In this document: one piece after another, positions 1 to 64,000 of the stretch | Position numbering within the stretch: the first letter of the stretch is position 1 | How the letters are laid out: the number at the start of each line of letters is the position of its first letter | Program-made: the position numbers and the translations under genes | From: Candidatus Gastranaerophilales bacterium | GTDB taxonomy: Bacteria; Cyanobacteriota; Vampirovibrionia; Gastranaerophilales; Gastranaerophilaceae | Assembly: GCA_944322675.1 (NCBI GenBank) | Contig: CALUPO010000001.1 | Coordinates: 124,001 to 188,000, forward strand | Length of the DNA: 64,000 bases | Direction: 5' to 3' | Notes under the pieces: generated by a model | Seen by the model: the letters and a program-made list of their open reading frames with translations, nothing else | Told to the model about the DNA's origin: nothing | The model's database searches: none

Positions 1-1050
1 TCCGGATATGTAATCTCCAAAGACTTCCGCTGAGTAATTTCCTATAAATAAAGAGCCATAATTTTTGAATAGATGAAATTTATCTTTTGCTTTATCAATG
101 CATAATTCTAAATGTTCAGGAGCTTTTTTATTAGCAATAATGATAGCTTCTTCGAGGTTATTACAAATAATGCATGTTGATTTCTTATATGATTCAATAG
201 CTATTTCTTTAGTAGGTAAAATCTTTAACATTTCATTTGCAATTTTATTAACTTCATTAGCTATTTTAACATCAAAAGTAATTAAAATAGCTCGTGCATC
301 AAGGTCATGCTCACATTGTGAAAGCATATCGGCTGCTACAAATTCAGGATTAGATGTATCATCCGCTATAATCATAACTTCCGAAGGACCAGCTAAAAAA
401 TCAATACCACATACTCCATAAACTTCTTTTTTAGCAGCTGTTACATATTTATTTCCGGGGCCAACTATTTTATTTACTTTTTTTATGCTCTCTGTTCCAT
501 AAGCAGCAGCTGCAATAGCTTGTACACCACCTATTTTATATATTTTATCAGCACCTGATAAGTGAGCGGCAACAATAGTTTCAGATTTTATTTTTGGTGA
601 AAAGGCCAAAATCCTTTCAACTTTTGCAACTTTTGCAGGGATAATAGTCATTATTGCACTTGAAGGAAGAGGATAATTGCCGCCTGGTATATAGCATCCA
701 ACTGATTCAATCGGGATAATTCTATGCCCTAGTTTACACCCGTATATTTTTGTATCAAGTTTTTTCAAACTTTTTAATTGTCTTTTGGCAAAAGTTCTTA
801 CATTTTTTATAGCTTTTTTTATAGCTTTTATTTTTTCGTCACTTACTAATTTATACGCATTTTCAATTTCATCCTGAGACACTTCAAAATTATCAAAATA
901 ACATTTATCAAAAAGCTGGCAATATTTCTTTACAGCTTTATCACCATTTTGCTTTACATCATTTATTATATTTTTGACATTTTCTTCAATATTATAATCA
1001 AAAGTATCATAGAATTTATCGTCAAGTTCACTATATTGTATAATATTCAT
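1..1050 (-). CDS. hisD: Histidinol dehydrogenase, 3' end beyond window
   Basis: HisD catalyses the last two oxidations of histidine synthesis, L-histidinol to L-histidine, with NAD and Zn. Reading the minus strand from the ATG at 1050 gives 350 codons with no stop before the window edge. The protein carries the family blocks GGNYPLPSSAIMT, GVQAIAAAAYGTE, VGPGNKYVTAAKK, the DFLAGPSE segment and, at the very edge, FGDYISG, which normally precedes the NHVLPT block. About 80 C-terminal residues are missing. It lies about 150 bp downstream of the synthase at 1198-2505 on the same strand, so co-transcription is possible. The ribosome-binding site is weak (AAAAGAG). Identity is secure from the motifs. 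Confidence 0.95.
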   Translation of the reverse strand, partial: MNIIQYSELDDKFYDTFDYNIEENVKNIINDVKQNGDKAVKKYCQLFDKCYFDNFEVSQDEIENAYKLVSDEKIKAIKKAIKNVRTFAKRQLKSLKKLDTKIYGCKLGHRIIPIESVGCYIPGGNYPLPSSAIMTIIPAKVAKVERILAFSPKIKSETIVAAHLSGADKIYKIGGVQAIAAAAYGTESIKKVNKIVGPGNKYVTAAKKEVYGVCGIDFLAGPSEVMIIADDTSNPEFVAADMLSQCEHDLDARAILITFDVKIANEVNKIANEMLKILPTKEIAIESYKKSTCIICNNLEEAIIIANKKAPEHLELCIDKAKDKFHLFKNYGSLFIGNYSAEVFGDYISG

Positions 1051-1197
1051 TATTTTTCTCTTTTATTTTAATATTTTTAAATATTTTCTTACTAATTATA
1101 ACATGTGATAAATTTTTTATTTTAACATTGTATAATTATCTAAAAGATAGTATAGATTATATGAGTCAAAAATAAAGGCAGTATTTTAATTTAAAAA

Positions 1198-2505
1198 TTA
1201 TACAACTGATATATTAAGACGTGTTTCGTTATCGATACGTTGTTTTAAAGCACCTGTTGGTAAATAATAAGGTGTAACGGTCATTATTTTTGCAGCAATA
1301 TCAGGATAATAGTAAATAAATCTTAATTCACTATCTGTTAAAGGTCTTTGAGTGTGAACGTTTGCATAACGACATAATTCCAAAATATTTCGAGCTTCAT
1401 CTTCATCATGAAATTCAAGTTCTAAATTTTCGTATACATTTCTAAATCCTTTGATACCGCCATATTCACCTGTTGTGATCATACGTCCTGTTTCAATAAT
1501 TTCAGGTTCTCCCCTGCCTAATTCTTCAAAATCGTATAATTCATAATTTCTGCGATCTTTTAAAGCTCCGTCTGCATGTATGCCTGATTCGTGAGCAAAT
1601 GCGTTATCACCAACTGCCACTTGATTTATGGGTATATCCAGATGAAAAGCATAAGCAGTGTATTTTGCAAGTTTCCACGCTTTTGATAAGTCAATTTGTG
1701 GATCTATTTTATATTTATCTTTAAATCCTGATGATTTCATAACTGATAACAAGCATGAAACTAAATCTGCATTTCCCGCACGTTCTCCCATGCCATTTAT
1801 TGCTGTATTAATATAAGCATCAACTCCTGCATCAATTGCTGCTTTTGCTCCCATAACAGAACACCCGACAGCCATACCCAGATCATTGTGAAAATGCAAT
1901 TCAATATCCATTTTTGTTTCTTTGGCAATTGTATAAATTCTATCATAAGCGGTAAACGGATCATCAAATCCTAAAGTATCACAATAGCGAAACCTTTGTG
2001 CACCGGCTGTTTTACATTCATTTGCATATTTTATTAAATAATTTATATCACTTCTTGAGGCATCTTCAGCATTTACACCAATAATTTTTGCATTACATCT
2101 TTTGGCTTCTTTAACCGCATCAACTGTCATTTTTAAAATATCATCAAGTGTTTTCTTTCCCTGATATTTACCATTTGTCATTTGTTCAGATGTAGACTGA
2201 GACAAATTACAATATTGAAGACGGGGAACATTTTCAAAAGAATGATTAACATCATCAGCAAGTGCACGCATCCAGCCTGATAATTTAGTTTTTGTAATTA
2301 CATTACGATAAACAAGATCCATATTAGCGTTTAAATAATTTATTTCATGTTCTGTTGTTGGAAAGCCAAACTCAGATTGGGTTATTCCCATGTCATTTAA
2401 CATTAAATTTATTATTGTTTTTTGTAGTTTTGCAAGTCCCAATCGTGAAGTTTGCACTCCATCTCTATTTGTAACATCAATAAAATAAATTATGTTTTCG
2501 CTCAT
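1198..2505 (-). CDS. Homocitrate/2-isopropylmalate synthase-like DRE-TIM acyltransferase
   Basis: A 435-aa enzyme of the HMGL-like (DRE-TIM) family, which condenses acetyl-CoA with a 2-oxo acid. The family signature appears as DVTNRDGVQTSR (residues 11-22). The metal-binding ELHFHND block and the NGMGERAGNADL block, typical of NifV/LeuA-type enzymes, follow. VAVGDNAFAHESGIHADGAL matches the subdomain that closes the active site. It lacks the roughly 100-residue LeuA regulatory domain of full-length isopropylmalate synthases and ends soon after the subdomain. The NGMGERAGNA form resembles homocitrate synthase (NifV) most, but no nitrogen-fixation gene is in the window. Substrate is therefore open between 2-oxoisovalerate, 2-oxoglutarate and another 2-oxo acid. 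A separate citramalate synthase lies at 58167. Confidence 0.8.
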   Translation of the reverse strand: MSENIIYFIDVTNRDGVQTSRLGLAKLQKTIINLMLNDMGITQSEFGFPTTEHEINYLNANMDLVYRNVITKTKLSGWMRALADDVNHSFENVPRLQYCNLSQSTSEQMTNGKYQGKKTLDDILKMTVDAVKEAKRCNAKIIGVNAEDASRSDINYLIKYANECKTAGAQRFRYCDTLGFDDPFTAYDRIYTIAKETKMDIELHFHNDLGMAVGCSVMGAKAAIDAGVDAYINTAINGMGERAGNADLVSCLLSVMKSSGFKDKYKIDPQIDLSKAWKLAKYTAYAFHLDIPINQVAVGDNAFAHESGIHADGALKDRRNYELYDFEELGRGEPEIIETGRMITTGEYGGIKGFRNVYENLELEFHDEDEARNILELCRYANVHTQRPLTDSELRFIYYYPDIAAKIMTVTPYYLPTGALKQRIDNETRLNISVV

Positions 2506-2614
2506 ATCGTGTTAAACCTCAAATTTCTACTTGACTCATTATACTACATTATTTTACTATTGATAATAGTATATCTTATTTTTATTAATTTATGTAAAGT
2601 TATTAAGGAATTTT

Positions 2615-3673
2615 ATGGCAAATTTTTTTATGGAAAAAGAAATATTTGAAACAGGAATTGTGCTTGAAAAAATTATCGCCAAATATATTAAAAATAGTCA
2701 TATTTCCTTTGACTTTGAACTTAAGCAGGATATTTTGAAACTTGTATTTATCGCATCAGGTTCTTCTTATAATGGTTGCAAAATTGCCGGAGAGTTTTTA
2801 AAACAAAATATAAATTTTGATTATGAAGCTTATTATTCAAGTGAATTTAATCTTTTAAAACCTCAAATTTGTGATAATTGTTTATATATTTTTGCATCAC
2901 AATCCGGTGAAACAGGGGATACTTTATGTGCTTTAAATTATGTCAAAAGTTTTACAGAATTAACCTTAGCGGTTACCAATAATAATGACTCTTCAATTTA
3001 TAAAATGGCAAAATATAAAATAAATACACTTGCAGGTGTTGAAAAAAGCGTTGCATCAACAAAGGCACTTTGTGCACAAATTTTTTGTCTTATACTTTTG
3101 GGTTACAAATTAAAAAATAAATTTATTGATGAAAATTTGCAGGATATTCCGAATACAATAAGGATATTTTTAAATGATTATAAAGAAGAAAGAAATAATA
3201 TAAAATCACAAATAAGAAAACTTTCAAGTGTTTTAAAGAATGTGTCTTCTTATGTATTTTTGGGGTCTCAAAATAATTTAAATCTGGCAAAAGAAGCTTC
3301 ATTAAAGTTATCAGAAACAAGTTATATAAATTCTGTTGCATTTCCGTTTGGCGAATTTTTGCATGGACATTTTGCTATTTTGAATAAAAATGTTCCTATT
3401 TTAGCTATAACTTCTCAATCTTTTAAAGATTTTGAATTTGAATGTTTAGATAAAATAAAACAAAACTATCCCAATGTTTTAATAATTAATCTTGCCAATA
3501 ATAACAGTGTTTATGATAAAGCTCAATATAAGCTTGTGCATGATATATGTGATAATAAAATTTGTAAAATTTTTATAAAACTTCTTATAATACAGTTGTT
3601 TGCATTAAATATTGCAATTGGCTTAGGGCATGATGTTGATAATCCTTGCGGTTTATCAAAAATTGTAAAATAA
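2615..3673 (+). CDS. Double-SIS-domain sugar-phosphate isomerase/deaminase (GlmS paralogue without glutaminase)
   Basis: This 352-aa protein aligns by motif to the isomerase half of GlmS: ASGSSYNG, ASQSGETGDT, SVASTKALCAQ, and SETSYINSVAFPFGEFLHGH. It ends in DVDNPCGLSKIVK, parallel to the DVDQPRNLAKSVTVE end of GlmS. The Glu, His and C-terminal Lys that GlmS uses in isomerisation have counterparts here. The N-terminal glutaminase (MCGIVGY) domain is absent; a full GlmS is encoded at 51702-53549. Such stand-alone proteins are often amino-sugar deaminases (AgaS/NagB-II type) or ammonia-using isomerases; the sequence does not decide between them. The ATG at 2615 follows AAGGAA at proper spacing; an in-frame ATG at 2630 is possible. 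Confidence 0.8.
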   Translation: MANFFMEKEIFETGIVLEKIIAKYIKNSHISFDFELKQDILKLVFIASGSSYNGCKIAGEFLKQNINFDYEAYYSSEFNLLKPQICDNCLYIFASQSGETGDTLCALNYVKSFTELTLAVTNNNDSSIYKMAKYKINTLAGVEKSVASTKALCAQIFCLILLGYKLKNKFIDENLQDIPNTIRIFLNDYKEERNNIKSQIRKLSSVLKNVSSYVFLGSQNNLNLAKEASLKLSETSYINSVAFPFGEFLHGHFAILNKNVPILAITSQSFKDFEFECLDKIKQNYPNVLIINLANNNSVYDKAQYKLVHDICDNKICKIFIKLLIIQLFALNIAIGLGHDVDNPCGLSKIVK

Positions 3674-3851
3674 TATTTGTAAGTTTGTTTATTTAAAATT
3701 TATAAGTAAATTACCTTAATAATTTATGATTTAATTCGTGATAAACTTCAAAGAATTGTGTATCTTGATTTAAAGCTAAATACTTTTGACATAAAATTTT
3801 TTGTCATGATATCATAACTATTATTGTTTATATTTGTGGGAGTTTTTATTT

Positions 3852-5468
3852 ATGGAAAAAATATTTAAGAATTTAAAACCTTTTTTGTTTTATATAACAA
3901 TGTTTATATTTTTGCTCGCTATGAGTTGTTTTTTTAATGGTGTAGATCCTGATTACTGGGCAAAGTTACTTCAAGGTAAAGCTTTTTTTGAGCTAGGACA
4001 TATATTAAAAGAAGATCCTTATTCATATATGCAGTCTCCTTTCTGGTATGATCATGAGTGGGGCTCAAGTATTGTATTTTATTATATTCAAAGTCATTTT
4101 AACTGGTTGGGTATAATCATTTTAAAGACAACTTTATTGTTTTTGATTTTATTCTTTATAATTCAGTCAATAAAACTTCAAAATATTAAATATACAAAAA
4201 CACCATATAATATATTAATATTTTTCTTTATTTTTCATAGTATGTATACATTAATAATATCTGGAATAAGATGTCATTATTTTACATTTATGTTTTTTAC
4301 GATGTTTATTTATATGCTTGAACTGGTGCGTCATAAAAATAAAAATAAACTTCTTTTCTTATTTCCACCTATAATGCTTATATGGAATAATTTGCATGGA
4401 GGTTGTGTTGCAGGTTTAGGGCTTATTCTCTTGTATGCAGTTGGTGAGTTTTTAAATAAAAAACCATTTATAAAGTATTTATACACTTTCTTAGCTTCAG
4501 CGGTTATGTTGTTTATAAATCCTTATGGTGTTGAATATGTTAAATATTTAATATCCGCAACAACAATGGAAAGGCCTATGATACTTGAGTGGCAAAATCC
4601 TTTTTTGGATAGAAAAGTCAATCAACTTTTGAAATTCAAAGTAAATTATATTATTGGATTTTTATTGTTACTGGTATCATTTATAAGAACTAAAATTGTA
4701 TGTAAGCAAAGAATTGACTTTACAAAATATTTAGTGCTGCTTGTAACTGCATATTTAAGTTTTAATCATATAAAACATTCGCCATTTTTTGTTATAACAA
4801 CTGCTATATTTTTGTATGATGAATTTTATTTTGTGTTTAATGGTATAATACACAAAATAAGAGATCTTTTACATTTAAATAATAAAACATTTGTAAACGT
4901 TATAATTCTGTTAAAAGAAACGTTGATGTATATTTTCGTGCTTATTGCTTCTTCTGTTTTAATATTTGCTTCAGATTATAAACCAAGAATTGTGGGGTCA
5001 TTTTATCCTTATAAAATTGTTGAATTTTTAAAAATAAACAATTTAACAGGAACAGTTCTAAATGAATTTGGAATAGGCAGTTACCTTTGTTATAAATTAT
5101 ATCCATATAACTTGATATATATGGATGGACGGTATGAAGCTGCTTATGCGGATAACACATTTCAGGTTCTTCAACATTTTTATCTTGCTACAGAAAGCTG
5201 GGAAGCTGCTTTAAAAACTCAACCTGCTTATATTATTATTAATGAAAAGTCAAAAATTTATAAGAAGGTAATAAATGACAAGGAAAAACGTTATACTCCA
5301 ATATATAAAGATAGAGTTTATGTATTATTTACAAAAACTAAATACAAAAAAAATAATTATAAACAACCGGTAAAAGATTTAAAATATTATAATGAACACA
5401 TGTTTGATATTAGATTTAAATTTACCGATAAAATTTATCGAGATGGAAAGTTGATTGAATTTAAATAA
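3852..5468 (+). CDS. Multi-pass membrane protein of GT-C-like architecture
   Basis: The product (538 aa) has a short N-terminus followed by about ten hydrophobic helices. A first periplasmic-type loop reads GVDPDYWAKLLQGKAFFE, then DPYSYMQSPFWYDHEWGSS. A C-terminal soluble part (from about residue 400) contains LNEFGIGSYLCYKLYP and MDGRYEAAY. The pattern DPDxWxxLxxG, DPYSY, HEW, then a distal DGR block recurs in uncharacterised bacterial membrane proteins that resemble lipid-linked-sugar (GT-C) glycosyltransferases; a transfer activity is inference. The ATG at 3852 is preferred because GGGAG lies about 10 bases upstream; an in-frame TTG at 3834 precedes that site. A methyltransferase follows 25 bp downstream, suggesting a cell-surface glycan pair. 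Confidence 0.6.
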   Translation: MEKIFKNLKPFLFYITMFIFLLAMSCFFNGVDPDYWAKLLQGKAFFELGHILKEDPYSYMQSPFWYDHEWGSSIVFYYIQSHFNWLGIIILKTTLLFLILFFIIQSIKLQNIKYTKTPYNILIFFFIFHSMYTLIISGIRCHYFTFMFFTMFIYMLELVRHKNKNKLLFLFPPIMLIWNNLHGGCVAGLGLILLYAVGEFLNKKPFIKYLYTFLASAVMLFINPYGVEYVKYLISATTMERPMILEWQNPFLDRKVNQLLKFKVNYIIGFLLLLVSFIRTKIVCKQRIDFTKYLVLLVTAYLSFNHIKHSPFFVITTAIFLYDEFYFVFNGIIHKIRDLLHLNNKTFVNVIILLKETLMYIFVLIASSVLIFASDYKPRIVGSFYPYKIVEFLKINNLTGTVLNEFGIGSYLCYKLYPYNLIYMDGRYEAAYADNTFQVLQHFYLATESWEAALKTQPAYIIINEKSKIYKKVINDKEKRYTPIYKDRVYVLFTKTKYKKNNYKQPVKDLKYYNEHMFDIRFKFTDKIYRDGKLIEFK

Positions 5469-5493
5469 AATAAAGGTAATAATATAAAAAGAT

Positions 5494-6228
5494 ATGATTT
5501 GTTCAAAACCTATTATTGAAGAAAATAAACTATATGCTGGCAAGGATACCCTTGAGGTTATGAATGAAGCAAAAAATTATAATAATTTTTTGTTTAGATT
5601 TATAATTAATTCCTTAAAATCAGATAATAAAGTAAAAAATGAAATATTGGATTTTGGAGCAGGTAATGGTATGTTTGCCACAATGGTTAAAAATTTTGAC
5701 ACAAGTGTATGTATAAGTTGTGTTGAGCCGGATAATGATTATTGTGAATATTTGATTGCTCAAGGATTTGAGACATATATGGATATTAGTGAAATAAATA
5801 TAGATAAAAAATATGATTTAATATATAGTTTTAATGTTCTTGAGCATATTGAAGAAGATATTGAAATTTTGAGTTGTTTAAAGAACAAGCTTTCAAAAAC
5901 CGGAAAGTTGATATTATATGTTCCGGCATTTGAAATTCTATATTCTAAGTTTGATAAAAAAATAAATCATAAACGTAGATACTCAAAGATTGATTTATGT
6001 AAAAAATTGAATAAAGCCGGTTTTAAAAAATATAAATCTTATTATGTTGATGTTATAGGATTTTTTTGTGGTATACTATATAAAATATTCAATAATTCTG
6101 GCAAGTTAAACAAAAGTGTTTTAAAGATATATGATAGATATTTTTTCCCCTTTTCATGTTTGTTAGATAAAATGGGATTTAGATATTTATTTGGCAAGAA
6201 TATAATTGTTATAGCTCAAAATGAATAA
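5494..6228 (+). CDS. Class I SAM-dependent methyltransferase
   Basis: A 244-aa methyltransferase. Motif I, ILDFGAGNGMFA, lies at about residues 51-62; the acidic motif II (VEPDND) and the NVLEHIEED block follow. The later segment LYVPAFEILYSKFDKKINHK and RRYSK is characteristic of UbiG-like methyltransferases found beside glycosyltransferases in polysaccharide or glycolipid loci. It sits 25 bp behind the membrane protein at 3852-5468 and just ahead of carbonic anhydrase, so it probably shares their transcript. The methyl acceptor cannot be read from the sequence. Its very high A+T content matches the preceding gene. Confidence 0.75.
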   Translation: MICSKPIIEENKLYAGKDTLEVMNEAKNYNNFLFRFIINSLKSDNKVKNEILDFGAGNGMFATMVKNFDTSVCISCVEPDNDYCEYLIAQGFETYMDISEINIDKKYDLIYSFNVLEHIEEDIEILSCLKNKLSKTGKLILYVPAFEILYSKFDKKINHKRRYSKIDLCKKLNKAGFKKYKSYYVDVIGFFCGILYKIFNNSGKLNKSVLKIYDRYFFPFSCLLDKMGFRYLFGKNIIVIAQNE

Positions 6229-6245
6229 AATTTAAGAGGTGTAAA

Positions 6246-6821
6246 ATGGCAAAAAATACTTTGAAAATATTACTTGAAGGGAATAAAAATTTTATTAATG
6301 GAACACCTATGGCTGTTAATAAATGTTTAACGACCTTACAAAAATATGCACATCGTCAGGCACCGCATGCGATTGTGTTATGTTGTTCGGATTCTCGTGT
6401 TGTTCCTGAAATTATTTTTGATGTAGGTATTGGTGAGCTTTTTGTTGTTCGTTCAGCTGGCATAGCTTTAGGGCCTAATATTATTGAAAGCATTGAATAT
6501 GGTGTTGAACATTTAAATATTCCGCTTTTAGTGCTTTTGGGACATGATGATTGTGGTGTTATGAAATATGCAACTGATAACTATCCTGAACCTAAAGAAT
6601 ATAAGCATTTAATGAGCACTGTAATTCCTGTTTTAAAGGAAAATGATTGTCATAATAATCTTGCAAAAGCTCATACAAATTATGTTGCTCAAATTCTTAT
6701 TGAAAAATCAGAAATATTAAAAAATGCTTGTAATAAAAATAAACTTTTAATTGCAAAGTGTCATTTTAGTTTTGAAACGGGAAAAGTTGAGTTATTAGAT
6801 GATAATTGTGTTTTAAACTAA
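6246..6821 (+). CDS. Beta-class carbonic anhydrase
   Basis: This enzyme interconverts CO2 and bicarbonate in the cytoplasm. The 191-aa protein carries CCSDSR (Cys47, Asp49, Arg51) and GHDDCG (His100, Cys103), giving the Cys-His-Cys zinc ligands and the Asp-Arg dyad of beta-class enzymes. Length is normal for the short bacterial form. AGAGGTG lies five bases before the ATG. A strong intrinsic terminator follows at 6835-6870, so this is the last gene of the rightward cluster that starts at 2615. In an anaerobe it would supply bicarbonate to carboxylases and help handle CO2. Confidence 0.92.
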   Translation: MAKNTLKILLEGNKNFINGTPMAVNKCLTTLQKYAHRQAPHAIVLCCSDSRVVPEIIFDVGIGELFVVRSAGIALGPNIIESIEYGVEHLNIPLLVLLGHDDCGVMKYATDNYPEPKEYKHLMSTVIPVLKENDCHNNLAKAHTNYVAQILIEKSEILKNACNKNKLLIAKCHFSFETGKVELLDDNCVLN

Positions 6822-6834
6822 TTTCTTTAAAATA

Positions 6835-6870
6835 AATGGATACCAAATTTGTATCCATTCATTTTTTTAT
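6835..6870 (+). terminator. Intrinsic terminator after carbonic anhydrase
   Basis: A 9-bp perfect stem, AATGGATAC (6835-6843) with GTATCCATT (6851-6859), encloses a 7-base loop and is followed by CATTTTTTTATTTTA. It also lies just downstream of the opposing small gene at 6893-7063 and may serve both. Confidence 0.8.
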
Positions 6871-6892
6871 TTTATTAAATAAATATATTTAG

Positions 6893-7063
6893 TTATTTTA
6901 ATCCAAGGACTTTCCTATACCAGCTAAAGCTTTCAATTTCAAGACCATTAAAAGTTGTTTTGACACATTGACGCTTTAAATATTTATTAAAATCATCTTG
7001 ATAGCGGCATTTTAATTGATTTTTTAGTCTTAAAGAATCAGTTACGTTTGATGAATTTGACAT
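6893..7063 (-). CDS. Small uncharacterised protein, 56 aa
   Basis: A short minus-strand gene too small for usual length cut-offs. The ATG at 7063 follows the strong ribosome-binding site AGGAGGG at the right spacing. The 56-residue product begins MSNSSNVTDSLRLKNQLK, has the core CRYQDDFNKYLKRQCVKTTF and ends ESFSWYRKVLGLK. It is basic and soluble, has two Cys (19 and 33) and no signal peptide. A TATAAT box lies upstream on the same strand near 7130. I recognise no family. The good Shine-Dalgarno site, the -10 box and the shared terminator argue for a real gene. Confidence 0.6.
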   Translation of the reverse strand: MSNSSNVTDSLRLKNQLKCRYQDDFNKYLKRQCVKTTFNGLEIESFSWYRKVLGLK

Positions 7064-7319
7064 ATAGCGTCCCTCCTATATTTTTACCACATATATTTAT
7101 TCTTAATAAACCAGCAGACTTTTTCAAATTATACCATAAAAAAATTAATTTGGCTAGAGTAAGTTAAGTAATATTAATTTTTTTTTAAATTAAGTATAAA
7201 TACACTTAATATATGTAAAATATTGAAAAAAATGGTTATTTAAGTAAAAACTTGAATAAAAAAGTATTTATAGTTATAATAAAAAAGTTCAAAAAAGATA
7301 ATAAAAAAAAATATCTTTT

Positions 7320-7348
7320 TTGATAAAGTGTTGTATTTGTGTTATATT
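7320..7348 (+). promoter_or_regulatory. Sigma-70 type promoter for the GT35 gene
   Basis: TTGATA (7320-7325), a 17-base spacer, then TATATT (7343-7348) form a near-consensus promoter 66 bases before the ATG at 7414. It is the only clear signal in the 350-bp gap 7064-7413, which is otherwise A/T-rich sequence with no further gene. AGAGGGA precedes the start. Confidence 0.65.
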
Positions 7349-7413
7349 AATATTAAAATAACAAAGTACAAGTAATTACGTAGTTAGTAAAATAAAAAGA
7401 GGGAACAAAAATT

Positions 7414-9102
7414 ATGGGCTTACCAAAAGTAGCGTATTTATCAATGGAAATTGCCATGGATCAATCACTATGTACATATTCAGGTGGTTTAGGTTTTTTA
7501 GCAGGTTCACATATGCAATCTGCAGGGTATTTGCAAATGCCAATGGTTGGTGTGACAATGTTGTGGTCTTATGGTTATTATGACCAACGTATTGATCATG
7601 AAGGAAATGTTGAAGTTGCATATATTCGTAAACATTATGACTTTTTGACTGATTTAAATGTTGAAGTTGAAGTTGAAACATTTGGCGAAAAGGTTAAAGT
7701 TAAGGCTTATCGTGTTGAGCCTTCGTTATTTGGCACTTGTCCTGTTTATCTACTTACAACTGATTTTGAAGGTAATAGTGAATGGGCACGTAAAATCTCA
7801 CATAGGCTTTATGATGGTGACGAAAAAATTAGAATAGCACAGGAAACTGTTTTAGGTATTGCTGGTGTTCGTGTTTTACAAGCTTGTGGTTTGGATTTTG
7901 ATGTTGTTCATATGAATGAAGGTCATGCACTTCCTGCAGCTTTTGAGTTATTACGCCAATATAATGGGGATATGAATGCAGTAAAACAAAAAACTGTATT
8001 TACTACTCATACACCTGTTGCAGCTGGTAATGAAGTACACTGGGTTGACACTTTAATGGAAGGTGGATTCTTTGCAGGATGCTCTCGTGAACGTGCAATT
8101 GAATTAGGCGGTGAAAATTTCTCATTGACTGTTGCTGCTTTAAGAATGAGTCGAATTGCAAATGCTGTATCTCAACTTCACGGTTTAGTTGCCAATAAAA
8201 TGTGGGAATGGGTTGAAGGACGTTGCCCTATCCGTGCTATTACAAATGCTGTTAACCTTCATTATTGGCAGGATGAGCGTATGAAAAATGCTAAAACATT
8301 TGATGATTTGCTCGATGCTAAGTATGAAATGAAGCAAGAACTCTTTAAGTATATTGCTGATACTGCAGGTAAACGTTTTGATCCTAATGTCTTAACTATT
8401 ACATGGGCTCGCCGCTTCGCTGATTATAAACGTGCTTGGCTTATATTTATGGATAAGAAACGTATCACTAAATTGTTAAATGAAAATAAAGTTCAACTTA
8501 TTTTTGCCGGTAAATTCCATCCTGATGATGTTATGGGACGTGAAATGTTTAATAAAATTTTAAATATGTCTCACGAATTGAAAAATGTTGTCGTATTGCC
8601 GGGTTATGAACTTGAACTATCAGGTCGTTTAAAAAGAGGTTCTGATATATGGTTTAATACTCCATTAAGACCTTTGGAAGCTTCAGGTACTTCAGGTATG
8701 TCTGCCAATATGAATGGTGCTCTTCATTTCTCTATTTATGATGGCTGGGCAGTTGAGGGTACTTTCCCTGGAATAAACGGTTATACTGTTGAGTACCCGG
8801 GCCTTGATGATGAAATTCCATGGGAAGAACGTCATTGGAAAGACCATGATTGTATTATGAATATATTGGAAAACCAAATTATTCCTACATACTATCATAA
8901 TAAACTTGAATGGGCTCGTTTAATGCGTCAAGCTATTAGAACTTCAGAAGCGTACTTTAACTCCGACAGAATGGTTATTGAATACTATAACCGTATTTAT
9001 AAACCAATTGCTCATGGTGAAGCATCAAAAGAAATGACCCATGAAATAGGTCAGGTACAACATCCTAATCAAGATGCTTGGAATTATTCAAATATTAAAT
9101 AA
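7414..9102 (+). CDS. GT35 alpha-glucan phosphorylase-like enzyme lacking the PLP lysine
   Basis: The 562-aa protein matches the short alpha-glucan phosphorylase type: VAYLSMEIAMDQSLCTYSGG at the start, HMNEGHALPAAFELL, FTTHTPVAAGNE, ITWARRFADYKRA, and WFNTPLRPLEASGTSGM. In this family the last block runs on to a lysine (E-x7-K) that binds pyridoxal phosphate. Here the codon at 8701-8703 is TCT, so residue 430 is Ser (E422-x7-S430). Neighbouring residues (ANMNGALHFSIYDGW) are otherwise conserved. It is therefore either not a PLP-dependent phosphorylase or a catalytically changed one. Codons are less A/T-biased than in the neighbours, as expected for high expression. It has its own promoter and terminator. 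Confidence 0.8.
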   Translation: MGLPKVAYLSMEIAMDQSLCTYSGGLGFLAGSHMQSAGYLQMPMVGVTMLWSYGYYDQRIDHEGNVEVAYIRKHYDFLTDLNVEVEVETFGEKVKVKAYRVEPSLFGTCPVYLLTTDFEGNSEWARKISHRLYDGDEKIRIAQETVLGIAGVRVLQACGLDFDVVHMNEGHALPAAFELLRQYNGDMNAVKQKTVFTTHTPVAAGNEVHWVDTLMEGGFFAGCSRERAIELGGENFSLTVAALRMSRIANAVSQLHGLVANKMWEWVEGRCPIRAITNAVNLHYWQDERMKNAKTFDDLLDAKYEMKQELFKYIADTAGKRFDPNVLTITWARRFADYKRAWLIFMDKKRITKLLNENKVQLIFAGKFHPDDVMGREMFNKILNMSHELKNVVVLPGYELELSGRLKRGSDIWFNTPLRPLEASGTSGMSANMNGALHFSIYDGWAVEGTFPGINGYTVEYPGLDDEIPWEERHWKDHDCIMNILENQIIPTYYHNKLEWARLMRQAIRTSEAYFNSDRMVIEYYNRIYKPIAHGEASKEMTHEIGQVQHPNQDAWNYSNIK

Positions 9103-9130
9103 TAAGAAAAATAATTGAATATTTAAAAAA

Positions 9131-9170
9131 TTAGAAGCTTTATTATAAAGCTTCTAATTTTTTTATTTTT
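9131..9170 (+). terminator. Intrinsic terminator after the GT35 gene
   Basis: An 11-bp perfect stem, TTAGAAGCTTT (9131-9141) with AAAGCTTCTAA (9147-9157), has a 5-base loop and a run of T (TTTTTTTATTTTTT). It is placed 28 bp after the stop. Confidence 0.9.
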
Positions 9171-9222
9171 TGTGGGCAACAAACAAACCCGTGTATTACT
9201 TTTTATTTACCAAACTAAAAAT

Positions 9223-9981
9223 TTAAACAGTTTGAAAACATTCTATTTTATTTTTTTGAGCAATTTCAACAATTTGTGTTGCAGTTGCTGTCATTTCAAG
9301 AAGAGAATTAAGTTTGTTAATACAAGAACCAACACCAACAGCACTTGCACCTGATGCAAAAGCCATAGCAACTGTAGCCGGAGTCAAACCACTTGCTGTC
9401 ATAACAGGGATATCAACGTTGCGTGCAAGTTCAATTGTGTTTGCAATGCTCACTGTTGCCATTTCAATTAAACCACGTGTGTTATCATTTTGTACATTAG
9501 CAATAGAAGCACCTTCAGTTTGAATTAGATTAACACCTAATTTTTCTAGTTCAATAGCTAATTTTATTTGTTCGTTAATATTAACATGTCCAGGAACAGT
9601 AACAGATATAAAGACACTTTCATCATTTATTAGTGCTTTAGTTTGTTTTGTGATATTCAATATTTGATTAGGGTTCATAATTTTACCAGATTTATATAAA
9701 GCATCATAATTTCCTATTTCAATTGCAACATCACCAAGCTTCACTGCACCGGCTAGTTCAAATGGGTTAATTGATGATACAAAAACAGGTAAACTTGTAG
9801 TTTCAAGTGCCATTTTAATAATTTCTTCATTTGCACTTACATCAACAGCTGATGCTTTGGCCATACTTGCTGCTTTAACAACCATTTCAGCTTTTTTAAT
9901 ATCAAAATTGTTAATACCGGAAATAATTTTTACAGCACATTTTTGGTCTAAATGTTGTTTAAAAAGTTCAATACGATTCAT
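9223..9981 (-). CDS. ycf23: DUF561 / Ycf23 family TIM-barrel-like protein
   Basis: A 252-aa protein of the family conserved in cyanobacteria and red-algal plastids (Ycf23, DUF561). Recognisable blocks are CAVKIISGINNFDI near residue 16, KASAVDVSAN, LPVFVSSINPFELAGAV, GHVNINEQIKLAIELEKLGV, and VPVMTASGL-type sequence (here DIPVMTASGL) followed by TPATVAMAFASGASAVGVGS, a phosphate-binding pattern of TIM-barrel enzymes. No biochemical function is established. It has a good ribosome-binding site (AAGGAG) and stands as a single gene. Its presence without photosynthesis genes supports a cyanobacterial ancestry for the genome. Confidence 0.85.
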   Translation of the reverse strand: MNRIELFKQHLDQKCAVKIISGINNFDIKKAEMVVKAASMAKASAVDVSANEEIIKMALETTSLPVFVSSINPFELAGAVKLGDVAIEIGNYDALYKSGKIMNPNQILNITKQTKALINDESVFISVTVPGHVNINEQIKLAIELEKLGVNLIQTEGASIANVQNDNTRGLIEMATVSIANTIELARNVDIPVMTASGLTPATVAMAFASGASAVGVGSCINKLNSLLEMTATATQIVEIAQKNKIECFQTV

Positions 9982-10020
9982 TATTTAATTTCTCCTTTTA
10001 CTAATATTCAATATTACGAT

Positions 10021-10084
10021 TTTTATTATAACACAATTTTTTTTATTTTGTCTTAAAAATAAAACCCGACGGAAAATCGAGTTT
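10021..10084 (-). terminator. Possible terminator after the HEAT-like gene
   Basis: On the minus strand AAACTCGA (10084-10077) can pair with TCGGGTTT (10069-10062), with one G-T wobble, and is followed by TATTTTTAAG. The stem is short, so the call is tentative. Confidence 0.4.
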
Positions 10085-10118
10085 ATAAGGATATTTATTT
10101 AAAAAGAGAGTATAGAAA

Positions 10119-10463
10119 TTAGTGTTGTTTGCATTCAATTTCTGAAATCAAATAATTTGCAACCCAGGCCATAGCCGGTTTTTGTATGGCAAATTGTTTT
10201 AATTCCAAAATAGAATCCCGACCTATACGAATTAGGCTCATAGCAATAATACCTCTAACTTGTCCTTTAACTTCATTTAAGCAATTAACCAAATATGAAA
10301 CTGCACTTTTACCTAAACTTACTATATCATTTTCAATTTGTATACGTGTTTTATTGTCTGCTTCAAAAAGAGCTTCCACCAATTTTTCAACACATAAAGA
10401 CTTATTAAAGTTAGCTTCTTCTATATTATTATAATTTTTTTTAATTGCTAATCCTGCTGCCAT
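10119..10463 (-). CDS. Small HEAT-like repeat protein
   Basis: A 114-aa all-helical protein. KSAVSYLVNCLNEVKGQVRG, IIAMSLIRIGRDSILELKQF and the following helix have the A/L spacing and the helix-turn-helix rhythm of HEAT/PBS-lyase-like repeats, two to three units in all. There is no signal peptide. Such proteins are usually scaffolds; no partner can be named. GGAG lies about 11 bases before the ATG. The next gene, a restriction-modification enzyme, is divergent, with 149 bp between the starts. Confidence 0.5.
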   Translation of the reverse strand: MAAGLAIKKNYNNIEEANFNKSLCVEKLVEALFEADNKTRIQIENDIVSLGKSAVSYLVNCLNEVKGQVRGIIAMSLIRIGRDSILELKQFAIQKPAMAWVANYLISEIECKQH

Positions 10464-10612
10464 TTCTAAATTATCTCCATTACTATATTTCCTTAATTTT
10501 ATTATAAACGGATATTTTATGAAATTAAGAAATATTTATAAAATCTTTATATCGAAAAAAAATTTTAAAAGAGTTATTTTATGATAATATTAAAATAAAA
10601 GACTCTAAAAAT

Positions 10613-13405
10613 ATGATAAAAACTGAATTTAAACATAAAGCATCAATAAAAGAATTTGTAGAATACTGGAAAGATAAAGGATATGAAAAAGGTGAAAGTC
10701 AGCCATTTTGGTTTTCCTTGTTAAAGGATGTCTTTGGCGTTGAACATCCGGAAAAGTTTATTTCTTTTGAAGATAAAGTTTTTTTGGACAATACAAGCTT
10801 TATTGATGGATATATTGAAAAAACGAAAGTTTTAATTGAACAAAAGAGTCTGGGTAAAGATTTAAATAAACCAATAAAACAATCTGATGGAACTTATTTA
10901 AATCCTTTTCAGCAGGCTAAGAGATATATAACTGAACTTCCTTTATCCAAACACCCCCGTTGGGTTGTCACTTGTAATTTTTCGGAATTTTATGTTTATG
11001 ATATGGAACGTCCAAATTGTGAACCTGAAATTATTAAACTTGAAAATTTGTCAAAAGAATATTACCGACTTCAATTTTTGGTTGATAAAACTAACGAACA
11101 TATTGAGAAAGAAATACAAGTTTCAATAGATGCCGGTAAAATGGTTGGACTTTTGTATGATGCACTATTGAAGCAATATATTAATCCGGATAATGATGAA
11201 ACACTAAAAAGCTTAAATATTTTATGTGTGCGTTTGGTATTTTGCTTATATGCTGAGGATGCCGGAATTTTTGGTAAACATAATTGTTTTTGTGATTATT
11301 TAAAAGAATTTGATGCAAGAAAAATGCGTGCTGCTTTAATTGATTTATTTGAAGTTCTTGATACAAAACTTGAACATAGAGATCCATATTTAGACGAGTC
11401 TCTTGCTTCATTTCCTTATGTAAATGGCGGATTATTTGCTCAAAAAAATATAGAGATACCAAATTTTACAGATGAAATAAAAAATTTACTTATAAACAAG
11501 ACCGGTTTAGAATTTGATTGGTCACAAATAAGCCCTACCATTTTTGGGGCTGTTTTTGAAAGTACGTTAAATCCTCAAATTAGACGAAAAGGTGGCATGC
11601 ATTATACGTCTATTGAAAATATTCATAAGGTTATTGACCCTTTGTTTATGAATGATTTAAAAAATGAATTTGCTTCCATTTGTAATATAAAACAGGAAAA
11701 AATAAAAATATCAAAGTTAAAAGAGCTTCAAAACAAAATAGCATCCTTGACATTTTTGGATCCTGCCTGTGGAAGTGGAAATTTTTTAACCCAAACTTAT
11801 ATATCACTTCGTAAACTTGAAAATGAGATTTTATATGAATTACAAAAAGGGCAAATTAAATTTGGTTCAATTGATAATCCAATAAAGGTTTCTATTTCTC
11901 AATTTTTTGGAATTGAAATAAATGATTTTGCTGTTACGGTTGCGAAAACAGCTTTATGGATTGCTGAATCACAAATGTTGAAAGAAACTGAAAATATTGT
12001 ACAAATGGATTTAGATTTTTTGCCATTAAAAACCTATGCAAATATTGTTGAAGGGAATGCCCTTCGTATTGATTGGAATAATGTTATTTCAAAAGATAAA
12101 CTTAATTATATTATGGGTAATCCGCCTTTTGTTGGTTCAAAATATTCCAATGAATTGCAAAAAAAAGATATGGATTTTGTTTTTAACAATTCTAAAGAAA
12201 TAAAATATAGAACTTTAGATTATGTTTGCTGCTGGTATAAAAAAGCTTTTGATTATATTTTAAATACTAATATTGAAGTTGCTTTTGTTTCGACTAATTC
12301 TATTTGTCAAGGGGAACAAGTTGCTATATTGTGGAAGCCATTATTTGACAAAGGTATAACAATTAATTTTGCTTACCGTACCTTTCGCTGGGATAGTGAA
12401 GCAAGTTTGAAAGCACATGTTTATTGCGTAATTATTGGATTTAGTGCTGTAAAATGTGATAAACAAAAAATAATATATGATAATGGTACACAAAAACAAG
12501 CTAAAAATATTAATGCTTATTTAATTGATGCTCCTAATGTTTTTATTGAAAGTAATAATAAACAGATAAGTGGCAAAAAGAAAATGATTGCACCAAATAA
12601 ACCATGTGATTATAACAACTTAAAAATAGAATCAAGTGAATATGCTGATTTTATAAAAAAATGCCCGCAAGCAATTAAATGGATAAAAAAAATGGTCGGA
12701 GCACAGGAATTTATCAACAACAAAGATAGATATTGTTTGTGGTTAGTTGGTTGCTCTCCAAAAGAATTAAAATCTATGTCATTAGTTTTAGATAGGGTTG
12801 AAAAATGTAGGCAGGCAAGATTAGACGCGAATACAGCAGAGTCTATAAAATTAGCAAATACGCCTAATTTATTTAGAGAACAGATTAATCCCGAGCAATA
12901 TCTTTTGATACCTTGTGTATCATCTGAAAGAAGAAAATATATTCCGATTGGTTTTTTAGATAAAAATACAATTCCTGTTATGGGTGTTTTAATTGTGCCT
13001 GATGCAAAATTGTATCATTTTGGAGTTTTGACCTCAAATGTCCACATGGCTTGGATGAGAGCAGTGTGTGGAAGATTGAAAAGTGACTACCGTTATTCAA
13101 AAGACATTGTTTATAACAATTTCCCCTGGTGTGAACCAAATGATGAACAAAAAGCAAAGATAGAGAAAACCGCTCAAGCCATCCTTGACTCACGTGCTTT
13201 GTTTCCTCAATGTTCATTAGCTGATTTATATGATGATTTAACTATGCCTCCTGAACTTAGAAAAGCTCATCAGGCAAATGACAAAGCCGTTATGCAAGCA
13301 TATAATTTAGATATTAAAACAACAACAGAATCATCTTGCGTTGCCCATCTTATGGGATTATATCAACAAAAAATAAACGAAATAAATAAAACAAAAACAA
13401 AGTAA
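10613..13405 (+). CDS. MmeI-like (type IIL) single-chain restriction-modification enzyme
   Basis: The 930-aa protein joins nuclease and adenine-N6 methyltransferase in one chain. The N-terminal domain has a PD-(D/E)XK-like site: Asp65, then Glu76-Gln-Lys78 in DGYIEKTKVLIEQK. After a helical spacer come motif X (FESTLNPQIRRKGGMHYTS, 315-333), motif I (FLDPACGSGNFL, 381-392), motif II (FGIEIND) and the catalytic NPPF (503-506). The C-terminal part, with HFGVLTSNVHMAWMRAVCGR and YNNFPWC, matches the target-recognition region of MmeI-like proteins. All key residues are present, so it should both methylate and cut. The recognition site cannot be read. No separate specificity gene is nearby. It is followed at once by a repeat island, consistent with a horizontally acquired locus. 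Confidence 0.85.
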   Translation: MIKTEFKHKASIKEFVEYWKDKGYEKGESQPFWFSLLKDVFGVEHPEKFISFEDKVFLDNTSFIDGYIEKTKVLIEQKSLGKDLNKPIKQSDGTYLNPFQQAKRYITELPLSKHPRWVVTCNFSEFYVYDMERPNCEPEIIKLENLSKEYYRLQFLVDKTNEHIEKEIQVSIDAGKMVGLLYDALLKQYINPDNDETLKSLNILCVRLVFCLYAEDAGIFGKHNCFCDYLKEFDARKMRAALIDLFEVLDTKLEHRDPYLDESLASFPYVNGGLFAQKNIEIPNFTDEIKNLLINKTGLEFDWSQISPTIFGAVFESTLNPQIRRKGGMHYTSIENIHKVIDPLFMNDLKNEFASICNIKQEKIKISKLKELQNKIASLTFLDPACGSGNFLTQTYISLRKLENEILYELQKGQIKFGSIDNPIKVSISQFFGIEINDFAVTVAKTALWIAESQMLKETENIVQMDLDFLPLKTYANIVEGNALRIDWNNVISKDKLNYIMGNPPFVGSKYSNELQKKDMDFVFNNSKEIKYRTLDYVCCWYKKAFDYILNTNIEVAFVSTNSICQGEQVAILWKPLFDKGITINFAYRTFRWDSEASLKAHVYCVIIGFSAVKCDKQKIIYDNGTQKQAKNINAYLIDAPNVFIESNNKQISGKKKMIAPNKPCDYNNLKIESSEYADFIKKCPQAIKWIKKMVGAQEFINNKDRYCLWLVGCSPKELKSMSLVLDRVEKCRQARLDANTAESIKLANTPNLFREQINPEQYLLIPCVSSERRKYIPIGFLDKNTIPVMGVLIVPDAKLYHFGVLTSNVHMAWMRAVCGRLKSDYRYSKDIVYNNFPWCEPNDEQKAKIEKTAQAILDSRALFPQCSLADLYDDLTMPPELRKAHQANDKAVMQAYNLDIKTTTESSCVAHLMGLYQQKINEINKTKTK

Positions 13406-13580
13406 AAATATTTTTAAGTAAATTTTAAAAAAAATGTGAAACGAAGCTGCATTAGAACCACCCTCACCCCAAACTTTACGCTTAAAATGGAAAGGGGAAA
13501 TAAAAAAGTTGGAGAATGAGGTCAACAAAGGCAACCCATACGCAGGTTTGAGTAATAGTCACAGACGAAACATTGTCAAA

Positions 13581-13624
13581 GCCTCCTTTTGTTTGAGTGC
13601 ACAAAGTGCACGAGTTAAGGAGGC
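13581..13624 (-). repeat. Module A two-level hairpin, copy 1
   Basis: The outer stem is GCCTCCTT (13581-13588) with AAGGAGGC (13617-13624). The inner hairpin is GTGCAC-AAA-GTGCAC (13597-13611). The segments between the stems are the conserved single strands also seen in all other copies (AACTC and TCAAACA when read on the minus strand). A further hairpin, GCAACTTTT with AAAAGTTGC, lies at 13675-13696. Confidence 0.7.
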
Positions 13625-13802
13625 TTAAGTTGAGTCATGTGAATATACGAAAACCAAGTGGGTTGCGGTTTTGTGCAACTTTTGCGTAAAAGTTGCCCCG
13701 TCCGGAGGACATTAAAATATTTTTAAATAATTTAAAAAAAATCGTAAAATAAAATAACCCCACCCGGAGGACATTAACTTTCGTGTGTGTGTGGGGGGGG
13801 AT

Positions 13803-13834
13803 ATGGGGGGGGAGGCTTTGCCTCCCCCCCCCAT
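13803..13834. repeat. G/C-tract palindrome, copy 1
   Basis: A run of eight G then AGGC, a TTT loop, and GCCT followed by nine C form an almost perfect hairpin in AT-rich DNA. Equivalent palindromes occur at 34697-34730 and 35967-35997. Confidence 0.8.
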
Positions 13835-13846
13835 AAATACTAATTC

Positions 13847-13934
13847 CCGCCGTAGGAAAGACGCCCGAATGAAATGAGGGCGGATACCTCAGGCGGAAAA
13901 AAAGCCGAAGCCGGCAGCACGAAGTGCGACAGGC
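13847..13934 (+). repeat. Module D, two nested hairpins, copy 1
   Basis: Hairpin one (13847-13896) nests three stems: CCGCC with GGCGG, AGG with CCT, and GCCC with GGGC. Hairpin two (13910-13934) nests GCC with GGC around GCAC-GAA-GTGC, with an internal loop of four bases on each side. Copies lie at 34741-34829 and 36009-36095; the last has lost some pairs. Confidence 0.7.
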
Positions 13935-14113
13935 GAAGTTAAACAGAGTAACCCCGTCCGGAGGACATTAAAATATTTTTAAATAATTTTTTGAGAAAAA
14001 TTTTAAATAATTAAAGAAAATTAAAGCCTTTCAGGTGGAGGTACTTTGTGTGGACAAAGTGCCCAAAACCGTAACCCGACTTGTCACTCACATTCTCACT
14101 AAACTCAACTCAA

Positions 14114-14153
14114 GCAGCCTTAACTCGTGCTTCGCACTCAAACAAAAGGCTGC
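14114..14153 (+). repeat. Module B two-level hairpin, copy 1
   Basis: GCAGCCTT (14114-14121) pairs with AAGGCTGC (14146-14153) around the inner hairpin GTGC-TTC-GCAC (14127-14137). The single strands AACTC and TCAAACA flank the inner hairpin. Compared with module A, both arms of the outer stem have changed together. Confidence 0.7.
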
Positions 14154-14971
14154 CTGTTGTTGTTTCGTTAAGCGAATTTCCGGACGGGCGAAGTCCCGGG
14201 TAGCGAAAAGCCGAAGCCGACAGCACGAAGTGCGACAGGCGAAGTGCTTTGAGCTTGAAGGAAATTCAAGAGAGTGATAATTGTTCGTGCCTGCGTATGG
14301 GTTACATTTATTGACTTCATTCTACGACTGTTTAGTATTTTTTAAAAAATCGTGAAACAAAGCTGCCCCGCCTTGAGGACGTTAAAATATTTTAAATAAT
14401 TCTTAAAAAAAATAATTGTTCGTGCCTGCGTATGGGGTTACATTTATTGACTTTATTCTACGACTGTTTAGTATTTTTTAAAAAATCGTGAAACAAAGCT
14501 GCCCCGTCCGGAGGACATTAAAATATTTTTAAATAATTTTTTGAAAAAAATAAATACAGTTGCCCCGTCCGGAGGACGTTAAATTAATTTTAAACTTAAC
14601 AATTTTGCCACCCTCACCCCCGCCCTCACGCTTAAAGGGAGAGGGGGAAAGGAAAAGACTCTCACCCCAGCCATCAAGCTAAAAAGGAAAGTGAGAATAA
14701 AAAAGTTGGAGAATGAGGTCAACAAAGGCAACCCATACGCAGGTTTGAGTAATAGTTTTTAAATAATAATAAAAATATAAAGCCTTTCAGGCGGAGGCAC
14801 TTTTTGTGGAAAAAGCGGATTTCCGTACGGGCGAAGCCCCGGGGAGCGAAAAGCCGAAGCCGGCAGCACGAAGTGCGACAGGCGAAGTGCTTTGAGCTTG
14901 AAGGAAATTCAAGAGGGTGCCCAAAACCGTAACCCGACTTGTCACTCACATTCTCACTAAACTCAACTCAA

Positions 14972-15011
14972 GCAGCCTTAACTCGTGCTTCGCACTCAAA
15001 CAAAAGGCTGC
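14972..15011 (+). repeat. Module B two-level hairpin, copy 2
   Basis: Same structure as at 14114-14153: GCAGCCTT (14972-14979) with AAGGCTGC (15004-15011), inner hairpin GTGC-TTC-GCAC. Confidence 0.7.
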
Positions 15012-15257
15012 CTGTTGTTGTTTCGTTAAATGATAATTGTTCGTGCCGGCGTATGGGTTACATTTGCTGACTTTATTCTACAATTGTTTAGTATTTTTTA
15101 AAAAATCGTGAAACAAAGTTGCCCCGTCTGGAAGACATTAAATTAATTTTAAACTTAACAATTTTGACACCCTCACCCCCGCCCTCTCCCTCAAGGGAGA
15201 GGGGGCATGAGATTTAAAAAAAAATAAACAAAATAACCCCGTCTGGAGGACATTAAA

Positions 15258-15315
15258 AATTGAGACTTGTATACAACTTTACACAAAACTTAGTGTAATT
15301 TGATATATAAATCCC
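15258..15315 (+). repeat. Right end of repeat island 1
   Basis: This segment runs from the last core copy to AAATCCC. It contains ACTTGTATACAACTTT and CACAAAACTTAGTGTAA and closely matches 36196-36253. Its reverse complement resembles the left end of island 3 at 34632-34658, which marks it as a terminal inverted repeat. The next gene begins 156 bp further on. Confidence 0.65.
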
Positions 15316-15471
15316 AAAATTAATATATATATTTAAATACTTATTGCTTTTATATAGACCAAAAGGTTAATATGAAAAATATATCTAAAGGTTGATGTAA
15401 AAGTAAAAAATTAAGGATATTCTTAATATATATAAATATAAATGACACAGTTATGCGGGGGATAGTGAATT

Positions 15472-16632
15472 TTGAATTTTTTTAGAATTTTAATATTTGC
15501 AATAATATTTTTATTAAGTCAAGTTAGTGCATTTTCTCAAAATTATTTAAATACAATACAAATTGACTCAAATGAAGGTGGCAATCAAATTACACTAAAA
15601 ACTATAAATGGAGTTGAAGTCGTTAAAGAAGTTAAAAATGATAACTTAATTGTACTTGAACTTAAAAATATAAAAGCGGACCAAAAATTAAGCACTATAT
15701 ATAATAACGTTTTACATGTAAAAAATGTAATTGTAAAAGAACCTGCAAAAAACAACCTTCAAATTATAATTGAAGGTGAAAATATTGCCAATACAGGTAT
15801 TGTCGTGCTTCCAAGTGAAATAAAATCAAACAACAGCAAAAATATAGTGCTTGACAAACCTATAAATGAATATGAGCCAATAATTCCTTTTAATGAAAAA
15901 ATTAACTTATCAAATAACAATACTTTTTTTGAATATTTAAACACAAATTTTCAACTTAATAAAAGAAAAATTACCTATTTAAAACATCTTATAAAAAATA
16001 ATTTTGATAATTTAAATCTTGATTTTATATTGTATGCAATTGTCTTTTTCCTTGTGATATTAGCCGGAAATAAATTTATAAATAAAGAAAATGAAAAAGA
16101 TATAAAAGGCATAGGTCTTTCTCAAAGTTTAAAAAATAAAAGGTCTTACGATATAACAATAAATGATAAAACAATTCCTACCCTTAGAAGTTTAAAATCA
16201 ACATCAAACAATAATTCAGAAATTATATCAAGACAATATGGCATGAATGAATATAAAAAAAGTGAAAAAAATCCATATTCTAATACAACAGCTCAAGATA
16301 AATTAACAAAACAACAAATACCTGATGAGCTTTCAAAAAGAATAAATAAAAATGAAATTGTTATACCAAAAAAAGATATAAAAACCACAAACTTAAAATC
16401 ATCACAAAAAGCATTAAATAAAGCAGCTTTATCATCATCTGCTTCTTATAATCAAAAACAACAAAAAATAGCAAGCAAGCCTTATATCACAAATAGTGAA
16501 AGAAATATTGATATAATTGACGGTCAAAAGTTTTTAGATTCAATGACAAAAATATATGAACAATCAGGTCGCAAAGATCTTGCATTAAACATAAAACGTG
16601 TAAGTCAAGTTAAGAAAAATAAAAAATTATAA
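15472..16632 (+). CDS. Exported, membrane-anchored protein with AMIN-like N-domain
   Basis: The start is a TTG at 15472 preceded by GCGGGGGATAG; the nearby GTG at 15465 is out of frame. The 386-aa product opens with a signal peptide (FFRILIFAIIFLLSQVSAFS, cleaved near residue 22). A beta-rich domain follows (about 25-125: TIQIDSNEGGNQITLK, VLELKNIKA, LQIIIEGENI) that resembles AMIN domains, which bind peptidoglycan or secretins. A transmembrane helix at about 185-205 (LDFILYAIVFFLVILAGNKF) precedes a long, lysine- and serine-rich, probably disordered cytoplasmic tail. The AMIN assignment rests on pattern only. The stop overlaps the convergent recombinase gene by 6 bp. Confidence 0.55.
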   Translation: MNFFRILIFAIIFLLSQVSAFSQNYLNTIQIDSNEGGNQITLKTINGVEVVKEVKNDNLIVLELKNIKADQKLSTIYNNVLHVKNVIVKEPAKNNLQIIIEGENIANTGIVVLPSEIKSNNSKNIVLDKPINEYEPIIPFNEKINLSNNNTFFEYLNTNFQLNKRKITYLKHLIKNNFDNLNLDFILYAIVFFLVILAGNKFINKENEKDIKGIGLSQSLKNKRSYDITINDKTIPTLRSLKSTSNNNSEIISRQYGMNEYKKSEKNPYSNTTAQDKLTKQQIPDELSKRINKNEIVIPKKDIKTTNLKSSQKALNKAALSSSASYNQKQQKIASKPYITNSERNIDIIDGQKFLDSMTKIYEQSGRKDLALNIKRVSQVKKNKKL

Positions 16633-17544
16633 ATTCCTTGGATGTGTTTTGTTATATACGTCTTTTAAGTGTTTGGAACTAACATGGGTATAAATTTGAG
16701 TATTTGATATACTTGAATGCCCCAAAAGTTCCTGAACAACTCTAAGATCAGCACCTTTTTCAAGCATGTTTGTTGCAAAACTATGACGGAATTTATGAGG
16801 AGTCACATTTTTGGGCAGTTGAATTTGTTTAATAATATTTTTTAATATTTTCCTTACACTTTGAGCCTGCAGCCTATAACCTGTATTATTTACAAATAAA
16901 GGGGAATCATTTTTTATTTTTTCACTATTTCCGTTTTCATAAAGCATACCTCGAACTGTTTTAATATACGTTTCTAAAAATCCTTTAGCTGTATTTGAGA
17001 ATAATACTATACGCTCTTTATTACCTTTGCCTAAAACTTTAATTTCATTTTCTTCCAAGTTTAAATTTCCAAAATTTAATGAAGTCAATTCAGAAACACG
17101 AATACCGGTTGAATACAAAAGCTCAAAAATAGTTCGATTACGAAATCCCTGAACCGTATCAATAGGAATTGTATTTAAAATTTGATTAATTTCGTTTTCC
17201 GTTAAAACAACAGGCAATTTCTTAGGTGACTTTGGAGCAATGACACCTTTCAACGGATTATTTTTAACAATATTTTCACGATATAAATACTTGTAAAACA
17301 TCCTTATTGCCGAAATTTTACGTGTTATTGTAGTTTTAGAATATTCAAACCTTGAAATAAAATTTAAATATTCTTTAATTTTTTGATAAGTTACATCTTC
17401 AAGTTTAAATTGGTCTAAATAAATTATAAAACTTAAAATATCAGACCCGTAAGCACGCACTGTATGTTTTGAAAAATTACGTTCAATTTCCAAATATAAT
17501 TTAAAATTGTTTAAATATTCTCTTGAAATATCACAAGTGGACAA
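16627..17544 (-). CDS. xerD: Tyrosine recombinase XerC/XerD
   Basis: A 305-aa site-specific recombinase, the usual size for Xer proteins that resolve chromosome dimers. The N-terminal SAM-like domain (FKLYLEIERNFSKHTVRAYGSD) is followed by a catalytic domain with all expected residues: Arg in TGIRVSELT, Lys in LGKGNKERIV, His-x-x-Arg in TPHKFRHSFAT, His in LLGHSS and Tyr in TQIYTHV. The TTG at 17544 is taken as the start because GGAG lies six bases upstream; the reading frame stays open to 17649, but that extension is hydrophobic, unlike the family, and precedes the ribosome-binding site. Whether it is XerC or XerD cannot be told. It is not adjacent to any obvious phage gene, so a housekeeping role is likely. 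Confidence 0.88.
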   Translation of the reverse strand: MSTCDISREYLNNFKLYLEIERNFSKHTVRAYGSDILSFIIYLDQFKLEDVTYQKIKEYLNFISRFEYSKTTITRKISAIRMFYKYLYRENIVKNNPLKGVIAPKSPKKLPVVLTENEINQILNTIPIDTVQGFRNRTIFELLYSTGIRVSELTSLNFGNLNLEENEIKVLGKGNKERIVLFSNTAKGFLETYIKTVRGMLYENGNSEKIKNDSPLFVNNTGYRLQAQSVRKILKNIIKQIQLPKNVTPHKFRHSFATNMLEKGADLRVVQELLGHSSISNTQIYTHVSSKHLKDVYNKTHPRNL

Positions 17545-17694
17545 AATACACTCCAAATTATTTTTCAACAATATTATAATTATATTAATACTTTTTGTAA
17601 AGTTTTGTAAAAAAATATATAAAAACCTAACAAAAAAAAATATGTTCACTTGTTACATGAATGACACCCTAAGAATTTTTTGATGAGGATAAAA

Positions 17695-19923
17695 ATGAAA
17701 ATAAGTCATAAAGAAACATTAATTGAGAGAAGTACAACACGAATATCGGGTGAAAAGCCTAAATGGCGAAGTGCCTCAGAAATTGATGGTAATTTTATTA
17801 ATAAAGAAAATACAAAGAAAGAGCCTTTAAAACAATCATCGTCTTCGATAAGTTTTGGAGGCTCTTTTTTAAAGGATTTTAAAAAAATCGTAAAATTTAT
17901 AAGCGGATATAATGACGAAATAAGTGATTATAAAAAAATATTTGAAAAAATAAAAAAAACAACCGGCATTAACCCGCAAGAACTTCTTGATTCTGTAAAA
18001 AAACAATTGCCTAAAAATATAAAAATAAATAACAATAAAATACAATTTAAAGAAAAAGGTGTCTTACGTTTAGTATATGAAGCAGCTATATATCCTATTG
18101 TTAAAATGCCTTTTGATATACTAAACTGGGCATTAAAAGGTTCTTCAAATATTGTTAAAAAATTATTTAAAACTAATAAAAATAATATTTTTGATACTTT
18201 ATATAATACAAAATTTTTGAAAAATATCCGTAAAAAAGAAAATGCAGAAAGAAAATATAATGCGTTAAAAGGTATGGTTGAGCAGGTGTCAAAAGTTATG
18301 AATAAGGCTGATGCTGATGATACCATATTTAAAATATCGCAAAAGTTTTTTGACCCGAAAGCCGGCAAATATAACACAGTTCATGAACGTTCGTTAAATC
18401 GTCTTGTATCAGGTGGTGTTTCTACATATTTTTTGGCTAATGATGCTTATAACCTTGCAAGTTTAGTTACAAACGACCCAAATGAATCAACAAAAGAAGG
18501 TAAAATAAGACGTAATCAAGAACTTGTAAGGATTGGAACTACTGCTTATCTTCAACTTATTACGCTTGGTGCTTTAACACAAATTGTTAATGCCACAAGC
18601 TGGGCTTCTCCTTTAATAATTGCAACAACGGTTTTATTAAGTGAAACTTTGTCCCGTACACTTGCAGGAAAACCTGTATTTTTTGTAAACAAAGAACAAG
18701 CACAAAAATATAATCAGATTGAAGAAAAGAAAACAGGTAAAAAATTTAACTATACAGCCAAAACACCTAAAGACAATAATAAAGAAGCAAAAAAAGAAGA
18801 TGAAAATGGATTTTTCACTTTAAATACCTTATATAAATATATAGGTTTATCAATTGCAATAGGACTTGGCGGCAAGGGTTTAAAGAAAATACCTCAAGTT
18901 AAAGATTTTATGGATAAAGTTTCAAATAAATACAATCAAAAATATAGACTACTTACAACAAAGACACTTGAGGTAGATAAATCCGAATTTGAAAAACTAA
19001 CTAAAAAATTAAGAGATAACGGATTTAATAAACTTGCCGATAATTATGAAGAAATGATTAAAAGTATAAATAAAACTGATAAAATTCCTGATAAAATCAA
19101 ACTGGGAAAAATAAATCGCAAATTTGCACAACCTATAGTTGATTTTTTACTGGGCATTCCAAGATTTGCAAAAAGTTGTTTAATGTTTCCATATAAAGTA
19201 TTTTCAAGTTTAGTAAGCGGCATAACATCAATTGATGCAATTGAAAAATCAAAAGTTGGTGCAGGTATAAGAAATTTTATGGAACTTAATCCAAAAGCCA
19301 TTAAAAAAGCTCCAAAAGGTATCGATAAAGTTGGCATTATGACAAATGCATATAGGGATTTAAATGATAAATTAAGTTTAAGTGATAAAGAGTTTAAAAA
19401 ATATGTAAAAAATTGTTCATATAATTCATTTAATAACCAAAATACTTCATCAAAATCAAATGCAGATATGGCTTTAGTTACAAAACTTATCTCAAGCGGT
19501 GTGGCAAGTTTATTCCTTATTGCTGATAATTATAATATGGTAATGTTAAAATCCAATGGTGAAGACAAAGAAGGTGCATGGCAAAAGGCTAAAGAGCGAA
19601 TTGTGCAGCGTATTTCAAGTTTAATGTATTCATCAATGTTTATAAAACTATTTAACTCAACATTTGAAGCACAGTATCATAAGTCATTAATCGGTATGTC
19701 AGCTATAACAGGAACATCACAGGCTGTTATGGAAGTAACATCAAGAAGTTCAATAGGCATGCCAATTTTAAAAAAATCAAAAGAACAAATTGAACAACTT
19801 GAAGAAAAAAACGAAAATGCACGTGGTTTAAAAGGTAAATATTTCCAATTTATGTCAAAATTAATAGGTAAGAAAAAGCTCTCACAACGCACAACACCAA
19901 AAACTAATATCCAAAATGCTTAA
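17695..19923 (+). CDS. Large membrane protein with internal duplication, unknown function
   Basis: A 742-aa lysine-rich protein that I do not recognise. The ATG at 17695 follows GAGG at good spacing; a TTG and an ATG lie just upstream in frame but before that site. The N-terminus is polar and reaches an SSSSISFGGSFLKDFKKIV segment near residue 50. Two similar halves follow: VSGGVSTYFLANDAYNLASL (about residues 232-251) and ISSGVASLFLIADNYNMVML (about 598-617), each followed by a charged stretch and hydrophobic helices (TTAYLQLITLGALTQIV; SSLMYSSMFIKLFNS) and an ETLSR/EVTSR turn. The repeat implies an ancient duplication. Location in or at a membrane is likely. Confidence 0.6.
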   Translation: MKISHKETLIERSTTRISGEKPKWRSASEIDGNFINKENTKKEPLKQSSSSISFGGSFLKDFKKIVKFISGYNDEISDYKKIFEKIKKTTGINPQELLDSVKKQLPKNIKINNNKIQFKEKGVLRLVYEAAIYPIVKMPFDILNWALKGSSNIVKKLFKTNKNNIFDTLYNTKFLKNIRKKENAERKYNALKGMVEQVSKVMNKADADDTIFKISQKFFDPKAGKYNTVHERSLNRLVSGGVSTYFLANDAYNLASLVTNDPNESTKEGKIRRNQELVRIGTTAYLQLITLGALTQIVNATSWASPLIIATTVLLSETLSRTLAGKPVFFVNKEQAQKYNQIEEKKTGKKFNYTAKTPKDNNKEAKKEDENGFFTLNTLYKYIGLSIAIGLGGKGLKKIPQVKDFMDKVSNKYNQKYRLLTTKTLEVDKSEFEKLTKKLRDNGFNKLADNYEEMIKSINKTDKIPDKIKLGKINRKFAQPIVDFLLGIPRFAKSCLMFPYKVFSSLVSGITSIDAIEKSKVGAGIRNFMELNPKAIKKAPKGIDKVGIMTNAYRDLNDKLSLSDKEFKKYVKNCSYNSFNNQNTSSKSNADMALVTKLISSGVASLFLIADNYNMVMLKSNGEDKEGAWQKAKERIVQRISSLMYSSMFIKLFNSTFEAQYHKSLIGMSAITGTSQAVMEVTSRSSIGMPILKKSKEQIEQLEEKNENARGLKGKYFQFMSKLIGKKKLSQRTTPKTNIQNA

Positions 19924-21482
19924 TTTTTGTTTTTTGAAGTTTTTAATAGTAATAAAAGCGGAATAATAGCAAAAGAAGCTATTGCAAAAAGTCGAAATAC
20001 TTCAATAAATCCCCACAATGATGCTTGTGTTTGCAAGTCACCGTATATTGAATATTTTGCCATATGTAAAGCTGAAACAGGGTCAAAATATTGCATTAAA
20101 GCAGCTTTAACAGCATATAATTTTGTTTCGTAAGCAGGATTAAGACTATGAAGGTGATCAACCATATAATGCTGGTGAATCTGAGAGTATCTTGTAATTA
20201 AAGTGGCAACAATTGATGTACCTATTGCACCACCTATATTCTTAAGAAGATTTTGAAGACCGGAAGCGTTTGTCATTTGGTCGTTACGAAGTGTTATAAC
20301 GGATAATGAAATAATAGGAATCATTGCCAAACCTAAACCAAGTCCAAAAAGGAAATTAGGAAAATAAATATTTGCATTTGCCATTTCAAGATTTAATTCC
20401 CCTAAAAACCAACCGCCAAGCCCCATTGAAGCAAGACCGAGTCCAACCATAAGTCTTGGATCTATTTTACTTGACATAGTACCACAAATAACCATGGCCA
20501 AAAGTGAACCTAAACCTCTTGGCATCATTGACAATCCGCTTAAAAACGCATCATAACCCATTAATCCTTGCAAAAATTGAGGAAGAATTGTTAATGAAGC
20601 AAGTAAAACCGCTTGCATTACAATTTGTACGCCTGTTGCAATTGCGTAGTTTTTATCTTTAAATACCGTTAAATCAACAAGGGGCTCTTTTGTTTTAAGC
20701 TGGTATATTACAAATAAAATAGCTGAAATAACAGAAACAGTTGCAAGTTGACAAATCCAAGTTGCATTAAACCAGTCTGCATTATTACCTTTATCAAGTG
20801 TCACTTGTAACGTAACTAAAAATAATGTCAATAAAAAGAAACCTAAAGCATCTATTTTAACATTATCTTGTTTTTTTGCATAAGGAGGGTCTTCTAAAAA
20901 TGTTTTTGTTAAGTAAACTGCTAAAAATCCAATAGGAACATTAATAAAAAAAATCCATGGCCAACTAAAATTTTCGGTTATATATCCACCGATAACAGGT
21001 CCGACAATAGGAGCTATAACAACAACAAGTCCAAAAGCCGACATAGCTTGAGGTCGTTTGTTTGGTGGAAAAGACTCAAGTAAAACAGATTGACTTATAG
21101 GAAGCAAACCGCCACCGCCAAATCCTTGAAGAATACGTGCGAATATCATCATACCCATTGAACTTGCAATACCGCATAAAAATGACGAAACAGTAAATAA
21201 AATTATACTAAAAATGAAAAAATTTTTCCTTCCCATAACTTTACAGAACCAGTCCACAGTTGGGATGATTATACCAGATGCAACAAGATAGCTTGTTAAT
21301 ATCCAAGTTGATTCTTCACGAGAAACAGAAAATGTTCCTGCCATATGAGGCAAAGCAACATTTGCAATAGTTTCATCTAATACAAACATAAATGCTGCTA
21401 ACATTGTTGGCAATGCTAAAAGCCAAGGTGAATGTTTAGGTGTCCAATTTATTTGTTGTTGATTTGTTGATGATATATTCAT
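19920..21482 (-). CDS. emrB: DHA2-family MFS drug efflux transporter (EmrB-like)
   Basis: Inner-membrane proton antiporter of a tripartite drug pump. The 520-aa protein has about 14 hydrophobic helices. MFS signatures are DETIANVALPHMAGTF in helix 1, WFCKVMGRKNFF (motif A), LQGFGGGGLLPISQ (motif B) and APIVGPVIGGYI (motif C), followed by SWPWIFFINVPIG, typical of EmrB/QacA. It starts 4 bp after the emrA stop, so the two are translationally coupled, and its own stop overlaps the convergent gene at 17695-19923 by 4 bp. Substrates are unknown; hydrophobic toxins or bile components are plausible. Confidence 0.9.
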   Translation of the reverse strand: MNISSTNQQQINWTPKHSPWLLALPTMLAAFMFVLDETIANVALPHMAGTFSVSREESTWILTSYLVASGIIIPTVDWFCKVMGRKNFFIFSIILFTVSSFLCGIASSMGMMIFARILQGFGGGGLLPISQSVLLESFPPNKRPQAMSAFGLVVVIAPIVGPVIGGYITENFSWPWIFFINVPIGFLAVYLTKTFLEDPPYAKKQDNVKIDALGFFLLTLFLVTLQVTLDKGNNADWFNATWICQLATVSVISAILFVIYQLKTKEPLVDLTVFKDKNYAIATGVQIVMQAVLLASLTILPQFLQGLMGYDAFLSGLSMMPRGLGSLLAMVICGTMSSKIDPRLMVGLGLASMGLGGWFLGELNLEMANANIYFPNFLFGLGLGLAMIPIISLSVITLRNDQMTNASGLQNLLKNIGGAIGTSIVATLITRYSQIHQHYMVDHLHSLNPAYETKLYAVKAALMQYFDPVSALHMAKYSIYGDLQTQASLWGFIEVFRLFAIASFAIIPLLLLLKTSKNKN

Positions 21483-21486
21483 ATTT

Positions 21487-22440
21487 TTATTTTACTTTAA
21501 CCTTTGGTACACAAGACATTCCAGCTGCAAGTTGATATTTTGTTGTATCTATTTTTTCGGTAAATACTATTTTTACAGGTATTCTTTGAACTATTTTAAC
21601 AAATGAACCAACAGCATTTTCAGGCGGGAATAAACTAGATTTTGCACCTGATGCTTTTTGTATGCTGTCTACTTTCCCTTTAAATATTTTATTACCAAAT
21701 GTATCAATTTTTATCTCAACTTCCTGACCGGGTTTCATATTGGCTAATTGACTTTCTTTAAAATTAGCAACAACCCAAGTTTCTTCTGAAACTAAAGTAA
21801 ATAAACTTTGACCTTGTTGTACATATGCACCTTTTTCAACACGTTTATTTGTAACATAACCATCTTGAGGGGCATATATATTTGTATAACTTAAATTAAG
21901 TTTTGCTAAATCCTTTTGTGCCTTTATTCTTTTTAAATCAGCATCCGCAACTTTATTTTTAGCGTTTGAAAAAACATCATTTTGTGCTTGATGCTGATGA
22001 GCAACTGCCAAATCGTATTTTGTTTGCTGACTATCAAGTATTTGTTTTGAAACAGCACCTGCTTCATATAATTTTCTATAACGGTTTAAATCTTTCTGTG
22101 CAAGTTCAATTTCTGAATTGGCAGCATTTAAATTAGCTTTAGCAACACTTTGTTGAAACATTGTTTTTTCATACTGTGCATTAAGCTCGTCATATCTAAC
22201 TTTATAATCTGCTGGATCAATCTTTGCAACAAGATCACCTGCTTTTACTTTATCATTATCGTCAATATAAACTTCAATAATCTGACCTGATACCTTTGGG
22301 GCAACTTGTACCATATGGCTTTCTAAATAAGCATCATCAGTATGTTGATAATGACTTGAATGTATATAAAAAGCAAGTCCGCAGATTGCTAAAATAACGA
22401 CAAGTGCTGATACTATAATTCTTTTTGGTATTTTTTTCAT
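21487..22440 (-). CDS. emrA: Membrane fusion protein of the efflux pump (EmrA/HlyD family)
   Basis: This periplasmic adaptor links EmrB to an outer-membrane channel. Its 317 residues comprise one N-terminal membrane anchor (RIIVSALVVILAICGLAFYI), a lipoyl-like half (TDDAYLESHMVQVAPKVSG), a coiled-coil hairpin of about 100 residues, the second lipoyl half (NIYAPQDGYVTNKRVEKGAY) and a beta-barrel domain (WVVANFKESQLANMKPGQEV). All are in the usual EmrA order and length. AAGGAT precedes the ATG. It lies between the MarR regulator and emrB in one operon. Confidence 0.9.
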   Translation of the reverse strand: MKKIPKRIIVSALVVILAICGLAFYIHSSHYQHTDDAYLESHMVQVAPKVSGQIIEVYIDDNDKVKAGDLVAKIDPADYKVRYDELNAQYEKTMFQQSVAKANLNAANSEIELAQKDLNRYRKLYEAGAVSKQILDSQQTKYDLAVAHQHQAQNDVFSNAKNKVADADLKRIKAQKDLAKLNLSYTNIYAPQDGYVTNKRVEKGAYVQQGQSLFTLVSEETWVVANFKESQLANMKPGQEVEIKIDTFGNKIFKGKVDSIQKASGAKSSLFPPENAVGSFVKIVQRIPVKIVFTEKIDTTKYQLAAGMSCVPKVKVK

Positions 22441-22469
22441 AAGTTTGATCCTTTTATTTACAAATTAAA

Positions 22470-22928
22470 CTAAACTTCAATAACAACTTCACTTGATATA
22501 GCATTTTCAAACAAATCAAGCATTTTTTTTAACTCATCCATTTGTTCTTTTGAAAACCTCTTAAATACATTTTGCATTTGCGGTTCAAGTTTTTCAAGAC
22601 AATTTTCATGAATTTTTAAACCCTCTTTTGTCACAACAGGTTTTCTAATAAGACGATTATTTTTTATATCATTTTTTCTTTTAATAAGTCCTTTTTTTTC
22701 AAGTGAGTTTAAAATACGCCCTGTATACACCCTATCTCTTAAAATAAGGCGAGCAAGGTCTCGTTGGCATATTTCAGAATTATATACCAATGTATCTAAC
22801 GTTCTAAATTCATCACTTGTAAGACATATATTTAACTTTTCAAAAAAATCCTTACTTAATAAATTTATATAACGTGCACTTCTTTCAATGCGATAAAAAA
22901 TTGTATCCGTAAATTTTATAATTTCCAT
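22470..22928 (-). CDS. MarR-family transcriptional regulator
   Basis: A 152-aa winged-helix regulator, first gene of the emrAB operon. The wHTH core runs through EFRTLDTLVYNSEICQRDLA, then RLILRDRVYTGRILNSLEKK and GLIKRKNDIKNNRLIRKPVV, which contains the wing. The flanking helices form the dimer interface of MarR proteins. By analogy with EmrR it probably represses its own operon until a ligand binds. The sequence just upstream (22929-23000) is already repeat-island DNA, so the operator would lie next to or within the island. No clear Shine-Dalgarno site precedes the ATG. Confidence 0.85.
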   Translation of the reverse strand: MEIIKFTDTIFYRIERSARYINLLSKDFFEKLNICLTSDEFRTLDTLVYNSEICQRDLARLILRDRVYTGRILNSLEKKGLIKRKNDIKNNRLIRKPVVTKEGLKIHENCLEKLEPQMQNVFKRFSKEQMDELKKMLDLFENAISSEVVIEV

Positions 22929-23335
22929 TTTTTATATAACGGGCTTGTGCCCCTCATCCTTTCTATTCTTTCACCAACGTGGATTGATTTTACCATTTTT
23001 ATTAATCAAGTCCAATTTCTACTTTTTACTTCATATTTATTTGTTTTAGGTTTTATATAACGGGCTTGTGTCCCTCATCCTTTCTATTCTTTCACCAACG
23101 TAGATTGATTTTTGTTTTAATTATATTTATATTTAATGTCCTCCGGACGGGGTTACTGTCTTGGATTTGCTCCACGCTCACAGAGTCTCACCTTTTGAGC
23201 TTCGCTCAAGTCGGCTCGTTCTGTTCGCTATCCGGATTCGCTTCACTCCATCCGTACGCAAATCCGCTTTTGTGGAAAAAGTAACCAAAACCGCAACCCG
23301 ATTTGCTGCTCACATTCTCACTAAACTCAACCCGA

Positions 23336-23376
23336 GCAGCCTTAACTCGCACTTTGTGCTCAAACAGACAGCTGCT
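23336..23376 (+). repeat. Module C two-level hairpin, copy 1
   Basis: The outer stem is GCAGC (23336-23340) with GCTGC (23371-23375), extendable by one pair on the outside. The inner hairpin is GCAC-TTT-GTGC (23349-23359), whereas module B has GTGC-TTC-GCAC: both arms of the inner stem are exchanged. The single strands AACTC and TCAAACA are kept. An identical copy lies at 23756-23795. Confidence 0.7.
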
Positions 23377-23755
23377 TGCTAACGTTTCATTAAGTGATAA
23401 TTGTTCGCAGCTGCATATGGGTTGCATTTATTGTATTAACTTTTAGTTCATGATTTTCCATTTTTTCCCTTTTGATTCAATGAGCTAACGCCCCTCATCC
23501 TTTCTATTCCTTCACCAACGTAGATTGATTTTTGTTTTAATTATATTTATATTTAATGTCCTCCGGACGGGGTTACTGTCTTGGATTTGCTCCACGCTCA
23601 CAGAGTCTCACCTTTTGAGCTTCGCTCAAGTCGGCTCGTTCTGTTCGCTATCCGGATTCGCTTCACTCCATCCGTACGCAAATCCGCTTTTGTGGAAAAA
23701 GTAACCAAAACCGCAACCCGATTTGCTGCTCACATTCTCACTAAACTCAACCCGA

Positions 23756-23796
23756 GCAGCCTTAACTCGCACTTTGTGCTCAAACAGACAGCTGCT
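23756..23796 (+). repeat. Module C two-level hairpin, copy 2
   Basis: Identical to the copy at 23336-23376, exactly 420 bp downstream, as part of the tandem duplication. Confidence 0.7.
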
Positions 23797-24084
23797 TGCT
23801 AACGTTTCATTAAGTGATAATTGTTCGCAGCTGCATATGGGTTGCATTTATTGTATTAACTTTTAGTTCATGATTTTCCATTTTTTCCCTTTTGATTCAA
23901 TGAGCCAACGCCCCTCATCCTTTCTTGTTCTTTCACCCTCTTGCTTTTATCTTTATAATATGCTACCATAACTTTGTAACAAATGCAACATGTATTTTTT
24001 AAAACATATAATTTTTGTTACAATTAAAATTATAATTTGTACATAAATAAAAAATTATAAATTTTCAAAAAGGTGAGGAATAAA

Positions 24085-25560
24085 GTGAATATGTTTAAAA
24101 ATATTAACAAAATTAAAGCAGGTTTTCTTCTTTTAAGTTTTATACAACTAAATTTTATACCTTGTATTTGTTTTGCTAATGAACAAAAGCAAAATGAAAA
24201 AAGTGTTATAACAACAGGAATAACTAAAGAAACTAAAAAATCTAAGGATAAAAAAAGCAAAAAACAAAAAAATAAAAATAATAAAAATAATAAAAATAAT
24301 AAAAACGAAACATTTTCATTGAATATAGATTTTTGGAATAACTATAATGATGATTATTTAAGCGGTTATATACAAAAAGCATTATCAAATAATCGTGATT
24401 TAAAAATCGCATCACTTAAAGTTGAACAAACATATCAACAAATGAAAGTTCAATTTGCCAACGAATTGCCGTCATTAAGTGCAGGTGTTTCTCCAGGCGG
24501 CATAAAATTGCCGGGCACATCAAGCTTTGATGGTTTTTTTTCAATACCTATTATTGCAAATTATGAAATTGACTTATTTTTAAAAAACCATGATAAAACA
24601 AAAAGTGCTAAAAAATCTTATGAAATGTCACTTTATGATAAACAATCCGCTTACTTAGCCATATTATCCCAAGTTGGAACATGTTATTTTAATATTGTTA
24701 AACTTGATAAGTTAATATCACTTCAAAATGAAATAATAGAAAAACGTAAAAATATTTATGAAATTATGAAAATAAGTCACAGTGAAGGTGTAAGCTCAAC
24801 ATCAGATCTTGTCAATGCTGAAAAAGCCTATATTAATTCTACAACTGATATAATAGAACTTAAAAAATCTCGCGAATTAGCTTTAAATGCTTTTGCTGTT
24901 TTAATTGGTGAAAGCCCTCAAAATATTAATGAATTTAAACGTATAAGTTATGATGAATTAAAAAATGAACATAAAATACCAGAATTTATTGAAAGTGATG
25001 CTATTGAAAACCGTCCTGATTATTTAAAAGCACAAAAAAATGTTGAAAAATCAGGCATTGATGTTCGTATTGCAAAAAAAGAATTCTTACCTTCATTTAA
25101 TATTATTGGATTACTTGGATTTCAAACCGGTTCAATTTATTCAAGCATGAATTGGAAATCAACTCTTGCAGGCCTTGTTGGCTCGGGTATGATTTCTTTG
25201 TTTTCAGGCGGACGAAAAATCGCTAATTTAAAACTAAATAAAAATATTTATGAACAAACACTTGAAAATTATTATAAAACAAATCTTGTTGCCATTCAGG
25301 AAGTTAATGATGCTTTATGCTCGTTAAAACTTGATAACCAAAAACTTGAAAAAAATACTTTAACTTATAATATGGAACAAAAAGATTTTAATTTTACGAA
25401 AAGTAAATATAATGAAGGCATAATATCTAAACTGGATTTATTACAAAAAGAAGAAGTCTTACTTTCTGTTAATAAACTTATAGTTACAAGCAAAATAGAT
25501 GTTATTTCAAGTGAAATAGGTTTATATAAAGCACTAGGCGGCAAAGATAATATTTTATAA
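24085..25560 (+). CDS. TolC/OprM-type outer-membrane efflux protein
   Basis: This is the outer-membrane channel component. The GTG at 24085 follows AGGTGAGG with six bases between, giving 491 aa; other in-frame GTG/ATG codons lie at 24073 and 24091. A signal peptide (INKIKAGFLLLSFIQLNFIP, ending near CFA-NE) is followed by an unusual linker of about 35 residues made almost only of Lys and Asn. Two OEP repeats follow, with YIQKALSNNRDLKIASLKVE, YEIDLFLKN, SDLVNAEKAYINS, then RPDYLKAQKNVEKSGIDVRI, ISLFSGGRKIANLKL and SKYNEGIISKLDLLQ. It stands divergent to marR-emrAB across repeat island 2 and would complete that pump. Confidence 0.88.
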   Translation: MNMFKNINKIKAGFLLLSFIQLNFIPCICFANEQKQNEKSVITTGITKETKKSKDKKSKKQKNKNNKNNKNNKNETFSLNIDFWNNYNDDYLSGYIQKALSNNRDLKIASLKVEQTYQQMKVQFANELPSLSAGVSPGGIKLPGTSSFDGFFSIPIIANYEIDLFLKNHDKTKSAKKSYEMSLYDKQSAYLAILSQVGTCYFNIVKLDKLISLQNEIIEKRKNIYEIMKISHSEGVSSTSDLVNAEKAYINSTTDIIELKKSRELALNAFAVLIGESPQNINEFKRISYDELKNEHKIPEFIESDAIENRPDYLKAQKNVEKSGIDVRIAKKEFLPSFNIIGLLGFQTGSIYSSMNWKSTLAGLVGSGMISLFSGGRKIANLKLNKNIYEQTLENYYKTNLVAIQEVNDALCSLKLDNQKLEKNTLTYNMEQKDFNFTKSKYNEGIISKLDLLQKEEVLLSVNKLIVTSKIDVISSEIGLYKALGGKDNIL

Positions 25561-25638
25561 TTAAATAAATATTTGCAAAAATACTATGTTTTAAGTATAA
25601 TAATACTGCTAATAATATAATAAGTAGGAGTATTTTAT

Positions 25639-26655
25639 ATGGAAACTTTTTTTTGCAAAAATGGTCTAAGCTTTACAAGTTATAACATTAATAATAAAAT
25701 TAAAAAAAACACCACGTCAAACCAGTTTTATAAAGTAAGGAATTTAAACAAGCTTATGCAGGATACTGTAAGTTTTAAAGGTAGAGAGGGAATAATAAAA
25801 CCTATTACAAGTTTAAGAATTTCAAATAAAAAGCCAATAAAGATGTTTTTTACGGATATTGATGGAACAATACGTAAATATGATGGAACAATTCCTAAAT
25901 CTGCAGTTAAAGGTATTCATATGCTTCAAAAAGCAGGAATTTCGGTTATTTATGCTACGGGAAGAAGTTCTTTAGAATTAAAACCTGTTATGGATGATAT
26001 TGGTGTAAAATCTGATTATTTAATAACCCAACAAGGTGGTGCTGTGCTTGATAAAGAGGGTAATATTCTTTTTGAAGATAAAATAAAACCTCAAACCGTT
26101 AAAAAAATAGCTCAAATAGGTTCCAGATTGACACAAAAAGATCCTCAACTTAAAATGGTTTTTTATATTGAAGGAGTGCCAACTTCAAATAGTCATGATG
26201 CAAAATTGCCTACAAATCAAAAACTTGATACAGCTTATATGCCTTTAGATGAAATAGTTAAAAAAAACATAACTAAAGTTTTATTTTTAAAAAAAGACTC
26301 AAAATCTATGGATGAAATGAATCCGACAAGAGATGCGTTAAGAAATGAACTTGATGTTGAAAATGAACTAACTGTTTTTAATTCGGGCACTTGGTATTGT
26401 GAAGTGAGCAATAAAACTACTTCAAAAGGTCAGGCTATAAAATTTTTAACCCAACATATTGGGATAAATCTTGATGAATGTGCATCTATTGGTGATGCCG
26501 AAAACGATCTTGATATGATGAGAACTATTAATCAAGGCAATGGTGTCTCAATTGCTATGGGCAATGCTCAAGATTGTGTGTTTAAAGAAGCCGAATTTAA
26601 AACCGAACATATAAATAATGACGGGTATTTTCTGGCTATAAAACAGCTTCTTTAA
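25639..26655 (+). CDS. HAD-superfamily Cof-type phosphatase with N-terminal extension
   Basis: A sugar-phosphate or similar phosphatase. HAD motif I is MFFTDIDGTIRKYDG, with both catalytic aspartates; the Thr of motif II is in YATGRSSLEL; the Lys is in TTSKGQAIKFL; motif IV is SIGDAENDLDMM. The cap domain lies between motifs II and III, as in Cof/YidA enzymes. The catalytic domain begins only near residue 70. Before it is a polar extension with the tag DTVSFKGREG (about residues 43-52), which resembles tags in other proteins of this window. AGGAG precedes the ATG at 25639. Substrate is unknown. Confidence 0.85.
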   Translation: METFFCKNGLSFTSYNINNKIKKNTTSNQFYKVRNLNKLMQDTVSFKGREGIIKPITSLRISNKKPIKMFFTDIDGTIRKYDGTIPKSAVKGIHMLQKAGISVIYATGRSSLELKPVMDDIGVKSDYLITQQGGAVLDKEGNILFEDKIKPQTVKKIAQIGSRLTQKDPQLKMVFYIEGVPTSNSHDAKLPTNQKLDTAYMPLDEIVKKNITKVLFLKKDSKSMDEMNPTRDALRNELDVENELTVFNSGTWYCEVSNKTTSKGQAIKFLTQHIGINLDECASIGDAENDLDMMRTINQGNGVSIAMGNAQDCVFKEAEFKTEHINNDGYFLAIKQLL

Positions 26656-28490
26656 TGCTTTATATTTTGTTTAAAATAGTCTAATTTACTTTGTATAAGT
26701 ACTTGAAAGTTCTTATTATATTTATCTTGCAAAACTGCATTATAATAATTTTTAAAATCTTCTACAGATTTTCCAAATATCTTTTCTTTTAAAGTAATCA
26801 ATTCATTTGATTTTTCTTTGTCATTACCAGGAAATTTCTTCATTTCAGCTATATCATTTAACATATCGTCTAAATCTATTATTTTTTTCTGCACAAATGA
26901 ATAAAGATTTATTCCTCTTAACGTATCCTCACTTGAGTCATATACAAATAATTTTGAGAATAAATTAGCCATTACAAAATATGAGTGCTCATCAATTAAG
27001 TTATCAAATTTCTTATCATTACTTTTAGCTAAATTTTCTGAACCCACCCAATGCATAAAATTTGGTACTATGCCTGTATAATATGCTATTTCTGTCTCAG
27101 AAAATGATATATCCAAACAATTTTTTTCCAAATATTCCATATCAAGTTTCATGCCAGAATATAATTCACATTCAATAGAACTAACTTTTTTAGAATCATC
27201 ACTTTCAACTGTATTTTTAAAGAAAGGAAATAACTTTTTTTGAATAATGTCAACTATCTTTTGATAACTTCCATGTTTTGATGCCTCTTTAAAGTTTTGT
27301 TTTATTTTTTCTAAATCTTCTTTAGACAATAATTCATAACTTTCATCACACTTTTTATCTAAAGAAGGTGGGTATGACATCATATAATCAATAATAGTTT
27401 TCCACTTGCTTAAATTTATGGCTTGTTCTAATAATAATCCACCTTTATGAGTTTCATTTATTTTATCAAAATAAAAATTAGAATCTATTACTTCATTATT
27501 TTGGAATTTGAAACTATCACCATTATTTAAGTTAACTGTTAAATTTCCATTATCATCTTCTTCAAATAAACTACAGAATTTTATAAAATTTTCTTCCGAA
27601 TTTATTGTGGAATTTAAAAATGATATAAATGTACAATCACATTTATAATCTTGTTTGTATATTTCACTTGGTTTTATATATTTTAAAAATGTATTCTCCT
27701 TGACTTTCATTGGAAATACTTGATTTGTAATTTCATTTTTTAATGAAATAAAATTGTTATCATCTTGTTTCATAACACTAATTTTTAATTTAGGTGCACT
27801 AAGATAATCAAAACCGCCTGTATATGCGTATGATATGAAAAAATCACAAAATCTTTCCTGTTGATAAAGAAGTTCTTTATTATAATTTCCATCTTTAAGT
27901 TTGTTATCAAATGATTTTTTTATATGCTCAACTATTTTTTTTTGTCGGTTAACTACATTATCTATAATTGCGTTTTGCTCGCTATTTAAATATTCTCTAA
28001 TACACTTCTCACCCAAAATATATCGATTTTCCACAGCTTCTTTACAATAAATATTAAATGGAACATTAAGCTTACTATTTTTTAATAACACAACACCACA
28101 GTTTGGCATATTATCCTTGGTGTCCATTATTGCTTTTTGCTTTTCAGGATTATTTTTATATATGTTTGATAAGTTTTCAAGTTTAATTAGATCTTGATAT
28201 AGTTCTACAAGTTCATATTTTTGCTTACCTTTATATTTATTTCTTAATTCTTGAAGGTAATTTTCAAGAATGTTTGCTGATTGTTGTATTTTTACTTCAG
28301 CAAGTTTAGCCATTGAAGTATTATACATATATTCTTTTATATCATTATTTGAAATTATAGGGTTTTGCGTTTCTTCATTTTTAGTATTTTTTTTTGACTT
28401 TTTTGTTTCTAAAGAAATTTCATCAATATTATTTGGAGAAACTATTCTTTTAACATTATGCGATAAATTAGTTTGATACATTTGAAACAT
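26652..28490 (-). CDS. Unknown protein, possible divergent calpain-like cysteine peptidase
   Basis: A 612-aa protein without signal peptide or membrane helix; I cannot assign it firmly. Residues 275-325 (SEIYKQDYKCDCTFISFLNS, then a D-x-x-GNLTVNL turn) resemble the start of calpain-like (C2) peptidase domains, where GDC-(Y/F)-(L/I)-L-(A/S)-A-L-N-S carries the catalytic Cys; here that would be Cys286. THKGGLLLEQAINLSKW (about 347-363) matches the following helix, and EHSYFVMAN (His502) could supply the His. The expected Asn-Pro of the last motif is replaced (FVYDSSEDT), so it may be inactive. The N-terminal 270 residues are helical and charged. Convergent overlap of 4 bp with the HAD gene. Confidence 0.35.
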   Translation of the reverse strand: MFQMYQTNLSHNVKRIVSPNNIDEISLETKKSKKNTKNEETQNPIISNNDIKEYMYNTSMAKLAEVKIQQSANILENYLQELRNKYKGKQKYELVELYQDLIKLENLSNIYKNNPEKQKAIMDTKDNMPNCGVVLLKNSKLNVPFNIYCKEAVENRYILGEKCIREYLNSEQNAIIDNVVNRQKKIVEHIKKSFDNKLKDGNYNKELLYQQERFCDFFISYAYTGGFDYLSAPKLKISVMKQDDNNFISLKNEITNQVFPMKVKENTFLKYIKPSEIYKQDYKCDCTFISFLNSTINSEENFIKFCSLFEEDDNGNLTVNLNNGDSFKFQNNEVIDSNFYFDKINETHKGGLLLEQAINLSKWKTIIDYMMSYPPSLDKKCDESYELLSKEDLEKIKQNFKEASKHGSYQKIVDIIQKKLFPFFKNTVESDDSKKVSSIECELYSGMKLDMEYLEKNCLDISFSETEIAYYTGIVPNFMHWVGSENLAKSNDKKFDNLIDEHSYFVMANLFSKLFVYDSSEDTLRGINLYSFVQKKIIDLDDMLNDIAEMKKFPGNDKEKSNELITLKEKIFGKSVEDFKNYYNAVLQDKYNKNFQVLIQSKLDYFKQNIKH

Positions 28491-28591
28491 TATATTCTTT
28501 TTCCTATTTTATATATTTAATTATTACTACTATGATAGATTTAAAAAACATATTTTGTCAATACATATATAGTATATTAAGATATTAATAA

Positions 28592-28628
28592 AAAACAAAC
28601 ACCTAAATTATTTTTAGGTGTTTGTTTA
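28592..28628 (-). terminator. Terminator after the phosphohexomutase gene
   Basis: A 15-bp perfect stem, AAACAAACACCTAAA (28593-28607) with TTTAGGTGTTTGTTT (28613-28627), has a 5-base loop and is flanked by A/T runs. It sits just downstream of the minus-strand gene at 28645-30375. Confidence 0.8.
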
Positions 28629-28644
28629 AAGTGGCATTTATTTT

Positions 28645-30375
28645 TTACTGCATAATTTCATTTAAAAGAATATTTGTTAATTTTTGCATATTTTCAAATG
28701 CTTCAATATTACTTTTACCATAAGCTTCAACATAGCCCCTAACTTTTGGTTCTGTACCACTTTTACGTACTAAAACTGATGAGCCGTTTGTAAAGAATAA
28801 TTTGACACCATCTGATTTACCGCTATAATTTATCATTTCTTGACGATGAGATTTAGTCCTTTCGATATCAATATTAAAACCATCTATAAAATGTTTATTA
28901 CCACCAACTACGGCTTCATTATATAAAGCTTCCATTTTATTTATAATTTCTTCTTTTTTATTGTCGTTATAAAATGTTTTGCTAAATGAATTGGCTTCAA
29001 AATGAACATTCATTTCTTCTTTCACATCTTTTAGTATTTGAGATAATGGTTTTTGTTCTTTTGCCATTAAATCTGTTAAAAGCATAACAGCAATTATTCC
29101 ATCTTTTTCAGGTATATGATTAGGAACGGTTAGACCTCCTGATTCTTCACCTGCAACAAGAATGTCAGATTTTTCATTTTCACGAATTTTAATTATATCT
29201 TCTCCAATATATTTAAAACCAACAGGTGTTGTGTGTGTGTTAAGTCCATGTGCTTTTGCAAATGAGTCAAGAAGAGTTGACGTTGTTTGACTTTTTACAA
29301 TTGCTCCTTGTTTTCCTTTATTTTTATTTAAGTGATAGGCTGCAAGTAATATTACATCGTTTGGGGTAATAAATGAACCATCTTTATCAATAACACCAAA
29401 ACGGTCGGCATCACCATCGTTTGCAAGACCTATTGCAAGTTTTGCATTACTTGTTTTTACTTTTTGCATTAAAGGCACTAAATTTTTAGCTTCAGGATTT
29501 GGACCTTCAAGTTGGCGATTTACGGGTGAAAATTTATTTAAAGGAATTTCTTTTTCGCTAAATAATCTTGGTAAAACAAATTCTCCCGTTCCATCTAAGC
29601 TATCATAATTTATTTCTATACCTGATTGTTTTATTTTTTCAAAATCAATTAAAGCAGATTCTTCAATTTTTGTTTTATATAATTGATATACATCTTCATC
29701 AATTGTGGTTTCTTTTCCTTTATTTTTTGTGTTAATAAAATATCCACCTTTTTCACTTATATCAATTATTTCATTTGCTACATCCTGTGTAATTTCGCTT
29801 CCTGCAATGGCACCATCTTTTGTAACAAGATTTACGCCTCCATATTCCCATGGGTTATGGCTTGCTGTCAATAGTATTGATAAATTTACGTCATCTTTAT
29901 TTTCTTTAGCATATAAAGCATGCAATGGTGTTGGGATAGGTTTCTTATTTATCCTTACATTTATGCCTTGAGATAATAAAACATTTTTCATATCATCTAT
30001 ACATTCTTTAGTAGCTTTTCTTGTATCTCCACCTATCATAACTGTTGGCTGTTTTGATTTATCTTTAAGCGGGTGGTTTTTTACCCATTGACCTACACCG
30101 GAGGCAAATAATTTCATTAAATCACGATTAAACATAGGTGTTCCATATATTGCTCGATGTCCTGATGTTGATGAAACAAGACTTAATGCTGCTTTTTTTG
30201 CATCTGTTTTATCAATTTTTATTTGAACTTTCTTTATACCTCCAAAACTTACCATATCATGATTTATTGCATTTAATGGCTTTGACATATTTAAATTGTT
30301 TGTTCTGTTGTTTATACGTTTTAATCCATTAATGTTTAAGCCAATAAATGGCTGTAAATTTGAAGTAATTTTCAT
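28645..30375 (-). CDS. Phosphoglucomutase/phosphomannomutase with N-terminal extension
   Basis: An alpha-D-phosphohexomutase of 576 aa. Landmarks in order: GTPMFNRDLM near the start of domain 1, the catalytic phosphoserine loop TASHNPWEYGG, the metal loop NDGDADRFGVID, the sugar loop GEESGG, and the phosphate-binding RKSGTEPKVRGYVEAY in domain 4. It would interconvert hexose 1- and 6-phosphates for glycogen, LPS and cell-wall sugars. Some 55 residues precede the first domain, ending in HDMVSFGGIKKVQIK, an extension not found in the usual family members. AGGAGG lies eight bases before the ATG. Exact sugar preference is not readable. Confidence 0.9.
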   Translation of the reverse strand: MKITSNLQPFIGLNINGLKRINNRTNNLNMSKPLNAINHDMVSFGGIKKVQIKIDKTDAKKAALSLVSSTSGHRAIYGTPMFNRDLMKLFASGVGQWVKNHPLKDKSKQPTVMIGGDTRKATKECIDDMKNVLLSQGINVRINKKPIPTPLHALYAKENKDDVNLSILLTASHNPWEYGGVNLVTKDGAIAGSEITQDVANEIIDISEKGGYFINTKNKGKETTIDEDVYQLYKTKIEESALIDFEKIKQSGIEINYDSLDGTGEFVLPRLFSEKEIPLNKFSPVNRQLEGPNPEAKNLVPLMQKVKTSNAKLAIGLANDGDADRFGVIDKDGSFITPNDVILLAAYHLNKNKGKQGAIVKSQTTSTLLDSFAKAHGLNTHTTPVGFKYIGEDIIKIRENEKSDILVAGEESGGLTVPNHIPEKDGIIAVMLLTDLMAKEQKPLSQILKDVKEEMNVHFEANSFSKTFYNDNKKEEIINKMEALYNEAVVGGNKHFIDGFNIDIERTKSHRQEMINYSGKSDGVKLFFTNGSSVLVRKSGTEPKVRGYVEAYGKSNIEAFENMQKLTNILLNEIMQ

Positions 30376-30593
30376 TACTAACTTTCCTCCTATTTAAAAA
30401 TATATAAAGACCAGATAAGATTAAAACTTAAATAAAAAAAAATTGCAACTAATTTTAATACAAGTTTCTTAAATAATTTTTAGTTTACTTTTTAAAATTT
30501 AACATAACTTTACAATATAGTAAAAAATTAAAATATAATTAAAGTTTTTTTAAATTTTGACGTTAAAGTAAAAAAAAAGGGAAGGTGATTGTT

Positions 30594-30866
30594 ATGATTC
30601 TTGAATATCGCGTAAAAGAAAATAAGGTACAAGCTGCATGGCTTAAAACTCTTTATGATATGATTGAAGAATTAAATTGCAAATGCCTTACATATTTAGA
30701 AGAAAATTATGATTATTCCTACAAAACTTTTGAACGCATACGCATTGTTGAAGTTTATGGCTCCGATACTATGTTAAACTGGCTTAAACTTAGAATGGAA
30801 AGATATTGTCATTTTGTTATGTCATTCAATCAAAAGCCTGAAATTAATACAAATTTTAAATCTTAA
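30594..30866 (+). CDS. Small uncharacterised protein, 90 aa
   Basis: The ATG at 30594 follows GGGAAGG at proper spacing (a GTG at 30585 overlaps that site). The product begins MILEYRVKENKVQAAWLKTL, has two Cys in LNCKCLTYLEEN, then YDYSYKTFERIRIVEVYGSD and a basic helix LNWLKLRMERYCHF. It is soluble and helical, with no signal peptide. I recognise no family. It stands alone between the divergent phosphohexomutase gene and ftsI. The strong ribosome-binding site supports it. Confidence 0.6.
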   Translation: MILEYRVKENKVQAAWLKTLYDMIEELNCKCLTYLEENYDYSYKTFERIRIVEVYGSDTMLNWLKLRMERYCHFVMSFNQKPEINTNFKS

Positions 30867-31243
30867 AAATATCTTTATTAAATATCCAAAATAATAATTC
30901 GAAATATATCTTAATTTTTTTTGTATAATTAAAATGTACTTTAAAAAATATAAAAAATGAGAACCTCAAAATTAATTTTTAAAGTTCTCATCTTTCACAC
31001 TTCCAATACCTTAATTATATAAATAACTATACCATAATTTTTAATACTTTTCAATTAAATTAATAATATAAATAAAAAAGAAATATTGAACATTTTATTC
31101 TCTTATATTAACATTTTTCAATTTTTTTTTGTCAATATGAAATAAATTTAACAAAATAGACTTTAATAACCTTTAGTGGTAGGATATTTAAGTAGAATAT
31201 TAGTGTTTTATAATTAATCCTCCAATAAGGTTATAAAGTTAAG
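30867..31243. other. Intergenic stretch of 377 bp
   Basis: Very A/T-rich. The only structure I see is a hairpin, ATGAGAAC (30957-30964) with GTTCTCAT (30984-30991), around a self-complementary AAAATTAATTTT. It could terminate the 90-aa gene, although its T run is weak. A TATAAT at 31209-31214 may be a -10 box for the downstream penicillin-binding protein; no good -35 goes with it. Confidence 0.4.
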
Positions 31244-32980
31244 ATGCAAAAAGAAATAGATACAAAAACAAAACATAATAAATTTAATAAAAAACTTATG
31301 TTGACACAAATATTTGTACTTTTTCTATTTTTAATACTTTCTTGTTACCTATTTTATCGACAAATATTTGACACAAAATCATATAGGGTGAAAGCAAAGC
31401 GTCAAAGAAGTGCATTAAGTTTAGTGATGCGTGGTCAAATTCTTGACCGCAATGGGATAAAACTAGCTTCTGATATGACAACTTATAAGGTGTATGCAAT
31501 AACACGTGATTATGATCATGCAATAAGTGAACTTGCAGCTAAGCTTGCACCTGTTTTAAATATGACATATTCAAAACTTGTAACTTTGCTAAAAAAAAAC
31601 CAACCGGTAATACTTTTAAAAGACAATTTAGATAAAAAAACAGCAACAAATATAAAGAAATTAGGTTTAAGAGAAATATCCATTGAACAACAGAATGATA
31701 GAATATATCCTCAGGGCAAAATGCTCTCTCATGTTCTAGGATATTATAATGCAGAGGCAGATGTATCTTCAGGTGTTGAATATACCTGTCGTGAAAAACT
31801 TGAAAAAGTGGATAAACGTGTTGAATTTGAAAAAACACCAAATGGTAATATAATATACAATTTCAACACAGACCCGCTTGCTACAACAACACCTGTATCA
31901 GGTGAAAGTGTCACTTTAACCATTGATACAGCTATTCAGCATGTGTGTGAAACTGAATTAAATAAAGTAATAAAAGAAAAACAAGCTGCAAGAGGATTCG
32001 CAATGGTTATGAATCCTAAAAATGGTGAAATACTTGCTTATGCTGTTAATCCTACTTATAATCCCAATGAATATAAAAAAGCAAGTGCAACAGCTTTAAA
32101 AAATTGGAGTTTAACAGATATATTTCCACCAGGTTCCACATTCAAAATTTTAACAGTTGCAACAGCAATTGAACTTGGACTTTTAAATGAACATTCAAAA
32201 ATTAATGATACTGGAAAGATTAAAATAGGCTCCTGGGAAATAAAAAATTATGATTATTATAAAAATCCGAATCCAGGGTTAATAGATCTGGTTTACTATT
32301 TTGAACATTCAAGTAATGTAGGAAGTGTAAAAATAGCCCAAATGATCCCTAAACAACAATATTATAACCAGCTAAGACGTTTTGGATTTGGCTCCAAAAC
32401 AGGCATTGACCTGCCAGGCGAATCAGTTGGGTTACTTCCAAAATATACAAATTGGGATGCTGCAATGCATGCATCAATGGGATATGGATATGGGACTTCA
32501 GTAACAGCAATACAAATGGTATATGCTGTTTCAGCTATAGCAAATGACGGTGTTGCTATTACCCCTCATGTTATTAAATATAATGATAAAGAACTTGAAG
32601 AAAAAGTTAAACGGCGTGAAGTTGTTAAACCTGAAACTGCAAAAGCACTAAAACGAATTCTTACCAAAAGTGTAAGTAATTCTAAAGGTCCAATGAATCT
32701 TCCTCAATATACAGTTGCAGCCAAAACAGGAACTTCACGTAAACCTCTTGAAAAACAAAAAGGTTATTCAAATCAGCTTTATACATCCGTTATTGGATTT
32801 TTACCAGCTGATAATCCTAAGATATTAATATATGTTGTTGTTGATTCTCCAAAAGGTGAAGCCATCTGGGGTTCAACTGTTGCAGGCCCTATATTTCGTG
32901 AAATTGCTCTTCAAACTGCAAGAATTATGAATATACCACCTGATAAAAGCAATACAAATGATGTCAAAATAAATAATTGA
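31244..32980 (+). CDS. ftsI: Penicillin-binding protein, FtsI/PBP2-type transpeptidase
   Basis: A class B penicillin-binding protein, 578 aa. A cytoplasmic tail and one membrane helix (LTQIFVLFLFLILSCYLFYR) are followed by the dimerisation module (RGQILDRNGIKLASD) and the transpeptidase domain. The three catalytic boxes are present: STFK in PPGSTFKIL (Ser near residue 299), SSN in FEHSSNVGS, and KTGT in VAAKTGTSR. It cross-links septal or elongation peptidoglycan in the periplasm. Adjacency to murE, 12 bp downstream, is the standard division-cluster order and favours FtsI. No mraY or murF follows; the cluster is interrupted by repeat island 3. Confidence 0.9.
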   Translation: MQKEIDTKTKHNKFNKKLMLTQIFVLFLFLILSCYLFYRQIFDTKSYRVKAKRQRSALSLVMRGQILDRNGIKLASDMTTYKVYAITRDYDHAISELAAKLAPVLNMTYSKLVTLLKKNQPVILLKDNLDKKTATNIKKLGLREISIEQQNDRIYPQGKMLSHVLGYYNAEADVSSGVEYTCREKLEKVDKRVEFEKTPNGNIIYNFNTDPLATTTPVSGESVTLTIDTAIQHVCETELNKVIKEKQAARGFAMVMNPKNGEILAYAVNPTYNPNEYKKASATALKNWSLTDIFPPGSTFKILTVATAIELGLLNEHSKINDTGKIKIGSWEIKNYDYYKNPNPGLIDLVYYFEHSSNVGSVKIAQMIPKQQYYNQLRRFGFGSKTGIDLPGESVGLLPKYTNWDAAMHASMGYGYGTSVTAIQMVYAVSAIANDGVAITPHVIKYNDKELEEKVKRREVVKPETAKALKRILTKSVSNSKGPMNLPQYTVAAKTGTSRKPLEKQKGYSNQLYTSVIGFLPADNPKILIYVVVDSPKGEAIWGSTVAGPIFREIALQTARIMNIPPDKSNTNDVKINN

Positions 32981-32992
32981 GGATAAAGTATT

Positions 32993-34504
32993 ATGGAACT
33001 TAATGAATTGTTAAAAAAGATTAATTACAATGAAGTAAAAAATTTAAGCGATAATATAATTATTAATGGTATAACAATTGATTCCAATAAAACACGACCC
33101 GGTGATTTGTTTGTTTGTATTCGAGGAAATAATGCAGATGGACATAATTTTGCTTATGATGCTTATAACAATGGAGCTAATGTAGTTATTTGCGATCATT
33201 ATTTAGAAAATATAAAATCAACACAAATAATTGTTGATAACACACAACAATCCTTAATTGAAGTGTCAAATATTTTTTATAATTATCCGTCAAAAGATGT
33301 TAAGGCAATTGCCGTAACCGGTACAAACGGAAAAACTACCGTAAGCCATATTCTTGAACATGTTCTTGAACAAAATGGTGAAAAATGCGGACTAATTGGA
33401 ACTTTAGGTTATAAAGTAAACCTTAATGATTGTTATCATCCTACGCAAAATACAACACCACAGGCAAATGAACTTCAAAGTATTTTAAACCAAATAAGAA
33501 CATACAAGTCTAAATATTGTGTTTTTGAAGCATCTTCACATGCTATTTCACAAAATCGTATCGGCGGAATTAACATAGCTGCAGCTATTTTTACAAATTT
33601 AACACAGGATCATCTCGATTATCATGTAACAATGCAAAATTACTTTGAATCAAAAGCTAAACTTTTTAAAAATCTTACTCAAAACAGCTATGCAATTATA
33701 AATGCTGATGACAAATATTCAGATGATTTTCTTAAGGTTATACCTCAAAATGTTAATGTTATTTTATATGGAATAAATAATGAAAAAGCAAATATAAAAG
33801 CACATGATATTGAATTTCACGATGATTATACCGTTTATAAACTCGAAGTTGATAAAAAACTTTTAAAAGACAATAATTGCAAAAATGTTATTGAACTTAA
33901 AATAAAACTTTCCGGTTTGTTTAATGTATATAATTCACTTGCGGCAATATCTTGTGCAATAGGTGTTGGAAATTTAAACTTAGAAAGCATAAAGAAAAGT
34001 ATTGAAGAAGTTACGCCTGTTAGGGGCAGATTTGAAATAGTCAATACATCACCTCTTGTTATTGTAGATTATGCACATACACCTGATGGTTTAGAAAATG
34101 TTTTAAAAGCTGCAAAAGCTTTAAAAAAAGAAGCCTCACAAAAGTTGATATGTCTTTTTGGATGCGGTGGTGATAGAGATGCTACAAAACGTCCTAAAAT
34201 GGGTAAAATTGCAGATGAACTTGCTGATATTGTTGTTATAACATCTGATAATCCAAGAAGTGAAAACCCTGATGTTATAATTTCCGATATTTTAACCGGA
34301 ATTAAAACAATGGATAATAAACGTATTTTTGTTGAAACCGACCGTAAACAAGCAATTGAATTTATACCTAAAATTGCTAATATTAATGATATAATTGTCA
34401 TAGCCGGCAAAGGACATGAAACATATCAAATATTAAAAGATAAAACAATACATTTTGATGACCGGGAAATAGCACAAGATGTGTTCCCTTTAATGAAAAT
34501 TTAA
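32993..34504 (+). CDS. murE: UDP-MurNAc-tripeptide synthetase (meso-DAP adding)
   Basis: MurE adds the third residue to UDP-MurNAc-L-Ala-D-Glu. The 503-aa protein has the Mur-ligase ATP loop TGTNGKTTVSHI (about residues 107-118), the TNLTQDHLDYHVTM block, the LFGCGGDRDATKRPKMG block and the C-terminal ITSDNPRSENP. The DNPR sequence is the diaminopimelate-recognising motif, so the peptidoglycan is of the meso-DAP, Gram-negative type. GAGGAT precedes the ATG, 12 bp after ftsI. A strong terminator follows at 34549-34600. Confidence 0.95.
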   Translation: MELNELLKKINYNEVKNLSDNIIINGITIDSNKTRPGDLFVCIRGNNADGHNFAYDAYNNGANVVICDHYLENIKSTQIIVDNTQQSLIEVSNIFYNYPSKDVKAIAVTGTNGKTTVSHILEHVLEQNGEKCGLIGTLGYKVNLNDCYHPTQNTTPQANELQSILNQIRTYKSKYCVFEASSHAISQNRIGGINIAAAIFTNLTQDHLDYHVTMQNYFESKAKLFKNLTQNSYAIINADDKYSDDFLKVIPQNVNVILYGINNEKANIKAHDIEFHDDYTVYKLEVDKKLLKDNNCKNVIELKIKLSGLFNVYNSLAAISCAIGVGNLNLESIKKSIEEVTPVRGRFEIVNTSPLVIVDYAHTPDGLENVLKAAKALKKEASQKLICLFGCGGDRDATKRPKMGKIADELADIVVITSDNPRSENPDVIISDILTGIKTMDNKRIFVETDRKQAIEFIPKIANINDIIVIAGKGHETYQILKDKTIHFDDREIAQDVFPLMKI

Positions 34505-34548
34505 GTTTAATAATTCATAATACTTTAAATATAAATATAAAAATATAA

Positions 34549-34600
34549 AAAAGAAAGATAAAAAAGCTTATAAATGCTTTTTTATCTTTCTTTTTTTATT
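34549..34600 (+). terminator. Strong terminator after murE
   Basis: A 19-bp perfect stem (34549-34567 with 34576-34594, ending in GC next to the loop) has an 8-base loop, and its 3' arm runs into TTTTTTT. It ends the ftsI-murE unit 31 bp before repeat island 3. Confidence 0.9.
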
Positions 34601-34631
34601 ATCTCAAAATGTAATAGAAAAAATAAATTTA

Positions 34632-34658
34632 GGGACTTATATACAAGTTTACACAAAG
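34632..34658 (+). repeat. Left terminal inverted repeat of island 3
   Basis: Begins GGGACTTATATACAAG and continues TTTACACAAAG. It pairs with 36227-36253 with three mismatches. Confidence 0.65.
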
Positions 34659-34696
34659 CTGCCCCGTCCGGAGGACATTAACTTTCGTGTGGGGGG

Positions 34697-34730
34697 ATAT
34701 GGGGGGAGGCAAAGCCTCCCCCACCCATAT
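34697..34730. repeat. G/C-tract palindrome, copy 2, loop inverted
   Basis: The arms are ATATGGGGGGAGGC and GCCTCCCCC, continuing to CCCATAT with one extra A. The loop is AAA, whereas copies 1 and 3 have TTT in the same place. Confidence 0.75.
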
Positions 34731-34740
34731 ATTACTAATT

Positions 34741-34829
34741 CCCGCCGTAGGAAAGACGCCCGATTGAAATGAGGGCGGATACCTCAGGCGGGAAAAAAGC
34801 TAAAGCCGACAGCACGAAGTGCGATAGGC
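34741..34829 (+). repeat. Module D, two nested hairpins, copy 2
   Basis: CCCGCC with GGCGGG (34741-34792) encloses AGG-CCT and GCCC-GGGC. The second hairpin (34805-34829) is GCC-GACA-GCAC-GAA-GTGC-GATA-GGC. The outer stem is one pair longer than in copy 1. Confidence 0.7.
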
Positions 34830-35008
34830 GAAGTTAAACAGAGTAACCCCGTCCGGAGGACGTTAAATTAATTTTAAATAATTTTTTGAAAAAAATTTTA
34901 AATAATTAGAGAAAATTAAAGCCTTTCAGGCGGAGGCACTTTGTGTGGACAAAGTGCCCAAAACCGTAACCCGACTTGGCACTCACATTCTCACTAAACT
35001 CAACCCAA

Positions 35009-35048
35009 GCAGCCTTAACTCGTGCTTCGCACTCAAACAGAAGGCTGC
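35009..35048 (+). repeat. Module B two-level hairpin, copy 3
   Basis: GCAGCCTT (35009-35016) with AAGGCTGC (35041-35048), inner hairpin GTGC-TTC-GCAC. The preceding hairpin 1 is GGCACTTTGT (34935-34944) with ACAAAGTGCC (34949-34958) and loop GTGG. Confidence 0.7.
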
Positions 35049-35239
35049 CTGTTGTTGTTTCGTTAAGTGATAATTGTTCGTGCCTGCGTAAGGGTTACAT
35101 TTATTGACTTTATTCTGCAACTGTTTAATAAGTCTTGAAAAAGACAAGTGTTGAAATAAACCAAATGTTGTTGAGTATAATTAAAATATACAACCCATAC
35201 GCAGGTTTGAGTAATAGTCACAGACGAAACATTGTCAAA

Positions 35240-35283
35240 GCCTCCTTTTGTTTGAGTGCACGAAGTGCACGAGTTAAGGAGGC
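35240..35283 (-). repeat. Module A two-level hairpin, copy 2
   Basis: GCCTCCTT (35240-35247) with AAGGAGGC (35276-35283), inner hairpin GTGCAC-GAA-GTGCAC. It is oriented opposite to the adjacent module B, so the two face each other. Confidence 0.7.
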
Positions 35284-35681
35284 TCAAGTTGAGTCGTGTG
35301 AATATACGAAAACCAAGTGGGTTGAAAGGTTTTGGTTACTTTTGGCTTCAAGCGGATTTGCAGTTGGCTTTGCCTGATTGTGAGGAACTGAACGGAGTGA
35401 AACAATTTTAAAAAAATTGTGAAACGGAGTTGCATAGTTCCGAACGCTGCATAATCCAAGACAGTAACCCCGTCTGGAGGACATAAATATATTTTTAAAT
35501 AATTTAAAAAAAATAATTGTTCGTGCCTGCGTATGGGTTACATTTATTGACTTTATTCTACGACTGTTTAATAAGTCTTGAAAAGACAAGTGTTGAAATA
35601 AGTCAAATGTTGTTGAGTATAATTAAAATATACAACCCATACGCAGGTTTGAGTAATAGTCACAGACGAAACATTGTCAAA

Positions 35682-35725
35682 GCCTCCTTTTGTTTGAGTG
35701 CACATAGTGCACGAGTTAAGGAGGC
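35682..35725 (-). repeat. Module A two-level hairpin, copy 3
   Basis: GCCTCCTT (35682-35689) with AAGGAGGC (35718-35725), inner hairpin GTGCAC-ATA-GTGCAC. The companion hairpin 1 is GCAACTTTGT (35776-35785) with ACAAAGTTGC (35790-35799), loop CCAC. Confidence 0.7.
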
Positions 35726-35966
35726 TCAAGTTGAGTCGTGTGAATATACGAAAACCAAGTGGGTTGTGGTTTTGTGCAACTTTGTCCACACAAAGTTGCC
35801 CCGTCCGGAGGATATAAATATATTTTTAAATAATTTTTTGAAAATAATTGTTCGTGCCTGCGAATGGGTTACATTTGTTGACTTTATTTTACGACTGTTT
35901 AGTATTTTTTAAAAAATCGTAAAACACAGTTTCCCCGCCTTGAGGACATTAATTTTCGTGTGGGGG

Positions 35967-35997
35967 ATATGGGGGGAGGCTTTGCCTCCCCCCATAT
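35967..35997. repeat. G/C-tract palindrome, copy 3
   Basis: A perfect 14-bp stem: ATATGGGGGGAGGC (35967-35980) and GCCTCCCCCCATAT (35984-35997), loop TTT. Confidence 0.85.
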
Positions 35998-36008
35998 ATT
36001 ACTAATTC

Positions 36009-36095
36009 CCGCCGTAGGAAAGACGCCGGAATGAAATGAGGGCGGATACCACAGGCGGAAAAAAAGCCAAAGCCGACAGCACGAAGTGCAATAGG
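36009..36095 (+). repeat. Module D, two nested hairpins, copy 3 (decayed)
   Basis: CCGCC with GGCGG is kept (36009-36058), but the AGG-CCT pairing is changed to AGG-ACC-AC and the inner GCCC is now GCCG. The second hairpin (36071-36095) keeps GCC-GGC and most of GCAC-GAA-GTGC. This copy is the most worn of the three. Confidence 0.6.
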
Positions 36096-36195
36096 CAAAG
36101 TTAAACAAAGCTGCCCCGTCCGGAGGACATTAAATTAATTTTAAATAAATTTTAAAAAAAATAAACAAAATAACCCCGTCCGGAGGACATCAAAA

Positions 36196-36253
36196 TATTG
36201 AAACTTGTATATAACTTTTCACAAAACTTAGTGTAAACTTATATATAAATCCC
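36196..36253 (+). repeat. Right end of island 3
   Basis: It contains ACTTGTATATAACTTTT and CACAAAACTTAGTGTAAA and ends AAATCCC. It matches the right end of island 1 (15258-15315) closely and the left end 34632-34658 in inverted orientation. Confidence 0.65.
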
Positions 36254-36278
36254 ATTATTTTTATATTAAAATATAATT

Positions 36279-37256
36279 ATGAATATTACTTATAAAGAAT
36301 CAGGTGTTAATTTTGATTGTGATATTAAAATAAATGACCACTTAAAAAAAATTATTGGTCCTGGTAGGATAAATGATTTTGCTTCATTGTTTTATCTTGA
36401 TAATAATAATATAAATAATAATGTTACGCTTGCTGCAGCTTGTGATGGTGTGGGAACAAAAATTATACCGCTTATAAAATATAAAATGTTTAAAACCATA
36501 GCAAATGACCTTGTTGCTATGAATTTTAATGACATAGCTGTAAAAGGTGCGTATCCTTTATTTTTTTTAGATTATATCGCTAATAATAATGTTTGTGTTG
36601 AAGATTTAAAAATATTTTTAAGTGAATTAAATAATATTCTAAAAAAATATAATTGTTTATTAATTGGTGGTGAAACATCACAGGTAAAAGATCTGATAAA
36701 AGAAAATATATTTGATGTTTGTGGTTTTGTTGTTGGAAAATCAATTGTTGATAATTATGAAAACAATAAAATAGAAAATGGTGATATTTTAATAGCTTTA
36801 AAATCAAATGGTGTTCACAGCAATGGATTTACATTGATACGTAAGCTATATCAAACTAATCATTTATCAGAAGTGCAATTTATCGAAACTTTGAAACCAA
36901 CTTATATATACATAAAAGAAATTTTGGAACTTTATAATCTTAATTTGATTAAGACAGCAGCAAATATAACAGGCGGTGGTATAAAAGGAAATTTATCACG
37001 TGTTATTCCTCTAAATTTAAAGGCAAAAGTTTTTAAAAATATTATATTAGAAAATAATAATTATATCTTTAAAAAACTCCTTAATATAGTTGGTGAAGAT
37101 GAGGCTTTTAATGTTTTTAATATGGGTGTGGGAATGATTTTGGTCGCTAATAGACAAAATTTTGACAAAATAAAATTGATATGTTCAAAATATCAGCCAT
37201 TTATTATTGGAGAAATTGTTGAAAATGATAAAAGTTGCAATTTTTGCTTCGAATAA
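36279..37256 (+). CDS. purM: Phosphoribosylformylglycinamidine cyclo-ligase
   Basis: PurM (AIR synthetase) closes the imidazole ring in purine synthesis. The 325-aa protein has YKESGVNFD, AACDGVGTKIIPLI, NDLVAMNFNDIAVKGAYPLF, LLIGGETSQVKDL, LKSNGVHSNGFTLIRKL and ITGGGIKGNLSRVIP. These are the standard PurM blocks. It is slightly short at the C-terminus. The ATG directly follows A/T-rich DNA with no Shine-Dalgarno site. The gene begins 26 bp beyond repeat island 3, so its promoter is probably in or next to the element's right end. It overlaps purN. Confidence 0.93.
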   Translation: MNITYKESGVNFDCDIKINDHLKKIIGPGRINDFASLFYLDNNNINNNVTLAAACDGVGTKIIPLIKYKMFKTIANDLVAMNFNDIAVKGAYPLFFLDYIANNNVCVEDLKIFLSELNNILKKYNCLLIGGETSQVKDLIKENIFDVCGFVVGKSIVDNYENNKIENGDILIALKSNGVHSNGFTLIRKLYQTNHLSEVQFIETLKPTYIYIKEILELYNLNLIKTAANITGGGIKGNLSRVIPLNLKAKVFKNIILENNNYIFKKLLNIVGEDEAFNVFNMGVGMILVANRQNFDKIKLICSKYQPFIIGEIVENDKSCNFCFE

Positions 37257-37779
37257 TGGTTCTAATTTTGAAGCTATAGTTAAATACTTTAAATATAGTC
37301 GAAATAAAAAAATAAAAAAATATAATCTTCAATTTGTTTTAATAACTAACAATAAAAGAGCGTATGTTATATTAAGAGCTAAAAAATTAAATATTAAATA
37401 TTATATCATTGAAAATGATAAATTAGATGAATTTTTATTGTTAAATAAATTTGATTTATGTGTCCTGGCCGGATATATGAAAATAATAAATGAAAAGACA
37501 TTAAAACATTGTGTTTTTATAAATATCCATCCTTCGTTGCTGCCTCATTATAAAGGAATTGATGCAATAAAAAGAATTTATAAAGATAATGCAACAAATG
37601 CTTCAGGGGTTAGTATTCATTATGTAAATAAATATATTGATGGTGGTGAAGTTATTATTCAAAAACAGGTAAAACTTGATAAAAATATAAGTTATGCGTG
37701 TTATAAAAGAAAAGTACATTTAGTTGAACATAAAATATATCCAAAAGTTATTGAGAAATTTTTAATGTCTTTATGTTAA
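37225..37779 (+). CDS. purN: Phosphoribosylglycinamide formyltransferase
   Basis: PurN transfers a formyl group from 10-formyl-THF to GAR. The ATG at 37225 is chosen so that the protein starts MIKVAIFASNNGSNFEAI, the family's usual N-terminus; it overlaps the purM end by 32 bp, with GGAG about 12 bases upstream. The 184-aa product has DLCVLAGYMKIIN, the catalytic Asn and His in FINIHPSLLPHYKG, and Asp in YIDGGEVIIQ. The overlap with purM implies translational coupling. Confidence 0.92.
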   Translation: MIKVAIFASNNGSNFEAIVKYFKYSRNKKIKKYNLQFVLITNNKRAYVILRAKKLNIKYYIIENDKLDEFLLLNKFDLCVLAGYMKIINEKTLKHCVFINIHPSLLPHYKGIDAIKRIYKDNATNASGVSIHYVNKYIDGGEVIIQKQVKLDKNISYACYKRKVHLVEHKIYPKVIEKFLMSLC

Positions 37780-37822
37780 AATTTATTTTACTTGGGGTAA
37801 TATTAAAGATTAGTTAAAAGAG

Positions 37823-39910
37823 ATGAAATTAAATTGGAAAATTATTGAAAATATTGATTGTCATAATATTGAAGATGAATTTTTTAAAATTGTAGGGAAT
37901 AAAAGACTTGCACAAATATTGATAAACCGTAAAATTGATACTATTAGTAAGTTGAATAAATTTCTCAATCCGGACAATTTATTTGCTTTTGATTATGATG
38001 TTTTTGAGGATATGGAAAAAGTTCTCTTAAGAATTGATAGTGCAATAAATAACAATGAAAAAATAATTATCTATGGAGATTTTGATTGTGATGGTATAAC
38101 CTCAACAGCGGTTTTATATAAAATACTTAAAGAACTTAATGCAAATGTTGATTATTATATTCCAAACCGTATCGATGAAAGTCATGGATTAAATACAAAA
38201 GCACTTGTAAAGCTTTTGTCAAAAGAAAAGGCAAAACTTATAATCACCTGTGATTGTGCAAGTTCTGATATTGCCTGTGCAAGATTTGTGAAAAGTTTTA
38301 ATTGTGATTTAATAATAACAGATCATCATATAGGTAAAAAAGAGCTTCCGGAAGCATATGCAATTTTAAATCCAAAAATTGAAGGTTCGTTAAAAGAAAA
38401 TTTGTCTCTTGAGCAAATTGAAAGTTTAAATGAGCTTTCAGGTGTGGGTGTTGTTTTTAAACTTGCTTATGCTTTAATAAAAAAATATAAAAAATCTCAA
38501 GCAATAATAGATGATCTTCTTGTTCTTGTGACAATTGGCACAATAGCAGATGTTGTTCCACTGTTAAACGAAAATAGGTTTTTTGTAAAAAATGGATTAA
38601 ATTTGGTAGCCTATTCAAATATGGGCATAAAAACCCTTGTTGACTCTGTTTCATATTCAAATCATAAAAGTCTTACAAGTGATTTTATTGCATACCAGAT
38701 AATTCCAAAGATAAATGCAGAAGGCAGATTGATGTCAATTAAAGAAGCATTTACACTTTTAACATCATACAATCAAGATGAAATAAACTATGCAATTATG
38801 ACTTTAACTTCATTGAATGAACAACGCCAAAGTTTATGCAATCAAATGTTTATTGAGGCAAACAAAATGCTTGAAAATGAAACATTAGAAAATAATGATG
38901 CAATAATTTTATATAATCCGAATTGGCATGCAGGGATTGTTGGTATAGTGGCTTCAAAATTGGTGGAAAAGTATAATCGTCCTTGCCTTTTATTTACTTA
39001 TGATAAAGCAAGAAATCTTTATCGAGCGTCAGGAAGAAGCGTGGATGAGGTCGATATTCATGAACTTATAAAAACTCAAAGTGAATTTTTGGAATTTTAT
39101 GGTGGACATAAGGGGGCTATAGGGTGTGCTTTTAGTAATAAAAAAATAACTTTTGAAAAATTAAAAACAAATTTAAATAATGTAATAAATGAAATGACGA
39201 AAGAATTACAGTATAATAAATATGTTTATATAGATTCAGTACTTGATTTTGAAGATTTAACAATTGATTTTGTAAAAAATTTATCCAAACTCGAGCCTTT
39301 TGGTGAAGGTAATAGACCGCCTTTATTTTTACTGCAAGATGTTGTTTTGAAGGATAAAAAAACTATAGGAGCAAATAATAACCATTTAAAATGTTATATT
39401 TGCGATAATAAATATAATAACGTTTTTGAATGTATTTTTTGGAATAGAAAGGATATTAGTGCAAATATAAATTCAATTATTGATTTAGTTTTTGTGCCAA
39501 AAATTTCAAGTTTTAATGGTGAAACTAAAATTCAACTTGAAATTCATGATATAGATTGCAAGAAAAAAGCAATTCAAGACAATTGTTCCTGTCAAAAAAG
39601 AACTTTAAGAGATATTTTAAAAACAGCTTGCGGCATGGTTGTTTATGCTTCAAGACATAAAAATGGCGAAGTTGATTTAAATATTATTGCTCATAAGTTG
39701 GCAGTAAGTGCAAGTTTTGTTGATATGTTTTTACACATATTAAATGATATAAAGATGATAGAAATTAAAAAACAGAACAGAAACCTTATTGAATATCAAT
39801 TTTTAGGTTCAAAAGAAATGAATACAATAGTTAATCATAAACAATTTGCAAATTTAAATATTGAGTTTCAAAAAATCAATAATGGAAGGGAATTGGAGAC
39901 TGTTTTGTAA
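37823..39910 (+). CDS. recJ: Single-stranded-DNA-specific exonuclease RecJ
   Basis: RecJ is the 5'-3' ssDNA exonuclease of recombination and mismatch repair. In the 695-aa protein the DHH-phosphoesterase motifs are in order: GDFDCDGITST (near residue 86), CDCASSD, ITDHHIGKKELPEAYAILNPK, and GTIADVVPLL. The DHHA1 domain has NWHAGIVGIVASKLVEKYNR, then ASGRSVDEVDIHEL and GGHKGAIGCAF. The C-terminal region matches the extended OB-fold part plus about 100 residues. All metal-binding Asp and His residues are visible. AAAAGAG precedes the start. Confidence 0.93.
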   Translation: MKLNWKIIENIDCHNIEDEFFKIVGNKRLAQILINRKIDTISKLNKFLNPDNLFAFDYDVFEDMEKVLLRIDSAINNNEKIIIYGDFDCDGITSTAVLYKILKELNANVDYYIPNRIDESHGLNTKALVKLLSKEKAKLIITCDCASSDIACARFVKSFNCDLIITDHHIGKKELPEAYAILNPKIEGSLKENLSLEQIESLNELSGVGVVFKLAYALIKKYKKSQAIIDDLLVLVTIGTIADVVPLLNENRFFVKNGLNLVAYSNMGIKTLVDSVSYSNHKSLTSDFIAYQIIPKINAEGRLMSIKEAFTLLTSYNQDEINYAIMTLTSLNEQRQSLCNQMFIEANKMLENETLENNDAIILYNPNWHAGIVGIVASKLVEKYNRPCLLFTYDKARNLYRASGRSVDEVDIHELIKTQSEFLEFYGGHKGAIGCAFSNKKITFEKLKTNLNNVINEMTKELQYNKYVYIDSVLDFEDLTIDFVKNLSKLEPFGEGNRPPLFLLQDVVLKDKKTIGANNNHLKCYICDNKYNNVFECIFWNRKDISANINSIIDLVFVPKISSFNGETKIQLEIHDIDCKKKAIQDNCSCQKRTLRDILKTACGMVVYASRHKNGEVDLNIIAHKLAVSASFVDMFLHILNDIKMIEIKKQNRNLIEYQFLGSKEMNTIVNHKQFANLNIEFQKINNGRELETVL

Positions 39911-40006
39911 ATTTTTGTAACAATTTCTTTAAAATCTAGCAAAAAATATTATTACGATTTTTAAATATATGATACGACAATTTTATAAAAAGGAGGGAAA
40001 ATAAAA

Positions 40007-40492
40007 ATGTCAATGGAACAAGTTAAAGGAGGAATGCCATATCAATGTCAGGCTCCTCAGTATAATGCAGTAAAAATTGATATCCACCAGCCGAAAGTTC
40101 AAACACCAAAATATGATTGTTACGACAATGAAAAGTGTCATTATGCACCTAAAAAACATCTTTATGGTCAAAAAGACAAAAATGGTGTATCAATGCCAGT
40201 TCCACCAAATGTTGTTGATGTAAAGAATGAAAAACAAATTAATAAACCATTAACAAATGAAAAAACAAAAACAGAAACTAAAGGAGAAACAAAAGATTCT
40301 GTTACAGCTGCTGCTCCAAATAAAACTAATGAAACAGATTCAAAACAAACAGCTGTTCAAACTAATGAAGTAACAAATGAGGTTAAACCTCAAGAGGACT
40401 TGCAAACTACAAACGAAACTTCGCAAGTAGAAGGAAATGCAGCAAATCAAACAGCTCAGGAAACAGAGGAACCTCAGGAGGTTATTGCTTAA
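40007..40492 (+). CDS. Low-complexity Thr/Glu/Asn/Gln-rich protein, unknown
   Basis: A 161-aa protein with an excellent ribosome-binding site (AAAGGAGGG). The first 75 residues are Pro/Tyr/Gln-rich, with three cysteines (PYQCQAPQYN, PKYDCYDNEKCHYAPKKH). The rest is a disordered tail of repeated T, N, E and Q residues (NETDSKQTAVQTNEVTNEVK and similar). There is no signal peptide or membrane helix. I recognise no family. The composition suggests a flexible or scaffold-type protein. It has its own terminator at 40519-40560, shared with pilT. Confidence 0.6.
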   Translation: MSMEQVKGGMPYQCQAPQYNAVKIDIHQPKVQTPKYDCYDNEKCHYAPKKHLYGQKDKNGVSMPVPPNVVDVKNEKQINKPLTNEKTKTETKGETKDSVTAAAPNKTNETDSKQTAVQTNEVTNEVKPQEDLQTTNETSQVEGNAANQTAQETEEPQEVIA

Positions 40493-40518
40493 ACAATTTA
40501 TAATAAATAAACTATTAA

Positions 40519-40560
40519 AAAAGGAACTTAAAAATTTTAAGTTCCTTTTATTTTTTTATT
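40519..40560. terminator. Bidirectional terminator between the low-complexity gene and pilT
   Basis: AAAAGGAACTT (40519-40529) pairs with AAGTTCCTTTT (40539-40549), followed by ATTTTTTTATT on the plus strand and TTTTTTAATAG on the minus strand. It can end both converging genes. Confidence 0.85.
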
Positions 40561-40578
40561 TTTCTATTTTTCTATTTT

Positions 40579-41682
40579 TTACCTTCTTGTCATACCGACT
40601 AAGCGCATAAATTCATCCTGTCGACTTGTTTTTGATAAAGCATCTTCAAATGTAATTAATTTTCCTTTTAATAAATTCTTTAAAGCATTTTCTAATGTTT
40701 GCATACCACTTCCAACAGAGGTTTGAATTATTGAATAAATTTGAGCGGTTTTACCTTCACGAATCAAATTAGCAATTGCAGAATTACTAATTAGTATTTC
40801 CTGAGCCATAACACGTCCTTTTTTAGTTGTACCATCTTCAAGTACTTTTGGTAATAAAGTTTGGGATAAAACAGCAACAAGACTTGAAGCAAGTTGGATT
40901 CTTACTTGAGTTTGTTGTCCTTCAGGAAATACATCAACAATACGATCAACAGTTGAGGCTGCATTTGATGTATGCAATGTACCTAAAACCAAATGACCTG
41001 TTTCTGCAGCGGTTAAAGCAAGTGAAATTGTTTCTAAGTCACGCATCTCACCAAGTAGAATAATGTCCGGGTCTTCACGTAAGGCTGATTTTAAAGCATT
41101 TGAAAAACTTCTAGTATCCTGACCAAGTTCACGCTGATGGACAATACCTTTTTTTGAAGTATGAACAAATTCAATAGGGTCTTCAATTGTCAAAATATGC
41201 TCGGCACGATTTGAATTTATATAATCAATCATTGCTGCAAGTGTGGTTGTTTTACCACTTCCGGTAGGTCCTGTAACAAGAACAAGACCACGGGGTTTTT
41301 CACATATTTTTTTTATAACTTCAGGCAAACCTAACTCTTCAAATGTTGGAGGGGTTGAGTTAATACTTCTAAATGCTGCGGCATAGGTAGAATTTTGTTT
41401 ATATATATTTAAACGAAACCGACCTGTATTTTTCACAGTATAGCTCATATCAAGTTCCCAGGTTTGTTCAAGTTGACGTCTTTGTTCACCTGATAAAATA
41501 GGCAGCAATAACTCTTCAATATTAAGTTTTGTTAAAGCTGGTAATTGCATTCTCACAAGTTTACCATCAATACGTAACACGGGCGGAAGACCAACTGATA
41601 AATGAAGGTCACTTGCACGCATATTTATTACTTCTATTAATAACTTATCAATATGCATTTTATTCAATATTTCTTGACTCAT
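40579..41682 (-). CDS. pilT: Type IV pilus retraction ATPase PilT
   Basis: PilT is the hexameric AAA+ motor that depolymerises type IV pili. The 367-aa protein has the N-terminal PAS-like domain (MRASDLHLSVGLPPVLRIDG), Walker A VTGPTGSGKTTT (137-148), the Asp box TIEDPIEFVH, Walker B ILLGEMRDLETI, the His box TGHLVLGTLHT, and the C-terminal QEILISNSAIANLIREGKT segment. GEMRD identifies PilT rather than PilB. It has AAGGAAC before the ATG. No other pilus gene is in the window. Confidence 0.93.
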   Translation of the reverse strand: MSQEILNKMHIDKLLIEVINMRASDLHLSVGLPPVLRIDGKLVRMQLPALTKLNIEELLLPILSGEQRRQLEQTWELDMSYTVKNTGRFRLNIYKQNSTYAAAFRSINSTPPTFEELGLPEVIKKICEKPRGLVLVTGPTGSGKTTTLAAMIDYINSNRAEHILTIEDPIEFVHTSKKGIVHQRELGQDTRSFSNALKSALREDPDIILLGEMRDLETISLALTAAETGHLVLGTLHTSNAASTVDRIVDVFPEGQQTQVRIQLASSLVAVLSQTLLPKVLEDGTTKKGRVMAQEILISNSAIANLIREGKTAQIYSIIQTSVGSGMQTLENALKNLLKGKLITFEDALSKTSRQDEFMRLVGMTRR

Positions 41683-41830
41683 ATTTTAAGTTCCTTTGTT
41701 TTATTTTTACAAAAAACTAATTAACTAATTTATTTAGTTAGTTATTATTATTACATTTATTTTTCAAAATTTCAACAATATTTATTAATGTTTGTTGTGT
41801 TATAATTTAAAAGTAAGTATGAGGGATGAT

Positions 41831-42652
41831 ATGAAAGTAGTTGAATTAAAAGATTTTATAATTGGTGGCAATAAACTTACCATTATGGCAGGGCCTTGTG
41901 TTATTGAAAATGAAGATATTATTTTTAAAACCTGTGAGTTTTTGAAAACACTATGCAATAAACTTGATGTTAACTTTATTTTTAAATCCTCTTATGATAA
42001 AGCTAATAGAAGTTCAATTAATTCGTTTCGTGGTCCTGGCATTCATAAAGGACTTGACATTTTAAGCAAGGTAAAAAATGAATTTAATGTGCCAATTGTA
42101 ACTGATATTCATATACCAGATGAAGCAAATATGGCTAAAGAAGTTGTTGATGTACTTCAAATACCTGCTTTTTTATCCCGTCAAACAGACCTTCTTGTTG
42201 CTGCAGCCAAAACAGGTTGTGTTGTCAATATTAAAAAAGGTCAGTTTTTATCACCATACCAAATGAAAGAAACTGCAAAAAAAGTATCCGATTCAGGAAA
42301 TGATCGTATTTTGATTACAGATAGAGGAACATCGTTTGGGTATAATAATCTTGTTGTTGATTTTCGTTCTGTGCCTATTATACAAGATGATTTAGGTTAC
42401 CCGCTTATTTTTGATGCAACCCATAGTGTTCAATTGCCTGGTGCCAATGGAACAAATTCAGGTGGTGAAAGACGTTTTGTGCCAACACTAGCCAAAGCCG
42501 CAATAGCATCCGGTGCTAAAGGACTTTTCTTTGAAGTTCATCCAAATCCAAATTGTGCTTTATGTGATGGTGCCAATATGATTGATTTTGATACAGCTCA
42601 GTTGCTGTTTAAGAAAGTAAATGATATTTTTAAACTTGTAAATAATTTATAA
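41831..42652 (+). CDS. kdsA: 3-deoxy-D-manno-octulosonate-8-phosphate synthase
   Basis: KdsA makes Kdo-8-phosphate for the LPS inner core. The 273-aa start at 41831 follows GAGGGA directly; upstream in-frame codons lie before that site. Family blocks: MAGPCVIENEDI, FIFKSSYDKANRSS, SFRGPGIHKGLDIL, VTDIHIPDEA, VLQIPAFLSRQTDL, NIKKGQFLSP, DRGTSFGYNNLVVDFRSVP, FDATHSVQLPGA and FFEVHPNPNCALCDG. The protein implies a Gram-negative outer membrane. The stop overlaps the convergent methyltransferase gene by 6 bp. Confidence 0.95.
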   Translation: MKVVELKDFIIGGNKLTIMAGPCVIENEDIIFKTCEFLKTLCNKLDVNFIFKSSYDKANRSSINSFRGPGIHKGLDILSKVKNEFNVPIVTDIHIPDEANMAKEVVDVLQIPAFLSRQTDLLVAAAKTGCVVNIKKGQFLSPYQMKETAKKVSDSGNDRILITDRGTSFGYNNLVVDFRSVPIIQDDLGYPLIFDATHSVQLPGANGTNSGGERRFVPTLAKAAIASGAKGLFFEVHPNPNCALCDGANMIDFDTAQLLFKKVNDIFKLVNNL

Positions 42653-43396
42653 ACTATAAAATACAATTGACGCAGCAACCGATAAATTTAAGGACTCAAC
42701 TTTGTTTTGCATTTTTATTGTAAAAAATTTATGAGCAATATCAAAAAGTTCCTGACTTAAACCTTCTGCTTCGCTTCCAAACATTATTACTTTTTTGTCT
42801 TCAAATTTTACTTTTTTTAAATCAATATCCGTATCAACTTTTGTTGCATAAAACGTGTGGGTTTTAAAAACTCTTTTTATTACTTCAATATCTTTTGTTT
42901 TTAAAATTGGTATTTTTAAAAAATTACCAACCGATGAGCGAATAACTTTTGGATTATAAATATCTATTGTGTCGCCATACAAAATTATTCCATCAATTCC
43001 AAAAGCATTTGCACTTCTTATTATTGTGCCAAGATTTCCGGGATCTTTTATATTCTCAAGTAAAATAAGTGTATTTTTTGTTTTTAAATCATCAAAAGTA
43101 TAATCCAGCATGTCAAAAACCGCAATACACTTTGAATAGGAATCTGTTGTTGAAATTTTTTTTAATATATTATCTTCAACAATTGTTATTTTATTTTCAT
43201 TAATAAAATCAAATTTATTTATTATGGAAGGATGAAGAAAAATATCATTAAGGTTTAAACCAAAACAATAAGCATCGTAAATAGCTTTAAACCCTTCAAC
43301 AACAAATTTTTTTTCACTTTCGCGAAATTTTTTATTTAAAGAAAGTTTAACAACATATTTAATTTTTTCATTATCTTTACTTGTTATATTTTTCAT
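42647..43396 (-). CDS. SpoU/TrmH-family RNA 2'-O-methyltransferase
   Basis: A 249-aa RNA ribose methyltransferase with an N-terminal substrate-binding domain (KFVVEGFKAIYDAYCFG) and the SPOUT domain: ENIKDPGNLGTIIRSANAFG (motif 1, with the catalytic Asn and Arg), VIMFGSEAEGLSQELF (motif 2) and VESLNLSVAASIVFYSL (motif 3, the knot). This combination is the RlmB/TsnR-like rRNA or tRNA type; the target cannot be chosen from sequence. AAGG stands six bases before the ATG. Confidence 0.88.
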   Translation of the reverse strand: MKNITSKDNEKIKYVVKLSLNKKFRESEKKFVVEGFKAIYDAYCFGLNLNDIFLHPSIINKFDFINENKITIVEDNILKKISTTDSYSKCIAVFDMLDYTFDDLKTKNTLILLENIKDPGNLGTIIRSANAFGIDGIILYGDTIDIYNPKVIRSSVGNFLKIPILKTKDIEVIKRVFKTHTFYATKVDTDIDLKKVKFEDKKVIMFGSEAEGLSQELFDIAHKFFTIKMQNKVESLNLSVAASIVFYSL

Positions 43397-43442
43397 TTAG
43401 ACCTTTTTTTATAAGTTATAAAGTGGAAAAAAATAATATCAT

Positions 43443-45089
43443 TTATTTTGTCATTCTTTTATATTTTCTAAATAATCTTTTTTCGTCTTTTGAAAGCAAG
43501 GAAAAATCAATACATTTTTCTTCAAATGGAAATTTAACAAACGTTTTTATCTTTAGCTTATTACCTTTTTTAACTGTATAAACGGTATTTTCAAGTCTAA
43601 CTCCAAAGCATTTTTCTTTATACAATCCCGGCTCAATGGTAAATACCATATTAGGTTTAAGTTTTCTTTTTGAAAATTTTGATTTTGAAATTGAAGGTGG
43701 CATTTCATGAACATTTACCCCGACACCATGTCCTAAAGCATGATTAAATAAAAATCCGTCATTCTTTTTTGCATTTAAGATGTTACGTGCAATTTTGTCA
43801 AGTTTATAACCATTTTTAACATTTTTGGCAAAAAAAGCATTTAAGAACGCTTTTAAAACAAAAGTGTATATTTGTTTTTGTTGATTATTTGGAATACCAC
43901 GGCAAAAAGTACGGGTAATATCGGTAGCATATCCACCTTCAAAATATCCGCCTGTATCAACCAAAACAAAATCGCCGGTTTTTAAATTACAATTTTCATT
44001 TGGCACACTATAATGTATAATAGATGAATTAGATCCAAACCCCACAATTGGTGAAAAACTTAAATTGGTTGCTTTTTGACTATTTCTAAACTCAGTTTCA
44101 ATAATATCAAACAGCTTTGCTTCGTGTATTTTTTCATCGCTATTTACAATATTTTGTACTTGTTTCATTACATTATCGGTTCTTTTAAAAGCCGATCTAA
44201 GGTGGTTTATTTCTTCTTTTGTCTTAATAGCTTTTAAGTTTGAACTAAAGTTATCAGGTTTTATATTAAATTTAATACTTAAAAAATTATAATCAAATAA
44301 ATTTATTGCATTTTTGTTGATTAAAATATTTTTTATATGATTACAATTATTTAAAAAATCAATATAATCATTTTGTTTTAAAACTTTTAAAGCATTTTTA
44401 AAATCATTTTTTTCAGGAATAATAAAGTCAGTAAATAAAATAGAAGGCTTATTTTTAAAAACAATTATACGTGCAAAAAAAGTTGATGAATAGTTTTGCG
44501 TATAACTTCTCAAATTGGTAAAATAAGCAATGTCAGCAAGATTTGAAATGAATAAAGCATCTTCATCAGATTTCAAGTGCTTTTTTAACTTATTTATTTT
44601 TTGAAATGCACTTAAGCCAGAAATATACTTTGGAACAAAAGATAATGGAATACCTGTATCTATTTTTTGAGGTTTAATAAAATCAAGAACGGGGTCACTA
44701 TTTAAAAATTCATAGTTTTCAAAATATGAAGAAAATAATTTAAAAAAATTAAATGATATTTTTTTAGGATTTATTAAAATTTTATCATTTTTATCTTCGA
44801 TAATAGACTTTAAACCATCAAGGAAAGATTGAGATAAAGAAAGTTTTACAATTTCAATATTTTTATCTTTAACCTGAATCTGAGCAAGTTCGTGATATCG
44901 AGGGTCAACAAAGAGCCATATTTTATCTTTTGAATATATGACATCACCTGCCGAGCCATTGAAACCTGTCAAATGATAACGTGCATTTTGATTTAGGTCG
45001 TTAAATTCAGTCAAAAATTCATTTGTTGAGTTTACAAGGAGATATTTTGCATTTTTTTCATCTAATAGTTTATTTAAATAATCAATCAT
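43443..45089 (-). CDS. Xaa-Pro aminopeptidase (M24B)
   Basis: Removes N-terminal residues that precede proline. The ATG at 45089 gives a 548-aa protein starting MIDYLNKLLDEKNAKYLLVN, a normal N-terminus; the frame is open to 45128. Two creatinase-like N-domains precede the pita-bread domain. The dinuclear metal ligands are visible: two Asp in VDTGGYFEGGYATDITRTF, His in NHALGHGVGVNVHE, Glu in FTIEPGLY and Glu in GVRLENTVY. Length is near that of the eukaryote-like M24B group. No clear ribosome-binding site precedes the start. Confidence 0.9.
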   Translation of the reverse strand: MIDYLNKLLDEKNAKYLLVNSTNEFLTEFNDLNQNARYHLTGFNGSAGDVIYSKDKIWLFVDPRYHELAQIQVKDKNIEIVKLSLSQSFLDGLKSIIEDKNDKILINPKKISFNFFKLFSSYFENYEFLNSDPVLDFIKPQKIDTGIPLSFVPKYISGLSAFQKINKLKKHLKSDEDALFISNLADIAYFTNLRSYTQNYSSTFFARIIVFKNKPSILFTDFIIPEKNDFKNALKVLKQNDYIDFLNNCNHIKNILINKNAINLFDYNFLSIKFNIKPDNFSSNLKAIKTKEEINHLRSAFKRTDNVMKQVQNIVNSDEKIHEAKLFDIIETEFRNSQKATNLSFSPIVGFGSNSSIIHYSVPNENCNLKTGDFVLVDTGGYFEGGYATDITRTFCRGIPNNQQKQIYTFVLKAFLNAFFAKNVKNGYKLDKIARNILNAKKNDGFLFNHALGHGVGVNVHEMPPSISKSKFSKRKLKPNMVFTIEPGLYKEKCFGVRLENTVYTVKKGNKLKIKTFVKFPFEEKCIDFSLLSKDEKRLFRKYKRMTK

Positions 45090-45213
45090 AAGTTTTATTA
45101 AAACATAAAAAATTACAAAATGTAACAATTTTTTTTGAAACTAGCAAATTATTTTTTGTTCACATTTTAAGATAATGTGAATGTATGAATTGAGCGAGAA
45201 ACATTAAAATTAT

Positions 45214-45741
45214 ATGAAAATTTCTAACTTTTTTTTAAAACATATACCTGAAATGAAATTCAAAAAGAATTTTATAAAAAAAACTATTGATTTTTGTGAT
45301 AAATATGTATCATCTCCTCAACAGCGTCTTGCAATAGGCGTTACTGCACTTGTTACCCAACCATTAATTGATTATTGTAACAAGAATGTTGATGAAAAAA
45401 CACGTGATATATCTGTGCAAAAAACACTTGCAAAAGTTATTGTTGGAACCACTACCGGTTATTTTATACGTGATTTGTGTATAAAATTATCAAAAGCAAA
45501 AATATTTAATCCTAATGATATAAAAAATATTCCAAAAAATAAATTGAGAAATTATCATAATGCAATGGGAACATTTTTAGCAACAATAATTATGACAGGA
45601 ACAAATTTTATACTGGATGCTCCATTAACAGCATTTTTGACGAATCAAATAGCTAAACCATATAATGCAATAAAAAATCATTTTGTAAAAGAAAAACAAC
45701 CTCAAAAAAATGCCGATAAAATGGAGGTTAACGCACAATGA
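45214..45741 (+). CDS. Unknown membrane protein, 175 aa
   Basis: A basic protein with two or three hydrophobic stretches (LAIGVTALVTQPLIDY, KVIVGTTTGYFIRDL and GTFLATIIMTGTNFILDAPL), short charged turns, and a Lys/Gln-rich tail. I recognise no family. It overlaps the next gene by 4 bp (ATGA), so the two are co-translated. The style (helical, Lys-rich, glycine and threonine in the helices) resembles the large protein at 17695-19923. Function unknown. Confidence 0.55.
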   Translation: MKISNFFLKHIPEMKFKKNFIKKTIDFCDKYVSSPQQRLAIGVTALVTQPLIDYCNKNVDEKTRDISVQKTLAKVIVGTTTGYFIRDLCIKLSKAKIFNPNDIKNIPKNKLRNYHNAMGTFLATIIMTGTNFILDAPLTAFLTNQIAKPYNAIKNHFVKEKQPQKNADKMEVNAQ

Positions 45742-46400
45742 GTTTGAAAAAAATATTTGAATCAGGTAAAACATTTTTATATAACCAATTTTCAGAAGGC
45801 GGTGGAAACATGCTTATCTGGATGGGGGCTTTAGGATGGTTCACCGCAGCTATTGCACAAATTGTTGTTTTGAATGTAAATAAAAAAATACCTAAACAAG
45901 AAAAGGGATTTTTAATAAAACAGGAAGTTGCCGATGGTGCTGTTAATTGCGGGATGTATCTTGGTTTTACAAAACTTGTCCAAATGGGTGTTAACTGGGG
46001 ATTAGAAAAAGGTAAAATTACAACGGATACTATAAAACCTATTGTTGAAAAGGCTGCTAAGGATAAAAAAATCGATTTAACAAAGCATCTTGAAAAAAGT
46101 AATATATCTGATTTGTTAAAAGATAAAGCTTGTGATTTAGCTAAATTTAAAAAATTTAAAAATGGTGTTGATATTTTTACTAATTTAATAGCTTCAGTTA
46201 TTGCATGTAATATTGTTACTCCATTAGCAAGGAATTATATTGCTTCAATATGGTCAAAAAAAGATAAAAAAAATAAAAAGCCTCAAGTTGAACAAAATTT
46301 AATGTTAAAACCGGCATTTCAAAATAAAGTTGAGTTTAAAGGAAAAACAAATCTTAATGCATATCAACAAAATGCACTTATGAATCCTCTTAAGTTTTAA
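45738..46400 (+). CDS. Unknown membrane protein with C-terminal EFKG tag, 220 aa
   Basis: It starts inside the end of the preceding gene with a good GGAGG site. Hydrophobic segments are GGNMLIWMGALGWFTAAIAQ (about 22-41), VNCGMYLGFTKLVQMGVNW and FTNLIASVIACNIVTPLARN, separated by lysine-rich loops. The C-terminus reads FQNKVEFKGKTNLNAYQQNA, a motif like the SF-K/G-G tags in three other proteins of the window but located at the end. Family not recognised. Partner of the 45214 gene by coupling. Confidence 0.55.
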   Translation: MSLKKIFESGKTFLYNQFSEGGGNMLIWMGALGWFTAAIAQIVVLNVNKKIPKQEKGFLIKQEVADGAVNCGMYLGFTKLVQMGVNWGLEKGKITTDTIKPIVEKAAKDKKIDLTKHLEKSNISDLLKDKACDLAKFKKFKNGVDIFTNLIASVIACNIVTPLARNYIASIWSKKDKKNKKPQVEQNLMLKPAFQNKVEFKGKTNLNAYQQNALMNPLKF

Positions 46401-46486
46401 GTTTTATAATTCTACTTTATAAAAAACTTGAAAATGGACATAAAATATGATAATATGCCTTAGTAAGTTAAAAGAGGTAGTTAATT

Positions 46487-46951
46487 ATGAAAAAAAATTT
46501 AAAAATTACAGCTCTATGTGTATGTACATTTTTACTTGGTATGACAATCAATAACCAGGTTCAGTCTTTACCTGCTAATTTAAAAGTTGGAGTGGTTGAT
46601 GTACAAAAAGTTCTTCAAAGTTCTAATCAGTTAAAAGCTTTAAATGCACAACGTCAAAAAGATGTGAATGCTTTAACACAATTTGTAAACAAAGCACGAA
46701 CAGAAGTTGCTGCTGAAAAAGATGCTAAGAAGAAAAAAGCATTAGAGGATAAATATAATGCAGAATTAAATGCTCGTCGTGATAAAATAAATAAAGACTA
46801 TTCAACAAAATTGGCTGCTATTGATAAATCTCTTGCTACAACTATTACAGCTAAAGCAAAAGCAGGTAGATATGATTTTGTATTCAAAAAAGATGCTGTA
46901 TTATTTGGTGGTGATGATTTAACAACTAGTGTTCAACAAGCTGTTAAATAA
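46487..46951 (+). CDS. OmpH/Skp-family periplasmic chaperone
   Basis: A 154-aa exported protein. The signal peptide (LKITALCVCTFLLGMTINNQ) is followed by KVGVVDVQKVLQSSNQLKAL, the characteristic Skp/OmpH N-terminus. A long coiled coil follows (LNAQRQKDVNALTQFVNKAR through LNARRDKINKDY), then the return strand VFKKDAVLFGGDDLT. Skp holds outer-membrane proteins during transit. GAGG precedes the ATG and an intrinsic terminator follows. Confidence 0.85.
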   Translation: MKKNLKITALCVCTFLLGMTINNQVQSLPANLKVGVVDVQKVLQSSNQLKALNAQRQKDVNALTQFVNKARTEVAAEKDAKKKKALEDKYNAELNARRDKINKDYSTKLAAIDKSLATTITAKAKAGRYDFVFKKDAVLFGGDDLTTSVQQAVK

Positions 46952-46968
46952 ATTTTTATTTTTATTAT

Positions 46969-46999
46969 AAAAAGCCCTGTTTTTAAAACAGGGCTTTTT
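46969..46999. terminator. Terminator after the ompH-like gene
   Basis: AAAAAGCCCTG and CAGGGCTTTTT form the stem around a T/A loop, then TGTTGTTTG. Since hydA converges from the other side, it may stop both. Confidence 0.85.
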
Positions 47000-47034
47000 G
47001 TTGTTTGTTGCTATTAATAATTTTCACAACTATT

Positions 47035-48780
47035 TTAAACTAAATCCTTATATGAATTTTTGAACTTATCGGAATAATGAGTATGAAGAAGTTCATGTGC
47101 TTTATGAGAATTTGGTTCTTTTAAAAACTCATCATATAGTTTTTTAATTTCAGGATTTTCATACGACATACGATGTGGCAATTCACGATCTTCCTTATAA
47201 AGTCCATTTGCTCTTTTTTCCTTAATAGAAATATCATCACAACTTCTTAGTTGTCCGCCACCATTTATACAACCGCCAGGACAAGCCATAACTTCAAGTA
47301 TATGAAAATCTGTTTCACCATTTTTAAGCTGTTGTAAAGTTTTTTCAGCTTCTTTTAAAGTAGAAACGATTCTAACTTTGACTTTTGTACCTTTAACATC
47401 CACTTCAACATCTTTTTGACGTGAATTTTTGTCAACACCACGCATTTGAACTATGTCAACATCTTTTAAAGGTTCATTTGTCACCATATAATAAGCAGTT
47501 CTTAATGCTGCTTCGGCAACACCACCGGATGCTCCAAATATTGTTGCGGCACCTGAATATTGTTCAAAAGGTGAATCACCCTCACTTGGTTCAAGTTCAG
47601 ATAGGTCTATACCTGCTGATTTAATCATTTTGGCTATTTCATAAGTAGTTAAAACAACATCTGTTTCGTCTTTTAATTCCTGACGTGCTGCTTCAGCTTT
47701 TTTAGCTGTGCAAGGCATTATTGAAATGACTTTAATGTTATCTTTTGTAAACCCTTCAAAATATTGCGGCACCAATTCTTTTAAAACAGGTGACAACATT
47801 CCCTGTGGTGATTTACAAGTTGAAAGATGATTTAACATATCAGGATGTTGTGTTTCCATATAACGTATCCAGGCAGGGCAACAAGATGTAAATAGTGGAA
47901 GGTTTTTACCCTCTTTTAAACGTCCTAAAAACTCTTGTGCTTCTTCCATAATGGTTAAATCAGCAGAAAAATTAGTGTCAAAAACAAGATCAAAACCAAT
48001 CTGTTTTAAAGCTGTATTTAAAAGTCCTATAACATTATCACCTGGCTTTAATCCAAAAGCTTCGCCCAAAGCGACCCTAACTGATGGAGCAATTTGAACA
48101 AGAGTTTTTACCTTTTCATCGTTAACCATATCCCAAACTTTATCTATTTCTGATTTGATAGTCAAAGCACCGGTTGGGCAAACAGCCTGACACTGACCGC
48201 AATAAACGCAATCAACAGAAGACAATTCCCGTCCTGCAAAAGGCTGCACCTGTGTTTTTGACCCGCGATTTGCAAAACCTAAAACAGAATGTCCTTGAAA
48301 CTCAGAACAAGCTCTTACACAAGCACCACACAATATACATTTGTTGGGATCACGAACTATTGATGGGTTGCTATCATCAATTGGTAACATTTCTTTGCGT
48401 TGTATGTATTTTAAATCTGTTATACCGTATTCGTTTGCATATTTTTGCAAGTCACAATTACCTGATTTTTCACAAGTTGTGCATTCACGATTATGGTTTG
48501 CAAGAAGCAATTCTAAAACTGTTTTACGAATACGTCTTACACGCATTGTGTTTGTTTTAACCCTTAAACCGGCTTCAGGTGGCATTGTGCAAGATGACTG
48601 TATACCACGACCGTCTATTTCAACAACGCATAATCTGCAAGCACCAAATTGGGTTAAATCCGGACGATAACATAAAGTTGGAACAGAAAAGCCGGCTTTT
48701 TTAATTACTTCCAACAAATTTGGCTCGTTTGTAAACTCAACTTCTTTACCGTTTATAAATAATGTTTTTTTATCACTCAT
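47035..48780 (-). CDS. hydA: [FeFe] hydrogenase catalytic subunit of a HydABC complex
   Basis: Produces or oxidises H2 at an H-cluster. Domains of the 581-aa protein: an N-terminal [2Fe-2S] ferredoxin (Cys37, 48, 51, 64); a His-ligated [4Fe-4S] site (His96, Cys100, 103, 109); two [4Fe-4S] clusters (CILCGACVRAC, CVYCGQCQAVCP); then H-cluster motifs L1 FTSCCPAW (about 297-304), L2 MPCTAKKAEA (355-364) and L3 EVMACPGGCINGGGQ (496-510). It is the last gene of hydC-hydB-hydA, transcribed on the minus strand with 18 bp after hydB. With the flavin subunit it should couple NAD(H), and probably ferredoxin, to H2 (electron bifurcation), the usual role of such trimers in fermenters. Confidence 0.95.
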   Translation of the reverse strand: MSDKKTLFINGKEVEFTNEPNLLEVIKKAGFSVPTLCYRPDLTQFGACRLCVVEIDGRGIQSSCTMPPEAGLRVKTNTMRVRRIRKTVLELLLANHNRECTTCEKSGNCDLQKYANEYGITDLKYIQRKEMLPIDDSNPSIVRDPNKCILCGACVRACSEFQGHSVLGFANRGSKTQVQPFAGRELSSVDCVYCGQCQAVCPTGALTIKSEIDKVWDMVNDEKVKTLVQIAPSVRVALGEAFGLKPGDNVIGLLNTALKQIGFDLVFDTNFSADLTIMEEAQEFLGRLKEGKNLPLFTSCCPAWIRYMETQHPDMLNHLSTCKSPQGMLSPVLKELVPQYFEGFTKDNIKVISIMPCTAKKAEAARQELKDETDVVLTTYEIAKMIKSAGIDLSELEPSEGDSPFEQYSGAATIFGASGGVAEAALRTAYYMVTNEPLKDVDIVQMRGVDKNSRQKDVEVDVKGTKVKVRIVSTLKEAEKTLQQLKNGETDFHILEVMACPGGCINGGGQLRSCDDISIKEKRANGLYKEDRELPHRMSYENPEIKKLYDEFLKEPNSHKAHELLHTHYSDKFKNSYKDLV

Positions 48781-48798
48781 ATTTTTAATCCTTCTTAA

Positions 48799-50649
48799 TT
48801 ACTTTTGTTCAATAGCTTTAAATGGACAAGCATTAACACAATTGCCGCATTTTATACATTTATTTTGGTCAATATGATGAGCTTGTTTAACTTCACCAAC
48901 AATAGCTCCTACAGGACAATTGCGAGCACATTTTGTACAGCCTTTGCATTTTTCTTCATTAATAACTATTGTCTTCATAGCCTTACAAACACCGGCGGGA
49001 CATTTTTTATCACGGATATGTGCTATATATTCATCACGGAAGTATTTTAAAGTTGACAAAACAGGATTTGGTGCAGTTTTGCCTAATCCGCACAAAGAAC
49101 CGTCCTTAACAGCCAAAGCGAGTTCTTCTAACTTGTCTAAATCCGACATTTCACCTTGACCTTTAACTATTTTTTCAAGTATTTTTAACATATTTTTAGT
49201 ACCTTCTCGACATGGCACGCATTTACCGCAGGATTCATGCTGTGTAAAGTTCATAAAGAAACGTGCAACTTCAACAATACAAGTATCTTCATTCATAACA
49301 ACAAGCCCGCCTGAGCCTACCATTGCACCGGCTTTAATAAGGTTATCATAATCCATAGGTAAATCAAGGTGTTCTTCTGTTAAACAGCCGCCACTTGGTC
49401 CACCAATTTGAACGGCTTTAAATTTTTTGCCATTTCGGATACCACCACCAATATCAAAAACTATTTCACGCAAAGTTGTTCCCATAGGCACTTCAATAAG
49501 TCCTGTGTTGTTAACTTCACCTGTTAGTGCAAAAGTTTTTGTTCCTTTTGAAGTTTCAGTACCAAATGAACTAAACCAGCTTGCACCTTTAATAATGATA
49601 GAAGGTACATTTGCAAGTGTTTCAACGTTATTTATAATAGTAGGACGTCCAAAAAGTCCTTGATTTGCAGGAAATGGAGGTTTGGGTCTTGGCATACCAC
49701 GTTCACCTTCAATTGAGGCAATTAATGCTGTTTCCTCACCACAAACAAATGCACCGGCTCCTTCTTTAATATGAATTGTGAAGTTAAAATCGCTATTCAT
49801 GATATTTTTTCCTAAGAATCCGGCTGCTTCAGCATCAGCTATAGCACGACGAAGTCTTTTTATAGCAAGCGGATATTCAGCACGGATATAGATATAAGCT
49901 TCATCCGACCCAATGGCAAAACCGGCTATTGCCATACCTTCAAGCAAGCGATGTGGATCACCTTCCATTAAACTTCTATCCATAAATGCACCAGGATCAC
50001 CTTCATCACCATTGCAAATTACATAACTTTTTCCACCTTTATTGGCAGCTGCAAACTTCCATTTTCTACCTGTAGGGAAACCGCCACCGCCACGGCCACG
50101 CAAGCCTGATGCTTCAATTTCATTTATTACCCAATCAGGGTCGTTTTTCATTAAAACTTTATGCAAACCTTCATAAGCACCAACGTTTAAGGCGTCTTCT
50201 AATGATTCAGCATTAATACGCCCGCAATGTTCTAAAGATGTTCTTGTTTGTTTTGCATAAAAATCTATTTCTTCGTTTTTAAACACATGTTTTTTTGTTT
50301 TCGGGTCAACGTATAACAATCTTTCAACCGGTTTTCCAGATTTAATATGGCTTTCAATAATTTCTTCAACATCAGATTCTTTAACGTTTGTATAAGTAAC
50401 ATCTAAATCCGGAATGACGACAAGTACGCCCTTTTCGCAAAACCCGTGGCAGCCTGTTGGAATAACTGTCATTTTATCGTGATTTGTCAAATTGCCTACA
50501 TTTGCACCCAGTTCTTCAAACTTTTTTATAACATTAGAAGCACCGTTTGCTATACATCCTGTACCTGAACATACTAGAACTCGCAATCCCTGTGCTTTTA
50601 TTGCTGCTTTAATATTTTCCTTTTCTTTATTTATATCAATAATTGCCAT
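48799..50649 (-). CDS. hydB: NuoF-like flavin subunit of the hydrogenase (HydB)
   Basis: The 616-aa subunit binds NAD(H) and FMN. The N-terminal thioredoxin-like [2Fe-2S] domain has CSGTGCIANGA and a later GCHGFCEKGVL. The FMN/NAD core has GLRGRGGGGFPTGRKW and CNGDEGDPGAFMDR, followed by GAGAFVCGEETALIASIEG. A [4Fe-4S] site lies in ESCGKCVPCREGTKNM and CGLG. The C-terminus adds two ferredoxin clusters (CKGCTKCARNCPVGAI and CIKCGNCVNACPFKAI), a layout typical of HydB rather than NuoF of complex I. It starts 4 bp after the end of hydC. Confidence 0.93.
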   Translation of the reverse strand: MAIIDINKEKENIKAAIKAQGLRVLVCSGTGCIANGASNVIKKFEELGANVGNLTNHDKMTVIPTGCHGFCEKGVLVVIPDLDVTYTNVKESDVEEIIESHIKSGKPVERLLYVDPKTKKHVFKNEEIDFYAKQTRTSLEHCGRINAESLEDALNVGAYEGLHKVLMKNDPDWVINEIEASGLRGRGGGGFPTGRKWKFAAANKGGKSYVICNGDEGDPGAFMDRSLMEGDPHRLLEGMAIAGFAIGSDEAYIYIRAEYPLAIKRLRRAIADAEAAGFLGKNIMNSDFNFTIHIKEGAGAFVCGEETALIASIEGERGMPRPKPPFPANQGLFGRPTIINNVETLANVPSIIIKGASWFSSFGTETSKGTKTFALTGEVNNTGLIEVPMGTTLREIVFDIGGGIRNGKKFKAVQIGGPSGGCLTEEHLDLPMDYDNLIKAGAMVGSGGLVVMNEDTCIVEVARFFMNFTQHESCGKCVPCREGTKNMLKILEKIVKGQGEMSDLDKLEELALAVKDGSLCGLGKTAPNPVLSTLKYFRDEYIAHIRDKKCPAGVCKAMKTIVINEEKCKGCTKCARNCPVGAIVGEVKQAHHIDQNKCIKCGNCVNACPFKAIEQK

Positions 50650-50653
50650 ATTA

Positions 50654-51160
50654 TTAACCCTCTTTTTCTTCTTTAATAATGGTATCTATGATTATTTTTA
50701 CAGCATCCTCTGTCATTTGAGGATAAACTTTTTCGTTTATAACCATAACAGGAGCCAACCCGCAAGCACCCAAACAACTTACTGTTTCAACAGTAAACAA
50801 ACCATCTTGAGAAGTATACTTGCCTTCTTTTAAGTTTAATATTGAACGTAATGCGTTTAGTACAGGCATTGAACCACGAACGTGACAAGCTGTTCCATCA
50901 CATACTTTTACTTCATATTTGCCTTTTGGCTCCAATGAAAACTGTGCATAAAATGTAGCAACACCATAAACAGTTGCAGGTGACACACCTTCTATTTTTG
51001 TGCCAATATATGTTAATGCTTCTTCGGGCAAATAACGATATTTTTCTTGAACTTTTTGTAAAATTGCGATTAAATTTGACTTTTTGTATTCATAATCACG
51101 CAATATGCTATCAATAAGCTTAAAATCAATAGCATTTTGACTTTGAGTTTGAAGACCCAT
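50654..51160 (-). CDS. hydC: NuoE-like [2Fe-2S] subunit of the hydrogenase (HydC)
   Basis: A 168-aa thioredoxin-fold subunit. The helical N-terminus (LIAILQKVQEKYRYLPEEAL) is followed by ATVYGVATFYAQFSLEPKGK and the four cluster cysteines in VCDGTACHVRGS and CLGACGLAP. It is first in the hyd operon, with AAGGAG before the ATG. The order C-B-A is common for bifurcating hydrogenases. Confidence 0.93.
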   Translation of the reverse strand: MGLQTQSQNAIDFKLIDSILRDYEYKKSNLIAILQKVQEKYRYLPEEALTYIGTKIEGVSPATVYGVATFYAQFSLEPKGKYEVKVCDGTACHVRGSMPVLNALRSILNLKEGKYTSQDGLFTVETVSCLGACGLAPVMVINEKVYPQMTEDAVKIIIDTIIKEEKEG

Positions 51161-51701
51161 GCAGCAATTCTCCTTCCTATTAAATTTATAACAAACATTC
51201 TCATATAAAAGTGTAGCATAAACATTTTATTTTTTCCAATATTTTTTTAAGGAAGTTATATATCAAATTAACCCCAAAAAGTAAGAACCTTAATAAAATT
51301 TCTTCATCCTCAAAGCGTAGAAAATTTAGGATGTAAGTTTAAATCTTCAAGCTGTTCAGGATTTTACCCACGTTAAAAATCATCTTCCAATGTTTTTTCG
51401 CTGAATGTATTTTTTTATATTTGTAAGATGCTGAAACGAGTTCAGTATGACGAGGAAGGGGAGGAGGAAAAAAAGGTGTTGCAGGGGGGCTGCTTCGCTT
51501 GTGAACCAGACTTACAACACTTGTACCTCAACAAGTGTTCGCTTTGTTAAGTTGAAAATGAGATGAAATCAAATTTACATATTATAGTAATTGACTAAAA
51601 TTTAGTATTTAAATCTATTTTTACCTATACCATTTATTGCCATAATTTTTTTTATAATGTAAAATTATAGTATTGAATGTATTATTTTAGGTAAAATTTA
51701 T
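51161..51701. other. Intergenic stretch of 541 bp between hydC and glmS
   Basis: Holds no gene that I can support. It includes a palindromic repeat-like segment near 51427-51451 (CTGAA-ACGAG-TTCAG, followed by TATGACG) of a type scattered in many bacterial genomes. A hairpin, AACACTTGT (51516-51524) with ACAAGTGTT (51531-51539), lies in a G-rich patch. The part around 51460-51560 is GC-richer than the rest but does not carry the core of the four repeat islands. Confidence 0.55.
51637..51665 (+). promoter_or_regulatory. Likely glmS promoter
   Basis: TTGCCA (51637-51642), 17 bases, TAAAAT (51660-51665), 36 bases before the glmS ATG. A TATAAT at 51653-51658 is a possible alternative -10. The leader is too short for a glmS ribozyme. 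Confidence 0.5.
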
Positions 51702-53549
51702 ATGTGTGGAATAGTAGGTTATATAGGAAGCCGCAATACAGTTGATGTACTTTTAAACGGATTGACAAGTCTTGAATATCGCGGATACGATTCAAGCGGT
51801 GTTTCAGTTTATGATAGGGATGATGGAGAAATTAAAATCTTTAAAGCCGAAGGTAAGTTAAATAATTTAAAAGAAATATTAAAAAATGATACCACTTTAA
51901 AAACACCCGGTATTGGTATAGGTCACATTCGTTGGGCTACGCATGGAGTACCTTCGGTTGAAAATGCTCATCCACATACTTGTAACTGTGGCAATCTCGT
52001 TATTGTACATAATGGTATTATTGAAAACTATTTGGAATTAAAAAGTAAACTTGAAAATTTAGGCTGCAAATTTAAATCTCAAACAGACACAGAAACTATA
52101 GCTCATCTTATTGCCCAAAAATATAAAGAAGAACAAAATTTAACAAATGCTGTAAGAAATGCCGTTAAAGAACTTAAAGGTGCTTATGCTCTTTGCGTTA
52201 TGCATAGAAATGAGCCTAATTTAATTGTTGCTGCCAGAAAAAATGCACCATTACTTATTGGTGTTGGAAATAATGAAAATTTTATAGCCTCCGATGTGCC
52301 GGCTATTATTTCATATACAAAGCATGCTTGTTATTTAAATGATGATGAAATAGCAACAGTTTGGGCAAACAAATTTGAAGTTTGTGATTTAGAAGGTAAA
52401 ATAATAAACAAACGTGTTGAAATATTGCCCTGGGAATCTCAAACAATTAATAAAATGGGCTATAAACATTTTATGCTAAAAGAAATACATGAACAGCCTG
52501 ATGTTGTGCGTAATGTTTTATCAAATAAGTTAATTGACGCCAACACAAAAATAAAACTTGATGAAGTGAAGTTAAATAGTGATACAATAAAGAATCTTAG
52601 TCGTATTGAAATAATAGCTTGCGGGACATCCCTTCATGCTGCTATGGTTGGAAAATATATTATTGAAAGTATGACAAAAATTGCCGTTGATGTTGAAGCT
52701 TCAAGTGAATACATATATCGAGAAAAAACCACAAACGAAAATACTCTGGTTATTGGGGTTTCTCAAAGCGGGGAAACAGCCGACACAATCACTGCAATTC
52801 GCCAAGCAAAGCAAACGGGTGCTCATATTTTAATTATTACAAATAGACCTGATTCAACAATGGCACGTGAAGCTCATAGTCTTGTTCCTGTCAATGCAGG
52901 AATTGAAGTATCGGTAGCTGCAACAAAATCATATATGGCACAAGTTTTATCTTTTTATCTTTTTGCTATTTATTTAAGTGAAATTAAAAATACAATGAAT
53001 AGTGAACAGTTAATTAATTTAAAATTTGAACTTCTAAAACTTCCAAATCTTGTTGAAACAATTTTACAACATGAGGATGAAATAAAAAAATGTGCTTCAA
53101 AATATGCTTCGACAAAGGATTTTATCTATATTTCCCGTGGAATAAACCTTGCAAGTGCTTATGAAGGTGCTTTAAAACTTAAAGAAATAAGTTATATAAA
53201 TGCTACAGGTTATCCTGCAGGAGAGTTAAAACATGGGCCAATTGCAATGTTGGACGAAACAATGCCTGTTATGGTAATAATGATGCCAGGTGTTGTTTAT
53301 GAAAAAATATTATCAAATGCACAAGAGGCAAAAGCACGTCATGCTAAGCTTATTGCATTAACATCATCAAATGATCCTAAATTATATGACACATTTGATG
53401 ATATTATAAAAATTCCTCAAATATGTGAAATGTTGTCGCCGGCATTAACATGTGTGCCACTTCAGCTTTTTGCATATTATATAGCAGAGTTTTTAGGCAA
53501 AGATGTTGACCAGCCGCGTAACCTTGCAAAATCTGTGACAGTTGAATAA
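51702..53549 (+). CDS. glmS: Glutamine-fructose-6-phosphate aminotransferase
   Basis: GlmS makes glucosamine-6-phosphate for peptidoglycan and LPS. The 615-aa protein starts MCGIVGYIGSRNTVDVLLNG, so the catalytic N-terminal Cys is exposed after Met removal. The glutaminase domain (EYRGYDSSGVSV, HIRWATHGVPSVENAHPH) is followed by two SIS domains with GTSLHAAMVGKYIIE, SQSGETADT, SVAATKSYMAQ and LKEISYINATGYPAGELKHG. It ends DVDQPRNLAKSVTVE. All catalytic residues are present. A stand-alone SIS paralogue is at 2615. Confidence 0.97.
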   Translation: MCGIVGYIGSRNTVDVLLNGLTSLEYRGYDSSGVSVYDRDDGEIKIFKAEGKLNNLKEILKNDTTLKTPGIGIGHIRWATHGVPSVENAHPHTCNCGNLVIVHNGIIENYLELKSKLENLGCKFKSQTDTETIAHLIAQKYKEEQNLTNAVRNAVKELKGAYALCVMHRNEPNLIVAARKNAPLLIGVGNNENFIASDVPAIISYTKHACYLNDDEIATVWANKFEVCDLEGKIINKRVEILPWESQTINKMGYKHFMLKEIHEQPDVVRNVLSNKLIDANTKIKLDEVKLNSDTIKNLSRIEIIACGTSLHAAMVGKYIIESMTKIAVDVEASSEYIYREKTTNENTLVIGVSQSGETADTITAIRQAKQTGAHILIITNRPDSTMAREAHSLVPVNAGIEVSVAATKSYMAQVLSFYLFAIYLSEIKNTMNSEQLINLKFELLKLPNLVETILQHEDEIKKCASKYASTKDFIYISRGINLASAYEGALKLKEISYINATGYPAGELKHGPIAMLDETMPVMVIMMPGVVYEKILSNAQEAKARHAKLIALTSSNDPKLYDTFDDIIKIPQICEMLSPALTCVPLQLFAYYIAEFLGKDVDQPRNLAKSVTVE

Positions 53550-53601
53550 TTTGTGTACATTCCAATGTAGATTAATTTTTGTTTGAATATTCCGTCTTAG
53601 G

Positions 53602-53626
53602 CAGCGGTTCTCCCCTAAAGGGGGAA
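53602..53626 (+). repeat. Short hairpin between glmS and the IS1 remnant
   Basis: TTCTCCCC-TAAA-GGGGGAA folds with one bulged base. It could be a weak terminator for glmS, although no T run follows. Confidence 0.35.
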
Positions 53627-53640
53627 TTGTTAACATTTCA

Positions 53641-53669
53641 TTGCCATATTAGGCAAAATAATGTATAAT
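53641..53669 (+). promoter_or_regulatory. Promoter of the IS1-like transposase
   Basis: TTGCCA (53641-53646), a 17-base spacer, TATAAT (53664-53669), then AAGGAGG and the ATG at 53694. Intact although the gene is broken. Confidence 0.6.
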
Positions 53670-53693
53670 ATTCTTAAAAGAAGGAGGTTTTTA

Positions 53694-54246
53694 ATGTCAA
53701 TATGTCCCCATTGCCAAAGCAATAAAGTAAGAAAAAACGGAAAAAATAGAGGAACCCAACGTATGCTTTGTACAAATTGTGGCAAAACATTCCCACAAAA
53801 GCCTAAACGTTACACAAAAGAAGATAAATATAAAGCTTTAATGATGTATTTAAACAATGTAGGTATACGGAAAATAGCACTATTTTTTGGAGTAAGTGCT
53901 ACTGCGGTATTAAAATGGATAAAAAATGCTCATGTATTATTACAAGAGTTATTGGCTAACTTTAATCCTTTGGTTTCAGATAAAGCTGATATTATAGAGT
54001 TGGATGAAATATATACCTATGTAAAAAAAAGAAAAATAGAGCAGTCGTATGGACTGCTTATTCTAGACGACAGATGCGTGTTATTGCATTTACCATCGGA
54101 GAAGGGCTGAAACCTCACGTTATGACAAAAAGTGAAACTCATTTAATAGAAAGTTCTAATAATTTAATAAGAGATAATATAGCAAGGTTTAACAGAAAAA
54201 TTATTCTTCCACAAAGACCTGATTCTCAACACAATGAAAAGTTGAC
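53694..54246 (+). pseudogene. IS1-family transposase remnant: frameshift, internal deletion, lost end
   Basis: The first part has an InsA zinc ribbon (CPHCQSNKVRKNGKN, LCTNCGKTF) and a helix-turn-helix (GIRKIALFFGVSATAVLKWI). The InsB part begins IIELDEIYTYVKKRK. At the A8 (54023-54030) and A5 runs the original frame is lost; the adjacent frame reads AVVWTAYSRRQMRVIAFTIG, the expected InsB sequence. It then jumps to KSETHLIESSNNLIRDNIAR, skipping about 40 residues that normally hold the second catalytic Asp. The end merges into repeat-island sequence at about 54247. The element cannot be active. Confidence 0.8.
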
Positions 54247-54440
54247 AGTCTCCCTCCGGACGGGGTTACTCTGTTTATTTTTTTTAAGAATTATTTAAAA
54301 TTAATTTAACGTCCTCCGGACGGGGCAACTTTTACGCAAAAGCTGCCCAAAACCCCAACCCACTTGGTTTTCGTATATTCACACGACTCAACTTAAGCCT
54401 CCTTAACTCGTGCACTCAAACAAAAGGAGGCGTATTTTGG
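54247..54440. repeat. Repeat island 4, reversed and short
   Basis: Two cores in reverse orientation (about 54250 and 54311) are followed by hairpin 1, GGGCAACTTTT (54323-54333) with AAAAGCTGCCC (54338-54348). A module A in plus orientation follows: GCCTCCTT (54397-54404) with AAGGAGGC (54424-54431). Its inner hairpin has lost one arm (a single GTGCAC). It abuts the broken transposase on one side and the gene at 54466-54987 on the other. Confidence 0.75.
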
Positions 54441-54465
54441 AAGCTTATTATATGTTGTAGTTACA

Positions 54466-54987
54466 CTAACCATTATGCCTTGCTTTATATGATTCTAAAA
54501 CAAAATCATAACTTGAAGGTTGAAATTCACTTACAGGTGTGCTCAAAAGTGAAGGATGTAAAAATGCAAATTCATCAAAAAATTTCGGTCTATGACTTAA
54601 ATCAGAAGAACGTTCAATTGGCGTTTCAAATTCAGAATCTTCATCTTCATTACCGAAATAAATTACCTCCGGCAATGACTTTAATGATTTTGGTGTCGTC
54701 GTATTCTGGTTTTGCTCTATAATATATTGTTCATTACTTTGAAAAGACTCAACATCACTCTCTTTTTTTGGATTACAACAATTAAAAAGATATTTAAAAA
54801 AGTTTTTTATACCATTTTTTTTATCGTTTTGATTTGTTGTATTCAACATCTTTTCACCATTATTTATTATTTTATTTTTATTTATAGAATATAATAAAGG
54901 TGTTTTTATCATTTGTTGCTGTGATTTATTATAGTTTACGATTATATTTGAAGTATCTAATGCATTCCTATTTCTACTAATTCTCAT
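54466..54987 (-). CDS. Unknown soluble protein, 173 aa
   Basis: The ATG at 54987 follows AAAGGAG at good spacing; the open frame upstream is a Lys-rich run before this site. The protein starts MRISRNRNALDTSNIIVNYN, is rich in Asn, Lys and Ser, and has an amphipathic segment GIKNFFKYLFNCCNPKKE with a Cys pair. An acidic stretch containing PEVIYFGNEDEDSEFETP and a C-terminus with FDEFAFLHPSLL follow. It is probably largely disordered. There is no signal peptide or recognised domain. YFGNED is only loosely like the SF-K/G-G tags of other proteins here. Confidence 0.5.
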   Translation of the reverse strand: MRISRNRNALDTSNIIVNYNKSQQQMIKTPLLYSINKNKIINNGEKMLNTTNQNDKKNGIKNFFKYLFNCCNPKKESDVESFQSNEQYIIEQNQNTTTPKSLKSLPEVIYFGNEDEDSEFETPIERSSDLSHRPKFFDEFAFLHPSLLSTPVSEFQPSSYDFVLESYKARHNG

Positions 54988-55075
54988 AATTTTCTCCTTT
55001 TTTTTATTTTTCATACTTTACATACTAAAACTATAATAAATAAACTACTACGTCAAGTTAACTTTTGTAACAGTA

Positions 55076-55111
55076 AAAAGAAAACAGATTGATATCAACC
55101 TGTTTTCTTTT
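55076..55111 (-). terminator. Terminator after eno
   Basis: AAAAGAAAACAG (55076-55087) and CTGTTTTCTTTT (55100-55111) form a 12-bp stem whose loop contains the self-complementary TTGATATCAA. On the minus strand it is followed by TTTTTACTG. Confidence 0.8.
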
Positions 55112-55144
55112 GTAAATATAAAAAGAAAAAGTATAGCATTAATT

Positions 55145-56488
<1,344 letters not shown>

Positions 56489-56568
56489 TTACACTCGTGT
56501 TTCCACTCTTTTACGCCTATATTATCCCACATAATATTTTTTTATTCAATTATTTTTTTCTTTTTTTT

Positions 56569-56796
56569 ATAAACCTACTTCAATCATATCAAAGAAGCAC
56601 ACTCTTGACACTGCCTTTATTTTTTCGCTGTCTAACAAAACATTTGATTTTTTGTTTTTTATAAACCTACTTCAATCATATCAAAGAAGCACACTCTTGA
56701 CACTGCCTTTATTTTTTCGCTGTCTAACAAAACATTTGATTTTTTGTTTTTTATAAACCTACTTCAATCATATCAAAGAAGCACACTCTTGACACA
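56569..56796 (-). repeat. 92-bp tandem repeat (2.5 copies) upstream of eno
   Basis: The unit starting ATAAACCTACTTCAATCAT begins at 56569, 56661 and 56753. The first two copies are complete and apparently identical; the third stops after about 44 bases (CTCTTGACAC). On the minus strand each unit contains GTGTCA, 17 bases, TATGAT, a possible weak promoter pointing at eno. The rest of the 419-bp gap (56465-56883) is A/T-rich with no gene. Confidence 0.85.
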
Positions 56797-56883
56797 AAAT
56801 AATTATTGCAACTTTTTCAATATTTGCTTCTTTTTTTCTATAAACTTATTTTACTTAATATTTTATATTTATATAATAATTTT

Positions 56884-57984
56884 CTAATCGTCACAAAACT
56901 CGCTTAAGATACAATTTGAAAGCAAAAAACCATCCTTTGTCATAAAGTAATTTCCATAATTATCTTTTTTTAAATATTCTTTAAATTTTTCAAGAACATT
57001 TTTATATTTATCTTCAAAGTTTATATTAAATTTTTCATTCAAAATTTTAATATTCACACCATCAACTTTCCGAAAACCTAAAATTATTGCTTCAAACAAC
57101 TTATCTTTCAATGTTAAGTTTTCCTTTGAAAGCTTTTTATAAGGATTTTTAATATAATCTTTTAAAGATATAAGATTTTGATATCTTGTATTATTAATAT
57201 ATCCGCAAGCCGCAACTCCAAAACCATAGTAAGTGCCACAATTCCAATAATTTAAGTTATGCTTTGAAACATATTTATCCTTTGCAAAATTTGATATCTC
57301 ATACTGTTTAAACCCGTTTTTATTCAAAAATGACACAGCATAATCATAATATTTAGCCTGCTCATCTTCGCTTATAATATTTTTAGGTTTATACTTATAA
57401 AAATAACATCCCTTTTCAATCTTAAGACCATATAAAGAAATATGTTTTACATCTAAATTTACAACTTCATGTAAATCATCCTTAAAGTCTTCTAACGTTT
57501 GATTTGGAAGCCCGTAAATAAAATCAAGACTTATGTTATTAAATCCAGCATTATTTGCCTTTATTATTGAATTTATAGCATCCAACTTTGTGTGATTTCT
57601 ACCAATATTTTTTAATATTTTATCATTAAAACTTTGCACACCTAAACTTATACGATTCACTTTTGTTTTTTTTAAATTTTCAAAATAATTATCAAAAACA
57701 TCACACGGATTTACTTCAATTGTTATTTCACAATTGTTGTCGTAATTAAATAAACTAATAATATTCTTTATTTTATCAACACTAACACATGATGGTGTTC
57801 CTCCACCTATATAAAGTGTCCTTAAAGATTCATTTTTATAAAAATATTTAATTTCACGTTCTAATGCCATAAAATAATCATCAATATATCCACGATTACA
57901 ATATGATACAAAAGAACAATACTTACACCTTGTTTTGCAAAAAGGTATATGAATATATACATTAAAAACACGTTTATTTTGCAT
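56884..57984 (-). CDS. hemW: HemW-like radical SAM protein
   Basis: A 366-aa radical SAM protein of the coproporphyrinogen-oxidase-like (HemW/HemN) family. The motif VYIHIPFCKTRCKYCSF contains the CxxxCxxC cluster ligands. LYIGGGTPSC, EVNPCD, NRISLGVQSFNDKILKNIGR, SLDFIYGLPNQTLEDFKDD, LYGLKIEKG and a C-terminal HemN-like region (QYEISNFAKD, YWNCGTYYGFGVAACGYI) follow. HemW is a haem chaperone; true coproporphyrinogen dehydrogenase (HemN) is longer. No other haem gene is visible. Confidence 0.88.
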   Translation of the reverse strand: MQNKRVFNVYIHIPFCKTRCKYCSFVSYCNRGYIDDYFMALEREIKYFYKNESLRTLYIGGGTPSCVSVDKIKNIISLFNYDNNCEITIEVNPCDVFDNYFENLKKTKVNRISLGVQSFNDKILKNIGRNHTKLDAINSIIKANNAGFNNISLDFIYGLPNQTLEDFKDDLHEVVNLDVKHISLYGLKIEKGCYFYKYKPKNIISEDEQAKYYDYAVSFLNKNGFKQYEISNFAKDKYVSKHNLNYWNCGTYYGFGVAACGYINNTRYQNLISLKDYIKNPYKKLSKENLTLKDKLFEAIILGFRKVDGVNIKILNEKFNINFEDKYKNVLEKFKEYLKKDNYGNYFMTKDGFLLSNCILSEFCDD

Positions 57985-58166
57985 TAAATTAATTTAATCC
58001 AGATAAATAATAATTCCCTTAATTTTAATTATATTTTATAAATAAAAAAGTGCTAAACAAAATTAAAAGGTTAAACTTTATGTGTTATAATATATTTATT
58101 AAATTTATAATGATAAATAAAAATTTTATATCTTTAACTTTTTAAATTAAAATAGGTATTTATAAA

Positions 58167-59807
58167 ATGAGAAAAATTGAAATATACGATACAACATTGC
58201 GTGATGGTGCACAAAGTGAAGGCATAAATTTTTCGGTAAGTGATAAATTAAAAATTGTAAAGTTACTTGATGAATTTGGCGTTTCTTATATCGAACTTGG
58301 ATGGTATGGTGCAAATAATATAGATAATGAAGCTTTTGAAAAAGTAAAAGATATAAAGTTAAAAAATTCTCAAATAAGCTGTTTTGGATGTACAAGAAAA
58401 CCAAATACAAAAGCTTGTGATGATGAAATTATAAAAAACCTTATACGTGCAAATACAAAATTTGTAACAATTTTTGGTAAAACATGGGATTTTCATGTTT
58501 TAAATGCCATAAATACAACATTAAACGAAAATCTAAATATGATTTATGATAGTGTAAAATACCTAAATGAAAAAAACAAAACTGTCTTTTTTGATTGTGA
58601 ACATTTTTTTGACGGCTTTAAATCCAATAGTGAATATTCTCTTTTATGTTGCAAACACGCTTTATTAGCAGGTGCCAAGCGTATTATATTGTGTGATACA
58701 AATGGCGGTTCACAAAATAACGAAATATATAATATAACTAAAAATGTATACGAATATTTAACTGAAGTAGCAAATAAAAATAATATAAAAGAATTTGGAA
58801 TAGGTATTCATACTCATAACGACAATGAAATGGCAACAGCAAACAGCATTGCAGGAATAGATGCAGGTGCCTGCCAAATCCATGGAACTATAAACGGATA
58901 TGGCGAAAGATGCGGAAATGCAAATTTATGCTCAATTATTCCTATTTTACAATTGAAACGCGGTTTTGATATTGTTGGAGAAAATTTAAAAAAATTGACC
59001 TACGTTTCAAGCACAGTAGCTGAAATATCAAATATACCGGTTAGCCCAAACATGCCATTTGTAGGTTTAAGTGCTTTTGCTCATAAAGCAGGTGTGCATG
59101 CAAGTGCTGTTGTAAAAAATTCTTCAACTTATGAACATATAAATCCTGAATTAGTTGGCAACTGTCGTAAAATACTTATATCTAACCAGGCAGGAACGGC
59201 ATCTTTAAAAGAAAAATTAAAAAATTTAAAGTTAATTAATGAAAATGATATAAATTTAAATGATATCCCTAAAATTATTGAAAAAATTAAAACACTTGAA
59301 TGGGAAGGCTATGCTTTTGAAGGTGCTGATGCTTCATTTGAACTTCTTGTTATGGAAATTTTAAATATAAAACCAAAATATTTTGATATACTAGGTTTTC
59401 GAATGATAGGAGATACTTTTAACAACAATTTAAACGAAATTAATACAGAAGCTTCAATCAAATTAAAAATAAATGATGATATTATACACACGGTATCTGA
59501 AGGATATGGACCTGTTAACAGCATTGATAAAGCAATTAGAAAGGCTTTAAAAGATGTTTATCCACAAATTAATATGTTTAAATTAAGTGATTTTAAAGTA
59601 AGAATTTTAGACTCAAAATCCGGAACAGCTGCCAAAGTTAGGGTTAATATTGAAACGACCAATGGCAAAACCGTTTGGGACACAGTTGGTGTCAATGAAA
59701 ATATTATTGTTGCATCATTTAAAGCCATTTTAGATAGCATTATATATGGTTTATGTGCACATTCCAAAACTAATTCGTGCGATATGCTTCTAAAAGAGAT
59801 AAATTAA
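58167..59807 (+). CDS. cimA: (R)-citramalate synthase
   Basis: CimA condenses pyruvate with acetyl-CoA to start the threonine-independent route to isoleucine. The 546-aa protein has IEIYDTTLRDGAQSEGINFS, YIELGWYGAN, IGIHTHNDNEMATANSIAGI, GTINGYGERCGNANLCSI, FVGLSAFAHKAGVHASAV and a LeuA-type dimer regulatory domain from about residue 410 (with SEGYGPVNSIDKAIRKAL). These match the CimA subgroup (DTTLRDGxQ, FxHKxGxHA) rather than LeuA. The 3' end overlaps the convergent sigma factor gene by 38 bp. Confidence 0.9.
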   Translation: MRKIEIYDTTLRDGAQSEGINFSVSDKLKIVKLLDEFGVSYIELGWYGANNIDNEAFEKVKDIKLKNSQISCFGCTRKPNTKACDDEIIKNLIRANTKFVTIFGKTWDFHVLNAINTTLNENLNMIYDSVKYLNEKNKTVFFDCEHFFDGFKSNSEYSLLCCKHALLAGAKRIILCDTNGGSQNNEIYNITKNVYEYLTEVANKNNIKEFGIGIHTHNDNEMATANSIAGIDAGACQIHGTINGYGERCGNANLCSIIPILQLKRGFDIVGENLKKLTYVSSTVAEISNIPVSPNMPFVGLSAFAHKAGVHASAVVKNSSTYEHINPELVGNCRKILISNQAGTASLKEKLKNLKLINENDINLNDIPKIIEKIKTLEWEGYAFEGADASFELLVMEILNIKPKYFDILGFRMIGDTFNNNLNEINTEASIKLKINDDIIHTVSEGYGPVNSIDKAIRKALKDVYPQINMFKLSDFKVRILDSKSGTAAKVRVNIETTNGKTVWDTVGVNENIIVASFKAILDSIIYGLCAHSKTNSCDMLLKEIN

Positions 59808-60666
59808 ATTTGTCCTCACGAATTTTTCTTAACGCTCTTTTTTCCGTTTGCCTCACACATTCTTTTGTGACACCATATATATTTCCTATTTCTTCAAGTG
59901 TCTTTTTTGTAAAATTATTTAAACCATATCTAAACATTAAAACATTACGTTCTTTTTGTTTTAGTTTAGAAACTATAAATTCAATATCATTTTTAAGATA
60001 TTCAAAATCATTTTCAAGATTCTTAGTTGATTTTTCATCAACCAGAATTTCACTTAATGTCAAATTTGAACCATTAAAATTAAGTTCAAAATCACTTTCA
60101 ATTGATACTGTTTTAACATAGGCACTTAAATATAAATCAATTTTATTTTTATCTATATTCATTTCTTTTGCAACAACTTCATTATTTATAGAACAATTAT
60201 ATTGTTTTTCAAGTTTGTGTTTGATTTTTGAAAATTTTGATAATGTTTCTTGAATATAAACAGGTATTTTAAAAATCCTTGACTGCTCTGAAATTGCTTT
60301 ATAAATAGCTTGTTTAACCCACCAATTTGCATAAGTTGAAAACCTGTAACCTAATTTATAATTAAATTTTTCAATTGCAACCATTAAACCCAAATTTCCT
60401 TCTTGAATTAAATCAATAAGCGGCATATTTGAAGTATAAAGAAGCTTTTTTGCAATATTTATTGATAAATATAAGTTGGCATTTAAAAGACTTTTTTTCG
60501 CACAATTATCACCTTCACTAACTTTTTTAGCAAGTTCAAGTTCTTCTTTTTTGTTAAGTTTTGGTATTTGCTGTACTTTTTTAATATAAGAGGCTAAAAT
60601 ATCATCAACTTCATTATTTGATATAACATTGTTTTCATAAGGTTTTGATAATGTTTCTTCTTTCAT
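59770..60666 (-). CDS. Sigma-70 family factor (group 2/RpoD-like)
   Basis: A 298-aa sigma factor. Region 1.2 (DDILASYIKKVQQIPKLNKK) starts near residue 21. Regions 2.1-2.4 include LIDLIQEGNLGLMVAIEKFN, YRFSTYANWWVKQAIYKAI and SEQSRIFKIPVYIQE; the -10-reading aromatic residues are in YANWWVKQAI. Region 3 follows, then region 4.2 KTLEEIGNIYGVTKECVRQT, the -35-binding helix. It lacks the long 1.1 region, so it is probably an alternative, group-2-like factor. AAGGAG precedes the ATG. Confidence 0.9.
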   Translation of the reverse strand: MKEETLSKPYENNVISNNEVDDILASYIKKVQQIPKLNKKEELELAKKVSEGDNCAKKSLLNANLYLSINIAKKLLYTSNMPLIDLIQEGNLGLMVAIEKFNYKLGYRFSTYANWWVKQAIYKAISEQSRIFKIPVYIQETLSKFSKIKHKLEKQYNCSINNEVVAKEMNIDKNKIDLYLSAYVKTVSIESDFELNFNGSNLTLSEILVDEKSTKNLENDFEYLKNDIEFIVSKLKQKERNVLMFRYGLNNFTKKTLEEIGNIYGVTKECVRQTEKRALRKIREDKFNLSLLEAYRTN

Positions 60667-60764
60667 AGTATTTACTCCTTTTTATACTTAAATTTAAATA
60701 TTTTAAAACGTTAAAAATAAAGCCTTAGAATAATAAAGCTTTTTCTGATAGAATATTAAGTTTT

Positions 60765-60816
60765 ATTAAACAAAATGATATATTGAGTATATATTCAATA
60801 TATCATTTTGTTTAAT
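60765..60816. terminator. Perfect 22-bp hairpin
   Basis: The arms 60765-60786 and 60795-60816 are exact inverted copies around an 8-base loop; each arm contains ACAAAATGATATATTGA or its complement. It lies between the GH57 gene and the sigma factor gene, both on the minus strand. No strong T run follows, so it may act as a terminator, an mRNA stabiliser or an operator. Confidence 0.6.
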
Positions 60817-60837
60817 ATTTTTCAAGTGATTTGTAAC

Positions 60838-60885
60838 AAAATGTTAAATATTATTTAAATAAATTTATTAAATATTTAACATTTT
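60838..60885 (-). terminator. Hairpin directly after the GH57 stop
   Basis: AAAATGTTAAATATT (60838-60852) pairs exactly with AATATTTAACATTTT (60871-60885). It starts at the stop codon of the GH57 gene and is followed by the second hairpin at 60765-60816. Confidence 0.6.
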
Positions 60886-63420
60886 TTAAGTTTGTTTATT
60901 TGTATTGTCGCATTTTAATAAAAGTTCTTGATAGAAATTTATATCTACATTTAACTTTTTACCAATTTCAAGTAGTAAATAAACAAATTTTCTATCTTCA
61001 TCTTTAGTTTCACTTGTATTCAACTCGCAAATAAGTTCATTAATTTTTGAATAAATTTTACTAAAATAAATACTTTGCATTTCAGATATATTAACATCAA
61101 TTTCAAGTTCATCTATTTGTTCAAATAACTTTAACACTCCTTCAACACGCTGTATTTCAAGATTTTTAGACAATTTAAACATTTTATAGGTTAACAACTT
61201 GCCAAAAATATCACTTGACTTTGTCTTATTAAGTTTGACACCTATTTGTTTGGCTTCAACAATTATATTTTTAGCTTCTTCAATTGTATCATCATCAAAA
61301 TACTTGCCACATGATTCAATAATATTGTTAAATTTCTTAGTTAAATTATATTGAGCAGCAATTTTAAATTCATCGGGAATTTTCATACCAAGAGTTTGCA
61401 AGTGATATATCGACCCCTTATTTTCATCATAAATTTCCTGATAAGTATTTGAAAATTTATTTAAAGTATCTTTCATTAATATATTCAAAATACGTCGTCT
61501 TTCTTCAAGGAATACATCTTTTAACGTAAAATACGATGTACCAAACTGTTCATCAAGTTTTCTTATAATACCTGTCACAGGTTCTTCCATATAAATTTTT
61601 ATTAAATCTTCTTTAATTTTATCAAAATCTATACTTTCATTATATTTTTTTATAGCACAATGAAAATCACCGCCTGCAAATTGAATAAGTGCAAAAATAA
61701 TATCTGATTTTTCATTGGTTACTATAGATTTAATTTCAAGATGTCCCATAACAAGATTGTCTGTATTTTTAGAAACTTTTTTATAATCGATTTGTTTAAC
61801 GGTATAACTATACAAAGTAGTTTCTTCTTCAAAATCTTCATAAATTGATTTTAATGCCCAAAGTGAAGCTATCTGTTTTAACGTTACAATACAGGGTTTA
61901 ACAAGTTTATTATAAACATCTCTTCCATTTCCCATTTGAGGTATATTGCTTTTTGCATCTTCTAAAATATCAAGGAATTGAGACTCATAATCTTCATTTG
62001 TAAAATCAGCTGCAAGCTGCATAGCAAAAGCGGCATATTTTAGTATTTGGACAGGTTCAAGACCGGACAATTCTGCAAAAAACCACCCGCAACTTGTGAA
62101 CATAAGCATAGCTTGCCTTTGAATTTCAAGTAATTTTAAAGCATTTACTTTTTCTTTTTCACTAAAATCATAATTATCAAGTAAAACTTTTGAGAAAAAT
62201 TTCTTAATATTGGAATCATTTCTATCCAAAATTACATCAATATATTGGTTTCGTGCATCCCATACATCTTTAAAATATTTCTTACCCTCAGTTTCAAAAA
62301 GAATAATAAGTTTATCACGAAGAAAATTTAAAGCATTTCGAAGCGGACATCTCCACTTTTGGTTCCAATATGGCTCACCGCCTGTTTGGCATCCGCAATC
62401 ATCTCTCCATCTTTCCACACCATGAAAACAACTCCAACTTGAGGCTTGTTTTATTTCAACTTCATATTTTATATCATTTTGAGCTAAAAACTCTGCATAA
62501 TTTGAAAGTATAAATCCCTCATCCTGTGCTTTAACCCTAAGTGCATAAGCAAGAGCCATATCACCAAATTTTGTATGGTGTCCATAGCTTTCACCATCAG
62601 TTGCAATATTTACAATTTGAGGTTCTTCACGATTAACATCAATTCCATCTTTAAGACGGTAAATAAACTTATTACCATCTGATAAAAGGTTATCAAATGC
62701 AACAGATTTTGATATTGCACCATCATAAAAGAAAAGATCAACATATTTTCTTTCTTCGCCATCATTTGTGTCGTCAGATTTAATATAATACCGGTAAGGA
62801 CGTCTTGGATCAATATTACCCCATGAAACATCTTCCCAATTATTTGTTCCAATTTTACGCACTCTATCTGCTTGAAATGGAGACAAAACAGTAAATTTTA
62901 TACCATTTTGAGCAAGTACTTTTAAAGTTTCATCATCCACAGCTGTTTCAGCAAGCCACATGCCCTCAGGATTACGTCCGAATCTATATCTAAAATCAGT
63001 TATACCCCATATAACTTGCGTTTGCTTGTCACGATAATTAGCAAGCGGCATAATAATATGATTATATACCTGAGCCATTGCATTGCCGTGACCATTATGC
63101 TCATGTACACTTTTTATATCAGCTTTAATAATACGTTCATACGCATTAGGCGAATATTTTTCAAGCCAGGACATTAAAGTTGGTCCAAAATTAAAACTCA
63201 TAAGCTCGTAGTTATTAACCAAATCAAGAACTTTATTCTCACAATTTACAATTTTTGAAACCGAATTTGGACTATAACATTCGTATGTAACTCTTTCATT
63301 CCAATCGTGAAAAGGACTTGCACTATCCTGCTGTTCAATTGCTTCAAGCCATGGATTTTCACGTGGCGGCTGGTAAAAATGACCATGAACAACTAAATAT
63401 GGTTTTTTTTCTTTATTCAT
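60886..63420 (-). CDS. GH57-family glycoside hydrolase with DUF3536
   Basis: The 844-aa protein begins KKPYLVVHGHFYQPPRENPW, the first conserved GH57 block (with HGHFYQPP). NFGPTLMSWLEKYSP, then WGITDFRYRFGRNPEGMWLA with the Glu of AETAVDDETL (candidate nucleophile), and NIATDGESYGHHTKFGDMAL follow. SSWSCFHGVERWRDDCGCQT starts the DUF3536 part, which fills the rest. Such proteins are probably alpha-glucan hydrolases or transferases; activity is unproven. Together with the GT35-like enzyme it suggests glycogen turnover. GGAG precedes the start. Confidence 0.85.
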   Translation of the reverse strand: MNKEKKPYLVVHGHFYQPPRENPWLEAIEQQDSASPFHDWNERVTYECYSPNSVSKIVNCENKVLDLVNNYELMSFNFGPTLMSWLEKYSPNAYERIIKADIKSVHEHNGHGNAMAQVYNHIIMPLANYRDKQTQVIWGITDFRYRFGRNPEGMWLAETAVDDETLKVLAQNGIKFTVLSPFQADRVRKIGTNNWEDVSWGNIDPRRPYRYYIKSDDTNDGEERKYVDLFFYDGAISKSVAFDNLLSDGNKFIYRLKDGIDVNREEPQIVNIATDGESYGHHTKFGDMALAYALRVKAQDEGFILSNYAEFLAQNDIKYEVEIKQASSWSCFHGVERWRDDCGCQTGGEPYWNQKWRCPLRNALNFLRDKLIILFETEGKKYFKDVWDARNQYIDVILDRNDSNIKKFFSKVLLDNYDFSEKEKVNALKLLEIQRQAMLMFTSCGWFFAELSGLEPVQILKYAAFAMQLAADFTNEDYESQFLDILEDAKSNIPQMGNGRDVYNKLVKPCIVTLKQIASLWALKSIYEDFEEETTLYSYTVKQIDYKKVSKNTDNLVMGHLEIKSIVTNEKSDIIFALIQFAGGDFHCAIKKYNESIDFDKIKEDLIKIYMEEPVTGIIRKLDEQFGTSYFTLKDVFLEERRRILNILMKDTLNKFSNTYQEIYDENKGSIYHLQTLGMKIPDEFKIAAQYNLTKKFNNIIESCGKYFDDDTIEEAKNIIVEAKQIGVKLNKTKSSDIFGKLLTYKMFKLSKNLEIQRVEGVLKLFEQIDELEIDVNISEMQSIYFSKIYSKINELICELNTSETKDEDRKFVYLLLEIGKKLNVDINFYQELLLKCDNTNKQT

Positions 63421-63462
63421 TTTATTTAAACTCCACTCTTTTTATTAAAATCATCTAATAAT

Positions 63463-63990
63463 TTATTTTTTCTTTGGCATTTTTTGTGTTATTTTTAAAC
63501 TTTGTACCTCAATCCAAGGGTCACCTAAAGCATTTGAAAAGACATGACCAAAAATTTGAACTTTATCACCTGACTCTAAATCTATAAATTTTTCTGCAAG
63601 ATCACGCTTTAAAAACAATTTCATCTCAGATAAAGGAATAACATGATCAACTACATCATTACGGCGTATTAAAAAAGAAATATAATCCTTTGAATTGCGA
63701 AATGCCTGTTTATAATCTAACCCCAGTGTCGAAAATTTATCAAATGTTGCATCCATTTTAACTTTTTTATTTAAATAGTTATTCGGGTTATTAACAACAT
63801 CAATTGAATTTACATTTTGATATTGTGTTTCATCAATTTTTGGCAAAACCTGTTTTTCTTTTTTAGAAGCTTCAAGCTGGGTATTTGCTTTTTGCACATC
63901 CTGAGTTTCACCTGCTGTATAACCTGGATTAGTATAAAAACCAATAATAACACCCATCATTAAACAAGCTATAATCTTTTTTATTCTCAT
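63463..63990 (-). CDS. Exported protein with possible OB-fold
   Basis: A 175-aa product starting MRIKKIIACLMMGVIIGFYT, with a signal peptide probably cut after GYTA (about residue 26). A Lys/Gln-rich linker leads to NSIDVVNNPNNYLNKKVKMD, a pattern common before small OB-fold domains. The beta strands ISFLIRRNDV, KFIDLESGDKVQIFGHVFSN and PWIEVQSLKITQKM complete it. The function is unknown; periplasmic location is likely. It lies 42 bp ahead of the GH57 gene on the same strand. Only 10 bases of its upstream region are in the window. Confidence 0.6.
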   Translation of the reverse strand: MRIKKIIACLMMGVIIGFYTNPGYTAGETQDVQKANTQLEASKKEKQVLPKIDETQYQNVNSIDVVNNPNNYLNKKVKMDATFDKFSTLGLDYKQAFRNSKDYISFLIRRNDVVDHVIPLSEMKLFLKRDLAEKFIDLESGDKVQIFGHVFSNALGDPWIEVQSLKITQKMPKKK

Positions 63991-64000
63991 CTTAAATTTT

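Follow-up and report, generated by a model that had tools for sequence, protein, structure and literature searches.

Here, we describe an interspersed palindromic repeat with nine copies in the 64-kb window (the whole stretch of DNA that was analysed), a finding which is confirmed and which is larger than the first-pass annotation of the same DNA had described. The element is repeated, homologous throughout one bacterial family, covarying in its stems and nearly devoid of G-U pairs; it lies in intergenic DNA with no strand preference and is present or absent at given sites in different species. It is probably a non-autonomous interspersed DNA repeat that is mobilised in trans and whose shape is selected at the DNA level.

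The core of the element, H2, is one imperfect hairpin of about 130 nt, which runs from AACCC to GGGTT in each of the nine window copies. The outermost stem, AACCC/GGGTT, has the base context (G/T)(C/T)AACCC...GGGTT(A/G) and is followed inward by a variable stem of 5 bp (GGCAC/GTGCC, GCTGC/GCAGC, GATTG/CAATC or GGTTT/AAACC). Further inward lie the variable stem P1 and then the conserved strands CTAAAYTCAAC/GTTTCRTTAAG, which are paired apart from one A-A and two pyrimidine mismatches. The next stem, P2, is variable again and encloses the fixed, unpaired AACTC and TCAAACA, while the innermost part is P3, a small variable hairpin. The first-pass annotation had proposed a two-hairpin module, with stems and loops that are correct by sequence, but its extent has to be revised, as the presumed outer stem is P2, a single inner helix of the ~130-nt hairpin. 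On its 5′ side, H2 is accompanied by AAAACC, by the hairpin H1 (9–10 bp, with loops such as ACGC and GTGG) and, in many copies, by the 4-bp mini-hairpin H0 (GTCC-TCC-GGAC or GCCT-TTC-AGGC). H1 had also been said to covary, and indeed its stem variants GCAGCTTTT/AAAAGCTGC, GCAACTTTT/AAAAGTTGC, GCACTTTGT/ACAAAGTGC and TTACTTTTG/CAAAAGTAA all keep their pairing. The complete H0-H1-H2 unit measures about 250–300 bp, and two units can be joined 3′ end to 3′ end into an inverted-repeat composite of about 480 bp.

A covariance model derived largely from other genomes gave exactly nine matches in the window (E 2.7e-7 to 5.8e-28), which are the nine copies reported before. Three sequence types, A, B and C, are represented; the bit scores below are R2 scores, whereas H0, H1 and the interrupted arms were read from the sequence. 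The first copy is of type A (13533–13664, minus strand, 100.9 bits) and is followed by two type B copies on the plus strand, at 14079–14195 (86.4 bits) and 14932–15059 (120.8 bits). In the former, the 3′ arm of H2 is split by a second repeat at ~14171–14275, and in the latter the copy's own H1 is split in the same way at ~14798–14919. This second repeat is about 105–120 nt long (CGAATTTCCGGACGGGCGAAG...GGAAATTCAAGAG, with inverted ends; 14171–14275 and 14798–14919 in the window) and sits, in the H2 arm as in the H1 arm, after AAG and before GTG; H0-H1-H2 copies split likewise are also found elsewhere in the genome of the window. The two type C copies at 23296–23423 and 23716–23843 (both plus strand, 112.7 bits) are the first and second copy in a tandem 420-bp duplication, a direct repeat of 97% identity.

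The third island (34505–36278) contains three copies. The mini-hairpin H0 GCCT-TTC-AGGC (34921–34931, plus strand), common to 5/5 aligned composites, and the H1 GGCACTTTGT-GTGG-ACAAAGTGCC (34935–34958, plus strand), one of the variants that keep their pairing, lie 5′ of the type B copy at 34969–35096 (plus strand, 129.4 bits, E 5.8e-28). Together with a type A copy at 35192–35323 (minus strand, 99.2 bits), the latter forms a convergent composite, whose central spacer of 95 nt (35097–35191) has an equal length in five composites. A further type A copy at 35634–35765 (minus strand, 100 bits) has its H1, GCAACTTTGT/ACAAAGTTGC, at 35776–35799 (minus strand), with a stem that occurs 11 times in the genome, and an adjoining H0 region at 35803–35813 (minus strand; GTCCGGAGGAT, a variant of GTCCGGAGGAC, repeat family D3). 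The ninth copy (54357–54481, plus strand, 43 bits) is a degenerate type A, in which the inner hairpin is deleted and the 3′ arm is gone after AAAGGAGGC. As stated before, there is no credible gene over the copies, and the overlapping ORFs are small and not common among them.

The stems of H2 covary strongly. Two-sided changes were observed for all 38 of the 38 pairs among 69 distinct copies from many genera, a count that is inflated by kinship among the copies. In the same set, the covariation score was 0.571, compared with 0.139 after shuffling and no more than 0.09 when the partners were slid, and 91% versus 59% of the cells were paired; the underlying alignment relied on an earlier model of 29 pairs and leans to those pairs, although the nine pairs added after alignment, which lie outside that model, covary too. 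Within genome G107 alone, P1 and the loops are near-identical between copies, while the P2 stems are different yet self-complementary. Across 75 copies from many genera, AACTC was invariant and TCAAACA nearly so, in line with the original observation that paired bases change together while the single strands stay fixed. Selection on a folded RNA or single-stranded DNA, in which the single strands stay fixed and the stems covary, is strongly supported.

Complementarity could also be kept in a functionless dispersed repeat, namely by template switching at the quasipalindrome or gene conversion between its arms, combined with recombination, and not by selection. Such template correction would likewise yield pure Watson-Crick pairs. 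The type A copy L053:4818–5016 (G000:C15:23863) carries an originally imperfect outer stem that is now perfect (AACCCATACGCAGG/CCTGCGTATGGGTT), which suggests either template switching or that inverted copies have recombined. Recombinants with mismatched halves occur as well: the chimeras at G000 C12:24602, C19:22230, C20:28553, C27:9611 and C4:23234 join a 5′ half from one type with a 3′ half or an inner hairpin from another at the AACTC/TCAAACA core, and in several of them stem pairing is gone. However, correction would erase loops and mismatches, yet the copies retain AACTC, TCAAACA and both the A-A and the UC/CU mismatches. Since these unpaired positions are kept across genera, selection has to act on those copies from which new ones arise, and a repeat shaped by correction and recombination alone appears unlikely. 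A folded form that is selected and read at its loops is probably the simpler account compared with drift alone.

Structured RNAs are classically recognised by strong covariation together with fixed internal loops, and the element may accordingly be read as a structured noncoding RNA, or a cis-acting element of mRNAs, that is expressed from many loci and whose fold is the functional RNA. The folding energies agree with this reading (MFE z-scores of −2.1 to −5.5 as RNA for five types). Folded as DNA, two copies gave z-scores of −2.9 to −6.1, and the fold is stable as DNA on both strands. The composition of the stems argues against an RNA. Helices 3–7 comprise 1662 Watson-Crick cells, 11 G-U and 21 A-C, which corresponds to a G-U share of 0.7% among standard pairs, compared with 13% in the tRNA stems of the same genomes (26 G-U among 194 standard pairs, the other 168 being Watson-Crick; p about 2e-18 versus the element; a control formed by the acceptor and T stems of only 18 tRNAs from the same loci). 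A-C mismatches, which here are the G-U pairs of the opposite strand, are no rarer than G-U, and both are scarce, so that neither strand tolerates wobble or behaves as RNA. As Infernal favours G-U, this deficit is, if anything, conservative.

The surroundings of the copies point in the same direction. Relative to co-directional neighbour genes, the orientation of the element is even (co:anti 17:17), and the reading as a linked gene or cis-regulator was rejected, as there is no recurrent neighbour gene family. Promoter-like sites showed no excess over shuffles. A search of the window with Rfam 15 gave no match at the gathering threshold and, at E<=1, only far sub-threshold ones. About 100 copies per genome, arranged in tandem and inverted arrays, likewise speak against an RNA. 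The structured-RNA option of the first-pass annotation is therefore not supported: with few G-U pairs, no strand bias, no partner gene and empty sites in congeners, DNA fits much better, and an RNA function seems quite improbable.

The element is over-represented in the gaps between convergent genes (21/60 versus 50/343; p 4e-4), a BIME-like placement. This would suit a chromosomal site for a nucleoid or topology protein that benefits the host at gene ends, as with gyrase and IHF on REP/BIME. Nevertheless, such a role is very unlikely, given that copy number in related genomes is very uneven (0 to about 100, with G000, G107, G080, G077 and G013 rich in copies and G009, G014, G057 and G062 free of them), that copies are missing at the matching sites of congeners and that a binding site in double-stranded DNA gives no reason for the arms to be complementary. 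The preferred reading, a DNA repeat mobilised in trans, was further compared with the boundaries and the distribution of the copies. In G107 and G080, the repeated unit extends from about −200 to +100 around AACTC, with unrelated flanks and no reading frame; in some G080 composites, the similarity is longer on the downstream side. Neither of the two G107 copies tested occurs in the orthologous intergenic gaps of G099 and G149, which measure 35–85 bp compared with 360–540 bp in G107. In the congener G284, another subtype occupies the first of these sites in inverted orientation, and the second has none. Loss could explain part of the absence at orthologous sites.

Islands 2 and 3 were also considered as empty sites relative to genome G001 and were rejected. 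The type C copy of island 2 is single, orthologous and stable in G001 and is duplicated in the genome of the window, which indicates that ordinary recombination accounts for some of the growth. Relative to G001 C16:1149 and C2:41443, synteny is broken at island 3, whose flanking genes for a Mur ligase and for an AIR-synthase-like protein are located on separate contigs in G001 with no element beside either. The first-pass annotation had named matching ends without RNA as favouring mobile DNA. The repeat is present with a clear DNA signature, but no matching ends with a target-site duplication were detected; neither such a duplication nor an exact junction could be defined, and the diverged flanks would hide any duplication. 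Regarding the arrangement of copies in the genome of the window, the convergent B-A pair with a gap of about 95–96 nt occurs five times, divergent pairs have a gap of about 154 nt, and tandem arrays have a unit of about 341 nt.

The genome of the window (2.1 Mb, 41 contigs) gave 104 model matches, one of which is an overlapping copy on the opposite strand, leaving about 103 copies. Several of these are located at contig ends, and the assembly therefore undercounts them. The search of related genomes that had been recommended revealed a single family: with a wider covariance model, copies were detected in at least 110 of 289 sampled genomes of the class and in at least 62 of 244 genomes of the phylum, all in the window's own family, presumably the Gastranaerophilaceae, with both counts being lower bounds from 12 or 14 candidates scored per genome. 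In a pattern scan, the named genomes belonged to Candidatus Gastranaerophilales/Melainabacteria from gut and rumen. Two hits carried labels of other taxa. The Flavobacteriaceae hit L202 was rejected as a chance match, while L220 (JAMPCZ010000075.1), labelled Muribaculaceae, holds a true copy with a flank similar to another element-bearing contig and is probably a mis-binned Gastranaerophilales contig. No match to the element was present in phage and plasmid records; the 54 matches of an IMG/VR pattern scan did not include any with the fold and mostly came from one phage region with a chance hairpin. Literature searches, which covered open-licence papers, returned no published description of the element.

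Several enzymes were evaluated as possible mobilisers. Y1 transposases (Y1_Tnp, PF01797; RAYT) occur in 46/146 genomes, some of them element-bearing, and their presence does not track the element; none was found in the genome of the window or in the high-copy genomes G107, G080, G077 and G013, and RAYT/Y1 was rejected on this ground. Reverse transcriptases were rejected as well, being both present and absent in either class of genomes; G080 has one reverse-transcriptase fragment, at a contig end. Tyrosine recombinases showed no excess in element-rich genomes: the high-copy G080 has only two PF00589 members, of XerC/XerD size, and the genome of the window has seven PF00589 matches, among them a XerC-like one at 16627–17649, the only one subtyped. 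A broken IS1-family transposase gene (53661–54240; NF033558, below cut-off) runs with its 3′ end into island 4, and it was rejected as the autonomous partner because it is broken and no such hairpin ends were recognised on its other side. As mobiliser, this leaves a transposase that has been lost or is present only intermittently, XerCD, an HUH or DDE enzyme that escaped recognition, or some process linked to replication.

Combining these data, we infer that the folded strand is recognised by a protein, that the strand becomes exposed and that the element is mobilised in trans. Selection on the H2 core would act on its folding as single-stranded DNA, which would become exposed at the replication fork or through cruciform extrusion. 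Its stems would then be free in sequence as long as Watson-Crick pairing is maintained, while AACTC, TCAAACA and the mismatches inside CTAAAYTCAAC/GTTTCRTTAAG would stay fixed by being read, unpaired, by the protein. The element would most likely function as a substrate for an enzyme that processes DNA strands in trans, copying or moving units into intergenic DNA, and homologous recombination may afterwards produce the tandem arrays, chimeras and islands. More specifically, and only as a tentative possibility, a Gastranaerophilales-specific enzyme or the housekeeping XerC/XerD might move or copy the folded H2 by its unpaired segments, making it an attC-like substrate with no integron.

Pneumococcal BOX elements, like the ERIC/RU-type repeats of enterobacteria, are short, non-coding, intergenic palindromic repeats with a modular structure and no known transposase. 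The element resembles ERIC/RU and BOX in being short, non-coding, intergenic, palindromic, modular, family-wide and present in dozens to hundreds of copies, a likeness which is functional only and implies no sequence relation. Unlike in these repeats, sequence identity between genera resides in its unpaired strands, whereas its stems are exchanged, and it consists of three successive hairpin modules, H0-H1-H2, restricted to Gastranaerophilales. Mobile repeat units of enterobacteria, 127–168 bp in length, are MITE-like (PMC2759123). With REP/BIME/REPIN sequences, the element shares the extragenic location, the occurrence as singles and inverted doublets, the logic of single-stranded DNA hairpins and the high copy number (PMC3116915, PMC2817692). 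However, the REP/REPIN unit of 20–40 nt is about 10-fold smaller than the 250–300 nt of the element (~130 nt for H2). REP has an invariant GTAG/CGTC-type tetranucleotide ahead of its palindrome, none of which was evident in the element, albeit with no systematic scan, and REPINs have a cognate RAYT, in contrast to the five Y1_Tnp-free genomes named above. attC sites likewise combine a recognised single-stranded DNA fold with variable stems and fixed extrahelical features (PMC3053210, PMC11641012), the recognition being presumed for the element, but their boxes RYYYAAC...GTTRRRY differ from the ends AACCC...GGGTT, and the element has no cassette genes. MITEs are similar in being non-autonomous inverted-repeat composites with no ORF (PMC10969869), whereas for the element no parental IS with matching ends and, in its diverged flanks, no target-site duplication was found. 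Since it departs from REPINs in size and RAYT and from attC in its boxes, the element is classed as an interspersed palindromic repeat; it is non-coding, intergenic, palindromic, multi-copy and family-wide, as ERIC- and BOX-like repeats are. Its behaviour places it alongside ERIC, BOX and REP, while its putative recognition logic resembles that of attC.

What looks like a DNA element here shows covariation just as strong as that of a classical structured RNA, which is relevant for any pipeline that calls noncoding RNAs by covariation alone. The near lack of G-U pairs provides a simple test to separate such a DNA element from a structured RNA. For gut Melainabacteria, an abundant family-wide repeat is added, and its mobilising enzyme could be sought with the fixed loops as bait. 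Near island 1, the window additionally contains an ORF at 15472–16632 (386 aa) with no NCBIfam or Pfam match and another at 17680–19923 (747 aa) with no NCBIfam match. A G-rich palindromic repeat (GGGGGAGGCTTTGCCTCCCCC) was observed in the same islands as the element, at 34697–34722, 35972–35997 and ~13797–13837.
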